From NCBI RefSeq assembly GCF_001593955.1, contig NZ_LTAZ01000013.1:248001-312000 (forward strand): DNA of 64,000 nt. Direction: 5' to 3'. Made by a program: the position numbers and the translations under genes. The first letter of the stretch is position 1; every line of letters begins with the position of its first letter. The DNA is from Halalkalicoccus paucihalophilus. GTDB lineage: Archaea; Halobacteriota; Halobacteria; Halobacteriales; Halalkalicoccaceae. This document shows positions 1 to 64,000 of this stretch, piece by piece. Under the pieces are notes generated by a model. That model saw nothing but the letters and a program-made list of their open reading frames with translations. It had not been told where the DNA came from and did no database searches.

Positions 1-1
1 T

Positions 2-784
2 GCCGATCACATCGGCGGGCACGCAGCGATTATCGAGCACTACGAAACCAAACGAAATGGCATTGGCGCGGTGTGGGATTCAGGGGTTACCCATGATTCG
101 GCCGCCTATGACCGGTATCTCACCGCTGTCGAAGAACACAACGTGACGTTGTATGCGACCCAGGAGGGCGACGAGATCCCCTTCGAGAGCGAGCAGGCCC
201 AGGCGACCGTCCTCAATCCGCCGGCTGACTCCAAGAAACCCGATGATATTGATTACAACAGCGTTGTTGTGAGAGTTGAGTTTGGAGAGTCGTCTGCCCT
301 GTTTACGGGTGATGCCGGCACTAACGTTGAAGAGCGCTTACTCGAGACTCACGCGGAGGCACTCGATGTCGATCTCTATCAGGCCGGCCACCACGGGAGT
401 TCAACGAGTTCGATGCCCGCATTTCTCGATGCGATGAGTCCGCAGGCAACGATTATCTCCTCGGCGTACGATTCCCAGTATGACCATCCCCACGAGGAAC
501 CGCTTGCGGCGTTCGCTGAGCGGGAGATTCCTACTTACTGGACGGCCACCCATGGAACGATGATCTTCGAAAGTGACGGCGAGGCGTGGACGGTCGCAAC
601 CCAGGCCGACGCGACGACTGATCCGACAGCGCTGCGGGAGGACTCGGAAGTCGAGGCTGACCCGACCGACCCCCCGACTGAGTACGAGCCGCTCACAGTA
701 CTCATCGTTGATGAATTCTCAGATCATCACATGCGTAGCTCCGTGTCATCATCGGCGGCTGTCGCTACTGGAGTGATTGCATGA
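2..784 (+). CDS. ComEC/Rec2-like MBL-fold hydrolase, 5' truncated by window edge
   Basis: The reading frame is open from base 2 and reads ADHIGGH at the edge, which is the metal-binding DHxGGH part of a ComEC-type metallo-beta-lactamase motif; the true start lies outside the window. Further on, LFTGDAG carries a metal-ligand Asp and QAGHHGSSTSS is the typical ComEC-family HHGS segment. The last ~60 residues are an acidic, Pro/Asp-rich tail. No membrane segments are visible, so this is probably the stand-alone soluble or exported hydrolase type rather than the full DNA-uptake channel. Its stop overlaps the next gene's start (ATGA), so the two are probably translationally coupled. The substrate is unknown. 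Confidence 0.85.
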   Translation, partial: ADHIGGHAAIIEHYETKRNGIGAVWDSGVTHDSAAYDRYLTAVEEHNVTLYATQEGDEIPFESEQAQATVLNPPADSKKPDDIDYNSVVVRVEFGESSALFTGDAGTNVEERLLETHAEALDVDLYQAGHHGSSTSSMPAFLDAMSPQATIISSAYDSQYDHPHEEPLAAFAEREIPTYWTATHGTMIFESDGEAWTVATQADATTDPTALREDSEVEADPTDPPTEYEPLTVLIVDEFSDHHMRSSVSSSAAVATGVIA

Positions 785-1116
785 CGCTTCCGGATGGAAC
801 GTATACGGGGACGATCGATCGCATTGAGGAGAGAATTGCTGTCATCTTGATCGAAGATGAACAGGATGATGCTGCAGATCCCGACGCAAAGGATGCTTCT
901 GCCTCGGATCGAGAGGTCATCGAGGAATTGCACTGCTCGGCTGAGAATTTATCTCAACGTGCACGCGACGATCTGGGCGTTGTTCGTGTCACCCTTGTTG
1001 ATGGAGAGATTGATGGGGTTGAGTACCAACCACAGGTGACCAAGCAGCGACGGTCAGACTTCCAAGACCGGTTTGATGCATTGGCTGAGCGGCCACCAAG
1101 ACGTGACGAGGAATAG
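781..1116 (+). CDS. DUF3006-like small acidic protein
   Basis: A 111-aa acidic protein starts inside the stop codon of the preceding MBL-fold gene (ATGA overlap). The N-terminus (GTYTGTIDRIEERIAVILIED) matches the DUF3006 pattern of a short beta-rich domain beginning with 'VDRIE...AVLLLE'. A disordered acidic loop follows at about residues 31-45, then a second beta segment (GVVRVTLVDGEIDGVEY). DUF3006 genes commonly sit next to ComEC-like MBL proteins, which fits this pair; a regulatory or accessory role for the hydrolase is inference. Confidence 0.75.
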   Translation: MTLPDGTYTGTIDRIEERIAVILIEDEQDDAADPDAKDASASDREVIEELHCSAENLSQRARDDLGVVRVTLVDGEIDGVEYQPQVTKQRRSDFQDRFDALAERPPRRDEE

Positions 1117-1155
1117 AGACAATACAACGTTGTGCAAGCCCAAAACCAGTAAACT

Positions 1156-1233
1156 GCCTCGGGGTCAAGCCCCGAGGCTTTCGCGTGGACTCCCGTTCTA
1201 AAGCCCCGTTCTTTAGGGCGGGAAGGATGTCAC
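1156..1233 (+). mobile_element. Solo right end of an IS200/IS605 (IS1341-type) element
   Basis: A perfect 9-bp stem with a 5-nt loop (GCCTCGGGG-TCAAG-CCCCGAGGC, 1156-1178) is followed by a GCCC...GGGC hairpin and the terminal motif GGGAAGGATGTCAC (to 1233). Haloarchaeal tnpB elements commonly end this way, and the same terminal motif recurs at 6546, 9830 and 22530. No tnpB lies beside it, so it is a solo end. In intact elements this region is transcribed as a TnpB guide-type RNA (omega-RNA/sotRNA). Confidence 0.6.
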
Positions 1234-1247
1234 GTCCGATTTACATC

Positions 1248-2069
1248 CTACGTCGCGGAATCAGCCTCCGTCTCAACAATCTCGCTTGCGCGACCGATGA
1301 AGACTGCATTAACTACCGCACCCAACAACAGGATAACAGCGCTGAAGTACAGCCAAGTAACTAATAAGAGGATGCTCGCGATGAGGTTACTGTCGCTCCC
1401 AGCTAAGGAGACGTACACCTGAAACAGAACCTGCAGGATTGCCCACCCGATCGCTCCAAAGAGTGCTCCTGGAAGCACATCCCGTGGTTCAACGTCGATT
1501 TCTGGAAACAGGTAGTACATCGGGAAGAACGCGATGACGAGACCTCCGATAAGCAAGAGCGGCACTACAAGCCCAATGAACGGAATGAACGAAAAGAAGG
1601 CGACAATATTGGTAGCGGCGACCATCGCGACGATCCCCAGCGTGAGTGTCACGAGCATCACCAGGCCGTTTTTGATTTGGCTGACAAACGACTCCTGAGC
1701 CGTCGTCTCGTAGATCTCTGAGAACGCAGTGTCTATCCCACGAAACACTTTGAGCGCGCCCCAAACGAGAGTGAGTATCCCGATTATCGTTGCGGTAATT
1801 GTCGACCCGGCACCGGCGCCTGACTGCTGTTCGATCATCACTTGGATGACGCCACCGACTGACGGAGAGACGTTAGTGGTTGCAACTTCGATGACCTGTT
1901 GTTGCAGTTGGGGATCAACGTACGAGACGGCAAGGAGAACGAACATGAGCAGTGGAACCAGCGAAACGAACGCACTGTAGGCGATACTTCCGGCCAAAAA
2001 GGTGACGTTCTTCTCGCTGAAGACGTCTTTGACCAACTTCGCTTGTGAAGCGATCGACTGAATATCCAT
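1248..2069 (-). CDS. YihY/BrkB family membrane protein
   Basis: A 273-aa integral membrane protein with about six hydrophobic segments. Family hallmarks are FLAGSIAYSAFVSLVPLLMF near the N-terminus, GALKVFRGIDTAFSEIYE in the middle and FPMYYLFPEIDVEPRDVLPGALFGAIGW toward the end, all typical of the YihY/BrkB ('ribonuclease BN') family; the old RNase annotation of that family is regarded as wrong. It is monocistronic and points away from the upstream genes. A divergent paralogue lies at 44554-45300. Function is unknown; transport or envelope roles have been suggested for the family. Confidence 0.85.
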   Translation of the reverse strand: MDIQSIASQAKLVKDVFSEKNVTFLAGSIAYSAFVSLVPLLMFVLLAVSYVDPQLQQQVIEVATTNVSPSVGGVIQVMIEQQSGAGAGSTITATIIGILTLVWGALKVFRGIDTAFSEIYETTAQESFVSQIKNGLVMLVTLTLGIVAMVAATNIVAFFSFIPFIGLVVPLLLIGGLVIAFFPMYYLFPEIDVEPRDVLPGALFGAIGWAILQVLFQVYVSLAGSDSNLIASILLLVTWLYFSAVILLLGAVVNAVFIGRASEIVETEADSAT

Positions 2070-2289
2070 GTGTCCGTCTTTCAGCCCACATAGTTAATCA
2101 GTGTGCTTGATGTGGCTCATTTCCGTGACCTCATCGTATAGCGTCATCGGGAGGAAGATACGCGTTGACTGACGGCCAGTATCAACGGTAGATATTGATT
2201 ATAAAATAGTTGCGATATAGGCAGGTGAATAATTTACTGTTTTTTGTAATGACTATATTTCATATACTCGGAAACTCGATCTATCACAC

Positions 2290-3102
2290 ATGCCCGATGA
2301 CTCGCTTGCCTCCCCAAAGGATCTCGCGCGAACATACAACTCGCGGAGTTATGCGGATCCCTGGGAGCTCGTTGAGGATTACTGGCGTGTAGTGGACTAC
2401 GCCGCCCGGAATACGACCCTCGGTTCGTCGGCGCTCGCCTCACGGCTCGATCTTCCCCGATCCCGTATCCGACCGTGGGTTCGGAAACCCGATGCGGAAC
2501 GCAAACCGTCCCGTCCTGATCCCGTTCGTGCGATCCAGGTCGCAGAAGGTCACAACTGGATCCCCGCACGGTATGACAGCAAGACGTTCCCGGCGCTCTC
2601 ACAGGCAGTCGCGTGGATCTTCTCGGGTGGGTCGATCGATACTGAGCGGTTCGTCCCGCTGTTCACCGTCGGAGGCGAAAGCGACCTTGCAGATCTCGAT
2701 GCGCTCCTTGAGGAGCTGGGTGTTGGCTGCACGGTCTGCCGTGAAGCGGAGAATAGTCGGGGTGCTGAGTACCGCCCCGCGCAGGACGCCTCAGTTCTTG
2801 GCCGCGTGCTGTCCTTACTGGGTGCACCGACAGGGACCAAGAATGCCGACGCCGCGATCACGCTTCCGGCGTACCTTGAGGGTGCTCCCGAGTCGATTCG
2901 ACGGGAGTTCATCGACGTCTATCTCAGGAATCGAGGCCATCGCTACGATCACAAGGCTACGATTCACTTCCGGGAGGAACGATCGACGGACTATCTCGAC
3001 GCGCTGGCGGCGCTGATCGCGGACGTGAGCGGCGAGCGGGTGACACGCTCGGATCGGAACGTCATCGTTTCTGCAGACGCTGTACGGGCGCTTGCAGTCT
3101 AA
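2290..3102 (+). CDS. Putative DNA-binding protein, HTH plus LAGLIDADG-like domain
   Basis: A 270-aa soluble protein. Residues ~35-65 (TTLGSSALASRLDLPRSRIR) look like a helix-turn-helix. Two later stretches resemble paired LAGLIDADG-type halves: FPALSQAVAWIFSGGSI and AAITLPAYLEGAPESIRREF followed by IDVYLRNRGH, close to the 'LP..L..APE..R..FL.GL.DADG' pattern of homing-endonuclease folds but without the acidic DADG end, so nuclease activity looks lost. A TATA-like CATATACT at 2262-2269 lies ~27 nt before the ATG, supporting this leaderless start. A regulator derived from a homing-endonuclease fold is my inference; the family is not securely recognised. Confidence 0.6.
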   Translation: MPDDSLASPKDLARTYNSRSYADPWELVEDYWRVVDYAARNTTLGSSALASRLDLPRSRIRPWVRKPDAERKPSRPDPVRAIQVAEGHNWIPARYDSKTFPALSQAVAWIFSGGSIDTERFVPLFTVGGESDLADLDALLEELGVGCTVCREAENSRGAEYRPAQDASVLGRVLSLLGAPTGTKNADAAITLPAYLEGAPESIRREFIDVYLRNRGHRYDHKATIHFREERSTDYLDALAALIADVSGERVTRSDRNVIVSADAVRALAV

Positions 3103-3184
3103 ACAGTCTGTGCTAGCAAGCGATGCTCTCTCAGAGAATAGAACGAACAGACACTATGTAGAATTCGAGATGGTGATATTCTCA

Positions 3185-3201
3185 TTCCCCGAATTGGGGA
3201 A
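3185..3201. terminator. Perfect TTCCCC-GAATT-GGGGAA palindrome
   Basis: A 6-bp perfect stem with a 5-nt loop lies 83 nt after the preceding gene's stop and ~150 nt before the next start. It could be a transcription-end hairpin or an operator; it has no following T-tract. Confidence 0.35.
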
Positions 3202-3350
3202 GCAGACTATATCGTATGTGGCAGGCGTCTATTATCAGCTAAGTTAATAAACCAAATTAAGCTCCCAGATTGATAGTTTGTGTTCGAACACCTCATATTC
3301 TTGAATTTTCCTCAGTATTAACTATCATAGATGTGAATCGCTGTGATGTA

Positions 3351-6017
3351 ATGGGAACGAATGACAGCCACGACTATGCAATTAGCCGACGACGACTCAT
3401 GCAAGGCGCCACAACAATGGGACTCATTGGCGCAACAGGACTTGCCAGTGGCGACACAAAGCGCTCAAACACGCAAGTGGTAGAGGGCGCCCCCGAATCG
3501 CCGACGCTTTCGATCACAGAACGGCTTGAGGATCGTCGATACGTTACCAGCGGAACGCGAGCGTATATCGCAGGGATCCAAACCGGCCGGTTTCCAGCGA
3601 TGGGCTGGCACATTGGCGGCGAGATGGAAGGAGTCTGGAGCCCGCCGCTCAAACTGCTCGACGGAATTTGGTTCGAAGTGAACGGAGAGTCGGTTGGTCC
3701 GGCGACCGAGTTCACACGGGGCTATGGCTTCGTCAAAATGGATCTTCCTACTAGTAGCGGGATCTCGCTTGAACGAACGGAGTTCGTCCCCGACGACGAG
3801 CGTGTTGCACTCATCGGGCTCCATTTCACTGCCGAAGAGAACACCACCATCGAGATCGCTGCAGAGGCTCACTCAGAACTCACGACTGCCTATCCGTGGA
3901 GCGACACTGATCCCTCGCAGACGGAGTTTAATCTCGAAGACGAGGGCGAATTCGACGGCGAACGACTGGTCTTTCGTTCCGGGGGGACGCCGCCAATCGA
4001 GAACGCTGGCCAGCGCGACTGGGCGGCCGCCGTCGGTGCGACGCTCGAGCCCGTCGGGGGCGAAGCTGGTGAGGACTTTCGTGGTCCTCAGGACGAGTGG
4101 GAGACTTACGATCCCAACGCGGGGGAAGACGAGGACGCGGAACTTGCCGATGGCTCCAAGTTCGAACGCCACGATAACTCCGTCTTTGGCCGCGGAACGG
4201 GCGGGCGGCTTGAGTACGAACTCGAGGTCTCGGCAGGCGAGACACAGACGATTTGGTTCGCAGTCGCAGGCTCCGAATCAGGGGCCGACCCCGCCATCGA
4301 GGCGTGCGAGGCGGCGCTCTCGGATCCAGAGGAAGCGCTCTCGGTAAAGATTGAAGAGCGACTCGAACGCTACGAACGGACTCGCCTCAATCTACCCGGG
4401 AACCGCCGACTTGAAGAGGCGATCGACTGGACCAAACAGAATCTTTCGGACCTCGTCCAGGAGTCGAGAGACTTGCAGATTCGGGTGACTAATGCCGGCG
4501 AGAACTATCCCGAGCCATCGGGAACCGTTGATCGGGCGCGGTTCGTCGGTGCGGGCTATCCCGATTTTCCGTGGCTGTTCGCTGTCGACGGCGAGTACAC
4601 GACATTCGCGAGCGTCGCACTCGGGCAGTTCGAGCCGATTAAGGAACACATGCGCGCGCTTTACGAGATCAGCGAGGTCGCAAATGAGGGCTCGGGGAAA
4701 GTCGTCCACGAGGTGATTACTGACGGATCGGTATACTACGGTGCGAATGATGATCCAGGCAATACTGACGAAACAGCGAAGTTCCCCAGTGCGGTCGCGA
4801 CGATCTGGCGCTGGAGCGGCGACGACGCGTTTCGCGACGAGCTCTACGACTTTGCACGACGGAATATGGAGTACCTCCTTGCGGAGTTCGGCGGTGATGA
4901 GGGCTGGCCGGTCGGTGAAGGCAACGTTGAACGTGAGGGAATGGGCGAGCGCGTCATTGACAACGCTGTCTACACAATTCGCGGATTGTATGATCTGGCC
5001 GACATGGCCGTGAGTAAGGGTGATGACGAGACCGTTGCCTGGGCGACCGAGCGTGCCGACGAGATGCTCGACGAGTTCAACCAGACCTGGTGGGTACCCG
5101 AAGCTCCGAGCTACGCTGACTCGCTCGATGATGAGGACGACACGCCACTGTACCACCGCCATTGGATCGGGCTAACGCCATTCGAGATTCAACTTCCCGA
5201 GTTCGGAGACGACGATCGAGAGCTCGGGATCACGGGCGACGTTGACGCTGACAGTGCACTCTCACTGCGCGAGACTGAGTGCTTCGGCGGGATCGGATCG
5301 CCCGAGGATGATTTAGAAGGCGAGTGGAACATCGGGCTCTATCATACAGGCGCACCGGGCTGTGAGCGCGAGGAGTACGACTATTCGGAAGACCATACCG
5401 AGCGCAATATCTACACGCTCAATACTGCGATTATGGCGATCTCAGAGGGCAACTACGGCCGCCTTGGTAACGACAAGCAAGGGAGATTCATCGACGCGAA
5501 CGCCTCGCTGCAGTTACCTGAACCCGACGAGATCCCTGGCGCGATGCCAGAGGTTGTCCCCTCACCAGAATACGGTCGCTCAATCAACCAACCCTTTACC
5601 GATCGGCTGATGGCACTGCAGGCATGGGGGTCTTATGGAACAGTCTGGCCGGTAGTTGGTCAACAACTCGGTGTCAGACCTGATATGGGTCGTGGTCGAC
5701 TAGAGATCACCCCACAGGTCCCGCCTAAGGAGTCGCAAATCGGCGCAGAAAACGTTCGTGTGGGCGACGGATCGATCGACGTCCAGGCGCAGGCCGGCGA
5801 TGGCACGTACTCGACGACTGTCTGTGCTGACGCTGATGTGTCACTTAAACATCTTATTGTTGGTCACACTATTCCGGAGGATATCGAGATCGTCAGCGTC
5901 GCCCTTGACGGGGAGGACGCCGACTGCGAAGTACGCAAGACCAATCGTGGATGGGAGGTTGTTACCGAAGCCGATCCTGATGGTGAACGGACACTAGTCG
6001 TTGAGACCAGTCGGTAG
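3351..6017 (+). CDS. Tat-exported six-hairpin glycosidase-like protein (glycogen-debranching-like)
   Basis: An 888-aa protein from the ATG at 3351; an upstream TTG in frame at 3270 is less likely because the Tat motif SRRRLMQG lies 12 residues after this ATG. Residues ~30-340 are beta-rich. The second half (RRLEEAIDWTKQNLSDLVQ, GYPDFPWLFAVDGEYTTFA, GTVWPVVGQQLGV) resembles the (alpha/alpha)6 barrel of amylo-alpha-1,6-glucosidase-like proteins, ending in a beta C-cap. The FPWLF..DGEYT segment matches the 'P.FPW..GTDG' motif of that group. It is probably an extracellular alpha-glycan hydrolase; the exact GH family and substrate cannot be fixed here. Confidence 0.75.
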   Translation: MGTNDSHDYAISRRRLMQGATTMGLIGATGLASGDTKRSNTQVVEGAPESPTLSITERLEDRRYVTSGTRAYIAGIQTGRFPAMGWHIGGEMEGVWSPPLKLLDGIWFEVNGESVGPATEFTRGYGFVKMDLPTSSGISLERTEFVPDDERVALIGLHFTAEENTTIEIAAEAHSELTTAYPWSDTDPSQTEFNLEDEGEFDGERLVFRSGGTPPIENAGQRDWAAAVGATLEPVGGEAGEDFRGPQDEWETYDPNAGEDEDAELADGSKFERHDNSVFGRGTGGRLEYELEVSAGETQTIWFAVAGSESGADPAIEACEAALSDPEEALSVKIEERLERYERTRLNLPGNRRLEEAIDWTKQNLSDLVQESRDLQIRVTNAGENYPEPSGTVDRARFVGAGYPDFPWLFAVDGEYTTFASVALGQFEPIKEHMRALYEISEVANEGSGKVVHEVITDGSVYYGANDDPGNTDETAKFPSAVATIWRWSGDDAFRDELYDFARRNMEYLLAEFGGDEGWPVGEGNVEREGMGERVIDNAVYTIRGLYDLADMAVSKGDDETVAWATERADEMLDEFNQTWWVPEAPSYADSLDDEDDTPLYHRHWIGLTPFEIQLPEFGDDDRELGITGDVDADSALSLRETECFGGIGSPEDDLEGEWNIGLYHTGAPGCEREEYDYSEDHTERNIYTLNTAIMAISEGNYGRLGNDKQGRFIDANASLQLPEPDEIPGAMPEVVPSPEYGRSINQPFTDRLMALQAWGSYGTVWPVVGQQLGVRPDMGRGRLEITPQVPPKESQIGAENVRVGDGSIDVQAQAGDGTYSTTVCADADVSLKHLIVGHTIPEDIEIVSVALDGEDADCEVRKTNRGWEVVTEADPDGERTLVVETSR

Positions 6018-6797
6018 GACGCCTCATCTTGCGGTAGCGAGGAACCTCCCCGGTTTATTCAAGGTGTTTGAGAATGCCTTCGCGAATCACATGGCGCCGC
6101 ACAGGGACGAGTTTGGTTTCTATTCTCGGCCGATTTGATAAGACGTTACTCATGAAAATATTCCATTCTTGGCTGAGACGACAGACGATATTCTGTGAGC
6201 GGGCTATTCTTTCGTTGAGTGAGTTGGTTGGGTTAGGGTCGTAGGATGATTTGGCATTGTTGAAAACTCACAAGCGGTGATGGGTTTCAGAAGTTCTGCT
6301 GAATACAAAGCGTATACAGTGTAACCATACCCAGTACGGGCTCGTAATGACGTGTGATCTCTGCTATCATCTCTTTCGCAAGATATTTATTATATTACAT
6401 AATAAATAGAATACTATCGAGCGAAATAGTCTGTGATCGATCGGACCTACACCCCATACCGTTCGTTCGGTCCCATGGCCTACTTTCGATGACCCACACC
6501 CTTCACCATGGTAACGACACATTCAAGCCGTATTTTCGCAAGCATTGACATCCTCCTCGGCCTAAAGGGCGAGGATTCCCCAAAGGGGAGCTCAAGGTTG
6601 CACGTTTCCTTAGGACACAAGGACGCTTTCGCGTGGTCCCGTCATAGGTTGCCTCCCAGTAACGCAACCACGTTGCACATTACAATCCCCGCGCAGATCG
6701 TGTCTGACTCCCAATCTCCGCTCAGAGCCCAAGACGATGTCACCGACACGGTCAATGGCAATCGATTTGATGTTGGAACCAACAAGGGGGTCAACGA
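6018..6797. other. Intergenic region, no gene seen
   Basis: About 780 bp without a convincing gene. It has an AT-rich stretch around 6370-6415 and, on the minus strand, a solo IS200/IS605 right end near 6546. Open frames here (e.g. 6508-6801) have no recognisable protein features. Confidence 0.6.
6546..6640 (-). mobile_element. Solo IS200/IS605 right end, minus strand
   Basis: Read on the minus strand this is ...GGGGAATCCTCGCCC-TTTA-GGCCGAGGAGGATGTCA, the same hairpin plus GAGGATGTCA terminus as at 9821-9830 and 22521-22530. Upstream on the same strand a GACGCGAAAGCGTCC-like hairpin (about 6620-6640) is a second structural element typical of such ends. No tnpB is present. Confidence 0.55.
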
Positions 6798-8960
6798 GTG
6801 AGATACTCAGTTACTGATGGTGGTGGCGATACGATCCGTATCCTTCACGTCGACGACGAGCTAGATCTAGCAGAATTGACTGCCGCTTTCCTCATGCGCG
6901 AGGACAACCAATTCAGTATCGAAATGGCATCAAACGCCAGCAACGGGTTGGACCGCCTTTCTGAGACACAATTCGATTGTGTCATCTCGGATTACGACAT
7001 GCCTGGCCAGAATGGTATCGAATTTCTGAAAACGATCCGTGAGAAGTATCCAGACCTGCCGTTCATCCTGTATACCGGTAAGGGGTCAGAAGAGATCGCC
7101 TCCGATGCGATCTCTGCGGGCGTAACCGACTATCTCCAAAAGGAGAGTGGGACTGACCAGTACACGATTCTGGCAAACCGTGTGCGAAACGCCGTGGAGC
7201 GATATTGGATTGAACGCGAGGCTGAACACATGTGGACCCAGCTCGAATCGATTGGGAACGAACGCGAGCAAATCATCGAACGTGTGACCGATGCGATCGT
7301 TGAAGTAGATTCTGACTGGCGGTTCACCCTCGTCAACGAGCAAGCCGAAGACCTCTACGAGATGTCCAACGAGTATCTCCTCGGACGGGACTTCTGGGAC
7401 GTGTTCCAGGACGCGAAGGACACTCGGTTCGAGACGGAGTACCGACGGGTGATGGAGACCAGAGAACCGACCTCGTTCGTAGAGTATTTCTCCCAACTCG
7501 ATGGCTGGTTCGAAGTCGAAGCCTATCCGAAACGAGATGGTGGAATCGCGTTTTATTTCATCGAAGTCACAGAGCAACGTGAGCGACAACAGGAACTCGA
7601 AGCAGAGCGGAGGTTTATCTCCGAGGCACTAGATGCGTTGACTGATATTTTCTATGTGATTAACCCGGAGGGTACCCTTCGGCGGTGGAACGAACCCATT
7701 GTAGAAGTGTCCGGGTATTCGGAGGCGGAACTAACCGAAATGAGCGCAATCGAATTGTTCCCTGATGACGAACAGTCGCGCATTGCCGAGTCGCTCGAGA
7801 CAACGCTGGAAACGGGTGCTGATAAAATAGAGGCTGAGATCCAAACGAGCGACGGTACCCAAATACCCTACGAGTTCGTCAACCGACGGCTAACCGACTC
7901 CAAAGGAGAGCTCCTCGGTGTTGTTGGAATCGGCCGCGACCTCACCGATGCGAAAGCCCAAGAGCAGGAGCTCCGCGAGACGAAACAACGGCTCGATCTC
8001 GTTCTTGAGGGGACCAAAACGGGCATCTGGGAATGGAAGATTGGTATGGACGAAATTGAGTGGGACAACACATTGGAACGAATGTTCGGACTTGAGCCCG
8101 ATTCGTTTGAGGGTACCTACGAAGCCTTCGCTAAGCGTACCCATCCGGATGACCTTCCCCGGGTCGAGGAGGCGATGAATCAAGCCATCGAAACTGACGA
8201 ACTATATCACACGGAATTCAGAATGATTCACGAAGATGGGGACACGGTCTGGGCAGAGGTTCAGGGAGTCGTCATCAAGGAGGAAACCGAGCCTGATCGG
8301 TTGATCGGTCTCTACCACGAGATAACCGAGCGCAAACAACGCGAGGAACAGTTAGAGATGTTTGCCTCTGTCGTTAGTCACGACCTGCGGAATCCCCTCA
8401 ATGTGGCGAGCGGATACCTCGAACTCACCCAAAAGGAGTGTGAAAGCAATAACCTCGATCGTGTCGCGGAGGCCCATGACCGGATGGACAGACTGATCGA
8501 GGATCTGCTCACACTGGCACGTGAGGGCGATAACGTGACTAATATCGAACTAGTCGATCTGACAAGCCTCACCGAGAATTGCTGGAGAACCGTTGCGACA
8601 GCGGAGGCGACACTCACGACCGATATCAACGGGGTGATTCGAGCAGATCGAAGCCGCCTCCAGCAACTCGTTGAGAACCTCTTCCGGAACGCGGTCGAAC
8701 ACGGCGGCGAGGACGTGATGGTCACTGTTGGAGAGTTGGTGAATGGTTTCTACGTCGAAGATAACGGACCGGGTATCTCTGAAGACGAACGCGACGACGT
8801 GTTTGACGTAGGTTACTCCACCGCTGAGGACGGAATTGGATTCGGTCTGAGTATTATCAAACAGATAGTGGATTCACACGACTGGAACGTACGTGTGACA
8901 GACGGTACCGATGGTGGCGCACGTTTTGAGATCACAGGCGTCGAGTTCACTGCTGAGTAG
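6798..8960 (+). CDS. Response regulator-PAS-histidine kinase hybrid sensor
   Basis: A 720-aa cytoplasmic sensor kinase starting at GTG. Domain order: REC at residues ~13-125 with phospho-acceptor Asp65 in ISDYDMPG; three PAS/PAC domains at ~150-260, ~270-385 and ~395-505, each ending in a PAC-like E(V/I)TE or DLTD segment; HisKA with His528 in SVVSHDLRNPL; and HATPase_c from ~600 with N-box (LVENLFRNAVEHGG) and G-boxes (DNGPGIS, GIGFGLSIIKQIV). There is no membrane segment, so it senses cytoplasmic or redox/light-type signals through PAS. The REC-first layout is common in haloarchaea. No dedicated output regulator is adjacent. Confidence 0.93.
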   Translation: MRYSVTDGGGDTIRILHVDDELDLAELTAAFLMREDNQFSIEMASNASNGLDRLSETQFDCVISDYDMPGQNGIEFLKTIREKYPDLPFILYTGKGSEEIASDAISAGVTDYLQKESGTDQYTILANRVRNAVERYWIEREAEHMWTQLESIGNEREQIIERVTDAIVEVDSDWRFTLVNEQAEDLYEMSNEYLLGRDFWDVFQDAKDTRFETEYRRVMETREPTSFVEYFSQLDGWFEVEAYPKRDGGIAFYFIEVTEQRERQQELEAERRFISEALDALTDIFYVINPEGTLRRWNEPIVEVSGYSEAELTEMSAIELFPDDEQSRIAESLETTLETGADKIEAEIQTSDGTQIPYEFVNRRLTDSKGELLGVVGIGRDLTDAKAQEQELRETKQRLDLVLEGTKTGIWEWKIGMDEIEWDNTLERMFGLEPDSFEGTYEAFAKRTHPDDLPRVEEAMNQAIETDELYHTEFRMIHEDGDTVWAEVQGVVIKEETEPDRLIGLYHEITERKQREEQLEMFASVVSHDLRNPLNVASGYLELTQKECESNNLDRVAEAHDRMDRLIEDLLTLAREGDNVTNIELVDLTSLTENCWRTVATAEATLTTDINGVIRADRSRLQQLVENLFRNAVEHGGEDVMVTVGELVNGFYVEDNGPGISEDERDDVFDVGYSTAEDGIGFGLSIIKQIVDSHDWNVRVTDGTDGGARFEITGVEFTAE

Positions 8961-9071
8961 ATGCTCTGTATGCAGCATCTCATTTCTGCCATATTCTGAG
9001 TATTTCAACAGAGTACTGATTGTACCAGCTGCGACTGTGGCGTACGGACTCCCATCTTTTGACGTGGCCAG

Positions 9072-9256
9072 CCTTGTGCAACAATTCGCTTCTTGGATAC
9101 AGAGTGTTGCACAAGGTAGTCTCTCTTGAAGGGGAAACCACCTCTGTTTGTTCAACGGCTACGCTCCTCACCGCCAGCCGACAGCGTACGTATCTCTCGA
9201 TACTGCTGGGGGATGCCGTCTCGACAGCCCGGAGTTCGAATGCATCCGGATTCCGT
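9072..9256. repeat. ~185-bp dispersed repeat (copy 1) with TTGTGCAACA hairpin
   Basis: Copy 1 begins with the inverted pair CCTTGTGCAACA (9072-9083) and TGTTGCACAAGG (9105-9116). It continues through CGTACGTATCTCTCGATACTG, CCGTCTCGACAG and CCGGAGTTCGAATG to GGATTCCG (~9256). The same order of blocks, diverged, occurs at 63701-63878. Read on the minus strand both copies share a faint protein-like pattern (RNPxxFxLRxVETA), so this may be a decayed mobile element. Confidence 0.6.
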
Positions 9257-9506
9257 TGACGGGGTACAGTAAGGGGTCGTGGGTAGTCAGAGAGCTGCAT
9301 ATTGCGGTCCTTACTGAAGGGAGCTGCAACCATGTATTGATCACCGACTGCGTGGTTTGTTGGATTATGGAATGCGAGAACGACTGTTGCGGTCGCAAAC
9401 CCGATACCAGGGTCGACGTAGGTGCTCTAAAGAATACCCATCGCTCGTCGACGGACATGACACAGCTGATGCGCAATTCCGCTGTTATCGTAAAATTTGG
9501 CTCTGG

Positions 9507-9580
9507 TCAACCACCCCGCCCTGAACGCCTTCGGCGTCATCAGAACGCTCCGCGTTCTGAGTGGCTAACGAGACGCGAAG
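9507..9580 (-). mobile_element. IS200/IS605 right-end remnant (GGGGTGGTTGACC type)
   Basis: On the minus strand this carries the nested hairpins TTCTGATGACGCCGAAGGCG and GAACGC...GCGTTC followed by GGGCGGGGTGGTTGACC. It is nearly identical to the right-end half of the compact element at 24446-24590. Confidence 0.55.
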
Positions 9581-9794
9581 CGTCTCGTCAACGTCGTCGG
9601 TCCGTCCTTCGGGGCCGGTTGACGGCGGCCCGTCCCAAGCGAGGAACCAAACCGTCCCCGCACCGCAATATTGGTTCGGCACCCATTGCTGGGCTGTCTG
9701 AAGCCCGCCACAGGACTACATACGACGACGGGGCGGGCGATACTACCTGTTTCGCCCAACTTCGCCACGCGATTTCTCGCTACCGCCTGTTGAA

Positions 9795-9831
9795 AGAGAA
9801 GCTCCGCCGTTTACGGCCGGGAGGATGTCAC
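9795..9831 (+). mobile_element. Solo IS200/IS605 right end (GAGGATGTCAC type)
   Basis: GAAGCTCCGCCG-TTTA-CGGCCGGGAGGATGTCAC shows the same stem, TTTA-like loop and GAGGATGTCA terminus as the ends at 1233, 6546 and 22530. No tnpB is attached. Confidence 0.55.
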
Positions 9832-9946
9832 TAGCGCCTCTCAGAGACTGGAGATTAGTCTCGACCAGTGTGGATCACGAAGTCAGGTACGAAAACAGGG
9901 AAACCACTATCATGTCACTACTGGTAGTACACTGGACGGCATCTAA

Positions 9947-11320
9947 ATGGCTACCGAGTACGTCTTTATCAGCGATCTTCATATGGGCGGTGATGAGCAA
10001 CTCACTACACTCGATTTCGAGGACGAACTCGTCTCCTTTCTCGAAGGCCTGCGCAAGCGCGGTGGTGACGTCGAGTTGATCATCAACGGCGACGCCTTCG
10101 GTCTCTGGGAGTACGCGGAGGTCACCGGCTCCGATAAGCTCGAACGGGTGATCGAGGATCACCCTCGCGTCTTCGAACAGCTCCGCGCGACCGGCGAAGA
10201 GATCGACATCACGCTCATGCCGGGCAACCACGACTATGACCTTGCCTGTTACCCGTCCTACGTGAACCGGCTTGCGGAGTACAACCTGATCCTCGAGCCC
10301 GAGATCGTCCTCACCCGCGAGGTCGCTGACGGAACGGTTTGGATCGAGCACGGCCAGCAACACGACGCGAACAACCGCATGCCCGACTGGGGCAACCCGG
10401 ACGCGCTGCCGGTCGGCTACTTCGTCGTCCAGCGGATCGTCGCCGCCGCCGGGCGTTATTCCGAACACGCTAGAGGCGACTGGCTCCGCGACATCCAGTC
10501 GGTCGCGCCGATGGAGGAGATCCCACGTTGGCTGCTCTCGAACTACTTTTATCGGGAGATGAGCCCGCTCTTGCGGACGATCGTCGTTCCACTGTTGCTC
10601 TTTTTCAACATCACGATATTCTACCTAATCGGTACCGTCCTCGAGGCGATCGGACTCCTTCCGCCACATTTTTTCACCAACAACGCCCTGGTTCGGGCCC
10701 TCGGTGCTGCCGATTACGTTCTTGAGCTCATAATCGCCATCAACATCGTCATCATCGGCGTGTTACTCATGCTTGCGATTCCGCTCTGGCTCTTCAGGCG
10801 GGATCTGAGGCAAACCCTCGAACGCTTCGGCGTCATGCTGTCCGGGGTGCGGGTCGGCCAGGGTGACCAGCCGTTTCTGAACGCAGCCAAGGACGTCTTC
10901 GATTCACACCCCAACGTAGCCGTCTTCGTCTACGGACACACTCACCGCGCGTCGCTCACGAAATGGGGCGATCGCGTCGTCGTCAATACGGGAACATGGC
11001 TGAAGAAGCTCCAACACGTCGAAACGTGGTTCTCTCGGCTTCCCGGGCTCTACTATCCTTCGTTCCGGCTGAACTACTTTCGAATCGTTCCCGAGGGCGA
11101 TCAGATCGTCGTCGAGTACGAGCAGATCAAGACGAACCAGCCGCGGGACCTCACTTGGTTTCAACGACTGGTCGCGCGTAAACCGCCGGCGCCGACATCG
11201 ATTCCGGAACGCACGGTAGTCGATCCTGCAGGGACGCTCGAGCTTCCGGGCGGGGAGTCTGCCTCCGATTCCAAATCGACGACTGATGGCGAGCCAGAAC
11301 GCGACTCGATCACTCGGTGA
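9947..11320 (+). CDS. Membrane-anchored metallophosphoesterase
   Basis: A 457-aa calcineurin-like phosphoesterase with all metal-binding blocks: SDLHMGGDE (residues ~9-16), NGDAFG (~47-52), PGNHDYD (~91-97) and YGHTHRA (~329-335). The region between GNHD and GHTH contains two hydrophobic stretches (~207-237 and ~257-284), so membrane segments interrupt the catalytic domain and probably hold the active site against the membrane face. The nearest recognised relatives are LpxH-like UDP-diacylglucosamine hydrolases, but haloarchaea lack lipid A, so the substrate is unknown. The C-terminus is a polar, disordered tail. The stop TGA touches the right end of the adjacent IS element. Confidence 0.85.
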   Translation: MATEYVFISDLHMGGDEQLTTLDFEDELVSFLEGLRKRGGDVELIINGDAFGLWEYAEVTGSDKLERVIEDHPRVFEQLRATGEEIDITLMPGNHDYDLACYPSYVNRLAEYNLILEPEIVLTREVADGTVWIEHGQQHDANNRMPDWGNPDALPVGYFVVQRIVAAAGRYSEHARGDWLRDIQSVAPMEEIPRWLLSNYFYREMSPLLRTIVVPLLLFFNITIFYLIGTVLEAIGLLPPHFFTNNALVRALGAADYVLELIIAINIVIIGVLLMLAIPLWLFRRDLRQTLERFGVMLSGVRVGQGDQPFLNAAKDVFDSHPNVAVFVYGHTHRASLTKWGDRVVVNTGTWLKKLQHVETWFSRLPGLYYPSFRLNYFRIVPEGDQIVVEYEQIKTNQPRDLTWFQRLVARKPPAPTSIPERTVVDPAGTLELPGGESASDSKSTTDGEPERDSITR

Positions 11321-11331
11321 ACTACCATACC

Positions 11332-12573
11332 CTACTCGCTCACGGCTGACGCCGTTCGCTCCTTGAGGGTAGGGCTTCCTGTTTCCACGACGCGCTTTGC
11401 AGATACAGCCGTATCCACAGGGAGCGCAGTCTCCACAGGCGTTGATTCGGAGTATCCCACTCCTATATCTTCGATGCCGCGAGAAAGAATGTTCCACGCC
11501 GCGTTCGCATCTCTGTCCGCCTCAAATCCGCAGGCGGGACAGGAGTGTTCACGAACCCACAACGGTTTGTCAGTCGAAACGCCACATGACGTACACTCTT
11601 TAGTCGTCCCTCTCGGGTTGATCGCCACGAAGTGCGTCCCCTCTCGATTGCACTTGTATTCCAGTAGCGAGAGGAACGTCCGCCACGCGGCGGAGGCGGT
11701 ATTGCGGCTGTTCGACGGCGATTCTATCATCCCCTTGACGTTCAGGTCTTCGACTGCTACGAGGTCATACTCCCGAGCGTAGTACGCCGAGAGTTTGTGT
11801 AAGAAGTCGCGGCGCTTCCGTCGGAGGTCGGCGTGGCACTCCGCAACGCGCCGCCGTTGCTTCTCGTAGTTGTTCGACCCGTGCTGTTTGCGCGAGAGCT
11901 TCCGTTGCTCGCGCTCCAAGCGTTCACGTTCGTTCGAGAGGTCGAGCGACTCGACCGCCGTGCCGTCAGTGTCGTGGGCGTACTTGAGAATCCCTACGTC
12001 GATACCAACCACGTCGGTCAGTTCGTCGGGTTTCTCGGGTGGTTCGCGGTCCACTTCAACCCCGAAGGTGGCGAACCATTCGCCCGTCGGTTCCTTCTTA
12101 ACCGTGACCTGCTTGAGTGTCGCGTCGTCGGGGATGGCGCGGTGAAGCCGTATCGGTATGTCCGCAAGTTTCGAGAGTGACAGCACAGTCTGACCGCCCT
12201 TCTTGTCGAGCTTGAAGCCAGACTGACTGTACGTGAAACTGCGGAACTCGCGTGGCGGCTTCCACTTAAGTTGACCGACGCCGTAGCTCTCCTTGAGTCC
12301 GCCGAGTGATTTGACGTTCTGCTCGATTCGCATGACCGCAGTTTGCAGAACTGTCGAGTACACGTCCGAGAGACCATCCCACCAACCTTTCAGGGACGGT
12401 ATTTCGTCTTAGATGGACCGAACACGCTGATTGAGCGTACCTGCGTCCTCAGGGATTTGGTCAAAGCGGTAGAGAGCGTGATTGTACAGTTGCCTACAAA
12501 TGTCCCGGTGGCGGTCCAACTCCTCGCGGTGGGAGTCGGACGGCTTGAGACAGTACTTGTAGGCGTAGTACAT
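11332..12573 (-). pseudogene. tnpB: tnpB (IS200/IS605 RNA-guided nuclease) with one in-frame stop
   Basis: The full frame is 413 codons from ATG at 12573 (MYYAYKYCLK...), typical for haloarchaeal TnpB, but codon 55 is TAA (12409-12411) where related proteins usually have a Gln codon (VRSI-stop-DEIPSLKGWW). The rest is intact. In full-frame numbering the RuvC acidic residues are Asp192 (VVGIDVG), Glu275 (AVEDLN) and Asp355 (ADRDANAA), and a four-Cys zinc ribbon (CTSC...CPAC) lies at 327-348. A shorter product of 343 aa could start at the ATG at 12363, lacking the N-terminal helical region. A single-base nonsense change suggests recent inactivation or a sequencing error. Confidence 0.88.
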
Positions 12574-12576
12574 CCG

Positions 12577-12705
12577 TTACTCGTGTTCCTCGATATACTC
12601 GTCGAGTCGCTCGCGGATGAACGACGAGAGGTTCAGGTGGTGTTCCTGAACCCACTCGTGTTGGTCCTCTCGGAGTGTGATTGTGGTCCGCTTCACCGTA
12701 TGCAT
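12577..12705 (-). CDS. Small ribbon-helix-helix-like protein upstream of tnpB
   Basis: A 42-aa frame whose TAA is followed after 3 nt by the tnpB ATG, in the same reading frame. The sequence reads MHTVKRTTITLREDQHEWV, then LNLSSFIRERLDEYIEE. A beta-strand (KRTTITL) followed by two helices with SSFIRERL is the classic RHH/CopG layout. It sits inside the IS left end and would be co-transcribed with tnpB, suggesting an element-encoded repressor or antitoxin-like partner. That role is inference; a two-residue tail after the second helix makes it a minimal RHH. Confidence 0.65.
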   Translation of the reverse strand: MHTVKRTTITLREDQHEWVQEHHLNLSSFIRERLDEYIEEHE

Positions 12706-12886
12706 AGTATATACTCTATGCACGAAAACGTTGCGACTACGTGGGCCTGTGGGCCTGTAACCGTAGAGTGGATGAGAACTGTGCGTCGCTGTATCCCCCC
12801 CCCCCCCTACTCGCGCCTTCGGCGCTCGTTGAGGAAGGGGGCTTAGCGCCTACTTTCAGCTAAATGACCGAGCTGAGCGGATGAGC

Positions 12887-13492
12887 TTAGAGGTGGTACC
12901 AGTATTCCCACAGCAGTCGGACCTTGTACCGGAGCAACACTGCGAGTTGAAAGCCGACGTGGTGGTTCACCTTCCACGGCGGCCGGTCGCTCTCAGCGAT
13001 CACCCGGTTGATGAACGTGGCCATGGCTTCGCGGGTGGTATCATTGACCTCCTGTAACGTCACTACCGAGAGCTCATCGGTCAACTCTTCGCGGCGTTTC
13101 TCCGGGAGAACCAACGAGAGTGCCACACTGCTGACGGGGTCATGTCTCGCTCGAATAATTTCGATCCGGAAGTGAACCGGTTCGGAGACGACGATCCGCT
13201 CGCCTGTCTCATCGGCGCCGAGCATTGTCTGTTCTGTCTGGGTAGTCGTCGTCTTCTCGACAGTGTAATCGTAGCCGAGATCGTTGAGCACGCTGGTTGC
13301 GAGTTCCAAGAATCGATTGGGACTCAGGCCGCAGAACGCCCGCCACTCCGATCCGATGAGCAGCCCGATAACCTTCCAGAACATGATGGCATACGTGAGT
13401 GGTGGACCATCAATGCTGCGTAGGATCCCGATACGGTCGACCCGAAAGGATTCAGGATCAGTCGTCGTCGGTACCGACAGTGACACCGGCAT
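12887..13492 (-). CDS. Conserved hypothetical protein downstream of SSS symporter
   Basis: A 201-aa protein from the ATG at 13492, whose first 35 bp overlap the end of the symporter gene (MPVSLSVPTTTDPESF...); longer in-frame starts would run through the symporter in another frame. A central alpha/beta part contains LNDLGYDYTVEKTTTTQTEQ and VSEPVHFRIEIIRARHDPV, and the C-terminus is basic and aromatic (LLRYKVRLLWEYWYHL). No known domain is recognised. The overlap suggests co-translation with the symporter, so a role linked to that transport cluster is likely. Confidence 0.65.
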   Translation of the reverse strand: MPVSLSVPTTTDPESFRVDRIGILRSIDGPPLTYAIMFWKVIGLLIGSEWRAFCGLSPNRFLELATSVLNDLGYDYTVEKTTTTQTEQTMLGADETGERIVVSEPVHFRIEIIRARHDPVSSVALSLVLPEKRREELTDELSVVTLQEVNDTTREAMATFINRVIAESDRPPWKVNHHVGFQLAVLLRYKVRLLWEYWYHL

Positions 13493-14990
13493 TAGCTCCG
13501 GATTCGGGGACAATGGAGTCGCTGTGGAACGTCTGAAAGCCGACGAGCTCCTGGCCGGTCGGCTGCCGCGTCGCCAAGGAAACCACGAAGAACACAACAA
13601 TTCCGACCGGTACGGCAATCAGCGCCTCAGCGAACAGCGGGCCCATTACATCACCGAACAGCAAGGCCCCATACACCAGAAAGCCCGTGATCATGGCCGC
13701 GATAGCGCCCGGCTCGTTCGCGCGTTTCCACCATGTCCCGATCGCGACCGCGGGGAAGAGGCCGCTCGCGAGCCCGCCTGTCACTAGCGTCGTCATCGTG
13801 GCGATCAATCCCGGCGGATCAAGCGCAACCAGGGCCGTCGTCAGTGCGCCACCCCAGATGACGACCTGGCCTACGATAAGCTCCTGACGCTCGGAGAGAT
13901 CCCACTCAAGCGTCTTAGGAATATCGTGGCTGATGCTCGCGCTCAACGCGACCAGCAGCGCGTCGGTAGTTGACATAATCGCCGCGAGCAATCCGGCGGC
14001 GCCTAGTCCCTGAACGATTGGGCCGAAGTACTCAGCGAGGATCGCGTAGTAGAAGTAGTCCGGATTGGCGAGATTCGGTTCAACGGCCGTCGCAGCGCCG
14101 GCAACAATGTATGCCGAGAGACCGAATGTGGCAATGTAGAGCGGCACCATCCACATGAATCCTCGGCGTGCAGCTCTGTCGCTCTCGCTTGAGAGTATCC
14201 GCTGACCGAACTGCGGGAGCGATAACACTCCGAGGACCCATACTAGACCAATTCCGAGGTGGGTGATCCACGGCTGGTTCGATCCCGCAAACTCGGAGTT
14301 GGCCGCAAGCGCCGCCGACAGGGTCCCACTGACACCGCCAAACTCCAGTAGGATCAGCGGAATGGGGAATACCGAGAGAATCACCATCATGATTCCCTGG
14401 ATGAAGTCGGTCCAAGTGACCGCCCACATGCCCCCCAGCGAGACGTATAGCGCAAAGCCAATCGCAGCGATGATCACACCGAGACCGTAGCCGAGCTGTG
14501 GCAGGACGAAGTCCATTGTGATACCCCCCGCGGTCAGCTGCGGGATCATGTATGCCCAGGCGGCAATCGCGAAGATGAGCGCGCCGACCAAGCGCACTCG
14601 CTTGCTCTGGTAGCGCATCTGGAGGTAAGCTGGGACTGTGTAGACGCCTGCTCGGCGGATCGGTCCCGCTAGAAAGATCATCGTAAACAGCCCACCGGCG
14701 GCGACGGCAACAGCCACTAACATCCCAAAGCTTGCGCCGAAGGCGTAGGCGAATCCACCAATACCGAAGAAGGAGCCGGCACTCGCGAGCACCGCGTAGA
14801 ACGCAAACACCTGGGTGTAGGTTTTAATTTGTCCGCCGGCAATCCAAAAGTCGCCCGTCGACTGGCGCGAGCGCTTGAAGTAGTAGAGACCGATCCCAAC
14901 AACGACCGCGAAGTACGCGATGATCACTGCGACTGCTAGTGGACCGCTCTCGACCTCAGGGGTTACTCCCCCTTGCAATATCACCCTCAT
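13458..14990 (-). CDS. Sodium:solute symporter (SSS family)
   Basis: A 510-aa integral membrane protein with about 13 hydrophobic segments. Family features are YFKRSRQSTGDFWIAGG after TM1, a glycine-rich ASAGSFFGIGGFAYAFG in TM2 and AAIMSTTDALLVALSASISHDIPK around TM9, which matches the SSS signature 'AA.MSS.DS.L...S....D'. It takes up an organic solute with Na+; the substrate cannot be read from sequence. Upstream by 5 nt is a small membrane protein gene and downstream an overlapping hypothetical gene, giving a three-gene operon on the minus strand. Confidence 0.9.
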   Translation of the reverse strand: MRVILQGGVTPEVESGPLAVAVIIAYFAVVVGIGLYYFKRSRQSTGDFWIAGGQIKTYTQVFAFYAVLASAGSFFGIGGFAYAFGASFGMLVAVAVAAGGLFTMIFLAGPIRRAGVYTVPAYLQMRYQSKRVRLVGALIFAIAAWAYMIPQLTAGGITMDFVLPQLGYGLGVIIAAIGFALYVSLGGMWAVTWTDFIQGIMMVILSVFPIPLILLEFGGVSGTLSAALAANSEFAGSNQPWITHLGIGLVWVLGVLSLPQFGQRILSSESDRAARRGFMWMVPLYIATFGLSAYIVAGAATAVEPNLANPDYFYYAILAEYFGPIVQGLGAAGLLAAIMSTTDALLVALSASISHDIPKTLEWDLSERQELIVGQVVIWGGALTTALVALDPPGLIATMTTLVTGGLASGLFPAVAIGTWWKRANEPGAIAAMITGFLVYGALLFGDVMGPLFAEALIAVPVGIVVFFVVSLATRQPTGQELVGFQTFHSDSIVPESGANAGVTVGTDDD

Positions 14991-14995
14991 GAAGA

Positions 14996-15307
14996 TTATT
15001 GCTCACCTGTTATGGCCTGGTTGCGCCCAATCCAGTACTCGTAGACGAAACCAAGGACACCAACGACGAGTCCCCACGCTGCAACAGTGTAAGTCATGAG
15101 GGTCACGCCTCCACCGCCGCCATCGAGACCTGGCATGATCCCACCGAATAGAACGAATGAGACAGCTACTAGGAGGCTGATGACGATTGTTGGTTTATAC
15201 CCCGCTGTCAGATTGATATTTACGTCTTCGTATGAGATCGATTGCACTCTTGTCGTGTCCTCACCGTTTTCCGTGGTTTCGAGTGTTGACACTCTTCCAG
15301 ATGCCAT
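14996..15307 (-). CDS. Small two-TM partner protein of the SSS symporter
   Basis: A 103-aa protein from the ATG at 15307; the more upstream ATG at 15322 lies too close to the TATA-like box at 15334-15344. It has a polar N-terminus of ~35 residues, then two membrane segments (TIVISLLVAVSFVLFGGIMPGL and YTVAAWGLVVGVLGFVYEYWIG) joined by a Gly-rich turn. It ends 5 nt before the symporter start. Small membrane subunits paired with SSS transporters recur at 36238 and 41207, so an accessory-subunit role is likely but inferred. Confidence 0.75.
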   Translation of the reverse strand: MASGRVSTLETTENGEDTTRVQSISYEDVNINLTAGYKPTIVISLLVAVSFVLFGGIMPGLDGGGGGVTLMTYTVAAWGLVVGVLGFVYEYWIGRNQAITGEQ

Positions 15308-15333
15308 GATAATTGAGGACATACAGGGGAGGG

Positions 15334-15344
15334 TAAATAAAACC
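15334..15344 (-). promoter_or_regulatory. TATA-like box for the symporter operon
   Basis: GTTTTATTTAC on the minus strand is centred ~31 nt upstream of the ATG at 15307, the expected distance for a leaderless haloarchaeal transcript, and it decides that start. Confidence 0.5.
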
Positions 15345-15588
15345 CCCCGGTGAAGTTCACATAACCAGCAAGAGAGGACACTGAAGGCAGATTTACAGTG
15401 CTATACTATTTATTCTCACGAAGCACGCGCGAGCACGGACCGCTCTTCGTAGTCTCTGTAATCCGGTTTCGGTCTCAAGCCAAAGGACTGTACGCTGAGA
15501 GGTTAGTGATCCCGAATATAAACACAAAGCGAGCCATAACTGTATTTATGACGCAATAAGAAGAATAGAATAGATTGAAACGGTTAGA

Positions 15589-16188
15589 CACCCCGGGTTG
15601 CCGCTGTAAACTACCAATAACACCGACGAAGAGACGTCTTATCGGAATAAGAGGTGAGAGACCTATCAATCACAGAGATGCACCCCCAATTGCCGCTGTA
15701 AAAGCGAATAGAATCTTGAGGTGAACACCGCCACCCCGGAATGCCGCTGTAAGATTGCTCGACCATACCCAAGCAGAAGTCCTTGTCAATTGCTGATGCT
15801 CAGGAACAATTCGGATTGATTATGTTTCAGTACCTTTATTACCAATAACGTTATTCGTTACCGTGCTACACTTTTGTCTAATTGAGATGGCAATCGCTTT
15901 TGCCATCGAAAAGCCGAACAAGTGGTCTCCATCCAATGGCGGTTATCCCTCTTATTTACCGTCGTAGCGTGACTATTCCAGTCGCTACTCCGCTCAACCT
16001 TGGTTTCAGGTGGGGTCACCATCTCATTCCTTACAGCGGCATTCCGGGGTGTGAGGATCCTCTATTTTTACAGCGGCAATGAGGGGTTCTTAGCTCCGTT
16101 CCCGCTATACTCTTCTCTTAACCCTCACAACGGGCGTTTTTCATTCTTATGGAAAACACATAATGTCTTACAGCGGCATTGTAGTGGC
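15589..16188. other. Predicted replication origin with six inverted ORB-like repeats
   Basis: Three copies of a 22-bp motif with core TGCCGCTGTAA(A/G) preceded by CACCCC lie at 15589-15610, 15681-15702 and 15732-15753. Three copies in the opposite orientation, core (C/T)TTACAGCGGCA, lie at 16030-16051, 16067-16088 and 16167-16188. The innermost pair (15732 and 16030) are perfect 22-bp reverse complements. Four of the six have a CCCC/GGGG run on the outer side, like the G-string of haloarchaeal origin recognition boxes. Between the arrays is AT-rich DNA (about 15780-15890) with ATAACGTTAT, a plausible unwinding element. The orc1/cdc6 gene starts 36 bp to the right. Origin function is inferred from this layout. 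Confidence 0.85.
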
Positions 16189-16223
16189 GAAGATTCATAC
16201 TCTGTCCCTGAGAAAACCCCTCT

Positions 16224-17420
16224 ATGGGCGAGTCAAAATCATTCTTCGGCGATCCTGATCCGATCTTCGCCGACAAAGAGCTTCTTCGGGTTAGTCACCT
16301 TCCTGAAGGGGATCGAATTATCGGTCGAGATGACGAACTCCAAAGCCTTGCGAAAGCGATCAAGGACGCACAACGCGGTGGAACACCGAATAATGTCCTA
16401 ATTTATGGGAAAACAGGAACTGGAAAGAGTCTTTGTTCGAAGTACATCACACGCGATCTCGCCGAGGCTGCTGCCGAAAATGGTGTGCAAGTTGGTATCG
16501 CGTACGTTGATTGCTTCCAGGAGTCGACTGAAACACAGACAGTTCGAACTATCGCTGAATCGTTCAACGATCCCGACGAGACGGATATCACCGTTCCCCA
16601 CTCGGGTGTGAGTACATCCAATTACTATCGGCGACTCTGGAAAATCCTCGATGCTCGCTTAGACGTAGGAATCGTCATTCTTGACGAGATCGACAAACTC
16701 GAGAACGATAACGTGTTAATGCAACTCTCGCGTGCAGCAGAGGCAGGCAAAGTCAACAACTCAACACTCGGCATCATTGGGATCAGCAACAAGATCCGGT
16801 ACAAAGACACATTGAACGAGCGCGTAAAATCGAGTCTTTCCGAGCGTGACTTCGTGTTCCCTCCGTACGATGCCTCCCAACTCCAAGCGATCCTTCGATC
16901 GCGGGCAGACGCCTTCCGTGAGGATGTACTCAATGAAGACGTGATTCCGAAAGTCGCAGCACTCGCTGCCCGTGAACATGGTGACGCACGGAAAGCGATC
17001 GATATTCTCCGTTACGCTGGTGAAATCACTGACGAACATGGCGATGATTCCGTTAGTGTTGACTATGTCGATGAAGCGCACGATCGCGAAGAACAAGCTC
17101 GACTCTCGGAACTTATCTCGAAACAGCCGACACACTCGAAGTACCTCATGCTAGCGCTTGCGCTGCGAATGCAGGAAGCCGCTGAGGACGAGCCGACGAT
17201 TCCTTCGAAACAGATCCATTCTGCCTATCAAATCGTCTGTGAACGTGAGGGAGCTGAGCCACTAAAGATACGCCGAGTTCGAGATCTTCTCTCCGAACTC
17301 GCGTTTCTCTCACTTATTGAGCAAGAGCGAAAGGGACGAGGAAAAGGAAAAGGAGCGCACACTGTCAATGAACTCGTTGACGATCCCGAAATTGTCGTTG
17401 AAGCCTGCCGGTCTGCCTGA
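16224..17420 (+). CDS. orc1/cdc6: Orc1/Cdc6 replication initiator AAA+ ATPase
   Basis: A 398-aa initiator. The AAA+ core has Walker A GKTGTGKS (residues 62-69), Walker B VILDEIDKL with Asp154-Glu155, sensor-1 in LGIIGISNKI, and an initiator-specific FPPYDASQLQAIL segment. The sensor-2 region is GDARKAIDILRYAG. The C-terminal ~110 residues form the winged-helix DNA-binding domain (HSKYLMLALALRMQE...). It directly follows the predicted ORB array, the usual gene order for haloarchaeal orc-adjacent origins, so it probably binds those repeats. Haloarchaea encode many Orc paralogues, so a numbered name is not assigned. Confidence 0.96.
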   Translation: MGESKSFFGDPDPIFADKELLRVSHLPEGDRIIGRDDELQSLAKAIKDAQRGGTPNNVLIYGKTGTGKSLCSKYITRDLAEAAAENGVQVGIAYVDCFQESTETQTVRTIAESFNDPDETDITVPHSGVSTSNYYRRLWKILDARLDVGIVILDEIDKLENDNVLMQLSRAAEAGKVNNSTLGIIGISNKIRYKDTLNERVKSSLSERDFVFPPYDASQLQAILRSRADAFREDVLNEDVIPKVAALAAREHGDARKAIDILRYAGEITDEHGDDSVSVDYVDEAHDREEQARLSELISKQPTHSKYLMLALALRMQEAAEDEPTIPSKQIHSAYQIVCEREGAEPLKIRRVRDLLSELAFLSLIEQERKGRGKGKGAHTVNELVDDPEIVVEACRSA

Positions 17421-17480
17421 ATCCACTCGTTTCTTTCGCGCACTGGGAAACTCTTCCCGGTACTGTAGCTCTTCACATTA

Positions 17481-17522
17481 CCTTGTGCAACAACGATATC
17501 AAAATCGATCCGTTGCACAAGG
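17481..17522. repeat. CCTTGTGCAAC / GTTGCACAAGG hairpin, copy 2
   Basis: Perfect 11-bp arms (17481-17491 and 17512-17522) flank a 20-nt spacer that is not conserved with the other copies. It lies 60 nt after the orc1/cdc6 stop codon. The rest of the 17421-17721 gap shows no gene. Confidence 0.6.
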
Positions 17523-17721
17523 GTTCTGCCCCTGATGACTTATTCACTAAATCTGGAATTCGCCGCTTAAGCCGGTTGTTAACGATGATTCAATCAATAG
17601 AAATCACTCAGTTATTAAAGTTACCGAGCAAGACTCATCTCAAAGTAGATAATAGTCCCTCCGACGTGTTGATGGCGACCGTCCATAATCACTAACTCGA
17701 CTGGCAGTAGCGTACTGACTA

Positions 17722-19227
17722 ATGGATATCCTTGTGGGTGTCGACGCCGGTACATCACTGATCAAAGCGATCGCTATTACGCCGGCTGGAAGTGAGATAG
17801 CACTGGCTACGCGATCTCTTTCGACTGATCATCCAGAGCCCCGATGGGCCCAACAGAATATGAACACTGTCTGGGAGCAGGCCGCTGGCTGTCTTGGGGA
17901 TCTCCTCGAGCAGCTTCCACGTGATGGGACGATTCTTGGTGTGAGCATCGCAGGCCAAGGTGATGGCTGTTGGCTGATCGATAGCGATGGTGAGCCCGTT
18001 CGCGATGCTATTCTCTGGTCGGATAGTCGAGCCAGCGAGTATATCGATCAGTGGCGCACTGATGGGACGCTTGAAGAAATTGAGTACATCTGTGGGTCAG
18101 AACTCTTTCCGGGTACTGTACTCCCGCTTCTCGCGTGGTTGTCCGATGAACAGTCCCACTACCTTGAGACGGCAGCGACGCTCTTGTTCTGCAAGGATTG
18201 GCTCAGCTACAAGCTAACTGGAGAGCGAACGACGGATCTGAGCGATGCCTCGCTACCACTACTGGACATTTACGAACAGTCGTATTCGGATGCCGTCTGG
18301 GAGACAACAGGCTTAGCCGAGTACATGCACCTTCGGCCGAACCTGCAGCCGGCGGGGTCTGTTGTTGGGTCGATAACGGAACCTGCGGCAGCGAGGACTG
18401 GCATTCCAGTTGGAACGCCGGTTGTAATGGGACTGTTCGATGTCGCTGCATCCGCCATTGGATGTGGTGCCGTCTCCGAAGGTGATTCGGTTTCTTCGAT
18501 CGGGACCTCAGTGGTGAACCAATCACTGGCATCGACACCACGCGTCGATTCGACGACGATCCAGGTCGCTCTATGGGAAGACCTCTATACAGAGGCGGTT
18601 GGCTCAAATGCAGGTACTCAGAGTATCGAGTGGGTACGCAACGAGATTGTCGATAAGGGCAACGCTAGGTATTCGGATCTGGAGACGGCTGCACAATCGG
18701 TGCCGGTGGGGGCAGACGATCTTCTGTATATCCCGTATCTTAGTCCAACTGGCGAGCGAGGTCCGTTCGTCGATCCGAATGCACGAGCACAGTTGTTTGG
18801 CCTGGAACCATCGCATACGACCGCTCATATCGTTCGAGCGGTGTACGAAGGGCTTGCATTGGCACTTCGAGATTGTTACGAGGCGATTCCGAATACGGTC
18901 TCACAGCTTTACGTAACCGGTGGGCCCACTCGGTCGACGTTTTGGAATCAACTCGTCGCGGACTGCATGGGCGTCGAGATCCTCGTTCCGAATAGTGCCG
19001 AACCGACTGCAGTTGGCACAGCGGTGCTTGCAGGAGTCGGTACTGACTGCTATTCGGATCCTACAGTTGGTGCGAGTCAGGTTCTGTCGGCTCCGGATCG
19101 GTATCAGCCGACTACTGCTGTGACCGAAACGTATGATCTACTTTACGAGCAGTATGTACAGATCCGCTCACGTATGACGGAAATTTGGGCGCTTCACGCT
19201 GAGACCCGATCGCAGCTGTCTGAATGA
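17722..19227 (+). CDS. FGGY-family carbohydrate kinase
   Basis: A 501-aa cytoplasmic sugar or polyol kinase. The N-terminal actin-like domain has the phosphate-1 loop GVDAGTSLIKA (residues ~5-15) and GQGDGCWLID, with the sugar-contact region AILWSDSRASEY. The C-terminal domain has GLFDVAASAIG, SSIGTSVVNQ (phosphate-2 type) and YVTGGPTRSTFWNQLVADCMG (the adenosine FGGY signature). Relatives phosphorylate xylulose, erythritol or other ketoses and alditols; the substrate cannot be assigned. It is a single gene with its own upstream space and no sugar transporter adjacent. Confidence 0.88.
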   Translation: MDILVGVDAGTSLIKAIAITPAGSEIALATRSLSTDHPEPRWAQQNMNTVWEQAAGCLGDLLEQLPRDGTILGVSIAGQGDGCWLIDSDGEPVRDAILWSDSRASEYIDQWRTDGTLEEIEYICGSELFPGTVLPLLAWLSDEQSHYLETAATLLFCKDWLSYKLTGERTTDLSDASLPLLDIYEQSYSDAVWETTGLAEYMHLRPNLQPAGSVVGSITEPAAARTGIPVGTPVVMGLFDVAASAIGCGAVSEGDSVSSIGTSVVNQSLASTPRVDSTTIQVALWEDLYTEAVGSNAGTQSIEWVRNEIVDKGNARYSDLETAAQSVPVGADDLLYIPYLSPTGERGPFVDPNARAQLFGLEPSHTTAHIVRAVYEGLALALRDCYEAIPNTVSQLYVTGGPTRSTFWNQLVADCMGVEILVPNSAEPTAVGTAVLAGVGTDCYSDPTVGASQVLSAPDRYQPTTAVTETYDLLYEQYVQIRSRMTEIWALHAETRSQLSE

Positions 19228-19282
19228 CGATTTTGCGTCTGACACTACGAATCGGCAATATCATTTACATGAAAACAGGCGC

Positions 19283-19317
19283 AAAGTCTCGCCCTTCAGG
19301 GTGGGGTGGATTGTCAA
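19283..19317 (+). mobile_element. Degenerate IS200/IS605 right end
   Basis: AAAGTCTCGCCCTTCAGGGT then GGGGTGGATTGTCAA resembles the stem plus GAGGATGTCA terminus of the other solo ends, with an extra T in the terminal motif. It overlaps the 3' end of the next minus-strand gene. Confidence 0.35.
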
Positions 19318-20312
19318 TGTATTCTATCTGCGATCGACGAAAATGCTCGAAGTTGGTGACGTTGATCAGTGGTGGGGAACCTGACGACGAACTGTTCGAC
19401 GCCCGCTTCAATGTACTCAGCCAGCAATGATTCGACTGCCGCGGATGTTCCGAACGCACCTCGTTTCCGGATCTCTGCGTCCGAGAGCAAGCGATCAGAC
19501 TGATAGGTGACCTGATCTCCGTAGTAGTTGTAATAGAACTCGCGTGCGTCGTCAAGGGCCTCTGATTCGGAGTCAGCGATAACCACGTCGAGATAATAGC
19601 CCGGCGTGAACGTCTCGACGGGTCGGTCGGCTTCTCTGAGCAGCTCTCGAATGTGATCTAAGCCTGCAGCATACGTATCGGGTGCCATCGCGATTGGGAG
19701 CCACCCGTCGCCATGGTCAGTAAGGCGACGCCGTATCGTCCGCGGAAATCCCCGACTTGGGTCGAAGGCAGCCGATGCAACGTAGAGTGATGGCGAATGC
19801 GCCGGTTTAAATCCGATTGCCGCATTCTCCAAGTTGTACTGATCGCCGTTGTGGGTGACTGCAGTTCCCTTCCAGAGCTCGGAGATGATGGCTAGTGCTT
19901 CGTTGAGTGTCGCCCCACGCTGCTCATCGTCGATACCGAGTTGTCGCATCTCTTCGCGTTCGGGCGGTCTGACGCCTACTCCGACACCCAAGGATAAGCG
20001 ACCACCGCTTAGCTGGTCAAGCGTTGCCGTCATGTGAGCGACGTGCACTGGATGACGAAGCACCGGCAGATACACTGCAGTTCCTATTTCGATCGAATTG
20101 GTCGCTGCCGCGACGGCAGCGAGAGTGACGAGTGGCTCGAAGCGTGGTTTCGCGAGGACGCTGTCACCCACCCACGCCGAATCGTATCCGAGTGATTCGG
20201 CACGCTGGGCGAGAGCAACGATATCAGCGCTGGCGCGGGCTGTGAGTTCCGTTGTCGACGTGCTTGAAAAGACGACTCCCCGTGTCGGGAGTAAGTATCC
20301 GAATGTGGTCAC
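19314..20312 (-). CDS. LLM-class F420-dependent oxidoreductase (luciferase-like)
   Basis: A 332-aa TIM-barrel enzyme. The GTG at 20312 (MTTFGYLLPTRG) is chosen because family proteins start directly with this first strand; an ATG at 20360 would add 16 atypical residues. Hallmarks are AQRAESLGYDSAWVGDS, RHPVHVAHMTATLDQLSGGRLSLGVGVG and PYSLYVAS-like ligand segments, as in luciferase-like monooxygenases and F420-dependent reductases. The cofactor is probably F420, abundant in haloarchaea, or FMN. The substrate is unknown. The C-terminus EQFVVRFPTTDQ is the last strand of the barrel. Confidence 0.85.
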   Translation of the reverse strand: MTTFGYLLPTRGVVFSSTSTTELTARASADIVALAQRAESLGYDSAWVGDSVLAKPRFEPLVTLAAVAAATNSIEIGTAVYLPVLRHPVHVAHMTATLDQLSGGRLSLGVGVGVRPPEREEMRQLGIDDEQRGATLNEALAIISELWKGTAVTHNGDQYNLENAAIGFKPAHSPSLYVASAAFDPSRGFPRTIRRRLTDHGDGWLPIAMAPDTYAAGLDHIRELLREADRPVETFTPGYYLDVVIADSESEALDDAREFYYNYYGDQVTYQSDRLLSDAEIRKRGAFGTSAAVESLLAEYIEAGVEQFVVRFPTTDQRHQLRAFSSIADRIH

Positions 20313-20371
20313 GCTGATCTTATCGAAATTGAGAACGGCGATCTTAATAACTGTGCACATACCACATTTCT

Positions 20372-20442
20372 CGCTTGCTGTCGTCGTTCGCTCCGTGCTT
20401 GGCTTGAGGCTTCGCTGGGAACGGGATTTCCTGTTTCTACAA
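20372..20442 (-). mobile_element. Weak remnant of an IS200/IS605 right end
   Basis: TCGTTCGCTCCGTG, GGCTTGAGGCTTCGC and GGGATTTCCTGTTTCTAC appear in the same order as CGTTCGCTCC...GGGCTTCCTGTTTCCAC in the tnpB element's right end at ~11355-11390. The terminal motif is lost. Confidence 0.35.
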
Positions 20443-20446
20443 CGTT

Positions 20447-20467
20447 GTCAGACTCAAAGAGTCTGAC
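20447..20467 (-). terminator. GTCAGACTC-AAA-GAGTCTGAC hairpin
   Basis: A perfect 9-bp stem with a 3-nt loop lies 95 nt beyond the 3' end of the minus-strand potassium channel gene, so it is a candidate transcription-end structure; an operator for the divergent side is less likely. Confidence 0.4.
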
Positions 20468-20561
20468 AGTCAATCAGATATCTCTGGAATCTAATGAACG
20501 CATTTTGCAAGCTACTCTATGCGAGACTGCCTGCAGACGGCACGGCGAAAATCGATCGCGT

Positions 20562-21665
20562 TCAGCTATCATGCCCACCGAGGGCAGCATCAACGGTCGC
20601 TGCCCCGAGTATCATCTGCGGATCGATGACTACGTCGACACCGAGTCCTTCGAGCGTCTCAACATCGGCTTCATGACTCACAGCGACTAGGTGTACTGAC
20701 TCCACTCTGTCCCGGACAGCACGGATGATATTCGGTGTGTCCTCCGGTCCTGTGACGACTACAACGGCTGTCGCATCTTCGATACCGGCTCGTTCGAGTA
20801 GCCTTCCGTTCGTGGGGTCACCGGTAATGACTTCGGCATCGATATCGGATTGCTCGACAGCGGCTGTGTTCTCAGTGATAATCGTGAACGACGTCCGTTC
20901 GGAGAACTCGTTGACGATCGGCGCTGCGAGGTCACCGTATCCGAGAACAACGACGTGATTCGAACGAGCAGTGGCTTGTGAGGACTCGTTGTGCACACCT
21001 TTCGAGAGCTGTGCCCTGAGAATGGGACTGAATACGGAGCCGGCGGTCGCGGCGATCGTTGCAGGGCCGAGAACGACGAGGGATGTCACAAACAGTCGAG
21101 CTTCCTCCGTCAATGGATGAATATCACCGTAGCCGACCGTCGTTGCCGTAATGAGGGTGAAATACAACGCGTCGAGAACCGTTTCGACGTCGTCGAACCC
21201 GGCCCGTAGCGCATAGGTCCCGGCAGTCCCATAGCAGACGACGCCAACGATAGCCGCCAGTGCGCCCAGTTGCGTATCGCTTATCGAGATCTGACGCGTG
21301 AATCGATCACTCGTGAGCGTGAGTACGATGAGTCCACCGACCGAAAGGACGGCGAGCGGGATCGAGAGGAGCCGTAACTGGACGATGCCGTGAACTGCCG
21401 CGAGAAAGATGAGCACTCCGGCGACGAGGTAGGCGAACCGATAGCCCCGCTGCATCCCCCACGCTGTAACAAGCAACGCAAATCCGAGGACTGTCCCGCT
21501 GAACCCCGCGATTGACCCGATAGTACCGAGAAATCCGGACACGCCAACGACTGGTTCGGTTATAATGGCTATCACGCCCGTTGCGATCGAGACGAACGCG
21601 ATCGCAACGACGCTCTCGATCGCCACACTCTTTCCCGGCTTGTAGGCATGCAGATAATCGAGCAT
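20562..21665 (-). CDS. Potassium channel with C-terminal TrkA/RCK NAD-binding domain
   Basis: A 367-aa protein from the ATG at 21665 (MLDYLHAYKPGKSVAIESV). Several membrane segments (residues ~15-205) precede a pore loop with the selectivity filter TTVGYGD, followed by the last TM. The cytoplasmic part is an RCK_N Rossmann domain starting HVVVLGYGDLAAPIVNEF (GxGxxA-like) with GDPTNGRLLERAGIEDATAVVV, typical of K+ channel and TrkA gating domains. RCK_C is absent, so this is the short form. It probably conducts K+ and is gated by nucleotide or ligand. The N-terminal membrane part is longer than a two-TM channel and resembles voltage-sensor-like helices without clear Arg repeats. Confidence 0.88.
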   Translation of the reverse strand: MLDYLHAYKPGKSVAIESVVAIAFVSIATGVIAIITEPVVGVSGFLGTIGSIAGFSGTVLGFALLVTAWGMQRGYRFAYLVAGVLIFLAAVHGIVQLRLLSIPLAVLSVGGLIVLTLTSDRFTRQISISDTQLGALAAIVGVVCYGTAGTYALRAGFDDVETVLDALYFTLITATTVGYGDIHPLTEEARLFVTSLVVLGPATIAATAGSVFSPILRAQLSKGVHNESSQATARSNHVVVLGYGDLAAPIVNEFSERTSFTIITENTAAVEQSDIDAEVITGDPTNGRLLERAGIEDATAVVVVTGPEDTPNIIRAVRDRVESVHLVAVSHEADVETLEGLGVDVVIDPQMILGAATVDAALGGHDS

Positions 21666-22006
21666 ACCCCATCCACCATCCCGACAGTAATAAACGTCAA
21701 TCAAAAAATACAATGCGTTCTCGGATACGGTTTCCTCCGATACGGAGGTGAGGGACGCATGGTTCCAATCTGGAGAGCGCTCACAGGGCGGTCAGCCCTC
21801 TTTGTGGATAGTGCAGCCGACTTCGCGAACGTGCTTGCGGCCTAGCTCGGAGAAACATCCAACTGGCACCAAGATGATGTCTGGCTATCTGATGAGGCAG
21901 TTTACGGATCTACTTCCGATTCAAATTTCAGCTCTCTCATATCGGGCTTCTCATAAACCGTGGAATTGATATCAACCGACAACGGACGCGCCGACGGGAC
22001 CACGCT

Positions 22007-22440
22007 ATGAACGCCGTTGCCCGCGACCTCGTAGAACGCCTCTACGACGACGGTGTTTCGACAGTGTAGGTCGGGGATTTAACTGACGTTCTCGAATCGA
22101 ATTGATCGGTTCGGGCGAACGCGAAAACGCACAACTTCTGGGCGTTCCGGGCGTTCATCAACCGTCTCGCCTGCGTTTGCGAGGAACATGGTACCGTCCT
22201 CGAAGCGCGGTCGGAAGCGTGGACCTCGCAGGAGTGTCCCGACTGTGGGGCGTGAGAGCCGACTGTGCGCCACGAGGATACGTTGACGTGGCCCTGCGGT
22301 CGAGGGGCACGCGGACCTCACGGCGTCAGAGACGTTCTTACAACGCGAAACAAGCGGCGGAGACGGGCTGATGGCACGGTCTTCGCGGTTCAAGTGGGAC
22401 AATCGTTCATGGTCAGCGTCATCATGCGCTTGTCTCAATG
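22007..22440 (+). pseudogene. Decayed tnpB fragment
   Basis: The frame from 22007 reads [20 protein letters not shown], stop, VGDLTDVLE, stop, then [20 protein letters not shown] and [15 protein letters not shown], a TnpB C-terminal half with the first zinc-ribbon Cys pair. A further stop and a frameshift precede FLQRETS and a FKWDNRSWSAS tail. At least three stops and one shift make it clearly dead. It is a different tnpB lineage from the one at 11332. It is followed by its right end (to 22530). The stretch 21714-22006 upstream holds no recognisable gene. Confidence 0.8.
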
Positions 22441-22486
22441 AATAGCGTGAGAACCCGCACGTTGCCTCCGTGGGTCGGTAGCTGAA

Positions 22487-22530
22487 CCCCAACGGAGGAA
22501 TCTCGCCCCTTTAGCGGCGAGAGGATGTCA
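22487..22530 (+). mobile_element. IS200/IS605 right end belonging to the decayed tnpB
   Basis: GGAGGAATCTCGCCCC-TTTA-GCGGCGAGAGGATGTCA shows the same stem-loop and GAGGATGTCA terminus as the solo ends at 1233, 6546 and 9830; here it still follows a tnpB remnant, which identifies what those solo ends come from. Confidence 0.65.
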
Positions 22531-22670
22531 AAGATGCTTTGGGTACGCTGGTACCGGATAGAGTCCAAGAGGTTAGAAACCGAGTAAGCTACCACGCCCT
22601 TTAGGATGTGGCAGTCCCCCACAATGAGATGTCAACCAACCCTTGGCGGCGACTAGGTAAAAAGGTGGGT

Positions 22671-23189
22671 CTATACACTGTGTTGAGGAATTCCGACTGT
22701 TCGATGGAGCACGTAGCCAAGGGTGATTCCATAAATCCAGTGGGAAACAAGCGAAATGATAATAAAGAGCCCAACAGTCAGAAGACCCCCAGTGGGCCAG
22801 AATGCGAAAAGAAACCCGACCCACGTGATGGATGCAAACGTCATCCCTCGAAGGTAGCGCGGTTCCTCGGGGGGCAGGAACGCCCCTGCGATGAGAAAGA
22901 GTACTGGTAAAATAGTGGCTCCACCAACGACGAACAGCACGATACCGACTGCCAACGACGGTTCAAACCCTAGATATCCTCCGAACTGTGCGAATTCAAT
23001 AATAGATTCGGTTTGGAATATGTTGAAGACTATCGGTACGCCTCCGAGAAGAGGGAGCATCAATAGCATCCCCAAGAGTCCCCCACCCATCGCGATGGCA
23101 ATAACGCGAAATGTAATGAGGAGCCCTGCCTCATCTAAGGCCGGTTCCTCGCCTGTAATCGTGCTTTTCGGATTTGGTTCTTTACTCAT
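22671..23189 (-). CDS. Four-TM haloarchaeal membrane protein of unknown function
   Basis: A 172-aa integral membrane protein. A polar N-terminus (MSKEPNPKSTITGEEPALDE) is followed by about four hydrophobic segments: FRVIAIAMGGGLLGMLLMLP, LAVGIVLFVVGGATILPVLF, ASITWVGFLFAFWPTGG and VGLFIIISLVSHWIYGITLG. The short motif PPEEPRYLRGM sits between TM2 and TM3. The layout resembles DUF6789-type membrane proteins found near respiratory genes, but I am not certain of the family. It has no operon partner. Confidence 0.65.
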   Translation of the reverse strand: MSKEPNPKSTITGEEPALDEAGLLITFRVIAIAMGGGLLGMLLMLPLLGGVPIVFNIFQTESIIEFAQFGGYLGFEPSLAVGIVLFVVGGATILPVLFLIAGAFLPPEEPRYLRGMTFASITWVGFLFAFWPTGGLLTVGLFIIISLVSHWIYGITLGYVLHRTVGIPQHSV

Positions 23190-23538
23190 TGATCTTCTTA
23201 GAACGGTTAGAGTTCAATCATGTTAAATGTTAACGTTTATCTCACACCATAATCTGTCGGTATTAGACGAGAATTTTAGCCCACTCAGTGAATTATCTCT
23301 CTAATAGTGATCGAACCAGCGAGAACAGAGATCTCTGTGAGACTACTGATATTCAACCTAGTCAAATATCTTTCTTATTGTCGCCTTCATCGAGCGAGAA
23401 TTGGAGATAATAAAAAGGACCAAACTCGAGAGGTGGACTACTCTACCACTGGGGAATCGTCGTGAGGGGAGTGAGCGGTGGAGAAAAACCCATCAGACTA
23501 CCGTCACCTCTATCGTTGGTGGCGTCGTAAAAGCTGGT
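23190..23538. other. Intergenic region, nothing recognised
   Basis: About 350 bp, AT-rich, between a minus-strand gene and a plus-strand gene; presumably holds both promoters. ATGTTAAATGTTAACG (~23220-23236) is a partial GTTAAC palindrome near the membrane-protein start. No coding signal is seen. Confidence 0.5.
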
Positions 23539-24393
23539 ATGACAACAGCGACCGTGTGTCTCTCGATTCACTTCGATGCGGTATCAACGTGGCTGTGGTC
23601 GTACGATTCATGGAACATGCCAACAAGACACTCTCGTGGGGTCTACGGTGCGGACGTCGGGGCTCCCCGTCTACTCGAACTCTTCGATCAGTACACAGTT
23701 CCATCAACATGGTGCATCCCAGGTCACACAATCGAAAGCTTCCCAGAGGTCTGTGAGGAGGTCTACGCCCAAGGACACGGCGTTCAGCACCACGGATGGA
23801 CACATAGGGGGCCCTCAACGTACGAGAGCAAGGATGCAGAAAAACGGGACATCGAACGAGGTATCGAGTCCATTCGCGACCTCACTGGCGTGAAACCGAG
23901 TGGGTACGCGTCACCGGCCTGGGATTTCTCCGAACATACGCTTGATATCCTCCAAGAGCTGGGTTTCGAGTGGGATTCGAGTGTCATGGCAGCAGATTTT
24001 CGACCGCATTATCTCTATGGAGGGTGGGCAGCCCCCGAAGACGGCCCGTATCAGCGTGGTGAACCAACGGACATCGTCGAACTACCAGTGTCGTGGGAAC
24101 GTGATGATTTCCCTCCGTTTACGTATACATGGTCCCGACCGCACCGGATGGGATACGTCTCGGAAGACACGATCTTTCAGAAGTGGTACGACCAATTCGA
24201 CTGGATGTACGACAATGTTGAGGATGGTGTGTTCGTGTTGACGTTGCATCCGCAGGTAATCGGTCAATCGCATCGACTGATGCGACTTGAAGCGTTCGTT
24301 CAACACGTACAATCGAAGTCCGGGACGAGGTTCGAAAAGATGGAGACCGTTGCAACCGAATTTCGCAACGCAACCCCTCAGAAAACGGACTGA
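23539..24393 (+). CDS. Polysaccharide deacetylase (NodB-like) family protein
   Basis: A 284-aa protein from the ATG at 23539 (MTTATVCLSIHFDAVSTWLW); a frame open to 23401 has only atypical residues. The NodB fold is seen in CLSIHFD (motif 1), GHGVQHHGWTHRGP (motif 2, H-x3-H zinc ligands) and PSGYASPAWDFSEHTLDIL (motif 3). In motif 1 the usual 'TFDDD' is reduced to HFDA, similar to PuuE/allantoinase-like and other non-chitin members. FVLTLHPQVIGQSHRLMRLE near the C-terminus carries the conserved catalytic-region His. It is soluble with no signal peptide, so it may act on a small amide such as a purine-degradation product rather than on a polysaccharide. Confidence 0.85.
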   Translation: MTTATVCLSIHFDAVSTWLWSYDSWNMPTRHSRGVYGADVGAPRLLELFDQYTVPSTWCIPGHTIESFPEVCEEVYAQGHGVQHHGWTHRGPSTYESKDAEKRDIERGIESIRDLTGVKPSGYASPAWDFSEHTLDILQELGFEWDSSVMAADFRPHYLYGGWAAPEDGPYQRGEPTDIVELPVSWERDDFPPFTYTWSRPHRMGYVSEDTIFQKWYDQFDWMYDNVEDGVFVLTLHPQVIGQSHRLMRLEAFVQHVQSKSGTRFEKMETVATEFRNATPQKTD

Positions 24394-24445
24394 ACGCCGA
24401 ACTTCCGGCTCTTCGCCGCGAAACGATATCGGAATGACGTCGTCA

Positions 24446-24590
24446 ACTACCCCGCTCTGAACGCCTTCGGCGTCATCAAAACGCTCGGCGTTCTGAGTGG
24501 CTAACGAGACGCTTCGCGTCGTGAACGCTGTATCCCCTCCTACTCGCGCCTTCGGCACTCGTCAAGGAAGGGGGCTTAGCGCCTGCAATT
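24446..24590 (-). mobile_element. Compact non-autonomous IS200/IS605 derivative (MITE/PATE)
   Basis: On the minus strand a left end (~24590-24525: GGCGCTAAGCCCCCTTCC...GGCGCGAGTAGGAGGGGATACAGC) is joined directly to a right end (~24520-24446: nested GAACGCC/GCGTT hairpins, then GAGCGGGGTAGTTGAC). The left end matches that of the tnpB element at 12785-12855 and the right end matches 9507-9580. All internal coding DNA is missing, so it can only be moved by a transposase in trans. Confidence 0.65.
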
Positions 24591-24960
24591 AGCTAATTCG
24601 CGATGTCTGCGTGTCGAGATTGTGTAGTCGTGGGCCGAATACCGCGTTGATAACGGCGTTTGAGTGCTTCGACGATGAGTTGAATTTGGTCTATAGCCGA
24701 GAGTTTATATTCTATCCAACAAGCCTCGAGGCATCCGCGCTGTGTCTTCTGTGAAACAGGGCAGTTCGCCGTGATCGAACTAAAACGAAATCGAGCTAAT
24801 GAGACCACTGCTATCATAACTACAAAGTTACAATACCAATAAAAGAAAATAAAACTATCATATAACTACAGTTATCTATAATAAGATGGAATTAACACCT
24901 TTAATAGATGTACAGTATTCAAGAAGAGAATCAACGACCCCCTAGAAAATACCACCAGCG
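24591..24960. other. AT-rich intergenic region with two similar palindromes
   Basis: No gene is supported; a 74-codon minus-strand frame (24593-24817) has no recognisable features. ATAACTACAAAGTTA (~24816-24830) and the palindrome ATAACTACAGTTAT (24862-24875) are preceded by matching TATCAT sequences and lie 46 bp apart, 85-145 nt upstream of the protease operon. They could be operator copies. Confidence 0.4.
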
Positions 24961-26280
24961 ATGAAACGAAGACTATTCCTGAAGACAACAGCAGCATCGT
25001 TCGGGCTGGCGACCGTTGGGATGGCAAGCGCCCAACCAGACCGAGACAAATATCGACCAGGTGGGCCAAAGCTCGGCAGTTCAAAATCGATCAATCTGAA
25101 TGCGTTCCATACGAACGAAGAACTCACGAAAGAACTGGAAACCATAGATCGGAAAAGTGACCGTGTCTCCCTGGAAGAGATCGGCCGCTCGGCTGGACGC
25201 AATGATCCAATCTGGGAAGTCCAGGTTGGTAACGGCGATACAAAGGTCCATCTTATTACACAGATCCACGGAGACGAGGCGATTGGAACTGAGGTAGCGC
25301 TCAAAGTAATCAAGAGCCTCGGTATGAGCAACTCACGGCAGGCCAATCACATCCTCGATAACCTTTCGTTCACCATCATTCCACGGGTCAATCCCGATGG
25401 TGCGATGTACCATTATGACTTCGACGGTGATGGCGATGCCGAGTGGGTTGGTCGTCGTCAGAATACTCAATCCTGGGCGGAGGGAGAGTCGGAATATCGG
25501 CCATATTATTATTCTACCTCTCCCGGTGGCGATCCAGGCTACGACATGAACCGTGATTTCAATATCCGACCACCGTCAGAGTTCAACCCGCGAACGGACG
25601 ACAAAGAGGAGTGGTGGTCCGATGAGCAATATCTGGATATGCCGTATGAGGGATATACGCTCTTCGGGAGTGGCCTGCGGTTAGCGCCTGAAGTTAGGGC
25701 CGTCACAGAATCGTTTATCGACGCTGATCCCGATTACGCGATTACGCATCATCACAAGGGCGGGAACCTCTATCCAGACACTGGTGATGAGAACAAACCT
25801 GCCAAACAGACTCTCATGAGCGTGATGGCAGCCTACGGCGAGGATTACCTCGAGCGTTCACCGTTCTATCCCGCAACTCATGAGCCCGTCACAGAGGCTG
25901 TCAACCCATTCCTTGATTATGAAACGAGTACACGCTCGATCAAGCTGAACTCGCTAGTGATTGACGCACTGGCTCAGCGGGGTAACAGTATCTTCGACAG
26001 TATCACCCGATATGGCTACTACCCACTATGGGGGTCGTACCTTGACAGCTTGAGTCCTAATATCGCCAACGATGGCGATAGCGTCGCAGGAATGCTCTAC
26101 GAAGTCGCCTATCAGACCGACGATCTCGGTCAGAAAGGCCTTGGTCGACAGATGGAACTCACGAAAGTCGGGTTCCTCGAATCGTTCGACGCACTCGCCG
26201 ACGATCCCGAACTGGCGGATTACAGCGTTGAGACGTACTTTGATACCCCATTGTACGGAGAGGGGATCCAATCACGATGA
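24961..26280 (+). CDS. Exported M14 zinc carboxypeptidase
   Basis: A 439-aa protein with an N-terminal signal MKRRLFLKTTAASFGLATVG of twin-arginine character, ending near ASA (residue ~24). The M14 fold is shown by zinc ligands His103 and Glu106 in QIHGDEAIGTE, the substrate-binding FTIIPRVNPDGAMYHY and YDMNRDFN (N-R typical of the family), and a His cluster HHHKGGNLYPD at 263-265, one of which is the third zinc ligand. It acts outside the cell, removing C-terminal residues from peptides. Its stop overlaps the start of the subtilase gene (ATGA), so the two proteases form an operon for external protein degradation. Confidence 0.9.
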   Translation: MKRRLFLKTTAASFGLATVGMASAQPDRDKYRPGGPKLGSSKSINLNAFHTNEELTKELETIDRKSDRVSLEEIGRSAGRNDPIWEVQVGNGDTKVHLITQIHGDEAIGTEVALKVIKSLGMSNSRQANHILDNLSFTIIPRVNPDGAMYHYDFDGDGDAEWVGRRQNTQSWAEGESEYRPYYYSTSPGGDPGYDMNRDFNIRPPSEFNPRTDDKEEWWSDEQYLDMPYEGYTLFGSGLRLAPEVRAVTESFIDADPDYAITHHHKGGNLYPDTGDENKPAKQTLMSVMAAYGEDYLERSPFYPATHEPVTEAVNPFLDYETSTRSIKLNSLVIDALAQRGNSIFDSITRYGYYPLWGSYLDSLSPNIANDGDSVAGMLYEVAYQTDDLGQKGLGRQMELTKVGFLESFDALADDPELADYSVETYFDTPLYGEGIQSR

Positions 26281-27626
26281 CACAGTCACATCTTCACCGT
26301 CGACACGTACTGAAATCAGCAGGTGTATCGCTCAGTGCTCTCACACTGGGATCGTCGCTTGCGGCGGGTGAGTCGACCCAACGGTTTATCGTTGATAGCA
26401 AGAGCCTTCGGAATGAGGATGATGTCGAGATCATCCATGATCTGAGTCCCGTTAACCTTCTCGTGGTGCAGGCAACCGAAGAGCAGCTTAGCGGTTCGCG
26501 AGCCGAGTTTACACCGGATATGCGTATGGCACGCGACCCATACCAACCGGTACGTCAGGAGACGATCGACTACCCTGAGGAAGGCGATGACCTGTACCGA
26601 TATCAGTGGGATAAGCAGGACCAAGGAATTCCCGAGGCTCATGATATCACCAGGGGAGAAGGGACGCGAGTCGCGATCATCGATTCCGGTATTGCGGCTG
26701 GGCATCCTGATCTCGATGGACAAGTCGACCTCGAGCTCTCGAAAAGCTTTGCTACCGACGAATATGGGATCGGCGAACCCTACGGGGGAGCACACGGCAC
26801 ACACGTTGCAGGTATCGTTGCCGCCAATGACCAAACGGAAGGTGGTGTTATCGGTTCCGCCCCCGGGACTGACCTCATTGATCTGCGTGTTTTCGATGCA
26901 ACACTCAACAGTCGGGGCCGGGAGGAACTTCCTCCTGAGTACTGGGGTGAGACATGGATGGGGTCGGTTATTGCGGCTCTCGTTTACGCTGCCGAGATCG
27001 GCTGTGACGCTGTGAATCTTAGCCTCGGTTGGACGTGGAACATGCGCGAAGAGGGCTGGGGTACATTCTGGGGTAAAGTCCATCAGCGCGTCGGGAACTA
27101 TGCACGACGACAAGGCACTCTCCATACGCATGCGAGTGGCAACTGGGGTGAGAGCCTCCAATTTAACCGAGACGAGACGGATTCGTCCCAAACTGCTGGT
27201 GGAATCACAACCAGTGCGACGGGTCCACATGGATTCGATCCTGATACTGGCGAGTATGAGGAACCGCCCCACTCACCGGCGACTTATACGACACATGGTG
27301 TTGGTGCGATCGACATCGCTGCACCGGGTGGAAAAGGTGGTGAGTTCAAGCATGATGACGTCGTAAATACGGTCGCGTATCCACAGTTCGCTGAGGATGG
27401 TACGTATCTCGGTGCTGAGTACGGATATGACTGGTTTGCAGGGACCTCGATGGCTGCACCTCAAGTGGCGGGGGCAGCTGCCCTCGTAAAGGGCAACAAT
27501 CAGAGCTACAACAGCAATCAGGTCAGAAACTCGCTTCTGAAGACTGCTGTAATTCCAGACGAGTATGCGAAAAAGTACTACGGGCGAGGTGGCTATCTCG
27601 ATACCTTGGCAGCACTACAGGAGTAG
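26277..27626 (+). CDS. Tat-exported subtilisin-like serine protease (S8, halolysin-like)
   Basis: A 449-aa protein with Tat signal HRRHVLKSAGVSLSALTLG (signal end near residue 30), then an I9-like propeptide region to ~residue 115. The catalytic triad is Asp136 (VAIIDSGI), His173 (GAHGTHVAGIVA) and Ser391 (FAGTSMAAPQVAG), with the oxyanion-region Asn in HASGNWG. Export by Tat is normal for haloarchaeal halolysins. There is no C-terminal extension, unlike typical halolysins. It overlaps by 4 nt with the upstream M14 carboxypeptidase gene, suggesting coordinated extracellular proteolysis. Confidence 0.94.
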   Translation: MTQSHLHRRHVLKSAGVSLSALTLGSSLAAGESTQRFIVDSKSLRNEDDVEIIHDLSPVNLLVVQATEEQLSGSRAEFTPDMRMARDPYQPVRQETIDYPEEGDDLYRYQWDKQDQGIPEAHDITRGEGTRVAIIDSGIAAGHPDLDGQVDLELSKSFATDEYGIGEPYGGAHGTHVAGIVAANDQTEGGVIGSAPGTDLIDLRVFDATLNSRGREELPPEYWGETWMGSVIAALVYAAEIGCDAVNLSLGWTWNMREEGWGTFWGKVHQRVGNYARRQGTLHTHASGNWGESLQFNRDETDSSQTAGGITTSATGPHGFDPDTGEYEEPPHSPATYTTHGVGAIDIAAPGGKGGEFKHDDVVNTVAYPQFAEDGTYLGAEYGYDWFAGTSMAAPQVAGAAALVKGNNQSYNSNQVRNSLLKTAVIPDEYAKKYYGRGGYLDTLAALQE

Positions 27627-27630
27627 CCTC

Positions 27631-27647
27631 CTTCGATATCGTCGAAG
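27631..27647 (+). terminator. CTTCGA-TATCG-TCGAAG hairpin after the protease operon
   Basis: A perfect 6-bp stem begins 5 nt after the subtilase stop codon, in the gap before the converging AOR gene; it is probably a transcription-end structure. Confidence 0.4.
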
Positions 27648-27789
27648 ACGAGTCCGTACTTCGCATCGATCGTCTCGTACTCGTCGCATCGACAGTTCGC
27701 GTAGTTCGCCTTCTTAAACAAACCTCCTCAGAACATAAATACGTTTGACGGGATCTAAGCCGAGAGCGGTCGTAGTTCACCTGTGGTTC

Positions 27790-29643
27790 TCAGGAGTTTC
27801 CGAATGCCAGATCTAATCGCGAAAGCGTTGAGGTCGTCGGCGCTCCGTTCTCATCCCACCCGCGGAACGCGTAGTACTCCTCAAGCATCGAGTCGAGCTC
27901 CTCCGGCGGACAATACATCCCTTCGCTCGGACCATCAGGAATCGGCTCATGCATCACTCGATACGGCAGGGTATCCGACTCGCGATCCGCGACACCACGT
28001 TCGACGTTGATCAGTCGTTCGAGGTTGTAGATCCGCTCACCGATCTCCTCGACCTCCTCCAGCGAGAGCTCCCATCCAAGCGCGAGGTTGATCGCATCGC
28101 GATACTTCTCGTTGAGCTGATTGCCCCAGCCCGCCTCGCTCACGAATCGACACTGTGTTAGTGAATCCCCGAGCGCAGTGTAATGCTGTGACCGGGCGGC
28201 AAATTCCGCAGTTCCGTCGGTCGTCTCGTCATGAATCCCTTGGTATTGGCGCGTGGGACGGGTATCGTGATGTGAGCCGCCACGAGTAGACGTTGCGTAC
28301 CCGATACTCATGCCTTTCAGCCCGCGTGGCGAGTGGGCGGCGAACTCGAGACCCATCCGTCCGTGCAGGTACTTGTGGGCCTCGTCGTCGAGTTGCTCTG
28401 CAACTCGGAATGACCCTTCCGCCAGTACGTCGCCGAATTCTTCACGATGAGCCGTCTGCTTTGCGAGTTCGACGAGGCCCTTGGCGTCACCGAACTCGAG
28501 ATGCGGCGAGTCCTCATCGGTGAGCAGGCCTTTTTCGTAACACTCGCGGGCGAACGCAACCGTGACGCCCCAACTGATCGTGTCCATCCCCAGCCGGTCA
28601 CAGAGGTCGTTTGCCTTGATGACGCGCTGGATATCGTAGACGTCCTGCATGGTCGTCGTCCCGAACAGGCTCTCGAACTCGGGAATCTTCGCCTCAGTCA
28701 GTCCCTCGCTTTCGACACTGACATGCTTCCCACAGCGAACGGCACAGTTCGCACAGGTCGTGTCCTCGGTGATGTACTCAGCTTTGAGCGTCTCGCCACT
28801 GACCGCCTCCGCGTTTTCGTCCGTCGTTTGTTCGGTCTGATTATTTCGCCGGCCGAGTTTCCCCATCTCGTTGATCGGGTTAACGAGTCCCGATGTCCCG
28901 TAGGTCTGGAGCATCTCGGTTTCCTCCATGATCCGCCCCATCTGCCCAGTCGTAAGGTCACGGAATTCGGATTCAGCGGCGGCTTCGGGTTCGAACGACC
29001 CCTCTCGGATCGCGACAGCCTTGACGTTCTTCGAACCCAGCACTGCCCCGCCACCACCGCGACCAGCAACCCCCTCACGGTCACGGCCTTGGTGGACGAG
29101 ACACGCATAGCGCGCTTGGTTCTCACCTGCGGGCCCGGCGGCAATGACATGCGTCGAATACCCGTCTCCTTCGCGCTCACGGATCGCCTCACACGTCTCG
29201 TAGGTGTCCTTGCCTTGGAGATCAGTTGCGTCCTTGCATTCTGCGCCGTTCTCATTGACGTGGACGTATGAGAGGTCGTCAGCTTTGCCGTGTAATGCGA
29301 TGAGGTCGAAGCCGGTCGTCTTCTGCGCTTGTGGGAATGTCCCGCCGAATGTGCTGTCGAAAAAGCCGTTGGTCATAGGGCTAATGAACCCTGCGACACC
29401 GCGGCTGGTTGACTGAAATGGCGTGGCAGTCATCGGGCCGACGGCGAACACGAGGACGTTTTCGGCGTCGAACGGATCCGAGTCGGTCGGAACGTGGTCG
29501 TAAACGAGTTTTGCGGCGAGTCCGTTCCCGCCCAGAAAGCGGTGGGCGTCAGCCGGATCGATCTGTTCTCGCTCGACAGTCCCAGTCTCGAGTTTAACGT
29601 GGAGGATCTCGCCCCCGTAACAGGCAGGTAGATCACGACTCAT
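27790..29643 (-). CDS. aor: Tungsten-dependent aldehyde:ferredoxin oxidoreductase
   Basis: A 617-aa enzyme of the AOR family, oxidising aldehydes to acids with ferredoxin as acceptor. The N-terminal domain has FLGGNGLAAKLVYD and GPMTATPFQSTSRGVAGF (pterin-binding region), and GAVLGSKNVKAVAIRE is the usual AOR motif. The [4Fe-4S] ligands are in TCANCAVRCGK (residues ~294-304) with a later Cys in SLTQCRF. The pterin-binding DRLGMDTISWG is intact. The length is normal. It is divergently transcribed from a class III aminotransferase, with a 10-bp inverted repeat between them. A tungstate-type ABC transporter lies 30 kb away. The physiological aldehyde is unknown, possibly a deamination product. 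Confidence 0.94.
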   Translation of the reverse strand: MSRDLPACYGGEILHVKLETGTVEREQIDPADAHRFLGGNGLAAKLVYDHVPTDSDPFDAENVLVFAVGPMTATPFQSTSRGVAGFISPMTNGFFDSTFGGTFPQAQKTTGFDLIALHGKADDLSYVHVNENGAECKDATDLQGKDTYETCEAIREREGDGYSTHVIAAGPAGENQARYACLVHQGRDREGVAGRGGGGAVLGSKNVKAVAIREGSFEPEAAAESEFRDLTTGQMGRIMEETEMLQTYGTSGLVNPINEMGKLGRRNNQTEQTTDENAEAVSGETLKAEYITEDTTCANCAVRCGKHVSVESEGLTEAKIPEFESLFGTTTMQDVYDIQRVIKANDLCDRLGMDTISWGVTVAFARECYEKGLLTDEDSPHLEFGDAKGLVELAKQTAHREEFGDVLAEGSFRVAEQLDDEAHKYLHGRMGLEFAAHSPRGLKGMSIGYATSTRGGSHHDTRPTRQYQGIHDETTDGTAEFAARSQHYTALGDSLTQCRFVSEAGWGNQLNEKYRDAINLALGWELSLEEVEEIGERIYNLERLINVERGVADRESDTLPYRVMHEPIPDGPSEGMYCPPEELDSMLEEYYAFRGWDENGAPTTSTLSRLDLAFGNS

Positions 29644-29716
29644 ATCGCTTTCACCGGAATGGTTCTCTGTGGTCGAAATTCTATTGTTGTGCGCATATGA
29701 TACTCGCTACCACAAG

Positions 29717-29759
29717 CAGTAGAATAAAAGTTCGGAATAAGATGTCCTCTATTCTACTG
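29717..29759. promoter_or_regulatory. Inverted repeat between divergent aor and aminotransferase genes
   Basis: CAGTAGAATA (29717-29726) and TATTCTACTG (29750-29759) are perfect 10-bp arms separated by 23 nt. The site lies ~75 nt upstream of the aor start and ~115 nt upstream of the aminotransferase start. It is a good candidate operator shared by the two genes; an Lrp/AsnC regulator is encoded nearby at 31266. Confidence 0.45.
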
Positions 29760-29874
29760 TAGACTTTTTCTGATGAAGCAGATTCAATATCTACCTCTAT
29801 CTTCGTTTTTTGTTCCGCCGATACGAGTCTAATGTGAAGATTAATGAATCAACAGTCCGTGCACGAGAGTGGTA

Positions 29875-31212
29875 ATGGCTAGCAATCAGTCGGAACAAGA
29901 CGCTCCACTCGACATCGAACAGATCGACAAACAGCACGTCTTCGGAACATGGGCATACCAGTCCGAAGTATCCCCAACGCAGGTTGTCGCTGGAGACGGA
30001 GTTCGATTCACCGACGCAGACGGGAACGAATTTCTGGACTTTTCGGGACAGTTGATGTGCTCGAATCTGGGCCACTCAGCGGACAAGGTAGCGGATGCTG
30101 TTACGGAACAAGTCAACGAAGGTGCGTACTTCGCGCCAGGGTACACGACGGAGCCACGCGCACGACTCGGCCAGAAGCTCGCGGAGGTCACACCAGGAAA
30201 TCTTTCGAAGACGTTCTTCTCGACAAGCGGCACGGAGGCCGTTGAAGCCGCGATCAAGATCGCCCGAATGTACACTGGCAAGCAGAAAATCATTTCGCGC
30301 TACCGATCGTACCACGGCGCGACGTACGGCTCGATCAGCGTTACTGGAGACCCACGCCGTCTGATGGCCGAACCCGGCATCCCCGGAGTGATTAAGGCCC
30401 CGGATCCGTACGCATACGGTTCTACCCTCGATCCAATGGAAAGTCTCGAGTATATCGACGAGATGCTGATGCTCGAGGGCGATACGGTTGCCGCGGTGCT
30501 CGTCGAGCCAATCGTCGGATCGAACGGAATCCTCGTTCCCCCGGAGGAGTACCTCCCTCGACTCAAGGAGATCGCTCACGACCACGACGCCCTGCTGATC
30601 TGTGACGAAGTCATGGCCGGATTCGGACGAACCGGCGAGTGGTTTGGGTCGGACGTCTTCGGCGTCACGCCCGACATCATGACGATGGCGAAGGGACTGA
30701 GCGGGGCGTACGTCCCACTCGGCGCGACCATCGTTACCGAGGAGATTGCTGAGCACTTCGAGGATAATATGTTCTGTCACGGTCACACCTATGCCGGTCA
30801 TCCTGTCGCGTGTGCAGCGGGCTTGGCGGCAGTCGAGACCTACCAGGAAGAAAACCTCATCGAGCATGCAAGCGAGGTTGGAGAGTATCTCGGGAAACAG
30901 CTCTCGGAACTCGCGGATGACCATCCAAGTGTTGGTGAGACACGGGGTGTCGGACTGTTCCGAGGAATCGAACTCACCAAGGACGCCGATGGCCGAGTTC
31001 CCTTCGGTCAGCGAAAAGACAAGATCTCCAAGGGGAGCACTGTCGTCGACGATGTGAGTAGCGCAGCCGCTGATAACGGGGTGTACGTTGCAAACATGAT
31101 CAATACCCTCATTATCGCCCCACCTCTACCGATTACGAAGCAGGATATCGACGAAGCAGTCGGAGTACTTGACGAGGCGCTGGTGGTTTCTGACGACGCA
31201 ATGGAGAGCTAG
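29875..31212 (+). CDS. Class III PLP-dependent aminotransferase
   Basis: A 445-aa enzyme (ATG at 29875, just after an in-frame GTG). The fold-type I class III signature is complete: DFSGQLMCSNLGHSADKV near the N-terminus, FFSTSGTEAVEAAIKIAR, LLICDEVMAGFGRTG and the PLP lysine Lys273 in TMAKGLSGAYVPLGA. Relatives act on omega-amino groups (beta-alanine, GABA, taurine) or as pyruvate-coupled transaminases. With the amidase, carbamoylase and M20 deacylase genes that follow, it may transaminate an omega-amino acid released by them, and the neighbouring AOR could oxidise the resulting aldehyde. That pathway is inference. Confidence 0.9.
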   Translation: MASNQSEQDAPLDIEQIDKQHVFGTWAYQSEVSPTQVVAGDGVRFTDADGNEFLDFSGQLMCSNLGHSADKVADAVTEQVNEGAYFAPGYTTEPRARLGQKLAEVTPGNLSKTFFSTSGTEAVEAAIKIARMYTGKQKIISRYRSYHGATYGSISVTGDPRRLMAEPGIPGVIKAPDPYAYGSTLDPMESLEYIDEMLMLEGDTVAAVLVEPIVGSNGILVPPEEYLPRLKEIAHDHDALLICDEVMAGFGRTGEWFGSDVFGVTPDIMTMAKGLSGAYVPLGATIVTEEIAEHFEDNMFCHGHTYAGHPVACAAGLAAVETYQEENLIEHASEVGEYLGKQLSELADDHPSVGETRGVGLFRGIELTKDADGRVPFGQRKDKISKGSTVVDDVSSAAADNGVYVANMINTLIIAPPLPITKQDIDEAVGVLDEALVVSDDAMES

Positions 31213-31265
31213 AACCCCGAGCCAATAGGTCAATAATAGTTTAGCGCTATCGTCTTCGGTTCGGA

Positions 31266-31793
31266 TTACTCGTCGTCCAAAACGGTCTCAAGCATTTCAT
31301 CAGACATATTGGCGATAGTCTGGTTCCCTGTTTTGATCTCTCGCATAACGAATGTCGAAGACGTTTCGTTGACGCCGTCGATGCCGACGATGGCATCGAT
31401 CAGATCGTTCATTTGAGAACGGTTTTGCACCCGTGAGTGAACGATGAAGTCCGTATCACCCATCGTATAGAACACTTGATAGACACCATCGATTTCGCTC
31501 AATGCCTCACCGATATCGACGGCGTACCCCGATTCGTGAACAACGGAGACTTCAGTGATGATAAGGAGGTTCAAGCCGAGAGCAATCGGGTCGACATCGG
31601 CCGAGATTGCCGTAATGACGTTCGACTCCTTGAGCTTCTTCAGTCGGTAGTGGATCGCAGATTTCGAAAGATCAAGTGTATCCGATAACTCTTCTAAATT
31701 TACATCGCTATTTTGTTCAACACGCTCAAGGATCGCTAAATCAGTTTCGTCTAATTCGATCGAATCTTGATTCGTGCTCTGCATATCAGCCAT
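31266..31793 (-). CDS. Lrp/AsnC family transcriptional regulator
   Basis: A 175-aa protein from the ATG at 31793 (MADMQSTNQDSIELDETDLAILE); a longer open frame to 31886 would overlap the amidase. Residues ~14-60 form the AsnC winged HTH (NLEELSDTLDLSKSAIHYRLKKLKESNVI) and residues ~75-150 the RAM ligand domain (EVSVVHESGYAVDIGEALSEIDGVYQVFYTMGDTDFIVH). It is divergent from the amidase gene with only 83 bp between starts and convergent with the aminotransferase, so it is the likely local regulator, responding to an amino acid or related amine. Confidence 0.9.
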   Translation of the reverse strand: MADMQSTNQDSIELDETDLAILERVEQNSDVNLEELSDTLDLSKSAIHYRLKKLKESNVITAISADVDPIALGLNLLIITEVSVVHESGYAVDIGEALSEIDGVYQVFYTMGDTDFIVHSRVQNRSQMNDLIDAIVGIDGVNETSSTFVMREIKTGNQTIANMSDEMLETVLDDE

Positions 31794-31876
31794 ATAGGTG
31801 GACAATGATGAATGGTTACCGGTTATCGAATGAGTTGTAGAGACAGGCTTTTGATGTAGCCCTGTGGTCGTACAGT

Positions 31877-33328
31877 ATGCCAGCAATCCACAAACTATCG
31901 GCTGCGAGCCTTGCTCGTCGAATACGAGACGGAACCGTATCCCCGGTTACAGCGGTTGATGCGCTACTCAACCGTATCGAATCCCGCAATGAACAAACGA
32001 ACGCATTCATTACGATTACCGACTCGCTTGCTCGCGACGCTGCCAAAGAAGCCGAGCGTGCAGTCGAAAATGGGGCACGTTTAGGACCACTCCATGGCGT
32101 ACCAGTTGCGGTCAAAGATCTCAACGATGTCGCAGGTATCCGGACGACGTTCGGTTCGGAACTGTTCTCAGACTACACTGCCGAATCGGATGACCTGTTT
32201 GTAAGTCGGCTTAAGGACGCTGGTGCGATCGTCGTCGGCAAAACTAACACGCCGGAGTTCGGATTAGGCTGTACGACGGATAATCGCGTTGTAGGGCCGA
32301 CGAGTACGCCCTTTGCACTCGAAAAAGTATCGGGTGGCTCGTCGGGTGGCGCTGGTGCCGCACTCGCAGACCATCTCGTTCCGCTTGCACAGGGTTCGGA
32401 TACGGGTGGTTCGATCCGTACTCCTGCTGCGTTCTGTGGGGTCTATGGTTTCAAGCCCTCCTTCGGTCGGGTTCCACGAGCGAACCGCCCGAATGCATTC
32501 GCCGATCATACACCGTACTCCCATCTTGGGCCATTGGCACGGACAGTAGAAGATGCCGCACTCATGCTCGATGTCATGGCGGGCCCGCATCCAAAAGACC
32601 CGTTCAGTCTCCCGGTTGATGGGACCTCATATCTGGATGCGGTCAATCAACCGATTGATGATCTACGGATAGCGTACAGTCCGGATCTCGGAATCTACCC
32701 GATCGACCCTGCCGTTCGTGACGTAATAGACGAGGCCGTACCTGTATTCGAGCGGGCCGGTGCGACGGTTGATCGAGTCGATCCGGACCTTGGCTGTACG
32801 CAGGACGAATTGCTCGATGCGTATTACACGTTCATAAAAGTCCACTGGGAGTCCCTGTTCGATGATCTCGAAGAGGTACATGGGTTCGATCCACGCGGCG
32901 CGGACCGCGAGAGACTGTATGCAGATACTGTTGAAATTATCCTCGAATCAGACACTGTAACGACCCGTGAGTATACGCAAGCAGACGTCACGCGAACGCG
33001 AGTCTATGATGGTCTCATTGATCTATTCGGTAGCTATGATATTCTTCTCACACCGACGACAGCCGTTCCGCCGTTTGATCATGGCGACCATCCAACAACG
33101 ATTCAGGGGACAGAAATCGAACCGCTGCGCGGCTGGTTACTCACACAGCCGTTCAACCTGTCTGGCCATCCAGTAGCCTCCATTCCAGCAGGGCAGACGG
33201 ATACCGGCCTCCCCATTGGACTACAGATCGCTGGTCACCGGCACGCAGATGACGACGTGCTCGCGGCCAGTGCAGCCTTTGAACGGAAACGGCCATGGCA
33301 AGAGAGTTATCCTGCCCTCAGGGATTGA
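31877..33328 (+). CDS. Amidase signature family hydrolase (GatA-like)
   Basis: A 483-aa enzyme with the full amidase signature. The catalytic triad is Lys80 (PVAVKDLND), the cis-Ser in VSGGSSGGAGAALA (155/156) and nucleophile Ser179 in GSDTGGSIRTPAAF. The length and C-terminal GHPVASIPAG...LPIGLQIAG are typical of stand-alone amidases. No GatB or GatC gene is present, so it is a catabolic amidase rather than the tRNA amidotransferase subunit. It hydrolyses a carboxamide to acid and ammonia. It begins the divergent unit controlled by the adjacent Lrp-type gene and converges with the carbamoylase gene, leaving only 6 bp between stops. Confidence 0.9.
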   Translation: MPAIHKLSAASLARRIRDGTVSPVTAVDALLNRIESRNEQTNAFITITDSLARDAAKEAERAVENGARLGPLHGVPVAVKDLNDVAGIRTTFGSELFSDYTAESDDLFVSRLKDAGAIVVGKTNTPEFGLGCTTDNRVVGPTSTPFALEKVSGGSSGGAGAALADHLVPLAQGSDTGGSIRTPAAFCGVYGFKPSFGRVPRANRPNAFADHTPYSHLGPLARTVEDAALMLDVMAGPHPKDPFSLPVDGTSYLDAVNQPIDDLRIAYSPDLGIYPIDPAVRDVIDEAVPVFERAGATVDRVDPDLGCTQDELLDAYYTFIKVHWESLFDDLEEVHGFDPRGADRERLYADTVEIILESDTVTTREYTQADVTRTRVYDGLIDLFGSYDILLTPTTAVPPFDHGDHPTTIQGTEIEPLRGWLLTQPFNLSGHPVASIPAGQTDTGLPIGLQIAGHRHADDDVLAASAAFERKRPWQESYPALRD

Positions 33329-33334
33329 GAGCGA

Positions 33335-34570
33335 TCAATCACTCGTAGCGAGTTTGTATGCGGCGTTTCCAAGCGTGTTAGCGGCACGATAGCAGTCGTC
33401 CCAACTCGTGTATTCCGCCGGGGAATGGCTCTTTCCGTTCTCGCTTACTGCAAAAACCATCCCTGTATCACAAACCGAATCTAGATGCGTCGCATCGTGG
33501 CCTGCTCCGGATAGCAATTGGTGGCTTTCGTACTCTAATTCGTCAGCAGCCGACTGGACAGCCTTGATGCAGCGATCGGCGAACTTGACGCTTGGAGCAC
33601 GCATCGTTTCAGTATAATCCAATTCAACCCCTTCTCGACTCGCTGCCCAGTCTGCTTCTTCCAACACGCGGTCGTATGCTTCCTGGACGACCTCGTCGCT
33701 TGGATCACGGAATCCCCACGTGATCGTGACGTCTCCAGGGATAATGTTGACCGAGTTGGGTGAGACGTCCACGTGGCCAACAGTTCCAACGGTTCGATCA
33801 CCGAGTGTCCCGGGAATTCGGCGAATTTGAGTGATGACATCTGCAGCCGCTACGAGCGCATCGTTTCGGTGGTCCATTGGTGTCGGACCAGAGTGATCTG
33901 CTGCACCGTGAAACGAAAGTTCGCCCCAGGTGAATCCGACGACACCCGTGACGACACCGACGTCAGCGTCGACATTCTCTAGAGTCGGTCCCTGTTCAAT
34001 ATGGAGCTCAAGATAGGCTTCGTACGCTTCCTGCGGGGCTGCAGGTGTATCACCGTTGTAGCCAATTCGATTGAGTTCTTCCTCGAATGAGATGCCATCT
34101 GCATCGCTTTTCGCGTATTCAGTCTCGAGATCATGGGCTCCTGCCCAGACACCGCTTGCTTGCATCGCAGGTTGGAATCGAGACCCCTCTTCGTTCGTCC
34201 AGTTAACGATCTCGATAGGATGTGCGGTTTCGATTTCGCGATCGTTGAGCGTTCGGATGAGTTCAAGTGCAGTGATCACACCAAGCGGCCCGTCGTAGAT
34301 GCCGCCGTTGGGCTGTGAATCGAGGTGAGAACCGACGAGTACAGGTGGTGCCTGTGGATCCGTCCCGCTCCGCCGACCGAACATATTACCCATCGTATCA
34401 ATCCGGACATCTAGATCGGCGTTAGCCATCTGTTCACGGAACCAATCTCGGACGGTTTTGTCGGCATCGGAGAGAGCGAGCCGATGAAGTCCGCCATCAG
34501 TAGTACCACCTATTTCGGCTTGTTCTTTCATCGTTTCGACAAGTCGATTCTTGTTGAGAGAGATTGTCAC
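33335..34570 (-). CDS. M20 amidohydrolase, N-carbamoyl-amino-acid hydrolase/allantoate amidohydrolase type
   Basis: A 411-aa enzyme of the hydantoinase/carbamoylase branch of M20. Diagnostic segments are VGSHLDSQPNGGIYDGPLGVI (metal ligands His and bridging Asp), NWTNEEGSRFQPAMQASGVWAG (Glu pair) and LHIEQGPTLE, plus GAADHSGPTPMDHRNDAL in the dimer domain and GAGHDATHL near the C-terminus. It probably removes a carbamoyl group, giving an amino acid, CO2 and ammonia; beta-ureidopropionase, L-carbamoylase and allantoate amidohydrolase cannot be told apart here. No dihydropyrimidinase or hydantoinase gene is in the window. Confidence 0.9.
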   Translation of the reverse strand: MTISLNKNRLVETMKEQAEIGGTTDGGLHRLALSDADKTVRDWFREQMANADLDVRIDTMGNMFGRRSGTDPQAPPVLVGSHLDSQPNGGIYDGPLGVITALELIRTLNDREIETAHPIEIVNWTNEEGSRFQPAMQASGVWAGAHDLETEYAKSDADGISFEEELNRIGYNGDTPAAPQEAYEAYLELHIEQGPTLENVDADVGVVTGVVGFTWGELSFHGAADHSGPTPMDHRNDALVAAADVITQIRRIPGTLGDRTVGTVGHVDVSPNSVNIIPGDVTITWGFRDPSDEVVQEAYDRVLEEADWAASREGVELDYTETMRAPSVKFADRCIKAVQSAADELEYESHQLLSGAGHDATHLDSVCDTGMVFAVSENGKSHSPAEYTSWDDCYRAANTLGNAAYKLATSD

Positions 34571-34879
34571 GGTCGTACATCATCGGTGTCCCTCCCTCTT
34601 GATTTTTGTCCTCCCGTATTGCTATTTCGATAAAAAATCTCCATTAATCGAGTGGAGCATAAATATGATCTTGATGGAATTGAATAGTCATAATCGTATT
34701 ATTTCAACTTAATTAGCTCCCAGCGGTACAGATAGTTCTATGCTGGTCAGTAAGGCATACTACTAGGAGTAGTGTGAGAAGAATGTTGATCAATAGATAC
34801 CGCTATATATGGAAAATTTTCATAACTGGTTGGCTACCAACCCAAGGACTAATATACATCGTCTATGTTGTCTTCAGCC
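34571..34879. other. AT-rich divergent promoter region
   Basis: About 310 bp between the divergent M20 carbamoylase and M20 deacylase genes. It is strongly AT-rich with several TATA-like stretches (e.g. CTATATATGG at ~34802). No gene or clear repeat is seen. Confidence 0.5.
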
Positions 34880-36040
34880 ATGGTATCGAACAACATAGAA
34901 GACGAGTGTATCTCAGTGGTTAGTGAATTAGTACAACGCGAAAGCGAAAATCCACCGGGCAACGAGCAAGCGTGTGCCGAGTATATTGTTGACTGGTTCT
35001 CCGATCGAGACATCGAGACACGACTTGTTGAGGAACCGTATGCAGATCGCCCACAAGCTGTAGCAAGGGTTGGCGACGGAAGCCCAACAGTCGTTCTCAA
35101 CGGTCACATCGATGTCGTTCCTGCTGGGGATCGTGAACAGTGGTCCTATGATCCATATGCTGCAACCGTCGATGGAGAGTATCTCTACGGACGCGGAAGT
35201 ACGGATATGAAAGCTGGTGTCGCTATTGGAATGCTCACAACTGCTTGGGTCGCCGAACAGATTGACTCGGGAGAACTGTCTGGATCGGTTATCATGCAGG
35301 CAGTAATCGGTGAGGAAACGGCGGAACCAGGAACGAAGACGTTGCTAGAGAACGGGTATGATGGAGACTATGGTGTCGTTTTAGAACCAACTGGAATGCG
35401 TGCAGCGACAAGCGAGAAGGGATTAGTCTGGTACGAAATTACTGTAGAAGGGGAACCATCTCACGCCAGTCGCCCTGATCAAGGCCGAAATGCGATTCAA
35501 GATGCACGCCCCGTTCTCACAGCGCTCACAGAGTACGATACCGATGTTCGGGAGCGAACTGATGAACTCGTTGGGAACGCATATGCAACTATTACGAAGT
35601 TTGAGGCCGGAACCAAGGAAAACGTCGTTCCTGAGCGAGCAACAATAACGATTGATCGACGAATGATACCCGCAGAGTCTGTCGAAGAGGTCGATCAAGA
35701 GATTGCCGAGTTGCTATCTGGAGTTGAGGAGGAATACAATGTCCAAACAGAATGGGAACGCACACGAACATACGAATCGGCAGCTATTGAGACGGATAGT
35801 GACTTAGCGACTGTGTTTCGAAAGCATTCAGAATCCGTTGCTGGCGTCTCAAGTGACCCATTTGGTGTCAAAGCATCAACTGACGTTCGAAATTTCATCA
35901 ACGACGTAAACACCGAGGCAATCACGTGGGGGCCGGGGGATCTCTCACAAGCGCACACCTATAACGAACGAATCAGCACGCAAGCAGTCGCAAACGGATA
36001 TGAAATTCTCTGTCGGTCTGTCGAAGAACTGTTGAGTTAG
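34880..36040 (+). CDS. M20 family deacylase/peptidase (ArgE/DapE-like)
   Basis: A 386-aa protein from the ATG at 34880 (MVSNNIEDECISVV); an in-frame ATG five codons upstream is also possible. Di-zinc site segments are VVLNGHIDVVPAGD (His and Asp), YGRGSTDMKAGVAIG (bridging Asp) and QAVIGEETAEPGTKTLL (catalytic and ligand Glu); TWGPGDLSQAHTYNERIS carries the last His. This is the acetylornithine deacetylase/succinyl-diaminopimelate desuccinylase pattern. In this catabolic context it may cleave an N-acyl amino acid. It is followed by a small membrane protein and an SSS symporter on the same strand, which may supply its substrate. Confidence 0.9.
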   Translation: MVSNNIEDECISVVSELVQRESENPPGNEQACAEYIVDWFSDRDIETRLVEEPYADRPQAVARVGDGSPTVVLNGHIDVVPAGDREQWSYDPYAATVDGEYLYGRGSTDMKAGVAIGMLTTAWVAEQIDSGELSGSVIMQAVIGEETAEPGTKTLLENGYDGDYGVVLEPTGMRAATSEKGLVWYEITVEGEPSHASRPDQGRNAIQDARPVLTALTEYDTDVRERTDELVGNAYATITKFEAGTKENVVPERATITIDRRMIPAESVEEVDQEIAELLSGVEEEYNVQTEWERTRTYESAAIETDSDLATVFRKHSESVAGVSSDPFGVKASTDVRNFINDVNTEAITWGPGDLSQAHTYNERISTQAVANGYEILCRSVEELLS

Positions 36041-36237
36041 TCACCGATTCAAATTCAATTACAGGTAGCTCTAAGAACAGACGATATACTCCTTTGTTCT
36101 ATATAAGGTGTGACTACCCTTACAGACTATATTATTTGGTGATAGTTGAATAAGATGGAAGTGTGTGTTTGAATACTGGATAATTTTCTATAAATCGGTA
36201 ATTTTATAGTATACCATAGTGCATGGGGTAACGTGAT

Positions 36238-36408
36238 ATGACAGTACTTGGCATGCCACTGGAGATGTTTTTAGTCTTCGTGGCAACGATCCTGGCAGGC
36301 AGCATCGGGGCGATCCATTATGTGATCGTCCACATCATACTCGGCCGTCCGATCGAAGAGCCCCTAACCGATCAAACCGCAGCGGGAAGACCAGTAGAAA
36401 ATGAGTGA
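36238..36408 (+). CDS. Small one-TM partner of an SSS symporter
   Basis: A 56-aa protein beginning MTVLGMPLEMFLVFVAT with one long membrane segment (roughly residues 8-37) and a polar tail ending AAGRPVENE. Its stop overlaps the symporter start by 8 nt (ATGAGTGA, 36401-36408), which strongly suggests translational coupling. Similar tiny membrane proteins precede the symporters at 39445 and 13458, so it is probably an accessory subunit. It is too short for most automatic gene calls. Confidence 0.75.
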   Translation: MTVLGMPLEMFLVFVATILAGSIGAIHYVIVHIILGRPIEEPLTDQTAAGRPVENE

Positions 36409-37834
36409 GGTTAACCCATTTTACCTGGCAACCTTTGTTATTTACCTCACGATCATCCTTCTCATCGGTGGTTGGGCCTATCTGAAGACGAACACAGTAG
36501 ATGATTTTTGGGTCTACGGTAAAGACCTCGGGCCGACGCTTGCTACGTGGTCGTTCGTTGCTAACTTCGTGAGTTCGGTGAGTGTTATTGGGTTCATTGG
36601 GGCCGTCTATGCAGACGGTTACTCAATTATGACCGGCGTGATCTTTGGACTCATGCTCGGTATCGGCTGTCTGTATTTCGTTATTGATAAAGTCAGAAAT
36701 ATCGATAAATTCACCTTACCGGATATAATCGCGGAGGTAACTGGCTCCCAGCGAGCGCGGCCAATTGCAGGGGTCGTCCTGCTTGCGAACGCATGGATTT
36801 ACCTCATTATGCAGCTTACCGGAGCGGGGCTGTTGGTGACAACCATTACGGGAGTACCCTACGAGTACATGATTTGGGTGATCGGGGGTGTCTTCATCAT
36901 TTATACCGTTCTTGGTGGGCTGGTTAGTGTCGCGTGGACCGATCTCCTGCAGGGGACCTTGATGGTCGTTATGATTACGCTCGCCCTTGCATATATGATT
37001 CTAGATATTGGAGGGATCGCTGCGACGAACGCCCAATTTGCAGCTATTAATCCTGGACTCGTCGCCCCGTTAGGTGATGGGGTCTATACCGTTATCGGTG
37101 CTATCGCCGGGATTATAGCGTTCTTTGGAACGGTATTTACCGAGCAGAACAACATCGTTCGGATCAGTGCGACGGATAGCGTCAAAACGGCGAAGATCCA
37201 CATTGCTGCGGCCGGCGTTATTCTCTCGATAATGTATGCGCTGTTGATCCTCCTCGGTGGTGCGACTACAGTCGCGCTATATAACGCAGGTTTGAATGTC
37301 GAGAACGTTGATCTGGCATTCCCGGTACTCATCACCGAGTACCTCCCGACGACCGTTGGAATATTCATCATTCTCGCGATCTTGAGTGGAATTCTGTCGA
37401 CAACCGACACTCGACTGCATTCGTGTGGGATTACTACCGCACGGGATATCTACGATTACTTCGATCCAAATGCCAGTGATCAACGGCTGATGAATATTTC
37501 TCGGGTATCGACCATCTTTTTCGGAATCACAGCAACCGCTATCGCAGTTGATCCACCGGGGACAATTCTTGAACTGTATGCATGGCGGGCGGTACTGCTA
37601 ACAAGCGCGTTTCTCCTCCCGGTTTATCTCGCACTCTATAAACGTGATATCCCTGGAGAGGCCATTGTCCTCTCAATCATTGCAGGAGCAGTTCTCGGAA
37701 TGGGGTGGGACCTCCTAGAAGCTCCACTCGGATTCCCAGCTGTCTTCGTGGGTCTCAGTGCAGCAGCACTCGCATTAGCGATTGGCAACGTTGCGTGGGG
37801 TAGTTCACCAGCACCAACCCCGACTGCTGACTAG
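36401..37834 (+). CDS. Sodium:solute symporter (SSS family)
   Basis: A 477-aa protein with about 13 membrane segments. SSS features are the post-TM1 motif YLKTNTVDDFWVYGKDLG, SFVANFVSSVSVIGFIGAVY in TM2, VSVAWTDLLQGTLMVVM in TM5-6 and AILSGILSTTDTRLHSCGITTARDIY, matching the family signature around TM9. The C-terminus is shorter than in the other two SSS proteins here. Substrate unknown; its position after the M20 deacylase and before an enoyl-CoA hydratase suggests a nitrogenous or carboxylic acid substrate. It forms a two-gene unit with the overlapping 56-aa membrane protein. Confidence 0.9.
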   Translation: MSEVNPFYLATFVIYLTIILLIGGWAYLKTNTVDDFWVYGKDLGPTLATWSFVANFVSSVSVIGFIGAVYADGYSIMTGVIFGLMLGIGCLYFVIDKVRNIDKFTLPDIIAEVTGSQRARPIAGVVLLANAWIYLIMQLTGAGLLVTTITGVPYEYMIWVIGGVFIIYTVLGGLVSVAWTDLLQGTLMVVMITLALAYMILDIGGIAATNAQFAAINPGLVAPLGDGVYTVIGAIAGIIAFFGTVFTEQNNIVRISATDSVKTAKIHIAAAGVILSIMYALLILLGGATTVALYNAGLNVENVDLAFPVLITEYLPTTVGIFIILAILSGILSTTDTRLHSCGITTARDIYDYFDPNASDQRLMNISRVSTIFFGITATAIAVDPPGTILELYAWRAVLLTSAFLLPVYLALYKRDIPGEAIVLSIIAGAVLGMGWDLLEAPLGFPAVFVGLSAAALALAIGNVAWGSSPAPTPTAD

Positions 37835-37912
37835 CATAGCAACCAATCCATATCATACGGGTGCCTGAGACTTCAGGTGTGCATGTTGATCCCGTCTCAA
37901 CTGCATTCAGAT

Positions 37913-37952
37913 CTGCTTTGAGAGACCTTTGAGAAACCGCGTCTCAAAGCAG
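37913..37952. promoter_or_regulatory. Operator-like inverted repeat before enoyl-CoA hydratase
   Basis: Perfect 11-bp arms CTGCTTTGAGA (37913-37923) and TCTCAAAGCAG (37942-37952) are separated by 18 nt. A third partial copy, CTTTGAGA, lies at 37927-37934. A TATA-like TATTTATTAC starts at 37958, about 30 nt before the ATG at 37991, so a protein bound here would sit just upstream of the promoter. Confidence 0.5.
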
Positions 37953-37990
37953 AGGTGTGTATTTATTACGGGTAATGAGTTTGTCAACGT

Positions 37991-38737
37991 ATGATAGAAC
38001 GTAGCGTTCGTGGTGATGCGGTATGGATCCGCCTAAAGCGCCCGGAGAAGATGAATGCGCTACATCTAGAGGGATGGGCTGATCTCTCCACGGAACTCGA
38101 GCGAGCAGCTGATGAAGCGCGTGTCGCAGTGATCACAGGAACAGACCGTGTCTTCTGTGCAGGGGACGATATCGAGACGTTAGCATCGATGGATAGCCCA
38201 GAGGATGTGACCAAGCTTGCTGATCGGCTGTACGACGTCTTGTTCGGCATCGAAGAGCTATCGATTCCGGTGATCGCGGCAGTTAACGGACTTGCCTATG
38301 GTGGAGGGTGTGAGATGGTCGCAGCGGCTGATCTCGCTGTTGCAGTCGAAGACGCAGCGTTTGCGTTGCCCGAAACACGCATCGGAGCGTATCCTCCGTT
38401 CGCTGCCGAGCGATTACAGACGATCGGTGGGAAAAAGCGCGGTATGGAGCTGATACTAACGGGAGAACCGATTAACGCAGAAACAGCCGCCGACTGGGGG
38501 CTCATCAATCGCGTGGTCCCTCGTTCAGCATTAGAAGAATCGGTAATAGAATACGTCGATACCATCGCTAAGTCTCCCAAACGTTCAACGCAGTTGGCTA
38601 AGCAGCACGCCAACTCCGGAGAGCAGAGTTCTGGTGATCGACATACAATTGCAGGTGCATTTGCACAGATAGCTAGGTCCAAGGAGTGTCAGAGAGCGAC
38701 TCATGCTTTCCTGGATAAGAGCACGAGTGAGGACTGA
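37991..38737 (+). CDS. Enoyl-CoA hydratase/isomerase family protein
   Basis: A 248-aa crotonase-fold enzyme. The first oxyanion-hole segment is AVITGTDRVFCAGDDIETLASM and the second is NGLAYGGGCEMVAAADLAVA; both CoA-ester contacts are in place. The catalytic Glu is probably in LPETRIGAYPP, and DWGLINRVVP is the usual later motif. It acts on an acyl-CoA: hydration, isomerisation or dehalogenation/decarboxylation cannot be separated. It has its own promoter with an inverted-repeat operator (37913-37952). No other beta-oxidation gene is adjacent, so it probably serves the local catabolic pathway. Confidence 0.9.
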   Translation: MIERSVRGDAVWIRLKRPEKMNALHLEGWADLSTELERAADEARVAVITGTDRVFCAGDDIETLASMDSPEDVTKLADRLYDVLFGIEELSIPVIAAVNGLAYGGGCEMVAAADLAVAVEDAAFALPETRIGAYPPFAAERLQTIGGKKRGMELILTGEPINAETAADWGLINRVVPRSALEESVIEYVDTIAKSPKRSTQLAKQHANSGEQSSGDRHTIAGAFAQIARSKECQRATHAFLDKSTSED

Positions 38738-38897
38738 GGGACCGGAGGGGAACAGCTACTAGAGATGGTACAGTTCGTCTACCAGAGTTCTCCTGCTTGG
38801 CGCCCAGTCGATCATTCTGCAGCGAAGTTCATTGGTTACTACCAGTTGCTGCTTAACAGATTTTGTAAATATAGTTCGTTGAGTAGTACTACAACGG

Positions 38898-39452
38898 CTA
38901 CTCGGTTACGCCATGAATACGATGAAATGCACCTGTGACACCATCAACGATATATCGAAGGCAGTTTCCATCGTTGGTTTGACATTCCGTGTGGTAGAAG
39001 GGGCGGTATCGACGATAACTGTTCTGCTGAGTCAACGTTATCGACCGACTGATAGTCAATCGTCGATGGATAATCGTTGTAAGGTATGAACGAGCAGTTT
39101 CGAGTACATCATCGTGCTTAATAGGGAGAATCTGATCAGTGGGAACCGATTTAACAGTCAATTCTGGCTTGTCGTCAATGAGGAGTGCTTTCTTGCGACA
39201 AAGATCGACACCACAGACGAGTTCTTGATCGAGAGAATTGAACAGCGCCTCTGCTTGCACTCGGAAATGAAATATTTGATATGGATAATATAGCGTTTCG
39301 ATTACCGTTGTCTGAACGAGATCATCATCAGTTGCTGCAAGTAGTGATTCTGCTTCCTCTCTCCGTATTTGCGTCGGGAACACAGTAAGTTCGGCTGTCT
39401 CCGTCCGCTCCCTTACGGAATCATCTGATCCGGGGGAGGTGAGTTCAGTCAT
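38898..39452 (-). CDS. Hypothetical protein coupled to an SSS symporter
   Basis: A 184-aa soluble protein starting MTELTSPGSDDSVRERTETAE at 39452, overlapping the symporter stop by 8 nt. The N-terminal ~30 residues are acidic and disordered; the middle contains FPTQIRREEAESLLAATDDDL and YYPYQIFHFRVQAEALFNSL. Two Cys residues lie at CGVDLCRKKA and two near the C-terminus. No domain is recognised. Its place parallels the hypothetical gene overlapping the other minus-strand symporter (12887-13492), and both have an alpha/beta look, so they may serve similar auxiliary roles. Confidence 0.65.
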   Translation of the reverse strand: MTELTSPGSDDSVRERTETAELTVFPTQIRREEAESLLAATDDDLVQTTVIETLYYPYQIFHFRVQAEALFNSLDQELVCGVDLCRKKALLIDDKPELTVKSVPTDQILPIKHDDVLETARSYLTTIIHRRLTISRSITLTQQNSYRRYRPFYHTECQTNDGNCLRYIVDGVTGAFHRIHGVTE

Positions 39453-41043
39453 TGGTCGTCCCAAAGGAGCTCGAGTGTGGTTCCTGAGTGAGATCCCGTT
39501 CCGTGATAAACTCGCTTACAGAGCGTGCTTCAGGTGCAAGCGATCGAGCCGATGCACTTGCAGTACCTGCGGGCGTGTCAACCGAGATGCGTGCATCACG
39601 AACGATCGTCACTACCTCCTCGTTCGGTGGTTCGGTGAGGAGCGTTACAACTACCATCAATATCGCCGAAACGACGAGGCCAGCTAAGAACGGATGAACT
39701 GCGGTTGTAGTTTGGAGATCAAATGCAGTCCAGATAACGTTCGTTCCGGACCCAGTAAGCATTGCTGCGAGTGCCCCTTTCCAGTTAGCTCGATCCCAGT
39801 ATATGCCCGCAACGTTTGGTACGAGGAATGCGGTACCAAGTCCTCCAAATGCAAAGATTACGAGTTCGAAAACGCCTGGTGGTTGGATAGTAGCAACTAC
39901 AACCCCCAGAATCCCGATTGCAAGGACCAAGATCCGTGACCAGAGGAACATACGATCATCAGAGATATCGCTAGTAGCGAATCGCTGAACGACATCACGA
40001 GAAAGGATCGAACCAGCCATCATAAGAAGTGAATCAGCAGTACTCATGACGGCAGCCATCAGTGCAGCAAGGACAACTGCAGCAACGACAGTCGGGAGAA
40101 GATCAAGTGCGAGAGTTGGAATAGCCATCTCCGGATCTTGGAGATTCGGCAGAAGAACGATCGCCATAAGACCCAGCAGATAGGGCTGATAGATGAAAAA
40201 TGTGTTATAGAAGACATTCCAGATAGCTGCTCGCTTTGTCGTATCAGGATTATCCATACTCAAGTGACGAACAACGGCATGTGGTAGTCCCATATATCCT
40301 ACTGCATAGATGAGAATTGCCCCGATAATAACGCCATATTCACCAGCATGGCTATTTCCTTGTCCCCAAATCGAAAGATACGTGGGATCTATTGCGGCAA
40401 TACTGGTGAACAATGCTGTGGGGCCGCCAATCTCGAAGAGACCTGCGATAAGAATGATATTGATTCCGACTGCCATTACAATCGCTTGGAATGCATCCGT
40501 CCACGCAACGGCAAGGTAGCCACCAACAAACGTATAGAGAATGATGATCCCAGCACCAATCATGAGTCCGTACAAGAAGGGCAACCCACTGATCACCTCA
40601 ATAGCTTTGCCAGCGGCGATGAACTGAGCGAATACGTAGGCAGCTAAGAACACAATCGAGATACTTGCACCAGCAATACGAATACTCGGATGTGGGTATC
40701 GATCTTCAAGCCATTCGATCGGTGTTAGTGAACCCATTGCCTCGGTAACCCGCCGAAGGTTTCGGCCCAATACAGCGAGATTCACAAGACCTCCACCGAA
40801 GTCTCCGACAGCATACCAGAGTGCCCAGAGCCCTTGTTGGAACGCTAATGCGGGTCCACCCATGAACATAAAGCCACTCATGGATGTTGCTTGGAGAGTA
40901 AGCGCCGTGACGCCACCTCCGATCGTCCGTCCACCAAGCAAGTAGTCACTCAGATCATTCATATAGCGACTGGCAATGATCCCAAAGCCAAGGAGACCAA
41001 GCAAATACAGGATAAATGGAGCGACGAGCGTCCACTGTACCAT
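39445..41043 (-). CDS. Sodium:solute symporter (SSS family)
   Basis: A 532-aa protein with about 13 membrane segments followed by a ~60-residue cytoplasmic tail. Features are RYMNDLSDYLLGGRTIGGGV after TM1, ATSMSGFMFMGGPALAFQQG in TM2, YLAVAWTDAFQAIVMAVG around TM5 and ALMAAVMSTADSLLMMAGSILSRDVV, an excellent match to the SSS signature of the PutP/PanF group. The proline/pantothenate-type TM2 motif suggests an amino-acid-like substrate. It overlaps the stop of a 54-aa upstream membrane protein (TAATG) and the start of a downstream hypothetical gene, forming a three-gene operon. Confidence 0.92.
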   Translation of the reverse strand: MVQWTLVAPFILYLLGLLGFGIIASRYMNDLSDYLLGGRTIGGGVTALTLQATSMSGFMFMGGPALAFQQGLWALWYAVGDFGGGLVNLAVLGRNLRRVTEAMGSLTPIEWLEDRYPHPSIRIAGASISIVFLAAYVFAQFIAAGKAIEVISGLPFLYGLMIGAGIIILYTFVGGYLAVAWTDAFQAIVMAVGINIILIAGLFEIGGPTALFTSIAAIDPTYLSIWGQGNSHAGEYGVIIGAILIYAVGYMGLPHAVVRHLSMDNPDTTKRAAIWNVFYNTFFIYQPYLLGLMAIVLLPNLQDPEMAIPTLALDLLPTVVAAVVLAALMAAVMSTADSLLMMAGSILSRDVVQRFATSDISDDRMFLWSRILVLAIGILGVVVATIQPPGVFELVIFAFGGLGTAFLVPNVAGIYWDRANWKGALAAMLTGSGTNVIWTAFDLQTTTAVHPFLAGLVVSAILMVVVTLLTEPPNEEVVTIVRDARISVDTPAGTASASARSLAPEARSVSEFITERDLTQEPHSSSFGTTND

Positions 41044-41207
41044 TATTGACGTCCTCCAGTATCTTTATTGAGTGCCGATTGAGCCCGTTGTCGATTCCGC
41101 TTGTCGTTTTGGTTCATCCGATAGAGAGTAAGGATGGCAATAGCCCACCAAAACGGGATCCAACCGAAGAGAAGTACTACTGTAGACCAATCAAGACCGA
41201 AAATCAT
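41043..41207 (-). CDS. Small one-TM partner of an SSS symporter
   Basis: A 54-aa protein beginning MIFGLDWSTVVLLFGWIPFW with one membrane segment (about residues 6-31) and a basic, polar tail (RMNQNDKRNRQRAQS). The stop and the symporter ATG share bases (TAATG). The short aromatic GWIPFWW pattern is like the small proteins, including DUF3311-type, often found before SSS genes. It probably assists assembly or activity of the symporter. Confidence 0.75.
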   Translation of the reverse strand: MIFGLDWSTVVLLFGWIPFWWAIAILTLYRMNQNDKRNRQRAQSALNKDTGGRQ

Positions 41208-41372
41208 TCTGCCACCACCTCTATACTACATGTATTTCCCACATTATTGAAATTATGTTCAATAATCTCTAGTGTTCCCCTATTCGGACCGGATAATATG
41301 CATCGCATACTGTGGCAAGTGGTACCATTATACTAATAAATATCGATTTGATACTCGGTATTCCGTTTTGTA

Positions 41373-41450
41373 TTATGTGCTATGTTTTTTGGCGAATCCG
41401 CGTTTGATGAGATCGTCGAGGTTTGGGTACAGACGGTTGTGAGTGCACTC
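41373..41450 (-). pseudogene. Remnant of a PadR-like regulator
   Basis: On the minus strand the frame THNRLYPNLDDLIKRGFAKK ends at TAA (41373-41375). LYPNLDDLIKRG matches the wing region of PadR-family winged-HTH proteins ('LYP.L..L...G.'). Upstream the frame shifts and no start is found, so only this fragment is recognisable. The rest of the gap 41208-41562 holds nothing else. Confidence 0.4.
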
Positions 41451-41562
41451 TCAGAGGATTCCTTGAGTCGTGATAGCTGCCTCGCTGTCTGTCGGGCGTC
41501 AAACGTCTCGTAGCGGTCTTCGTACCGTCTAGTTTTATCCCGTTGCTGCTCAACAGGAGTTG

Positions 41563-41721
41563 ATGAATGTGAACGCCAAGGGTCGGGTGAACCGCGCGAA
41601 ATATGCAGCGATTGGTGCAGCTAGTGGGGCTGCCATTGGTGGGTTGGTCAGTCGAAACGCAGCACGGACAGGCGCCAGCATTGGTGCGTTCGTTGGTGCA
41701 ACGATTGGTGACAGCCGCTAG
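41563..41721 (+). CDS. Small glycine-zipper protein
   Basis: A 52-aa protein: a short basic N-terminus (MNVNAKGRVNRAK) followed by an uninterrupted small-residue stretch AAIGAASGAAIGGLVS and ASIGAFVGATIGDSR. The repeated GxxxG/AxxxG spacing is a glycine zipper, as in YMGG-type proteins that pack in or across membranes. AGTTTTATCC at ~41531-41540 is a TATA-like box ~28 nt upstream, consistent with a leaderless transcript. Function unknown; a membrane-associated stress-type protein is a guess. Confidence 0.6.
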   Translation: MNVNAKGRVNRAKYAAIGAASGAAIGGLVSRNAARTGASIGAFVGATIGDSR

Positions 41722-41960
41722 TTGGCATCCTTGTCATCGCTGTTGGATGAAGGCTCTGGCAGGCACCACGAGCACGAGTGAACCCGGATCGAGTCGAGTA
41801 GGGTAATTTATTTTTCGGATTTAATCCTTTTTTGCGGTGAATATCACGTTGTGCATTGCTGCCTTCTATGAAAAGAGCACTCTCGATATCGTTGGTAGCA
41901 TATGTTTTCGCACGGTCGAAGACTTCGGTCTGAAGATGGCTCGCAGAGGGCCCGTAAACC

Positions 41961-41983
41961 GCCACGGGGTCAAGCCCCGAGGC
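41961..41983 (+). repeat. GCCACGGGG-TCAAG-CCCCGAGGC hairpin
   Basis: This is nearly identical to the hairpin at 1156-1178, including the TCAAG loop and the preceding GTAAAC(C/T), so it is a further fragment of an IS200/IS605-type right end; the terminal GAGGATGTCA is missing here. Confidence 0.5.
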
Positions 41984-42052
41984 ACTCGCCTTGCTTATCT
42001 GTAGACACAGACATAAAAATCCGGATCACTGTACGTTCCTAGGCGATACCCA

Positions 42053-44152
42053 TCAGTCGCGAGGGGATAACTGAGCTACAAAACCACCATTCTCAGGTAC
42101 TGAGACTGAGATCGTTGCGTCAGCCGTGCTGACCTGAGTTCGTGAGTGGAGTGAAGAGGTACTAGGGGTGTCGCTGCTAATAATGATATTATACTGCTGA
42201 TCATCCGGAAGGAATGAAAGTGGGATCTTTGTAGTGTGGCGATCTCCAGCAGAGATATGCCCAATGAACCACTGCGTACCATCACAGCGAGCCACTGTAA
42301 TCTCTTCACCAGGATACCCATCAATGAAGATTGTCTCATCCCAGACAGCAGCGACTTCGCTCAAGAACTGCTCGGCGACTGGGTAACTACGATAACTCTC
42401 TACACTATCGGCTAGATGCTGAAGATCTGACTGAAATACGACTGAGAGAGCGAGTTCATGACCACGTGTCGTCTCAGCGGCACGTTCGGCATCCTCATAT
42501 CGAGATGAGAGCGTAACCGGCGTATAATCCATCGGACCAACGACGTTCCGCGTATAGGGGAGAATGAGGTTATGACTTGGCGGCATCTCTTCCCACCCGT
42601 ACGATTCAGCCCCGCGCACCGCTTCCGATGTCAATAGATGTGGCCACGTGCGCCGTCGTCCTTTTGGAAGCGTCGAGCCGTGAAAATTCACCAACAGTTC
42701 GTGCTTCGCCGTCGCTTCAAGAATATCGTCATACCACTGCATTCGATCCTGACGATCAGCGTTCATATAATCGATCTTGATACCGCTCACACCCCACGAT
42801 TTCAGTTGTGAGAGAAGCCGTTCCCGTTTTGTCTCTGTATCAAGATCGTACCAGACCATCCACGCGATAATACCGACGTCGCGTTCGTTCGCGTACTCAA
42901 CCAAGTCAGGCATCCATTCGCGGCGCCAGCCACGATCGACAAGTGTGTACTCCCACCCCTGTTCTGCAGCATAGTCGACGTACTCTTTTTGTGTTTCAAA
43001 ATCACGCGGACTATCGCCGTCCGACCACCACGACCAGTTTACGATACCCGGCTTGATCCACGAGGTATCTTCGACCTCGGAAGGATCACTGAGTGCCGCG
43101 ACGAGGTCAGATTCGACTACGGTCGGGAGGTCGCCAACGATAGCAACTCGCCATGGCGTCGCTAATGGAAGGGTTGTATCGACGACTTGTGGAAGCCCAT
43201 ACGTCCCGGCGAATCGAAGCTCGAACAACGTTGAGTTCTCATCATAGTCAAATTCCTCATTACCAGGTACGATTTCGTCCTGATCGTCCTTGATGCCTGG
43301 TCGTGGTTCGGACTCACCGTTTTCAGGTGGCGCATAGGCTGCGAGATGCGATGCACAATAGCTCCCGTTTACGTTTGCTTCGGTAACAAGGGTGTATGTC
43401 TCGTCATCTACTTCGAATAAGCATGGGAAGGCAAAGTTGCCCCCTGCAGATTCTACATCCTTCTCTTCCCAGAGCCCTTCGTAATTGTTTGCAAATTCAT
43501 GAAGCCAAGCTGTTGATCCTTCTGGGATTTGAAATGCACTCACTTCCTTATCAACGAGTACATGGCCCTCCCCCGGGAGATGGTATCGGTATGCGACGCC
43601 TTCATTTGATACAGCTAACTCGAGTTGCATAACGCCGTTCGGCGATCCGAACGTGAGCAGACCAATACGAGCGTGAAGTGTTTGTGGACCCGATTCATCA
43701 CCACCAATGGTCTCGTATTCTTGTGTTACTGTCTCAACGTGCTGATTTTCCAAAGAGAGACTAGTAACGAATTGTCCCATATAGGTTGTAATACCCAATG
43801 GTGAAGGCTCGATCACTGTCGTTTCGTCGTAGTCCACTGTGAGCGATGCGATTTGTCCGGATGGAAGGTCATCATTGAGATCAGTCGAAGGACCTAGTTC
43901 AACGGTTGCCTCAATACTCTCGTCTGGACTGGCTATCGATACCGGCTCACGATTGTCGCTTGTAGCCGCTGCTGGTCTACTAAACTCGTCTATGCTAGCT
44001 ATACCTGCAACTGGTCCAAGGGCGGCTGCACCTTGCAGCACCGAGCGTCGAGTAATCGGAAGGTGATTGGATTCCTCGGCTTCGTCTACAATTTTCCTTC
44101 CGTTGCTAGTGTCTTTTCTCAGTTTCTTTCCATGACGATCAGTATTAACCAT
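42053..44152 (-). CDS. Tat-exported glycoside hydrolase family 97 protein
   Basis: A 699-aa protein. The Tat signal is ITRRSVLQGAAALGPVAG at residues ~33-50, after a long polar N-terminus. The GH97 layout is complete: an N-terminal beta-sandwich (~80-330), a TIM barrel (~345-610) starting with GIVNWSWWSDGDSPRDFETQKEYVDYAAEQGW and including VSGIKIDYMNADRQDRMQWYDD and NFHGSTLPKGRRRTWPHLLT, and a C-terminal beta domain. The family includes inverting and retaining alpha-glucosidases and alpha-galactosidases; which type this is cannot be decided by eye, although Asp in KIDYMNAD resembles the retaining nucleophile. It probably acts outside the cell. Confidence 0.9.
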   Translation of the reverse strand: MVNTDRHGKKLRKDTSNGRKIVDEAEESNHLPITRRSVLQGAAALGPVAGIASIDEFSRPAAATSDNREPVSIASPDESIEATVELGPSTDLNDDLPSGQIASLTVDYDETTVIEPSPLGITTYMGQFVTSLSLENQHVETVTQEYETIGGDESGPQTLHARIGLLTFGSPNGVMQLELAVSNEGVAYRYHLPGEGHVLVDKEVSAFQIPEGSTAWLHEFANNYEGLWEEKDVESAGGNFAFPCLFEVDDETYTLVTEANVNGSYCASHLAAYAPPENGESEPRPGIKDDQDEIVPGNEEFDYDENSTLFELRFAGTYGLPQVVDTTLPLATPWRVAIVGDLPTVVESDLVAALSDPSEVEDTSWIKPGIVNWSWWSDGDSPRDFETQKEYVDYAAEQGWEYTLVDRGWRREWMPDLVEYANERDVGIIAWMVWYDLDTETKRERLLSQLKSWGVSGIKIDYMNADRQDRMQWYDDILEATAKHELLVNFHGSTLPKGRRRTWPHLLTSEAVRGAESYGWEEMPPSHNLILPYTRNVVGPMDYTPVTLSSRYEDAERAAETTRGHELALSVVFQSDLQHLADSVESYRSYPVAEQFLSEVAAVWDETIFIDGYPGEEITVARCDGTQWFIGHISAGDRHTTKIPLSFLPDDQQYNIIISSDTPSTSSLHSRTQVSTADATISVSVPENGGFVAQLSPRD

Positions 44153-44553
44153 CTTCCTATATTCTTATTTTCTTTGTATTAATACTGAGGTTCAATGTAG
44201 TGTACTTGAGTTGGTAGCGGGTGAAACCAGAGCGCCAGCAGTAGAGTGACCGCCGGCGTACTGCGATTCGAGTCTGTTGGAAAATAGGGTGCTTGTTCCC
44301 GGTGATATCGTCGAATTCTGTTCGGCCCAAAAGCCACCCCGAGAGGAGTGGCAGATCGATCCGCTGGCAGAGTGCTGGCAAGTTTGAGTAACGGACCAGA
44401 CCGGTCGGTCAAACAATGGTAAGTAATTGCATGATGGTGAGGAGGGTTCGTTTACGGGTGTCTAAGGAGATTTTTCTGCAAATAGCGAGTTGGCGATTCT
44501 GAAAACTGCAGATTCCTCTATACTTACAAGAGCGGCAATTGACTTTGGTGAAT

Positions 44554-45300
44554 ATGAGTCTGTACACCCTTGGGCAAACACTTCTTACTACTGCTCGAAA
44601 GAAACATCTCACATTTCTGGCTGCAAGTATTGCATTTTATGCATTCCTCTCCGTGATTCCAGTGCTAATTCTTATTCTCGTTCTCGGAACCGCTATCGGT
44701 GAAGAGGCATTTGCAACGAGGGTTATTGGAATCGTAGAGGATATTCTCTCACCAGCTGCTACGGAGACATTAAAAGAGACATTGAACAGCCAAACAGGGA
44801 GTTCAATTGGAGTGCTTGGAATTATCGGCTTATTGTGGAGTTCATTATCGGTCTTCCGTGGACTCAATATCGCCTTTGTGGAAATTTACGACGATCACAA
44901 ATCTATTCCCCTGTATACCCAGCTCCGAAACGGGATTATTACAATTCTTTCTATCGGCTGTATGATCACAGCGATTACTGTAACAAGCGTTTTCGTTCAA
45001 TTACCGATCGTGCCTCGTTGGATGATTATGTTTGTACTTCTGTTTGTCCTGTTTTATCCGATATATTATCTTCTTCCACCACTGTCTGTCTCTTTACGAA
45101 GTATTTTCCCGGGAGTAGCATTGGCAGCAATTAGTTGGCTTCTTTTGCAAGAAGGATTTCGGGTGTACACTGCGATTTCGAGTAAATCTGCATTGTACGG
45201 TGCACTCGGTACAGCCTTTCTCCTCTTACTCTGGTTCTATGTGGCTAGTATCTTCTTGTTATTAGGAGCAGCTCTTAATGCAATACTATCGTCACAGTGA
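44554..45300 (+). CDS. YihY/BrkB family membrane protein, second copy
   Basis: A 248-aa integral membrane protein from the ATG at 44554 (MSLYTLGQTLLTTARKKHLTF). It shares all family blocks with the copy at 1248-2069: HLTFLAASIAFYAFLSVIPVL, SLSVFRGLNIAFVEIYDD, FYPIYYLLPPLSVSLRSIFPG and LLLWFYVASIFLLLGAALNAI. It is shorter at both ends and less acidic. The sequence around it is noticeably AT-rich. Function unknown, as for the family. Confidence 0.82.
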   Translation: MSLYTLGQTLLTTARKKHLTFLAASIAFYAFLSVIPVLILILVLGTAIGEEAFATRVIGIVEDILSPAATETLKETLNSQTGSSIGVLGIIGLLWSSLSVFRGLNIAFVEIYDDHKSIPLYTQLRNGIITILSIGCMITAITVTSVFVQLPIVPRWMIMFVLLFVLFYPIYYLLPPLSVSLRSIFPGVALAAISWLLLQEGFRVYTAISSKSALYGALGTAFLLLLWFYVASIFLLLGAALNAILSSQ

Positions 45301-45370
45301 ACGGTCGTTCAGTACTATTCTTGTGCGCTAGACTGCTGTGACCCGCGGTGAGGTCATCGATATCGCTATG

Positions 45371-45479
45371 CTACTCCGTTTGTAGGTGACATCGACTGCT
45401 TCTTATTGGGATCGTGTAATCCCAAAGACTTGGCCAAGGGTGGCTACTCTACCCCGTTTGTAATCACACATAGACTGCT
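45371..45479. repeat. Two imperfect ~30-bp direct repeats flanking a hairpin
   Basis: CTACTCCGTTTGTA...GACTGCT (45371-45400) and CTACCCCGTTTGTA...GACTGCT (45449-45479) lie 78 bp apart. Between them TTGGGAT-CGTGTA-ATCCCAA forms a perfect 7-bp stem. The rest of the 45301-46156 gap has no supported gene. Confidence 0.45.
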
Positions 45480-45727
45480 CGATTCGGGGTCAGGTTCTCA
45501 CACTGACCCCGATGCAGTCTTGTGGTCTCCATGATGACACACGTTTTTATGTCCGATTCGCCATTACTTCGTCCTTCGAAAACCTCTCCGAGTTGGAGAA
45601 GCTCATTATGAACGGGAGGGGGGATGTCCGGTAGTGCCGATCGGCCGGCAGTCATTTGGCCGCAGTAACTCGTAGCACCCCAACTGTATTAATTACTATG
45701 TCTCTATACAAGATGTACACTGTCTGT

Positions 45728-45769
45728 CTTGTGCAACAATCTCCGGACCACAAAGGATTGTTGCACAAG
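45728..45769. repeat. CTTGTGCAACAAT / ATTGTTGCACAAG hairpin, copy 3
   Basis: Perfect 13-bp arms (45728-45740 and 45757-45769) flank a 16-nt spacer. This is the longest stem of the four copies. It stands alone in intergenic DNA with no recognisable flanking repeat. Confidence 0.6.
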
Positions 45770-46156
45770 GTGAAGGGAGCGAAGGGCTATTAATGGTCGA
45801 GAATACGCCATATCATGATAGATTTAATAGTTAGCAGTATGCTATTGTTCGATAGGGTCCACGCCCAAATGAGAGTGTAGGACTGAGGCCATAGTTGACT
45901 CCTGCACTCCACTGCAGTGCTCAGGCGTGTATACCCTTCTCCAGAACACACCAAATAGCCGAATTATAGCATCTTTGATGGAATTTTGAAGTAGTAAGAT
46001 TATCCACGCCTGTGCATATACTAATAGCCTACAAGGAAATATATACTCTTTGCATTCAATGTTAACGATAAACGCTTATGGAGTAGCAATCAAACCAGAT
46101 GGAAAAGGGAATCCCGAGAGCAGTTGTTACGTTCCTAGTAATTAACATATATCCGT

Positions 46157-46411
46157 GTCTACTATTCCATGGGAGGGACGCCCCCCTCCTGCTCCCGGCT
46201 ACGGCCTCAGGGCCGGGAGTCTGCGTTTCACACCTTCAAAGTACGCATCGACCGCTTCCATACTTCGTGGGCTGGGCAGTCGGGCGAGCATCTCTGAGCG
46301 GCTTGAACAGTTTATCTTTGATAGTTGCAATACCCGTTCCTCAACGGAGTGAGCGAAGCGACGGGGAAGCCCCACCCTCAACGCGCGAAGCGCGTAGGGT
46401 GGGGTAGTTCA
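46157..46411 (+). mobile_element. IS200/IS605-derived remnant with intact right end
   Basis: A GC-rich hairpin CTCCCGGCTACGGCCTCAGG plus GCCGGGAG at ~46189-46218 is followed by ~130 bp of unassigned DNA and then GAAGCCCCACCCTCAACGCG and CGAAGCGCGTAGGGTGGGGTAGTTCA (46357-46411). That right end has the same layout as that of the tnpB element at 11321. Internal genes are missing. The last bases form the stop codon (TGA on the minus strand) of the neighbouring gene. Confidence 0.5.
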
Positions 46412-46843
46412 CTCGTTCCAGAGGGCTGTGATTCGCTCTTCGATCTCCGTCAGGACCAGCGCCAGTACGTCGCGATAATCGGCTGGCCAGGATCTGTCAC
46501 CACCAGGTGTTGCGGCAGACGGAGGTGGATGGAAATGATCCCGTGTATTGTGAGGGTTCGGATGGCGATCCCACCGACACTCCCATGCGTGGTTTGAATG
46601 GACCTCTCGGTAATGGATTTTGAAGTCGTCGTTCGTATACCAGCGAACGGCCAACTGTGCGTTGTTGACGATTGCGGGGTAATAGGTCGCGGTAAAAATG
46701 ACTTGGAGTTCGAGATGCCCGCTTGAATCTGTGATTGTCGCGCGGGCAACCTGGTCCGTGGCTTGGAGCCGCGTCTGCAGAAACTCGAGAATCGGACGGT
46801 CAATCGGAGCGGGGCTTCCGCTATTTCCTCTCGGCGGGACCAT
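46409..46843 (-). CDS. DUF6516-like protein, possible toxin of a TA-like pair
   Basis: A 144-aa protein. The core LELQVIFTATYYPAIVNNAQLAVRWYT is a beta-rich half, followed by FKIHYREVHSNHAWECRWDRHPNPHNTRDHFHPPP, a His/Trp-rich segment resembling DUF6516 proteins (beta hairpin then 'H.H..P'), which are often found beside small HTH genes and discussed as toxins. It follows the HTH gene 46854-47387 after 10 bp on the same strand. Its stop codon coincides with the end of an IS right end. The toxin role is inference. Confidence 0.6.
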   Translation of the reverse strand: MVPPRGNSGSPAPIDRPILEFLQTRLQATDQVARATITDSSGHLELQVIFTATYYPAIVNNAQLAVRWYTNDDFKIHYREVHSNHAWECRWDRHPNPHNTRDHFHPPPSAATPGGDRSWPADYRDVLALVLTEIEERITALWNE

Positions 46844-46853
46844 TTAGAGACGA

Positions 46854-47387
46854 TTATCCAGAGGCCTGTTCGGTTTCAGTACTGGCACGTTGCTGGCGGG
46901 CGCGTTCGTAGCGCTTGCGCTCTTCGCGAGCGGTCGTCCAGTCGCCGAAATCACTATAGATATCGTCGATCGTTCGGTCCCCATGCTTCTCTCCGGCGGC
47001 GACAGCGTCGACGGCCGCTGGTGTTGTGGCGTCGTATGTTTCCTCATACTCGTCGATACGCTCCGTTAGCTCGCGGACTCGCTTCTGGAGTGTGTCCACG
47101 GAATGTTCGGCTGCAAGCTGGTTGATGCGGCGCCACTCGAAGTAGGCATCGTTGCGCTCGTACGTGGTTGGGTGGCCGTCGTAGCGCGTAACGATACCGA
47201 GGTCGGTAAACCAGCCTAAATATTTCCGGGCGGTTTTTGGATCACATTCGACTCGCGTGGCGATGTCACTTGCTGTCGTCGGCTCCCGTGTTTGGAGGAT
47301 CGTCCCGTAGATGCGTTGTTCGACGTCATCACCGCGAAATGGATCCTCGAACGAAGGTGGAGAATCGCCAGATTCTGTATTAGACAT
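46854..47387 (-). CDS. HTH regulator/antitoxin candidate (winged HTH plus coiled coil)
   Basis: A 177-aa protein. Residues ~22-70 are a winged helix-turn-helix: RIYGTILQTREPTTASDIATRVECDPKTARKYLGWFTDLGIV. A helical, probably coiled-coil segment follows (LAAEHSVDTLQKRVRELTERIDEYEETY), then an acidic C-terminal tail. This matches haloarchaeal DUF7342-type HTH proteins. It is first in a two-gene unit with the DUF6516-like gene, so autoregulation and neutralisation of the partner are plausible, but this is inferred from context. Confidence 0.7.
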   Translation of the reverse strand: MSNTESGDSPPSFEDPFRGDDVEQRIYGTILQTREPTTASDIATRVECDPKTARKYLGWFTDLGIVTRYDGHPTTYERNDAYFEWRRINQLAAEHSVDTLQKRVRELTERIDEYEETYDATTPAAVDAVAAGEKHGDRTIDDIYSDFGDWTTAREERKRYERARQQRASTETEQASG

Positions 47388-47542
47388 AGTTGATCTTGCG
47401 TAGCAGGAGATATAGTTCTTGCTCTCTGGAATAGTTTCCTATTTCCTTGGGGCGTTGTCTCTATCTACTGTTTCTAATAGGGTTACCTTGCCAACACTAC
47501 CTACAGCCGAGCGTTTATATCCTATTAGACGGCATACCACGC

Positions 47543-48034
47543 ATGACTGGGAGTGGCACCATCGGACGGGTTTTTGTTGCACCTGCGGCTAAAGCCGAAA
47601 TGGATGAACAGACCGAGGTTGAAGCGATCGCTGGACAGGGACTCCGAGGTGATCGCTACTTCAGCGAAATCGAGACGGGAACCTTTGTCGAGTGGGAACC
47701 AGATGAGGAACGTCACGAGGGGTACGACCTCACATTGATCGAGCAGGAGGCTGTGACTGCAATCGAACGTGAAGCGGGAATCGAACTCGCACCGGGTGAA
47801 CATCGACGGAATATCGAAACCCGTGACGTTGCACTCAATCATCTCGTTGGACAACGATTCCGCGTCGGTGACGCCGTCTGTCGAGGAAATCGACTGTGTG
47901 AACCGTGCAACCACCTTCAGCGCATCACGCAGGACGGCGTACTGCAGGCGCTCGTTCATCGAGGCGGGCTCCGAGCGGATATTCTTGAAGACGGACTGAT
48001 TCGCTCCGGAGACGTCATCGAGCCACTCGACTAA
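47543..48034 (+). CDS. MOSC domain protein
   Basis: A 163-aa single-domain MOSC protein from the ATG at 47543; TTTATATCC at ~47513-47521 is a TATA-like box ~27 nt upstream and rules out the longer frame from 47447. Hallmarks are IAGQGLRGDRYFS near the N-terminus, ETRDVALNHLVGQRFRVGDAV and the invariant Cys in NRLCEPCNHL, where the sulfur or metal-cofactor site lies in MOSC proteins. Such small MOSC proteins take part in sulfur transfer or moco-type N-hydroxy reduction. No partner gene is adjacent. Confidence 0.88.
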   Translation: MTGSGTIGRVFVAPAAKAEMDEQTEVEAIAGQGLRGDRYFSEIETGTFVEWEPDEERHEGYDLTLIEQEAVTAIEREAGIELAPGEHRRNIETRDVALNHLVGQRFRVGDAVCRGNRLCEPCNHLQRITQDGVLQALVHRGGLRADILEDGLIRSGDVIEPLD

Positions 48035-48111
48035 TTCATACTCGTTCGTTTGGGGACGATTCGTGTCCTCGCTTACGAATCGGGATAGTCGAGAGGAAGG
48101 GAGTTGTATGT

Positions 48112-49296
48112 CTACGGGAGCGCCGACAGAAGGTCCTCGCAGAGATCGTCGACATCTTCGATGCCAACTGATAGACGGACCAAGGTTTCGGGAATGTCTG
48201 TAGTGGCTGATTCGTGGCTGCCCTCATCGGGGCGCATTAATGAGGGTACCTCAACGAGGCTCTCGACGCCACCCAGACTGGTCCCAGGGGTGAACACTGT
48301 AAGCCCCTTAACGAACGCTTCGATTTCGGTGAGCGAGCCGTCGAACTCGAAGGAAAGCATCCCGCTATACCCCGACATTTGCTCGGCTGCGAGGTCGTGT
48401 TGCGGGTGACTCTCGAGGCCTGGATAATGGACGCGGCTGATTCGGTCATGGTCTTCGAGGAGGCGAGCGACCGCTATCGCATTCTTCTGATGATGCTTCA
48501 TCCGTGCTGGCAGCGTCTTAATGCCCCGCGCGACGAGATAGCAGTCAAACGGCGAGAGCACGTTTCCGAGTCCAACCTGCTGGGCAAACGCCAGTTGCTC
48601 GAAGATATCATCATCGTCGGTGATGACGGCCCCACCGATCGAATCTGAGTGTCCATTGAGGTACTTGGTGGTACTATGGACGGCGATGTCGGCGCCCAGT
48701 TCGAGCGGCGATTGGAAATACGGGCTTGCGAAGGTGTTGTCGACCCCCAATGGGACACTGTGGTCGGTGGCGATGTCGGCTATCGAACGGATATCACACA
48801 GCCGCATCAGCGGGTTCGTCGGTGTCTCTACCCAGATCAAGTCGGTATTCGAATCGACTGCCTTGGCGATGTTTTCTGTCTCGCGGGTGTCGACGAACTC
48901 GACATTGACGCCGAGGTGTCCGGCGACCAGCTTCGTGAGCAGTTTCTCAGTCCCGCCATAGATAGCGTCCGACGAAACGAGGTGGCCTCCTGGCGGTACC
49001 AGCGATAGCATTGTCGTCGAGATAGCGGCCATCCCCGAGGCAAACGCCAGCCCATGCTCACCACCTTCGAGGCGAGCTACCTGCTTTTCGAGAGCTGCCC
49101 GTGTCGGATTGCTCTCACGCGAGTATTCGTGCTCGTTAGCAGCGCCCGTGCCGGCCCATTCGAAGGTGGTTGAGAGATGGATGGGCGCGACGACGTCACT
49201 CGTGCTACCGTGGCTGGAATGCGTTATGTCCTCGGCTGCGCCGACAGCGATAGTCGCGAATCGGTTCTCGTTGATTTGGTTATCATATCGTGACAT
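48112..49296 (-). CDS. Cys/Met metabolism PLP enzyme (cystathionine gamma-synthase/lyase type)
   Basis: A 394-aa trans-sulfuration enzyme. The PLP lysine is Lys211 in VHSTTKYLNGHSD and the pyridine-binding Asp is Asp186 in PLGVDNTFASPY. EYSRESNPTRAALEKQVARLEGGEHGLAFASGMAA and PGTSLGGVESLVEVPSLM are typical of the family. Cystathionine gamma-synthase, beta/gamma-lyase and O-acetylhomoserine sulfhydrylase cannot be separated without alignment. It is monocistronic and followed by a gap of ~77 bp from the converging MOSC gene. Confidence 0.92.
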   Translation of the reverse strand: MSRYDNQINENRFATIAVGAAEDITHSSHGSTSDVVAPIHLSTTFEWAGTGAANEHEYSRESNPTRAALEKQVARLEGGEHGLAFASGMAAISTTMLSLVPPGGHLVSSDAIYGGTEKLLTKLVAGHLGVNVEFVDTRETENIAKAVDSNTDLIWVETPTNPLMRLCDIRSIADIATDHSVPLGVDNTFASPYFQSPLELGADIAVHSTTKYLNGHSDSIGGAVITDDDDIFEQLAFAQQVGLGNVLSPFDCYLVARGIKTLPARMKHHQKNAIAVARLLEDHDRISRVHYPGLESHPQHDLAAEQMSGYSGMLSFEFDGSLTEIEAFVKGLTVFTPGTSLGGVESLVEVPSLMRPDEGSHESATTDIPETLVRLSVGIEDVDDLCEDLLSALP

Positions 49297-49585
49297 AGGT
49301 GATGTTTGGAGAGGACTGTATTCAGTACAGTGTCTCCGACAGCTGCCAGAGAGGTAGAATAGTCGTTCAGCAACGTCTCCATCTGTCTGTAGCGCTCGAT
49401 ACCCCTACCAGTTTATCTACGGTGGTAGCCAGTCGATGCATCAAGTAGTGAAGTGCTCTTTCAGGCATACCATTCCTTGTACATTATTATTAAGTAGTCT
49501 CATAAGAATTTTAATGTTGTATGGAAATATTAACACCATCAAATGTTAACAGACTCATAATTATATGCGGAAACAAGACAAAAAT

Positions 49586-52500
49586 ATGAGTGGAACGGAT
49601 GATTCGACAGAGGACGGACCAGTAGAGCACCGATTCTCGACCTCTCGGCGGCGATTCCTGCAGGTGACCGGTCTGGCAACAGTAGCTACCGGGAGTACCA
49701 TTGGAGCCGCCGTAGGATCGCCGAATACTCTATCTACTCTCCCTCCGGGTAGGATCGACGAGGGAACGCTCTCGTCGTACATTGACGATCCAGCAGTCTT
49801 TGAGGAAAACCACGAACCGCCACACGTTACGACGACTGTCCCATTCGAATCAACCGATCAGGCCATCGACTCGGATTCTCCCTACGAATGCTTAGAGACG
49901 CGATTCAATCACTCTCCTTATTTCCAGTTACTCGACGGAGACTGGCGATTCAAACGGTATGAGAACTATGCGTCGGTTCCAGATTCTCACGATGATATCG
50001 ACTGGGATGAAATCGCCGTGCCGAGCAGTTGGCAGACCCAAGGGTTCGGCCAACGGCTGTACATCAATACCGACTTGACGTGGAACCACTACGATCCCCC
50101 TTCCGACGCGAACCCCGTTGAGGAGGTTCCTCTAGAAAATAACCCAGTTGGTGTCTACCGTCGCTCGTTCGATATACCTGCCGAGTGGGACGGTCGCCAG
50201 ACATTCCTCCATTTTGCCGGCGTGAAACAGGCGTATTTCGTCTGGATCGATGGCCAATACGTTGGCTACCATCAAGGGTCGATGACGCCTGGCGAATTTG
50301 ACGTCACTGAATACGTCACACCTGGTGGGACACACGACGTTACTCTACAAGTATATCGCTTCTCGGACGGCGAAGCGATCGAAACCCAGGACATGTTCCG
50401 TTACTCAGGGATCTTCCGGAGCGTCTCTCTGTACTCAACGCCGGCGGTTCATGTGCGCGATTTCTTTGTTCGGACTGACCTTGACGACGAGTACGAGGAC
50501 GCAACGCTGCGAGTTGACGCCGAACTCACGAACAACAGCGAGGAAACCGGTGAATACGAGCTTCGAGGATGTCTTTATGCGCCTGATTCAGATGGACCCC
50601 GACGCGGTCCACCCGAGGAAACGCCCGGACGCGGCCCACCGGACGACAGACCGGGCCACAATCGGTCTAATGATTTCTCAGGTCGTGGGCCACCTGCAGG
50701 TGACGCGGGTAGAAGCCCATCCAAAGCCTCCAGTCGCAGTTCGTCGAAAAGTGGGTCAGTTGGTCGAGAGGTCGCAACGCTGTCTGGATTAGCCAGAATT
50801 GACGCTGATGGAGCCCACGTTTCGCTCGAAACCGAGGTAAGCAACCCGGAGAAGTGGTCTGCAGAGGACCCAACACTGTACACACTGGTTCTGGAACTCG
50901 TACCAATTGGCACGTCTGAAAACAAGGACGATCCCAGCGAAGTACTGCTTGAGAAGGTCGGATTCCGAGCATATGAAGGCGAGCGCGGCGAGCTGAGTTC
51001 CGCGTGGCACGTTAACGGTGAGCCGATGAACATCCGGGGGGTGAACCGCCACGAAACCGACCCCGATTACGGTCGGTACGTCCCAATCGAGACCTTGCGG
51101 ACGGACTTCGAGGTCATGAAACGGTTCAACGTCAACTCTGTGCGGACCTCTCACTACCCCAATGATCCGTCGTTCTACCGATTAGCCGACGAGTACGGGA
51201 TCTACGTTCAAGACGAAATCAACGTCGAGACTCACTGGTGGGAACAGATGGCCGCCAACGTCGACATATTCGACGAGCAGATCCTTGCCCGGTGGCGACG
51301 CATGGTTCAGCGCGACAAGAATCACGCCTCCGTGTTCGTCTACTCGACGGGCAACGAGGCCGGTACGGGTCCACCACACCTCGCGATGGCTGCCTACAAT
51401 CTCGGCGAGGAGAACGCAGACAGAATCCCCGATACTTTCGAGGCTCACCACCTTTCAGGGGCCGACGACGCAGATCGTGTTGGCGAGGAGCTCGACCTCG
51501 AGCCTCGCGGAGTCGATACCACCCGCCAGCTCTACCACCAGCCTAACGGCGGCGGCTGGACCATCGACTATAGCGACATGCTCGGGCCGCGCTATCCCAT
51601 GCCCGATGGGATGGTGAGCGAGGGCGACGGGTCCGGGCTTGGCGATGGCCTGCGGCCCGTAATGATGGGTGAGTATAACCACGCGATGGGCAACAGTCTC
51701 GGGCTAATTCACAAGATGTGGTCCGAGTATATCCAGCCCCCAGTCCGCCAGGCACGCGACGGTGCGGGTGAAAACGACGGCGTCCTCATCGGCAATCCAG
51801 AGGTCACTGGCGACGGCCAGATCGTTTTCCACGGCGAGGATCACATCGAGGTCCTCGGCGTCGAGGAAATCGCGTCTTCCGAATCGGGCTTTACCGTTGA
51901 AATTGTCGCCCGGGAGATAACTGATGGGACTCCGCTCGTTGTCGCCGATGGCTACGCGCTGGCGGTCTCCGACGGCGAGATTGAGTTCTCAGTCGGCGAC
52001 GTGTCAGTCTCGGCGTCTGTGCCGATCGGAGATGGCTGGCACACCCTTGTGGGCGTCTACACGGGTGACGAACTGCGATTATACGTCAACGACGAGCAGG
52101 CGGGTGCTGAGGATCATTCGGGCGATACCCTTGAGGCCAGTAGTGACTTGTGGATCGCCGGCGATCCCAATACCGATAACGAGACGGGCGTCACGCTCGA
52201 TTCGGTGGCCCTCTACGACGTCGTCCCCGATGGAGATGAGTATTCTTCGCCAAGAGACGCGACGCTGTCGTACGACTTCGCCGAGCTCGCGCGCGATAAG
52301 AGTCTACAGGGTGGGTGGATCTGGGATTGGGTAAACCAAGACCTGAACGACAAGACCGAGGACGGCGAACCGTTTCAGTTCTATCATCTCGAAGGGCCCG
52401 ATGGGGCATTCTGTCTCAACGGTACCCTCTGGTCGGATCGCACCCCACAGCCCGAGATGTGGGAACTCAAGAAGAGCCACCAGCCTGTCGGTTTCGCTGC

Positions 52501-54403
52501 GCGCGCGGTCGAGAACGGCGAGATCTATGTTACAAATTACTTCGGGTTTACCGACCTCGACGAGTTGGACGTGACGTGGGAGCTGACCGCCGACGACGAA
52601 ACTGTCGAGTCGGGCGAGCTCGATCTCGACGTCCCGCCAGGCGAGACCTACTCTGTCACCGTCCCCTTCGAAGAACCCGACCTCGAGGCAGGCGTCGAGT
52701 ATTGGCTCGATATCTCGGCTTGTCTCACCGAGGCGACCGATTATGCCGACGCCGGCCACGAGGTCGCCTTCGAGCAGTTTGCGGTACCGTTCGACGTCCC
52801 CGATCCGGAAACCGAGAGTACAGAGGACATGCCAGCGCTGTCGATCTCGGAATCCGACGAGAGGATCACGGTCGGCGGTGAGGGCTTTGAGTATGTCTTC
52901 GACACGGGGCTCGGGACGCTCGCTTCAATGGAGTACAATGGAACCGAGTTGCTTGATCGGGGCCCGCTGCTGAACGCCTGGCGTGCGCCGATCATGAACG
53001 AACTTCAGGAATGGGGCGGCGCACAGGCGCCCGATTGGTACGATGCCGGGCTCAACGATCTGAACCACGTTGTCGAGTCGATCGATGTCGATCAACCGGA
53101 GGACGCACTTGCTCGCGTCACTGTCGAAGGCTTCGCAGAGGGAACCGCCGAAGACGAGGGGCTTGTCACACCTGATGGGTCTTCAACGGAGGCTGACGGC
53201 GTACTCCGAGGCGGTCCTGAGATCGTTGAGGGCGCTTCCGGCAGCGCGGTTGCGCTGGATGGAGAGGACGACTACATTGAGGTCGGTACGCCCGATGCCC
53301 TCGATTTCACCGAGCCGGGATTCACCCTTGAGGTCACCTTCCAAGGAATCGACGACGCTGAGCACGGTCCGTTGGTCGCCAAGGGTGACTACCAATACGC
53401 GCTGAAGACCGCTGGCGGCGATGCCTTCGAGTTTTTCGTCTACGATGATGGTTGGGTCTCAATGCAGGCGCCGATCCCCAACGAGGCTCGTGAAGGGTGG
53501 CACACACTCGCAGGCGTCTGTGCTGACGACGAATTCCGGCTGTACCTCAACGGCGAACGGTTGGCCACCGAGAGCCATTCGGTCGGAAACATCGACTCAA
53601 GCAGCGCGCCGGTCCGGATCGGCCAGAACGCTGATCAGGACCGCTACACCGAAACGACGATCGATTCGGTGGCCGTCTACGACATTGCGCTCAATGATGA
53701 GGAACTCGCGACGGAATTCGACGAACCGCCGGAGAACGCGGTACTGTGGTACGACCTTGATGAATTCGAGGAGGCTGAGGGCGAAGGCTACGGGCCTGGA
53801 TTCGCGACGCGGTACACCTACGCGGTCTTCGGGACCGGCGAGATCGTCCTTAATGTCGAATCCGATCCCAATGACCGACTCCAGAGCGCGATCAGCGACT
53901 GGTTACCCAAGGTAGGCGTCCAGCTTGAACTGCCCGAATCGTTCGGCGAGTTCGAGTGGTACGGTCGCGGCCCCCAGGAGACGATGCCTGACCGCAAGTG
54001 GGGCGTACGCGTCGGTCGATACTCGGGGTCGGTCGCTGAGCAGTACGTCCCCTATCTCCCACCGCAGGACAACGGAAATAAGGCTGAGACCCGCTGGGCT
54101 GCCGTTTCGAACGACGATGGCGTCGGTATCGCGGCCAGTGGACATCCTGAGATGCACGTCAGTCTCGAGCAGTACGCAAATCTAGATGAGGCGAATCACC
54201 AGTACGAACTCGAAGAGCGCGGATCGATCGGATTCAACCTCGATCATGCAGTGACTGGTGTCGGTGGGACACCGACTACCCCATTGCCTGAGTACCAGGT
54301 TCAGCCCGAAACGATGGCTTTCACAGTCTCGCTTCGGCCGTTCACTAATGAGGATCCAATGGAACTAGCAAAGCGGCGCCTTCCGAAACCCAATCGAGAG
54401 TAG
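49586..54403 (+). CDS. Tat-exported GH2 beta-galactosidase-like enzyme with two LamG-like insertions
   Basis: A 1,605-aa protein. CATAATTATATG at 49556-49566 is a TATA-like box ~26 nt before the ATG at 49586, favouring this over the ATG at 49565. The Tat signal is TSRRRFLQVTGLATVATGS. The LacZ-type order is seen: sugar-binding jelly roll (~75-260), Ig-like domain (~260-430) and TIM barrel (~450-930) with NIRGVNRHETDPDYG, acid/base Glu591 (YSTGNEAG) and nucleophile Glu696 (MGEYNHAMGNS). Then come a second Ig-like domain and a Bgal_small_N-type domain. A LamG/concanavalin-like domain (~728-898) lies inside the barrel, before LQGGWIWDWVNQ. A second (~1181-1401) lies inside the C-terminal domain. 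Residues ~332-402 are a Gly/Pro/Arg/Ser-rich disordered insertion. Normal LacZ is ~1,020 aa. Confidence 0.92.
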   Translation: MSGTDDSTEDGPVEHRFSTSRRRFLQVTGLATVATGSTIGAAVGSPNTLSTLPPGRIDEGTLSSYIDDPAVFEENHEPPHVTTTVPFESTDQAIDSDSPYECLETRFNHSPYFQLLDGDWRFKRYENYASVPDSHDDIDWDEIAVPSSWQTQGFGQRLYINTDLTWNHYDPPSDANPVEEVPLENNPVGVYRRSFDIPAEWDGRQTFLHFAGVKQAYFVWIDGQYVGYHQGSMTPGEFDVTEYVTPGGTHDVTLQVYRFSDGEAIETQDMFRYSGIFRSVSLYSTPAVHVRDFFVRTDLDDEYEDATLRVDAELTNNSEETGEYELRGCLYAPDSDGPRRGPPEETPGRGPPDDRPGHNRSNDFSGRGPPAGDAGRSPSKASSRSSSKSGSVGREVATLSGLARIDADGAHVSLETEVSNPEKWSAEDPTLYTLVLELVPIGTSENKDDPSEVLLEKVGFRAYEGERGELSSAWHVNGEPMNIRGVNRHETDPDYGRYVPIETLRTDFEVMKRFNVNSVRTSHYPNDPSFYRLADEYGIYVQDEINVETHWWEQMAANVDIFDEQILARWRRMVQRDKNHASVFVYSTGNEAGTGPPHLAMAAYNLGEENADRIPDTFEAHHLSGADDADRVGEELDLEPRGVDTTRQLYHQPNGGGWTIDYSDMLGPRYPMPDGMVSEGDGSGLGDGLRPVMMGEYNHAMGNSLGLIHKMWSEYIQPPVRQARDGAGENDGVLIGNPEVTGDGQIVFHGEDHIEVLGVEEIASSESGFTVEIVAREITDGTPLVVADGYALAVSDGEIEFSVGDVSVSASVPIGDGWHTLVGVYTGDELRLYVNDEQAGAEDHSGDTLEASSDLWIAGDPNTDNETGVTLDSVALYDVVPDGDEYSSPRDATLSYDFAELARDKSLQGGWIWDWVNQDLNDKTEDGEPFQFYHLEGPDGAFCLNGTLWSDRTPQPEMWELKKSHQPVGFAARAVENGEIYVTNYFGFTDLDELDVTWELTADDETVESGELDLDVPPGETYSVTVPFEEPDLEAGVEYWLDISACLTEATDYADAGHEVAFEQFAVPFDVPDPETESTEDMPALSISESDERITVGGEGFEYVFDTGLGTLASMEYNGTELLDRGPLLNAWRAPIMNELQEWGGAQAPDWYDAGLNDLNHVVESIDVDQPEDALARVTVEGFAEGTAEDEGLVTPDGSSTEADGVLRGGPEIVEGASGSAVALDGEDDYIEVGTPDALDFTEPGFTLEVTFQGIDDAEHGPLVAKGDYQYALKTAGGDAFEFFVYDDGWVSMQAPIPNEAREGWHTLAGVCADDEFRLYLNGERLATESHSVGNIDSSSAPVRIGQNADQDRYTETTIDSVAVYDIALNDEELATEFDEPPENAVLWYDLDEFEEAEGEGYGPGFATRYTYAVFGTGEIVLNVESDPNDRLQSAISDWLPKVGVQLELPESFGEFEWYGRGPQETMPDRKWGVRVGRYSGSVAEQYVPYLPPQDNGNKAETRWAAVSNDDGVGIAASGHPEMHVSLEQYANLDEANHQYELEERGSIGFNLDHAVTGVGGTPTTPLPEYQVQPETMAFTVSLRPFTNEDPMELAKRRLPKPNRE

Positions 54404-54534
54404 CCGACCGGTGAAATTGGGCTCGGCGATCGCCCGCAAGTCGGCCTAGATGAGGCCGACAGCCATCCTCTGAGCACAAAAACGCCGTATGCTGTGATTC
54501 CGTTTTTCGGCCTCTTCTCGAGATGGCCACAGAC

Positions 54535-54745
54535 GAGCAACGAATTCTCCATTGTTCACCATCGCACCTCGCCAATGTCGCCTCCTCTGTGGGATTTCCA
54601 CTCATGACGGTTGTCTCATCCCATACGGATGAGACCTTACTCAGGAACTGTTCGGCTAGGTAATATTCTCAGTGACGTTCGACATTATTGGCACAGTGCT
54701 GGAGATTCGATTGGAAAACGACCGACAACGCGATCACCGTTACCG
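54535..54745 (-). pseudogene. C-terminal remnant of a second GH97 gene
   Basis: On the minus strand, ALSVVFQSNLQHCANNVERH, stop, EYYLAEQFLSKVSSVWDETT, then MSGNPTEEATLARCDGEQW. This aligns closely with ALSVVFQSDLQHLADSV...AEQFLSEVAAVWDETIFIDG...ARCDGTQW of the GH97 gene at 42053. An in-frame TGA and loss of frame after GEQW show it is dead. The rest of the 54404-54781 gap has no gene. Confidence 0.8.
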
Positions 54746-54781
54746 GCTCCTCTCAACAGGAACACCAGCCTGATCGATGAC

Positions 54782-55438
54782 CTAGATCATAGTGATCATA
54801 CCTAATCCCAGTTCAGGTTGGTTGGTCCCATTTCCAGTTTGGTTGGTCTCGTTTTGTGGCTCAGGTTCGTTGCCTGGTTCAGTTTCGTTGATGGCGTTGC
54901 CCGGCTCTGTCTCATTCTGTGGCTCGGGTCCGTTCGTCTCGTTTCCAGTTTCGTTGCCCGATTCAGTGTTGTTGGTCTCGTTTCCAGTTCCGTTACCTGG
55001 TTCAGTGTTGTCGGTCTCGTTCTGGGGCCCCGTTTCGTTCGGTTCGGTCTCGTTGTTGGGTTCACCCGGATCTTCGCCACCCTCCGCGCCGTCCGTATCG
55101 TTCTCAGGCGACGCTGGCTCCGTATCGCTCTCGTCGTCGCTTTCCTGGACATCCTCAAGGTCTTCCGAAGCGCTCGTCGTGTTGGTCGCGGGTTCAGCCC
55201 CACCTTCATCCCCAGTGCCGTCACTAGCCCCGAAACCACCGAGGCCAGCGAACAACAAGCCAGCAATCAGGAGGATGACACCAATGAGAGCCAGCGCGAT
55301 CCCGATCTCGCTGGTCCAGTCGTCGTCTTCGTCGTCGAGGTTCTCAGAGATGGCCTCCCGTGAGGGACCCGAGCGCTCAAAGTCGCCCGGCCGCGCGCCG
55401 AAGGGTTCTGAATCACGGTCAGTAGAGTCGTTGTCCAT
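54782..55438 (-). CDS. Single-TM protein with Asn-Glu-Thr sequon-rich exterior
   Basis: A 218-aa protein: a polar, charged N-terminus (~45 residues, cytoplasmic), one membrane segment IGIALALIGVILLIAGLLFAG (~46-67), then a long acidic low-complexity exterior of the type GNETEPQNETGPQNET. There are more than a dozen N-x-T sequons (mostly NET), the N-glycosylation signal used for haloarchaeal surface proteins. It starts 2 nt after the stop of the 80-aa Cys-rich gene, so the two are an operon. The opposite strand is also open through this repeat, but its frame has no start context. Function unknown; it is a plausible heavily glycosylated surface stalk. Confidence 0.72.
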   Translation of the reverse strand: MDNDSTDRDSEPFGARPGDFERSGPSREAISENLDDEDDDWTSEIGIALALIGVILLIAGLLFAGLGGFGASDGTGDEGGAEPATNTTSASEDLEDVQESDDESDTEPASPENDTDGAEGGEDPGEPNNETEPNETGPQNETDNTEPGNGTGNETNNTESGNETGNETNGPEPQNETEPGNAINETEPGNEPEPQNETNQTGNGTNQPELGLGMITMI

Positions 55439-55440
55439 TG

Positions 55441-55683
55441 TCAGTTGCTCGCTCCCGTCTGAGTGATCAGTCTACGCCCGTCAGCATACTTCTCACAGCG
55501 ACGGCGCCCACAGTTACCCGGGCGATTGCAGACCTCACATAAGCATTTCATCGGGCGTCCCCCCTGACCCCGTTCTCTTGCTCTGCGGTCCCGGGGTCGT
55601 GCTCGATCGTGGCCTTCGATGAGACACTCAAATGTGAGTCCAGGTCCGACTTGGATTCCTGGCGTCCCCATTAGTGCGAGCAT
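55441..55683 (-). CDS. Small Cys-rich, zinc-finger-like protein
   Basis: An 80-aa frame with TTATAATTCAC (~55706-55716) placed ~28 nt upstream as a TATA-like box. The first half is Arg-rich (RARPRDRRARERGQG); the second carries KCLCEVCNRPGNCGRRRCEKY, with five Cys spaced C-x-C-x2-C-x5-C-x4-C, suggestive of a small zinc-binding fold. It ends 2 nt before the sequon-rich membrane protein gene. The Arg-rich part is unusual for this genome, so a shorter product starting at MKCLC (55551) is possible. Confidence 0.45.
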   Translation of the reverse strand: MLALMGTPGIQVGPGLTFECLIEGHDRARPRDRRARERGQGGRPMKCLCEVCNRPGNCGRRRCEKYADGRRLITQTGASN

Positions 55684-56025
55684 ATTGTTGAAGAGTACTT
55701 GCAGTGAATTATAACATTGTTTGTGTTGATTGATATCTTTTCGTCTGGCAGTGGATTTTTCGCTGAGACTCAGTCAGTCTTCATACCAGACGGAGAGGTT
55801 CCTACGTGATTTGTTCTTGCTAGTATATCTCGTTTGCACTCTTTACTGTAGAACCGGCCACTGCCGCCGTCATAGCTGTCGACAGGGCAAATGCACCAAG
55901 TGCAAAAGTTGAGCCTGAGATTCTCAATGCATACGGTCCTCGAATCTCTTCGTGGTTGAGCATGATTTCCTCATTGACTCACTCAGCAACATCGAATGCC
56001 CAAGACGGCGACTGAACGGAGTGAG
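55684..56025. other. Intergenic region, no gene seen
   Basis: About 340 bp with no supported gene. TTCTCAATGCATACGGTCCT at ~55922-55941 resembles TTCTCAATGCATATGGTTCT at ~59787-59806 near the UspA remnant, perhaps a short dispersed repeat. Confidence 0.4.
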
Positions 56026-57411
56026 TTACTTCTTTAATTCTGACCAGACGTGCCGGAACTTCCCACTTCGTTCCTCTCGTTGTGGAGGTTCGGATACTGC
56101 TTCGATGGTTATGTGGTTAATCCCGTGAGTACGAAGGAACGACTGGAGTTCCCGCTCGATATGTTTCCAGACCTCCTCCTCGGTTGCAGCAGGGGTGACA
56201 TCAAAGCGGACCTGAAGTGTTGTGGGGGCTGTGCGGATAATCTGGGTTCGATGGATACCCGGAACTTCTTCGACAACGCTTGAGAGTGCGAGTGGGAAAA
56301 TCGGGACCTCCTCTCCCTCGTCGGTTTCGAACTGGAGGACGTCTCCTTGCCGTCCGTCGACCTCCATGATGGGGAATGCGCTCCCGCATGGACACCGTTC
56401 TTCGTACATCGTGATGCTATCCCCGAGATCGTACCGAACGAGCGGTTGCACTCGATTCGAGAGGCTCGTGATGAGGACGGTATCCGACGGCGTCCCAGGT
56501 TCGACCCGCTGATAGTCCTCGTCGACCGGTTCGACCACGACCCAGTCGGTATTGGCGTGGAGATTTCCGCGTTCGCACTCGACGGCAATCGGGATGAATT
56601 CCGTCGCCCCATAGAGTTCTCGGACAACACAATCGAAGGCCCGTTTGAGGATTCGCTTTTGGGCCTCTGAGATGGGTTCTGCCGTCGGGGTCACGAGTGC
56701 CGGGCTGATGTCGAGACGACCGTCCTGCTGGGCTCGCGCCAGTTCGACGAGGACGGTCGAGTAGCCACCGAGGATGGCAGGTTGATACTGGTTCAAGTCC
56801 GAAACCAGGTCGCCGATCGGACGTTTCGGAGAGAAGAGCCGGAGACGCCGTGCTCCGAGCGCGGATTCTCTGCGCATCATCTCGAGGCCGGCCGCACCGG
56901 CGAAGTGTCCGCCAGAAACGGCAACGAGTGCAGTACGGAGATTCTGCGTGAAGAGTCTGGAGAGTGGCGAAACGCTGACCATTGCGGGCACGATCCACCG
57001 ATCACCCAGCACGTCTGCAATGGTCCATGCGGTCTCATCCTGGACGAACACCCCCGGTTCACCTGTCGTCCCAGACGTGGTCCAAACCGGATACGTGCCG
57101 AGGAAGCGCTCGCCGATCTTCGTCTCGTCAGCCACGAACGCGTCGATCTCGGCTTTGGTAATCGCCGTGTCCGTGACGACGTCGTCGAAGTGCTTCATGA
57201 GCATCGGCTTCGTCACCGGCGGGTACTGTGTGAGGTCGGTACTGACCTCGGGGACGTCGGCGTAGTGTCGCTTATAGAACCGTGACTGTCGCCGGGCAAA
57301 CGAGAGCATCTCAGCGAGCCGTCGTCGCTGCCGAGCCTCTATCTCTACACGGATTGCTCTTCTGGCCCGCCACACGTCGAGCGTGATCTTTCCTCTCTCG
57401 ATTGGATTCAT
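56026..57411 (-). CDS. PaaK-like adenylate-forming enzyme
   Basis: A 461-aa member of the phenylacetate-CoA ligase/coenzyme F390 synthetase-like branch of AMP-binding enzymes. The P-loop-like motif is TTSGTTGEPGVFVQD; ELYGATEFIP is the adenine-contact region and VRYDLGDSI the ribose-binding motif with Asp. A Cys-containing CPCGSAFPIMEVDGRQGD precedes the hinge, typical of PaaK. The substrate acid is unknown. These enzymes activate an acid as acyl-AMP and often pass it to CoA. It is not in an operon with other acyl-CoA genes; the downstream gene is a broken MBL-fold gene. Confidence 0.85.
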   Translation of the reverse strand: MNPIERGKITLDVWRARRAIRVEIEARQRRRLAEMLSFARRQSRFYKRHYADVPEVSTDLTQYPPVTKPMLMKHFDDVVTDTAITKAEIDAFVADETKIGERFLGTYPVWTTSGTTGEPGVFVQDETAWTIADVLGDRWIVPAMVSVSPLSRLFTQNLRTALVAVSGGHFAGAAGLEMMRRESALGARRLRLFSPKRPIGDLVSDLNQYQPAILGGYSTVLVELARAQQDGRLDISPALVTPTAEPISEAQKRILKRAFDCVVRELYGATEFIPIAVECERGNLHANTDWVVVEPVDEDYQRVEPGTPSDTVLITSLSNRVQPLVRYDLGDSITMYEERCPCGSAFPIMEVDGRQGDVLQFETDEGEEVPIFPLALSSVVEEVPGIHRTQIIRTAPTTLQVRFDVTPAATEEEVWKHIERELQSFLRTHGINHITIEAVSEPPQREERSGKFRHVWSELKK

Positions 57412-57515
57412 CGGACTGGTGTTGGAGCGCGCGGGAATTCTTCCGAGCCCCCCTCTCGTGTTCTCAGTAGACTTCGCGGTGAACGGACTTTGTTATTGGC
57501 CCGCCGAGCCAGCTG

Positions 57516-58240
57516 TTACCCGACGTTCCTCATGTGGCCCTCCCAAGGCTCACCGTGTCCGGACAACAATACGGCCTCGCCACAGGAATCCAATCTCCGT
57601 ATCGACGACCGCGCCTTCTCGGCGTCGTAGTGTATTGGTGGCAACAGCGCTGGTTCGGTGTGGCGGCCAGTTCGCACGTTGTACGTCATCAGGGCGTCAC
57701 CGCAGAAGAGCACATCTCAATCGGGGAGATAGAACGCGGAGGGTCCGGCCGTATGACCGGGGACATGGATGACCGTTGGATGCCCATGGACGTCGAGTTC
57801 GTCGCCGTCCTCGAAGATCTCGAACGCCGTGAGTTCTGGTACTGACCCGACCCCTGAACGGACGACTTCGACGAAGTACGCGAACGACGGGGGCTTCCAG
57901 AGTACCTTCAGGATGTCGAGCGGTGGGAGCGACCGGGACACCGTGTTCGCCCGCTGCACATCGGCCGGGTGGATCCACACTGGCGCGTCAGCGGCTACTC
58001 GAAGCCGAGATGGTCGAGGTCACCGTGGGTGATGAGAATCGCCGCAACGTCGGATACCATGTGTCCGAGCGCCTCGGCACCTTCGACCAAGAGGTTCCAA
58101 TGACCGGAGAGGCCAGTGTCGACGACGGTAAGCGCATCGTCCTTCTCGACGATGTACCAGTTGATTCGGCGCGTCCCGAATCGATACACTCTATCGGCGA
58201 CCTCGATACCACGAACGAATTCCATAGCGGACGTACGCAC
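57516..58240 (-). pseudogene. MBL-fold hydrolase gene broken by frameshift and stop
   Basis: Three pieces on the minus strand follow each other. 58240-57995 gives VDTGLSGHWNLLVEGA and LITHGDLDHLGFE (metal motif). 57980-57717 gives VIHVPGHTAGPSAFYLPD. 57713-57516 gives DVLFCGDALMTYN and AVLLSGHGEPW. The first-to-second step is a reading-frame change near 57985-57995; the second-to-third is an in-frame TGA at 57717-57719. Together they would make a normal ~240-aa GloB/lactonase-like enzyme with metal ligands HGDLDH, PGHTAGP, CGDAL and SGHG. Two separate lesions argue for real decay. Confidence 0.85.
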
Positions 58241-58334
58241 TCGAATGGGATATTCCTGCTAGCTGGTTTGAGCGGGTAAGCGCCTGCTTCCTAGATGCCG
58301 TGCCTTCTCCGACCACCCGCGTCGAAACCCGTCG

Positions 58335-59465
58335 TCAGCCAACGAGCGTCACCCCAATCAGGCTCCCGACACCGTAGGTCAGGATCGCGGCAGCGAGTCC
58401 AATCCCGACCTGACGCAATCCAGAAAAGAGCACGGACCGTCCCGTGAGAAGCGTGATGCCGGCGCCGATGACGAACAGCGCGATTGCACTCAGCACGAGA
58501 CTCACGCCGACGGCAACCAGTCCGCTCAACACGAAGTACGGGAGGACGGGGACGATGGCTCCGAGCGCGAAGAGCACGAACGATGTCGCGGCCGCTTCCC
58601 ATGCTGAACCGCCCAGCTCTTCGGGGTTGATACCTAATTCCTCACGAGCGAGCGTGTCCAGTGCCATCTCCTCGTCGGCAATCAACTGTTCGGCAATCTC
58701 TCTGGCACGTTCTTTTGAGAGCCCTTTCGCCTCGTAGATGAGCGCCAGTTCTTCTGCCTCTTCTTCGGGAACCTCGGCGAGTTCTTCGGCCTCAATGCCG
58801 ATCTGGCGTTGATACAGTTCTCGAGAACTCTGGACGGAAAGCCACTCGCCCATCGCCATCGACCCCGACCCAGCGAGGAGCCCGGCGAGACCCGTAATTA
58901 GAATCGCCGTCGAATCTAGTGCCGCGCCGGCGACGCCCATCACGAGACTCAGGTTGGAGACCAGACCGTCGTTCGCGCCGAGAACAGCGGCACGGAGTGC
59001 GTTGCCGCTAGTCGCCCGGTGGCGGCCTTCGAGCTGGGCGAGGACCTCTCCCCGTGCCCCCTGGCCAGGCGTTTCCGCGATAACCGTCAGGAGACGATCG
59101 TGTGACCGTTCGTCGGCGGCCATCCCGGTTCCCGTGACCTCCGGTTGGGTCACATAGTCACTCCCACCGATGGCCTCTCCGGCTTGCATTGAAGATAGTA
59201 CCAGCCCCGGCCCGAATCGACGAGCGAGCCACGCCAGTACTCTGGCTCTCCGAGATGGATTGGCTTCTCCCGGATCGGAACCGGCCTCTCGAATCTTCTC
59301 AGTCCAGAAGTCTGCATGGGTTCGCTCCGTGTCGGCCAGCCGGCGGTAGACTTCTGCGACCTGTGGTTGCGATTCGGCGTCAACCATCGCCGTGTAGACC
59401 GTCGCACTGTCGATTTCGTCCTGGCGATTGCGACGGTAGCGTTCGATATCCTCCGGAGTCGTCAT
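58335..59465 (-). CDS. Rubrerythrin-like ferritin domain fused to VIT1/CCC1 transporter
   Basis: A 376-aa fusion. Residues ~1-135 form a ferritin-like four-helix domain with EIDSATVYTAMVDAE, LADTERTHADFW and DERSHDRLL, giving ExxH-type di-iron ligands. Residues ~150-376 form a VIT1/CCC1 membrane domain: RAAVLGANDGLVSNLSLVMGVAGA, GLLAGSGSMAMGEWLSVQSSRELY with the long cytoplasmic metal-binding helix EEAEELALIYEAKGLSKERAREIAEQ, then three TMs. This is the architecture of membrane-bound ferritin (MbfA)-type iron exporters. It probably senses and moves Fe2+ or Mn2+ out of the cytoplasm. Confidence 0.9.
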   Translation of the reverse strand: MTTPEDIERYRRNRQDEIDSATVYTAMVDAESQPQVAEVYRRLADTERTHADFWTEKIREAGSDPGEANPSRRARVLAWLARRFGPGLVLSSMQAGEAIGGSDYVTQPEVTGTGMAADERSHDRLLTVIAETPGQGARGEVLAQLEGRHRATSGNALRAAVLGANDGLVSNLSLVMGVAGAALDSTAILITGLAGLLAGSGSMAMGEWLSVQSSRELYQRQIGIEAEELAEVPEEEAEELALIYEAKGLSKERAREIAEQLIADEEMALDTLAREELGINPEELGGSAWEAAATSFVLFALGAIVPVLPYFVLSGLVAVGVSLVLSAIALFVIGAGITLLTGRSVLFSGLRQVGIGLAAAILTYGVGSLIGVTLVG

Positions 59466-59621
59466 ATCTAGTGTAATTGCAACGTGAGGACTTAGTAGTG
59501 CATTCAGCCTATTACCCGGCCGTGACCGCTGCCTGCCCCCTCATCCAATAGAATAGCGGTGAGATAGCTCCGAGAAAGACGGCCCCTTCCTGAACAGACC
59601 GACGGTATGAGGCGCACAGAT

Positions 59622-59790
59622 CTATCGGACAATCGTCACTGGTATCGGTGCTTGTCGCATCACGCTCTCTGCGAGACTTACGAGGACGAGCCGCGAGACG
59701 CCCTCGCGGCCGTGGCTTCCCATGATTATGTGCTTGATGTCGTGTTCGTCTGCGTACTCCAGCTGATTCAGAAGTTGAGACTGGTGTTCT
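59622..59790 (-). pseudogene. C-terminal remnant of a universal stress protein (UspA) gene
   Basis: The minus-strand frame QLEYADEHDIKHIIMGSHGR then EGVSRLVLVSLAESVMRQAP and IPVTIVR ends at TAG (59622-59624). MGSHGREGVSRLVLVSLAE is the ATP-binding G-x2-G-x9-G(S/T)-like end of UspA, here with the last small residues altered. The upstream two-thirds of a UspA domain is missing. Confidence 0.75.
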
Positions 59791-59855
59791 CAATGCATAT
59801 GGTTCTCTCTACGAATGCCTAACCAGGCGCGAATCAGTGAGTATTTGGCTCGAAA

Positions 59856-60911
59856 CTATTCACGTTCTGGGATCAGATGTATCGACTCTTTCGGGATCAG
59901 CACTTGGACTTCTGAGCCGTTCTCAAGCGCAAGCCGTTCGAACGTCGGCGGACGAACGTTCGCCGTGAGAGTGATCGATCCCGCTTCAATCTCGATATCG
60001 ATCCGATACTCGCTCCCCTCATTCAACCAACGAGCAACCGTTTCCGTGACGGTATTTGCCGTTCGGTCACCGTCGGCAACGTAGGGGGCTTCGATCTCTA
60101 CCCGCGATGGATGAATACAGACTGTCACTGTCGACGTATGGATATCCGATGCGGTCGTTTCGAACTGGATATCACCGAGCAGAACCGTCGCCCCGTCTTC
60201 TGTTCGGTCGGTCACTGTCCCCTCAAAGAGGTTCTCGTTACCGGTAAAACGGGCGACGAATCGGCTCGTCGGTCGGGTGAGCACAGTCGACGGCGAGCCC
60301 ACTTGTTCGAGGTCACCGTCTCGAACGAGAGCGATTCGATCACCGAGTGACGTCGCCGTCCGCTGATCGTGCGTGACGTATAGAATCGGGCTTTCAAGCG
60401 ATTCGAACAGGCTGTGCAGTTCGTCCCGAAGTCGTTTCCGGATCGGCGCGTCGAGACTCGACAACGGCTCATCGAGGAGGAGTACGTCCGGGTCAGTCGC
60501 CAGCGTTCGTGCAAGGGCCACTCGTTGTCGTTCTCCACCGGAGAGGGTCGGAGGCTTTCTATCGAGCACGTCCTCTAATTCGAGAAGCGTCGCAAGCTCA
60601 TCGACGCGCTCGCTGGCTGTGGCCGCGTATTCGATGTTCTTCCGGGCGGTCATGTGTGGGAAGAGCGCTCCTTCCTGGAAGACCATCCCCACGTGTCGAT
60701 CTTCGAGTGGTAAGCCAACCAGTTCTCGCCCATCGAGCTGAATCGATCCCGAATCGGGGCTGGTGATCCCGGCGATCAGCGGGAGGAGCGTCGTCTTTCC
60801 GCTGCCGGACGGTCCCAGAACGGCAAGCACGTCATCCTCGACTGTCAGGTCCACCGGGCCGAAGTCGAACTGGCCGTAGGCTTTGCGCAGTCGAGAGAGT
60901 TCAAGTGTCAT
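59856..60911 (-). CDS. ABC transporter ATP-binding protein, tungstate/molybdate type
   Basis: A 351-aa protein (ATG at 60911; MTLELSRLRKAYGQF). Walker A is GPSGSGKTTL, the signature LSGGERQRVALARTLA, Walker B VLLLDEPLSSLD and the switch His in VTHD. The C-terminal ~110 residues form an OB/TOBE-like domain (RFTGNENLFEGTVT...CIHPSRVEIE), as in WtpC/ModC-type ATPases. It overlaps the permease gene by 4 nt. The neighbouring permease and the presence of a tungsten AOR in the window favour oxyanion (tungstate/molybdate) transport; sulfate cannot be excluded. Confidence 0.88.
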   Translation of the reverse strand: MTLELSRLRKAYGQFDFGPVDLTVEDDVLAVLGPSGSGKTTLLPLIAGITSPDSGSIQLDGRELVGLPLEDRHVGMVFQEGALFPHMTARKNIEYAATASERVDELATLLELEDVLDRKPPTLSGGERQRVALARTLATDPDVLLLDEPLSSLDAPIRKRLRDELHSLFESLESPILYVTHDQRTATSLGDRIALVRDGDLEQVGSPSTVLTRPTSRFVARFTGNENLFEGTVTDRTEDGATVLLGDIQFETTASDIHTSTVTVCIHPSRVEIEAPYVADGDRTANTVTETVARWLNEGSEYRIDIEIEAGSITLTANVRPPTFERLALENGSEVQVLIPKESIHLIPERE

Positions 60912-61612
60912 TCCCATGGGTTCGAGGCGACGGTGTTGAGAACTACCAGCGCCGTGGAGGCAATCAGTACCAACAGTATCGCCACTGGGTAGGCGTTATC
61001 CAGGCCGAGTTCGATAAAGGCGACCCAGATCTGGACCGGCATCGTCCGTGGATAGTACGCCAGCATCATCGTCGCGCCGAACTCACCGATCGCTCGTGCG
61101 AAGGCAAGCGTCACGCCGGCGAGAATCCCCGGGCCAGCTAGAGGTAGCGTCACATGGCGAGCGGTCGTCCATCGACTCTTTCCGAGCGAGCGAGAGGCGT
61201 ATTCGAGCGTCTGGTCGACGCTCTCGAACGCCGCTTTTGCTGTCACGACCACGAACGGCGACGCGACGAATGTCTGAGCCAGTACTACTCCGGCGAGCGA
61301 CCGTGTGAGTGGGAACCCAGCAGCAATCGCGGCTTCACCGAGCGGCGAGCTGGGACCGAAGACAGTGAGCAACACTATTCCGACGACCGTTGGGGGGAGT
61401 ACCAACGGGAGGACCACGACTACGAGGACTATCTTCGTTACAGCTCCGTCAGTGCGTGCGAGCCAGTACGCGAGCGGCAAGCCGAACAGGGTGGCGACGA
61501 CTGTGCTAATCGACGCCGACAGAAGCGACGTGGTCGCCGAATCTATGACGGTCGGATGGTTCATCCGAGCAAGGATATCTTCGGCCGGTACCGAGAGAAA
61601 TAACGATATCAT
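60908..61612 (-). CDS. ABC transporter permease, tungstate/molybdate type
   Basis: A 234-aa permease from the ATG at 61612 (MISLFLSVPAEDILARMNHP); an upstream extension to 61762 is unlike a permease. Five or six TMs are present with the EAA loop SFESVDQTLEYASRSLGKSRW-type segment followed by PLAGPGILAGVTLAFARAIGEFGATMM, the ModB/WtpB/CysT signature. It overlaps the ATPase start (ATGA). The usual upstream substrate-binding protein gene is absent; a transposase fragment on the other strand occupies that place. Confidence 0.87.
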   Translation of the reverse strand: MISLFLSVPAEDILARMNHPTVIDSATTSLLSASISTVVATLFGLPLAYWLARTDGAVTKIVLVVVVLPLVLPPTVVGIVLLTVFGPSSPLGEAAIAAGFPLTRSLAGVVLAQTFVASPFVVVTAKAAFESVDQTLEYASRSLGKSRWTTARHVTLPLAGPGILAGVTLAFARAIGEFGATMMLAYYPRTMPVQIWVAFIELGLDNAYPVAILLVLIASTALVVLNTVASNPWE

Positions 61613-61744
61613 ATTGATGTCGGGATTACCAACGAAGGCGAGGTGAGAGTCTTCACCGAGGACTTCTGAGCGTGGCGTTGGCTCGTGATGCTCGGGGAGC
61701 TGTCTTTCGACGTATCGCTCAGCATTCGCACGCTGAGTGGCCCG

Positions 61745-62043
61745 TGTACGACTTGACACCACTGTACGATCGAACCTCGCTCGCTGGGCTGGAATCGGAC
61801 GTACGCGTCGTGTCGGAAATTTGGTTTGACCACGACGAACACGACTCGATAGACCAGTTCATTTACTCATTTCCGCTGGTCTATTTCATCTTCGATATAC
61901 ACGACTGCTACACGGCCTTCACACGGTACCGAATGGACACACTCTTTCGGGTATTCGTACTGAAACAATACGCTCACGCTACTGAAAAAGGTGACTGGAA
62001 TCGGATAAGGAGGTATCTGTCCAGGGCCAGTGCGAATTCCTAA
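61745..62043 (+). pseudogene. Transposase N-terminal fragment
   Basis: A frame reading VYDLTPLYDRTSLAGLESDV, then IWFDHDEHDSIDQFIYSFPL and YTAFTRYRMDTLFRVFVLKQ, ending at 62043. The pattern IDxF...FPLVYF...RYRMDTLFRVFVLK resembles the N-terminal part of haloarchaeal ISH-type transposases; the DDE catalytic domain is absent. The region 62044-62283 after it holds no gene. Confidence 0.5.
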
Positions 62044-62283
62044 GTGGCAACGCTATCGGGAATCTCGGAGATCCACCGGTCTAGTTGGTAGTACGACACG
62101 AGAAGATCCTCGAGAGGGGATCCGAAGCAGCTTCTACTCACAAATCCGCCCGGAATCACGCATCACGGCCCCGCTAAACCCAATGTAGTCTCAACATCCC
62201 ACCAGGTGGGATAGAGCCGTGCTTACGGCATCAGCCTTGATTAGGATAAATAGTTATCAACTATCCCGGAGAAAGTCACTTAG

Positions 62284-63618
62284 ATGAGTAGTGTTGCACT
62301 TGTTGTCCTTGATACGCTACGGAAGGATGCATTTGATCGATATTTTGAGTGGCTTCCTGGTCGACGATTCGAGCACGCATGGTCAACTGCTAAGTGGACA
62401 ATGCCCGCACACGCTTCGTTGTTCACCGGAAAATATGCAAGTGAGATCGGGGTCAACGCGAAAGCAGAAGGACTTGATTGCCCTGAACCAACCCTTGCTG
62501 AAATCGCCTCTGAGGTAGGCTACACTACGCGTGCATTCAGTGCAAACCTCATGGCATCGCCGGTCTTTGAATTCGATCGTGGCTTCGATTCGTTTGATGG
62601 GACTTGGCGTGTAAACACTAATAGCAAGGGACTCAGTGGGTGGCGAGAGCTCCTGCAAAACGGCCACTCCGGACTCCAACAATATATTTCACTTCTGCAA
62701 CACGCTTCGGGTGGTCATTACCGAATCACTCCCTCGATTGCAGCTGGGCTGTTTAGGCGGCTGTCTGAAAGTTCATTTTTGCCCGCATTCAAAAATCATA
62801 GTCACGACGACGGAGCTACAACGCTATTGGATGCGCTTCATAGAGGACAGTACATGAACACGGACTTTCTCTTCGTGAACCTCATGGAAGCACACGCCCC
62901 TTATTTACCGCCAGTACAATATCGGACTACTTCGGATCCTTCATATGATGAAGTGGCTGCGACCGTAACGACTGACGAACCAGATGGAGATCTCATTCGA
63001 AGTGCGTACAATGATGCAGTACGATATCTCTCGGATCGCTACCGACAGATCTTCACTGAATTGAACCACCGCTTTGAGTATGTCATCACGCTCAGCGATC
63101 ATGGAGAGCTTTTCGGTGAACACGGAAGCTGGCGTCACCTCCATGGCGTCTATCCAGAGCTGACCCACGTACCAATGGTCATCTCCGGAAATGGATTATC
63201 CGGGAGTTGTACAAAGACGGTCAATCTTCTTGATGTACACCAAACGATCCTGACGTTATTGGAGATAAATGGACCCTCCAGTGGACGAGATCTACTCGGA
63301 AGTATAGACGACCGACCGTGTCTCGTCGAATACGAGGGGCTCCGATCGGCCCGGCTTGAGATGATGAAAAACGCGGGGTATGCAGATGAAGTAATTCAGT
63401 CGTATGATCAACCACTAACCGGCCTCGCTATGGACGGAAATTACTACGGGTATGAGACTCTCGATGGGTGGACGGAGACCGGTACAGCAGGGGCTAAGGA
63501 TCCGTACGCTCTATTACAGAAGCTTAAATCATCACTATCAGTGCCAACGAATCATCATCGCTCTAGAAGTGTTTCTGCTGCAGTCCAAGCACGTCTAAAG
63601 GATCTCGGCTATGCATGA
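62284..63618 (+). CDS. Sulfatase/alkaline-phosphatase-fold enzyme with Thr at the nucleophile position
   Basis: A 444-aa protein of the PF00884 type. The first metal-ligand Asp is in ALVVLDTLRKDAF. The nucleophile segment reads STAKWTMPAHASLFTG: where sulfatases have Cys/Ser-x-Pro-x-Arg, this protein has Thr39-Met-Pro-Ala-His, as in phosphotransferase and nucleotide-phosphodiesterase members. VITLSDHGELFGEHGSW gives the Asp-His metal pair. It has no TM and no signal. It may hydrolyse or transfer a phosphoester, for example on surface glycans; not a formylglycine sulfatase. It has its own promoter region. Confidence 0.82.
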   Translation: MSSVALVVLDTLRKDAFDRYFEWLPGRRFEHAWSTAKWTMPAHASLFTGKYASEIGVNAKAEGLDCPEPTLAEIASEVGYTTRAFSANLMASPVFEFDRGFDSFDGTWRVNTNSKGLSGWRELLQNGHSGLQQYISLLQHASGGHYRITPSIAAGLFRRLSESSFLPAFKNHSHDDGATTLLDALHRGQYMNTDFLFVNLMEAHAPYLPPVQYRTTSDPSYDEVAATVTTDEPDGDLIRSAYNDAVRYLSDRYRQIFTELNHRFEYVITLSDHGELFGEHGSWRHLHGVYPELTHVPMVISGNGLSGSCTKTVNLLDVHQTILTLLEINGPSSGRDLLGSIDDRPCLVEYEGLRSARLEMMKNAGYADEVIQSYDQPLTGLAMDGNYYGYETLDGWTETGTAGAKDPYALLQKLKSSLSVPTNHHRSRSVSAAVQARLKDLGYA

Positions 63619-63700
63619 AGTGAAGACCCTGAACCAGTATCGCGTCTCTGTTCGTCTCCCTTGTCGGCTCTATCAGTAACGAAAGCGGAGTACCATTTAG

Positions 63701-63878
63701 CCTTGTGCAACAAAACGTCTTTGAATGTAAGGTGTTGCACAAGATATACTCTTTTTGGAGAAGCGACTACCTTCTGTTGGTCATACGTCCCTTACCAACG
63801 GCCGTATCGTACGTATCTCGATACTGTTGGTGGGGCGCCGTCTCGACAGTCCGGAGATTGAACGTACTTGGATTCCGC
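63701..63878. repeat. ~180-bp dispersed repeat (copy 2) with TTGTGCAACA hairpin, copy 4
   Basis: CCTTGTGCAACA (63701-63712) and TGTTGCACAAG (63733-63743) flank a 20-nt spacer. Downstream blocks CGTACGTATCTCGATACTG, CCGTCTCGACAG, CCGGAG and GGATTCCG match the copy at 9072-9256 in order. On the minus strand the repeat begins directly after the stop codon of the partial gene at 63882. Confidence 0.6.
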
Positions 63879-63881
63879 TCC

Positions 63882-64000
63882 CTACGCTTTCTCGATCGTG
63901 AGTTCGAATTGGTCGCCTTCTTTGAGCTCGTGGCGTTTTCCATCGTTGCCAGCTAGGTGGTTCGATACCTCGTTCTGCGTTTGATTCCTTGTCGCCTCCA
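63882..64000 (-). CDS. C-terminal end of a minus-strand gene, truncated by window edge
   Basis: The minus-strand frame reads EATRNQTQNEVSNHLAGNDG then KRHELKEGDQFELTIEKA and a TAG stop at 63882-63884. The stretch is acidic and has the look of a beta-rich domain end. Too little is visible to name it. It converges with the phosphatase-fold gene at 62284, and the dispersed repeat lies between them. Confidence 0.4.
   Translation of the reverse strand, partial: EATRNQTQNEVSNHLAGNDGKRHELKEGDQFELTIEKA

Follow-up and report, generated by a model that had tools for sequence, protein, structure and literature searches.

In Halalkalicoccus paucihalophilus, the gene for an Orc1/Cdc6 initiator protein is preceded by an intergenic region carrying inverted repeats. 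The question raised by this locus is whether the region is a replication origin with a repeat of its own and, if so, how it relates to the haloarchaeal origins already described. The window is the whole stretch of DNA that was analysed, 64,000 nt in length (positions 248001–312000 of contig C13), from a draft genome of 23 contigs and 3,980,410 bases that is 94.55% complete.

Repeat arrays and the adjoining initiator gene

Between positions 15589 and 16188 of the window, upstream of orc1/cdc6, six exact copies of the core TTACAGCGGCA are arranged as two inverted arrays of three. The features of the region are listed below.

15589–15610, minus strand: ORB 1 (outer left), core at 15599–15609, outer GGGG
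15681–15702, minus strand: ORB 2 (left), core at 15691–15701, outer G run of five
15732–15753, minus strand: ORB 3 (inner left), core at 15742–15752, perfect inverted repeat of ORB 4
15780–15880, no strand: AT-rich part between the inner ORBs with low G+C content, candidate duplex-unwinding element
15835–15917, no strand: conserved central block (TTTAT ... TACCGT ... TTTTG ...), alignable in relatives
15886–15907, no strand: putative central dyad, midway between the inner ORBs, with arms at 15886–15892 and 15901–15907 that appear to covary between species
16004–16013, plus strand: short element TTTC..TGG immediately inward of ORB 4, conserved in part according to the alignment consensus line
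16030–16051, plus strand: ORB 4 (inner right), core at 16031–16041, perfect inverted repeat of ORB 3
16068–16087, plus strand: ORB 5, core at 16068–16078, outer GGGG
16168–16188, plus strand: ORB 6, promoter-proximal, at −56 from the ATG, exact core at 16168–16178 without a G run
16193–16199, plus strand: TATA-like ATTCATA, identified by eye about 30 bp upstream of the orc start codon and partly conserved in the alignment
16224–17420, plus strand: orc1/cdc6 initiator gene, 398 aa, with AAA+, Cdc6 lid and C-terminal winged helix

These six are the only exact copies of the core in the whole draft genome, in which a reversed control pattern occurs once. In shuffled versions of the window, with up to one mismatch allowed, a mean of 0.47 matches to the core was obtained, and six were reached in none of 100 shuffles. 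The innermost ORBs form a 22 bp inverted repeat with 100% complementarity. An outward GGGG accompanies five of the six copies and is absent from the copy nearest the orc gene, which ends 35–36 bases before the ATG at 16224, depending on the choice of copy end. The first-pass annotation had described six repeats in two inverted arrays of three beside orc1/cdc6, perfect 22 bp innermost repeats, GGGG outside most copies and a distance of 36 bp to the gene, all of which was borne out. It had also described the centre as AT-rich, which is right to a modest degree: the G+C content per 60 bp is 32–33% at 15800–15879, the lowest part between the inner ORBs, and the DNA just outside the left array (15520–15579) is equally AT-rich, at 32%.

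Haloarchaeal origins adjacent to orc1/cdc6 are recognized by at least two inverted ORB repeats flanking an AT-rich element, and by a position in an intergenic region directly adjoining a full-length orc1/cdc6 gene. Three copies on each side are present here, and the adjoining gene is full length, encoding both the AAA+ domain and the winged helix. Its product matches the Pfam families Cdc6_lid (1e-22) and Cdc6_C (1.2e-18) and the NCBIfam model TIGR02928 (410.7 bits, cut-off 181.3), and 2qby and 2v1u are relatives of solved structure. With a threshold of E≤1e-150, which admits relatives down to about 58% identity, an Orc is encoded in 73 of the 392 genomes of the order, in 25 of its 95 genera. 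Within the source genus, the orthologue is found in three of seven genomes, the source included, and one of the four others is just 71% complete.

Conservation of the repeat with the initiator

For each relative, the comparison covered the sequence preceding orc, to a length of at most 1100 bp. At an Orc identity of at least 79.5%, it held 27 loci with 21 distinct upstream sequences, including the window, from family groups f1, f4, f5, f6 and f13. Locus L081, which stands at the start of the pHH126 record with no upstream sequence, was left out, and its origin, taken from the record end (L072), is the same as L097. Orc identity to the window ranges from 80 to 93% across this family, and is 81% for the intact Haloarcula orthologues. 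All 21 distinct origins, from five haloarchaeal families, carry exact TTACAGCGGCA in three to seven copies and in both orientations; the first-pass annotation would have given up its reading had the repeat been missing beside orthologous orc genes. The layout is conserved as well. The gap between the inner ORBs is 272–291 bp in 20 of the 21 origins (335 bp in L053), the last ORB copy lies at −55 to −57 in every one (with its first base changed in L055), and the 60 bp of lowest G+C content within the upstream 700 bp falls at or between the inner ORBs in 19, the exceptions being L068 and L069. An outward GGGG is found at 82 of the 104 exact copies in these origins.

Among more distant relatives, the core is kept in both loci with 71–72% Orc identity, and all six at 68–69% have mainly TTACATCGGCA. 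The 17 loci at 59–65% carry TTACAGCGGCA or ATACAGCGGCA, the copies found in L098 and L101 being all one-directional, and TCACTGGAA appears instead in two loci below these (L078 and L062, 58–59%). There is one clear loss, in Halorubrum halophilum B8 (L060, 75% Orc identity), in which a single, promoter-proximal copy is left and an IS605-type element replaces the rest; the origin looks to have been destroyed by this insertion. The transposase gene, with OrfB and TNB domains, occupies L060:1–1386, upstream of the orc orthologue. The window itself has a gene at 11332–12363, 3.2 kb to the left of the repeat arrays, whose 343 aa product is TnpB-like and belongs to the IS605/OrfB family.

Repeat types are clustered on the Orc tree. 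On a tree built by a quick method, with long branches flagged, the repeat labels of 69 Orcs require 11 changes, as against 40.2 in shuffles, none of 200 being as low; eight Orcs had no label and four had weak labels. The TTACAGCGGCA label alone requires three changes, and the TTACAGCGGCA group is not one clade. Fixed differences between the Orcs of clades with different ORB types were also catalogued. The linkage of ORB sequence to Orc family is a further mark of haloarchaeal origins. Together, this clustering and the conservation of the ORBs with orthologous Orcs in several families support the first-pass reading of the anatomy as a replication origin with its own ORB. The graded Orc–ORB series TTACAGCGGCA, TTACATCGGCA, ATACAGCGGCA, ACAGCGGAAAC and TCACYGGAA could be used to test how Orc1/Cdc6 reads an origin.

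The central block and the promoter-proximal ORB

The interest of the finding lies in two conserved details, the central block with its dyad and the form of the ORB closest to the orc promoter. The conservation of the block is clear. It can be aligned in all 21 distinct origins and in the two relatives at 71–72% Orc identity, with a mean column identity of 73%, and a strict pattern for its left half matches 15 of the 21 origins and both relatives, and no fetched locus outside the family. The case for a covarying dyad in the centre is suggestive but not proven. In the alignment, 82.1% of the dyad cells are paired, versus 20.5–58.2% in six slid versions, and 12 cells show both-sided changes, versus 3.1 in shuffles, with none of 500 as high. 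These changes fall in four of the seven pairs, a number reached by 40 of the 500 shuffles; the control slid by −3 has 13 both-sided cells in three pairs, 58.2% of its cells being paired, and most of the aligned pairs are broken in the Haloarcula rows. Among origins with inner gaps of 250–300 bp, 11 of the 18 sequence clusters, representing 32 of 43 origins, have their best dyad at 0.45–0.60 of the gap. Taken singly, the dyads reach p<0.05 in just four of the 18 clusters, one of the four being off-centre, and a mismatch-tolerant score places the best dyad at 0.38 in the L026 and L070 clusters.

A reading of the central block as a non-coding RNA was rejected: positions 15300–16300 had no Rfam match at E≤1, and RNAalifold gave no consensus structure for 23 sequences. 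Single-sequence folds of the block had z-scores of −1.5 and −1.8 for the two window strands, −0.7 for L026 and −3.2 for L092, and the dyad was kept as a DNA feature. In two other loci, L104 and L106, whose contigs measure 3.9 and 4.3 Mb, the inner ORBs enclose copies of ATTGGACG in alternating, inverted orientation, perhaps as a denser central dyad.

The ORB nearest the orc promoter keeps its core without the G run, and this is a rule of the family. In origins with an Orc identity of at least 79.5%, GGGG is present in one of 21 promoter-proximal copies versus 81 of 84 others; at 71–75% identity the counts are 0 of 3 and 8 of 11, and at 58–65% identity they are 0 of 9 and 76 of 93. The clade at 68–69% is an exception, with GGGG in two of three proximal copies and 12 of 17 others. 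Copies were taken as proximal at less than 70 bp from the start, so that those at −70 to −72 count among the others; the one of these with GGGG is the L098 copy at −72, just past the cut-off. The G-string is reported to be read by the AAA+ domain of the initiator (PMC3936714). To regard GGTG as a dead G-string proved too strong, since many ORBs of a sister clade, whose cores read TCACYGGAA, are followed by GGTG; the change in the G run may therefore mean weaker, rather than absent, binding.

In the window, ORB 6 ends about 5 bp before the TATA-like site, suggesting autoregulation of orc. By analogy, the ORB next to the orc promoter would most likely serve feedback control of orc, the alternative being that the promoter itself constrains the sequence of this copy. 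Neither a proximal ORB without a G run nor a central covarying dyad was found in the article text searched. Both details are targets for asking what lies between ORBs and how the supply of an archaeal initiator is controlled.

Replicon setting, proposed function and known origins

We infer that the replicon carrying the window origin is a megaplasmid. Seventeen 20 kb stretches of C13 have 50–64% G+C (55% together) and three stretches of C4 have 64%; no tRNA gene is found in 404 of the 429 kb of C13, and one is found in 60 kb of C4. Six genomes with no more than six contigs each (G003, G040, G057, G109, G130 and G351) have the orthologue on a contig of 142–489 kb. A plasmid-only collection, from which no proportion can be derived, has orthologues on named plasmids from Halobellus, Halorubrum and Haloarcula. 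Flanking genes change between genera, the Haloarcula records having in common an upstream N-6 methylase gene and a PadR gene. Over 404 of the 429 kb of C13, the cumulative GC skew reaches its minimum near 12 kb and its maximum near 341 kb, with no extremum at 264 kb, the position of the origin. Within window positions 9001–18000, the skew is negative at about 9–17 kb and then positive, a local dip around the origin rather than a contig-wide extremum. A search of viral contigs with peptide patterns gave no match. Two further Orc loci of the draft genome were noted. The one on C13 (413044–417207) encodes a second full-length Orc of 31% identity and is possibly a second candidate origin of the replicon. 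The other, on C12 (176655–180851), has a different ORB-like repeat, with 9-mers around CATTTGAAAT up to six times upstream of an Orc of 40% identity.

Judged from its sequence, the region with high probability combines a replication origin of a haloarchaeal megaplasmid with the gene for its initiator, active and dormant forms taken together, and function as an origin is very likely. In the proposed mechanism, the Orc1/Cdc6 protein (16224–17420) would bind its own ORBs, through the TTACAGCGGCA core and the outward GGGG, on both sides of the centre; the AT-rich centre would then melt and MCM would be recruited, giving bidirectional replication. Orc binding, melting, MCM loading and autoregulation are expected here by analogy with the family. 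Individual origins of H. hispanica are reported to depend on their adjacent cdc6 genes, with G-strings essential at oriC1 (PMC3936714). The sole family member for which a test was found in print, H. hispanica oriC5-cdc6H, with its split Orc, had no ARS activity.

Such an origin could be well built and able to fire, and nevertheless silent in the window strain as another origin on the replicon is used. Dormancy of this kind, a special case of the preferred reading, is documented for haloarchaeal origins in Hfx. mediterranei (PMC4595724), and it is suggested here by two observations: C13 encodes at least one other full-length Orc (414544–415707), with its own repeated 9-mers upstream, and, among 16 plasmid records fetched, the 12 that were examined (five with an Orc of at least 79.5% identity and seven with one of 59–69%) all have at least two Cdc6_lid matches, the window-type Orc being the sole such protein in none. 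That several families have maintained the ORBs, their spacing and the Orc implies regular use somewhere, without indicating which origin fires in the window strain, and we consider dormancy possible but not probable.

A mainly regulatory array, in which Orc sites would autoregulate the gene or titrate its product without initiation, is improbable. It would fit the constant spacing between one ORB copy and the start of orc, and it has a precedent in the ORB-rich region downstream of H. hispanica cdc6E, described as a negative, probably titrating element (PMC3936714). Titration, however, would have no need of a pair of inverted arrays whose conserved spacing encloses an AT-rich centre and a conserved block, and other haloarchaeal ori–cdc6 regions with inverted ORBs do have ARS activity, as reported for five of the seven predicted origins of H. 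hispanica, oriC5-cdc6H being among the two inactive ones (PMC3528665). That the repeats serve a plasmid partition protein or a transcription factor, and are not Orc sites at all, is very improbable: their status as Orc sites is a prediction from sequence, but they follow the ORB plan of a core with an outward G-string, and their types cluster on the Orc tree although the flanking genes change between genera. The preferred reading is an origin with its own initiator, firing or dormant.

The central block is conserved, is not an ORB and lies halfway between the inner ORBs; by position it resembles the ucm, an element in the DUE of Sulfolobus oriC1 that is reported to be needed for oriC1 activity and to be bound by UBP (PMC12141716). 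The likeness is one of position: the ucm comes from archaea far removed from the haloarchaea, and monomeric UBP binds it, whereas the window element is a dyad. A doubtful conjecture takes in both details of the locus. The central dyad, kept by compensatory change while its sequence turned over between clades, would be the haloarchaeal counterpart of the ucm, serving as spacer or bridge at the site of loading of the two MCM hexamers; and the proximal ORB would keep its core and give up the AAA+-contacted G-string half, such that Orc bound there would repress orc and start no replication.

The general plan of the region is that of the origins predicted in 15 haloarchaea by Wu et al. (2012) from inverted G-string ORBs beside orc genes, with ORBs specific to Orc families (PMC3528665): a position upstream of orc, inverted ORBs with G-strings, an AT-rich centre and an origin-specific repeat. 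The window core differs from, and is recognizably related to, the one ORB spelled out in the text of that paper (TAACAGCGGAAAC...). A literature search for the motif letters matched 858 papers with at least one string, and the 20 matches listed have titles not about archaea. In Natrialbaceae, an origin beside an Orc of about 60% identity has mainly the core ATACAGCGGCA, a G-string and a promoter-proximal copy without GGGG (eight loci: plasmids L075–L077, and L028, L029 and L104–L106, probably of the same family). It differs from the window in the first core base and in its lopsided arrays, with one left copy, and in L029 and L104–L106 it lies on contigs of 2.0–4.3 Mb.

The closest known system is oriC5-cdc6H of the H. 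hispanica minichromosome (pHH126 in strain N601), which has an orthologous initiator and the same ORB core and layout. The first-pass annotation had called the ORB distinctive; this is so within the genome, and the repeat is not a new class, since it belongs to the oriC5-cdc6H family. In G130, whose contig C1 measures 488,918 bp, the window Orc orthologue is split, with residues 1–296 at 85% identity and residues 290–398 at 67%, about 123 kb apart, and the upstream 1100 bp are identical to pHH126, which is related to the 489 kb minichromosome (PMC4441112). Wu et al. (2014), who also aligned Cdc6H of H. amylolytica and H. sinaiiensis, explained the inactivity of oriC5-cdc6H by loss of the Cdc6H winged helix, which is encoded as HAH_4250 (Cdc6H_C) about 123 kb away (PMC4441112). 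Because the split in G130 matches Cdc6H and Cdc6H_C and the upstream DNA is that of pHH126, the window holds the intact form of the family. The inactivity of the H. hispanica origin is probably due to the division of its initiator in two. Four exact copies in oriC5-cdc6H (L097/L072), in the order −−++, lie at −558, −485, −195 and −56, and four of the six window ORBs have similar positions (−533, −482, −193 and −56); the H. hispanica Orc lacks its winged helix, whereas the window has an intact Orc and six ORBs. The window region would thus be an orc1/cdc6-linked haloarchaeal origin of a known kind, related to one predicted in 2012. The family had been studied in a single model strain, in which the origin is broken, and intact copies are present in five haloarchaeal families.
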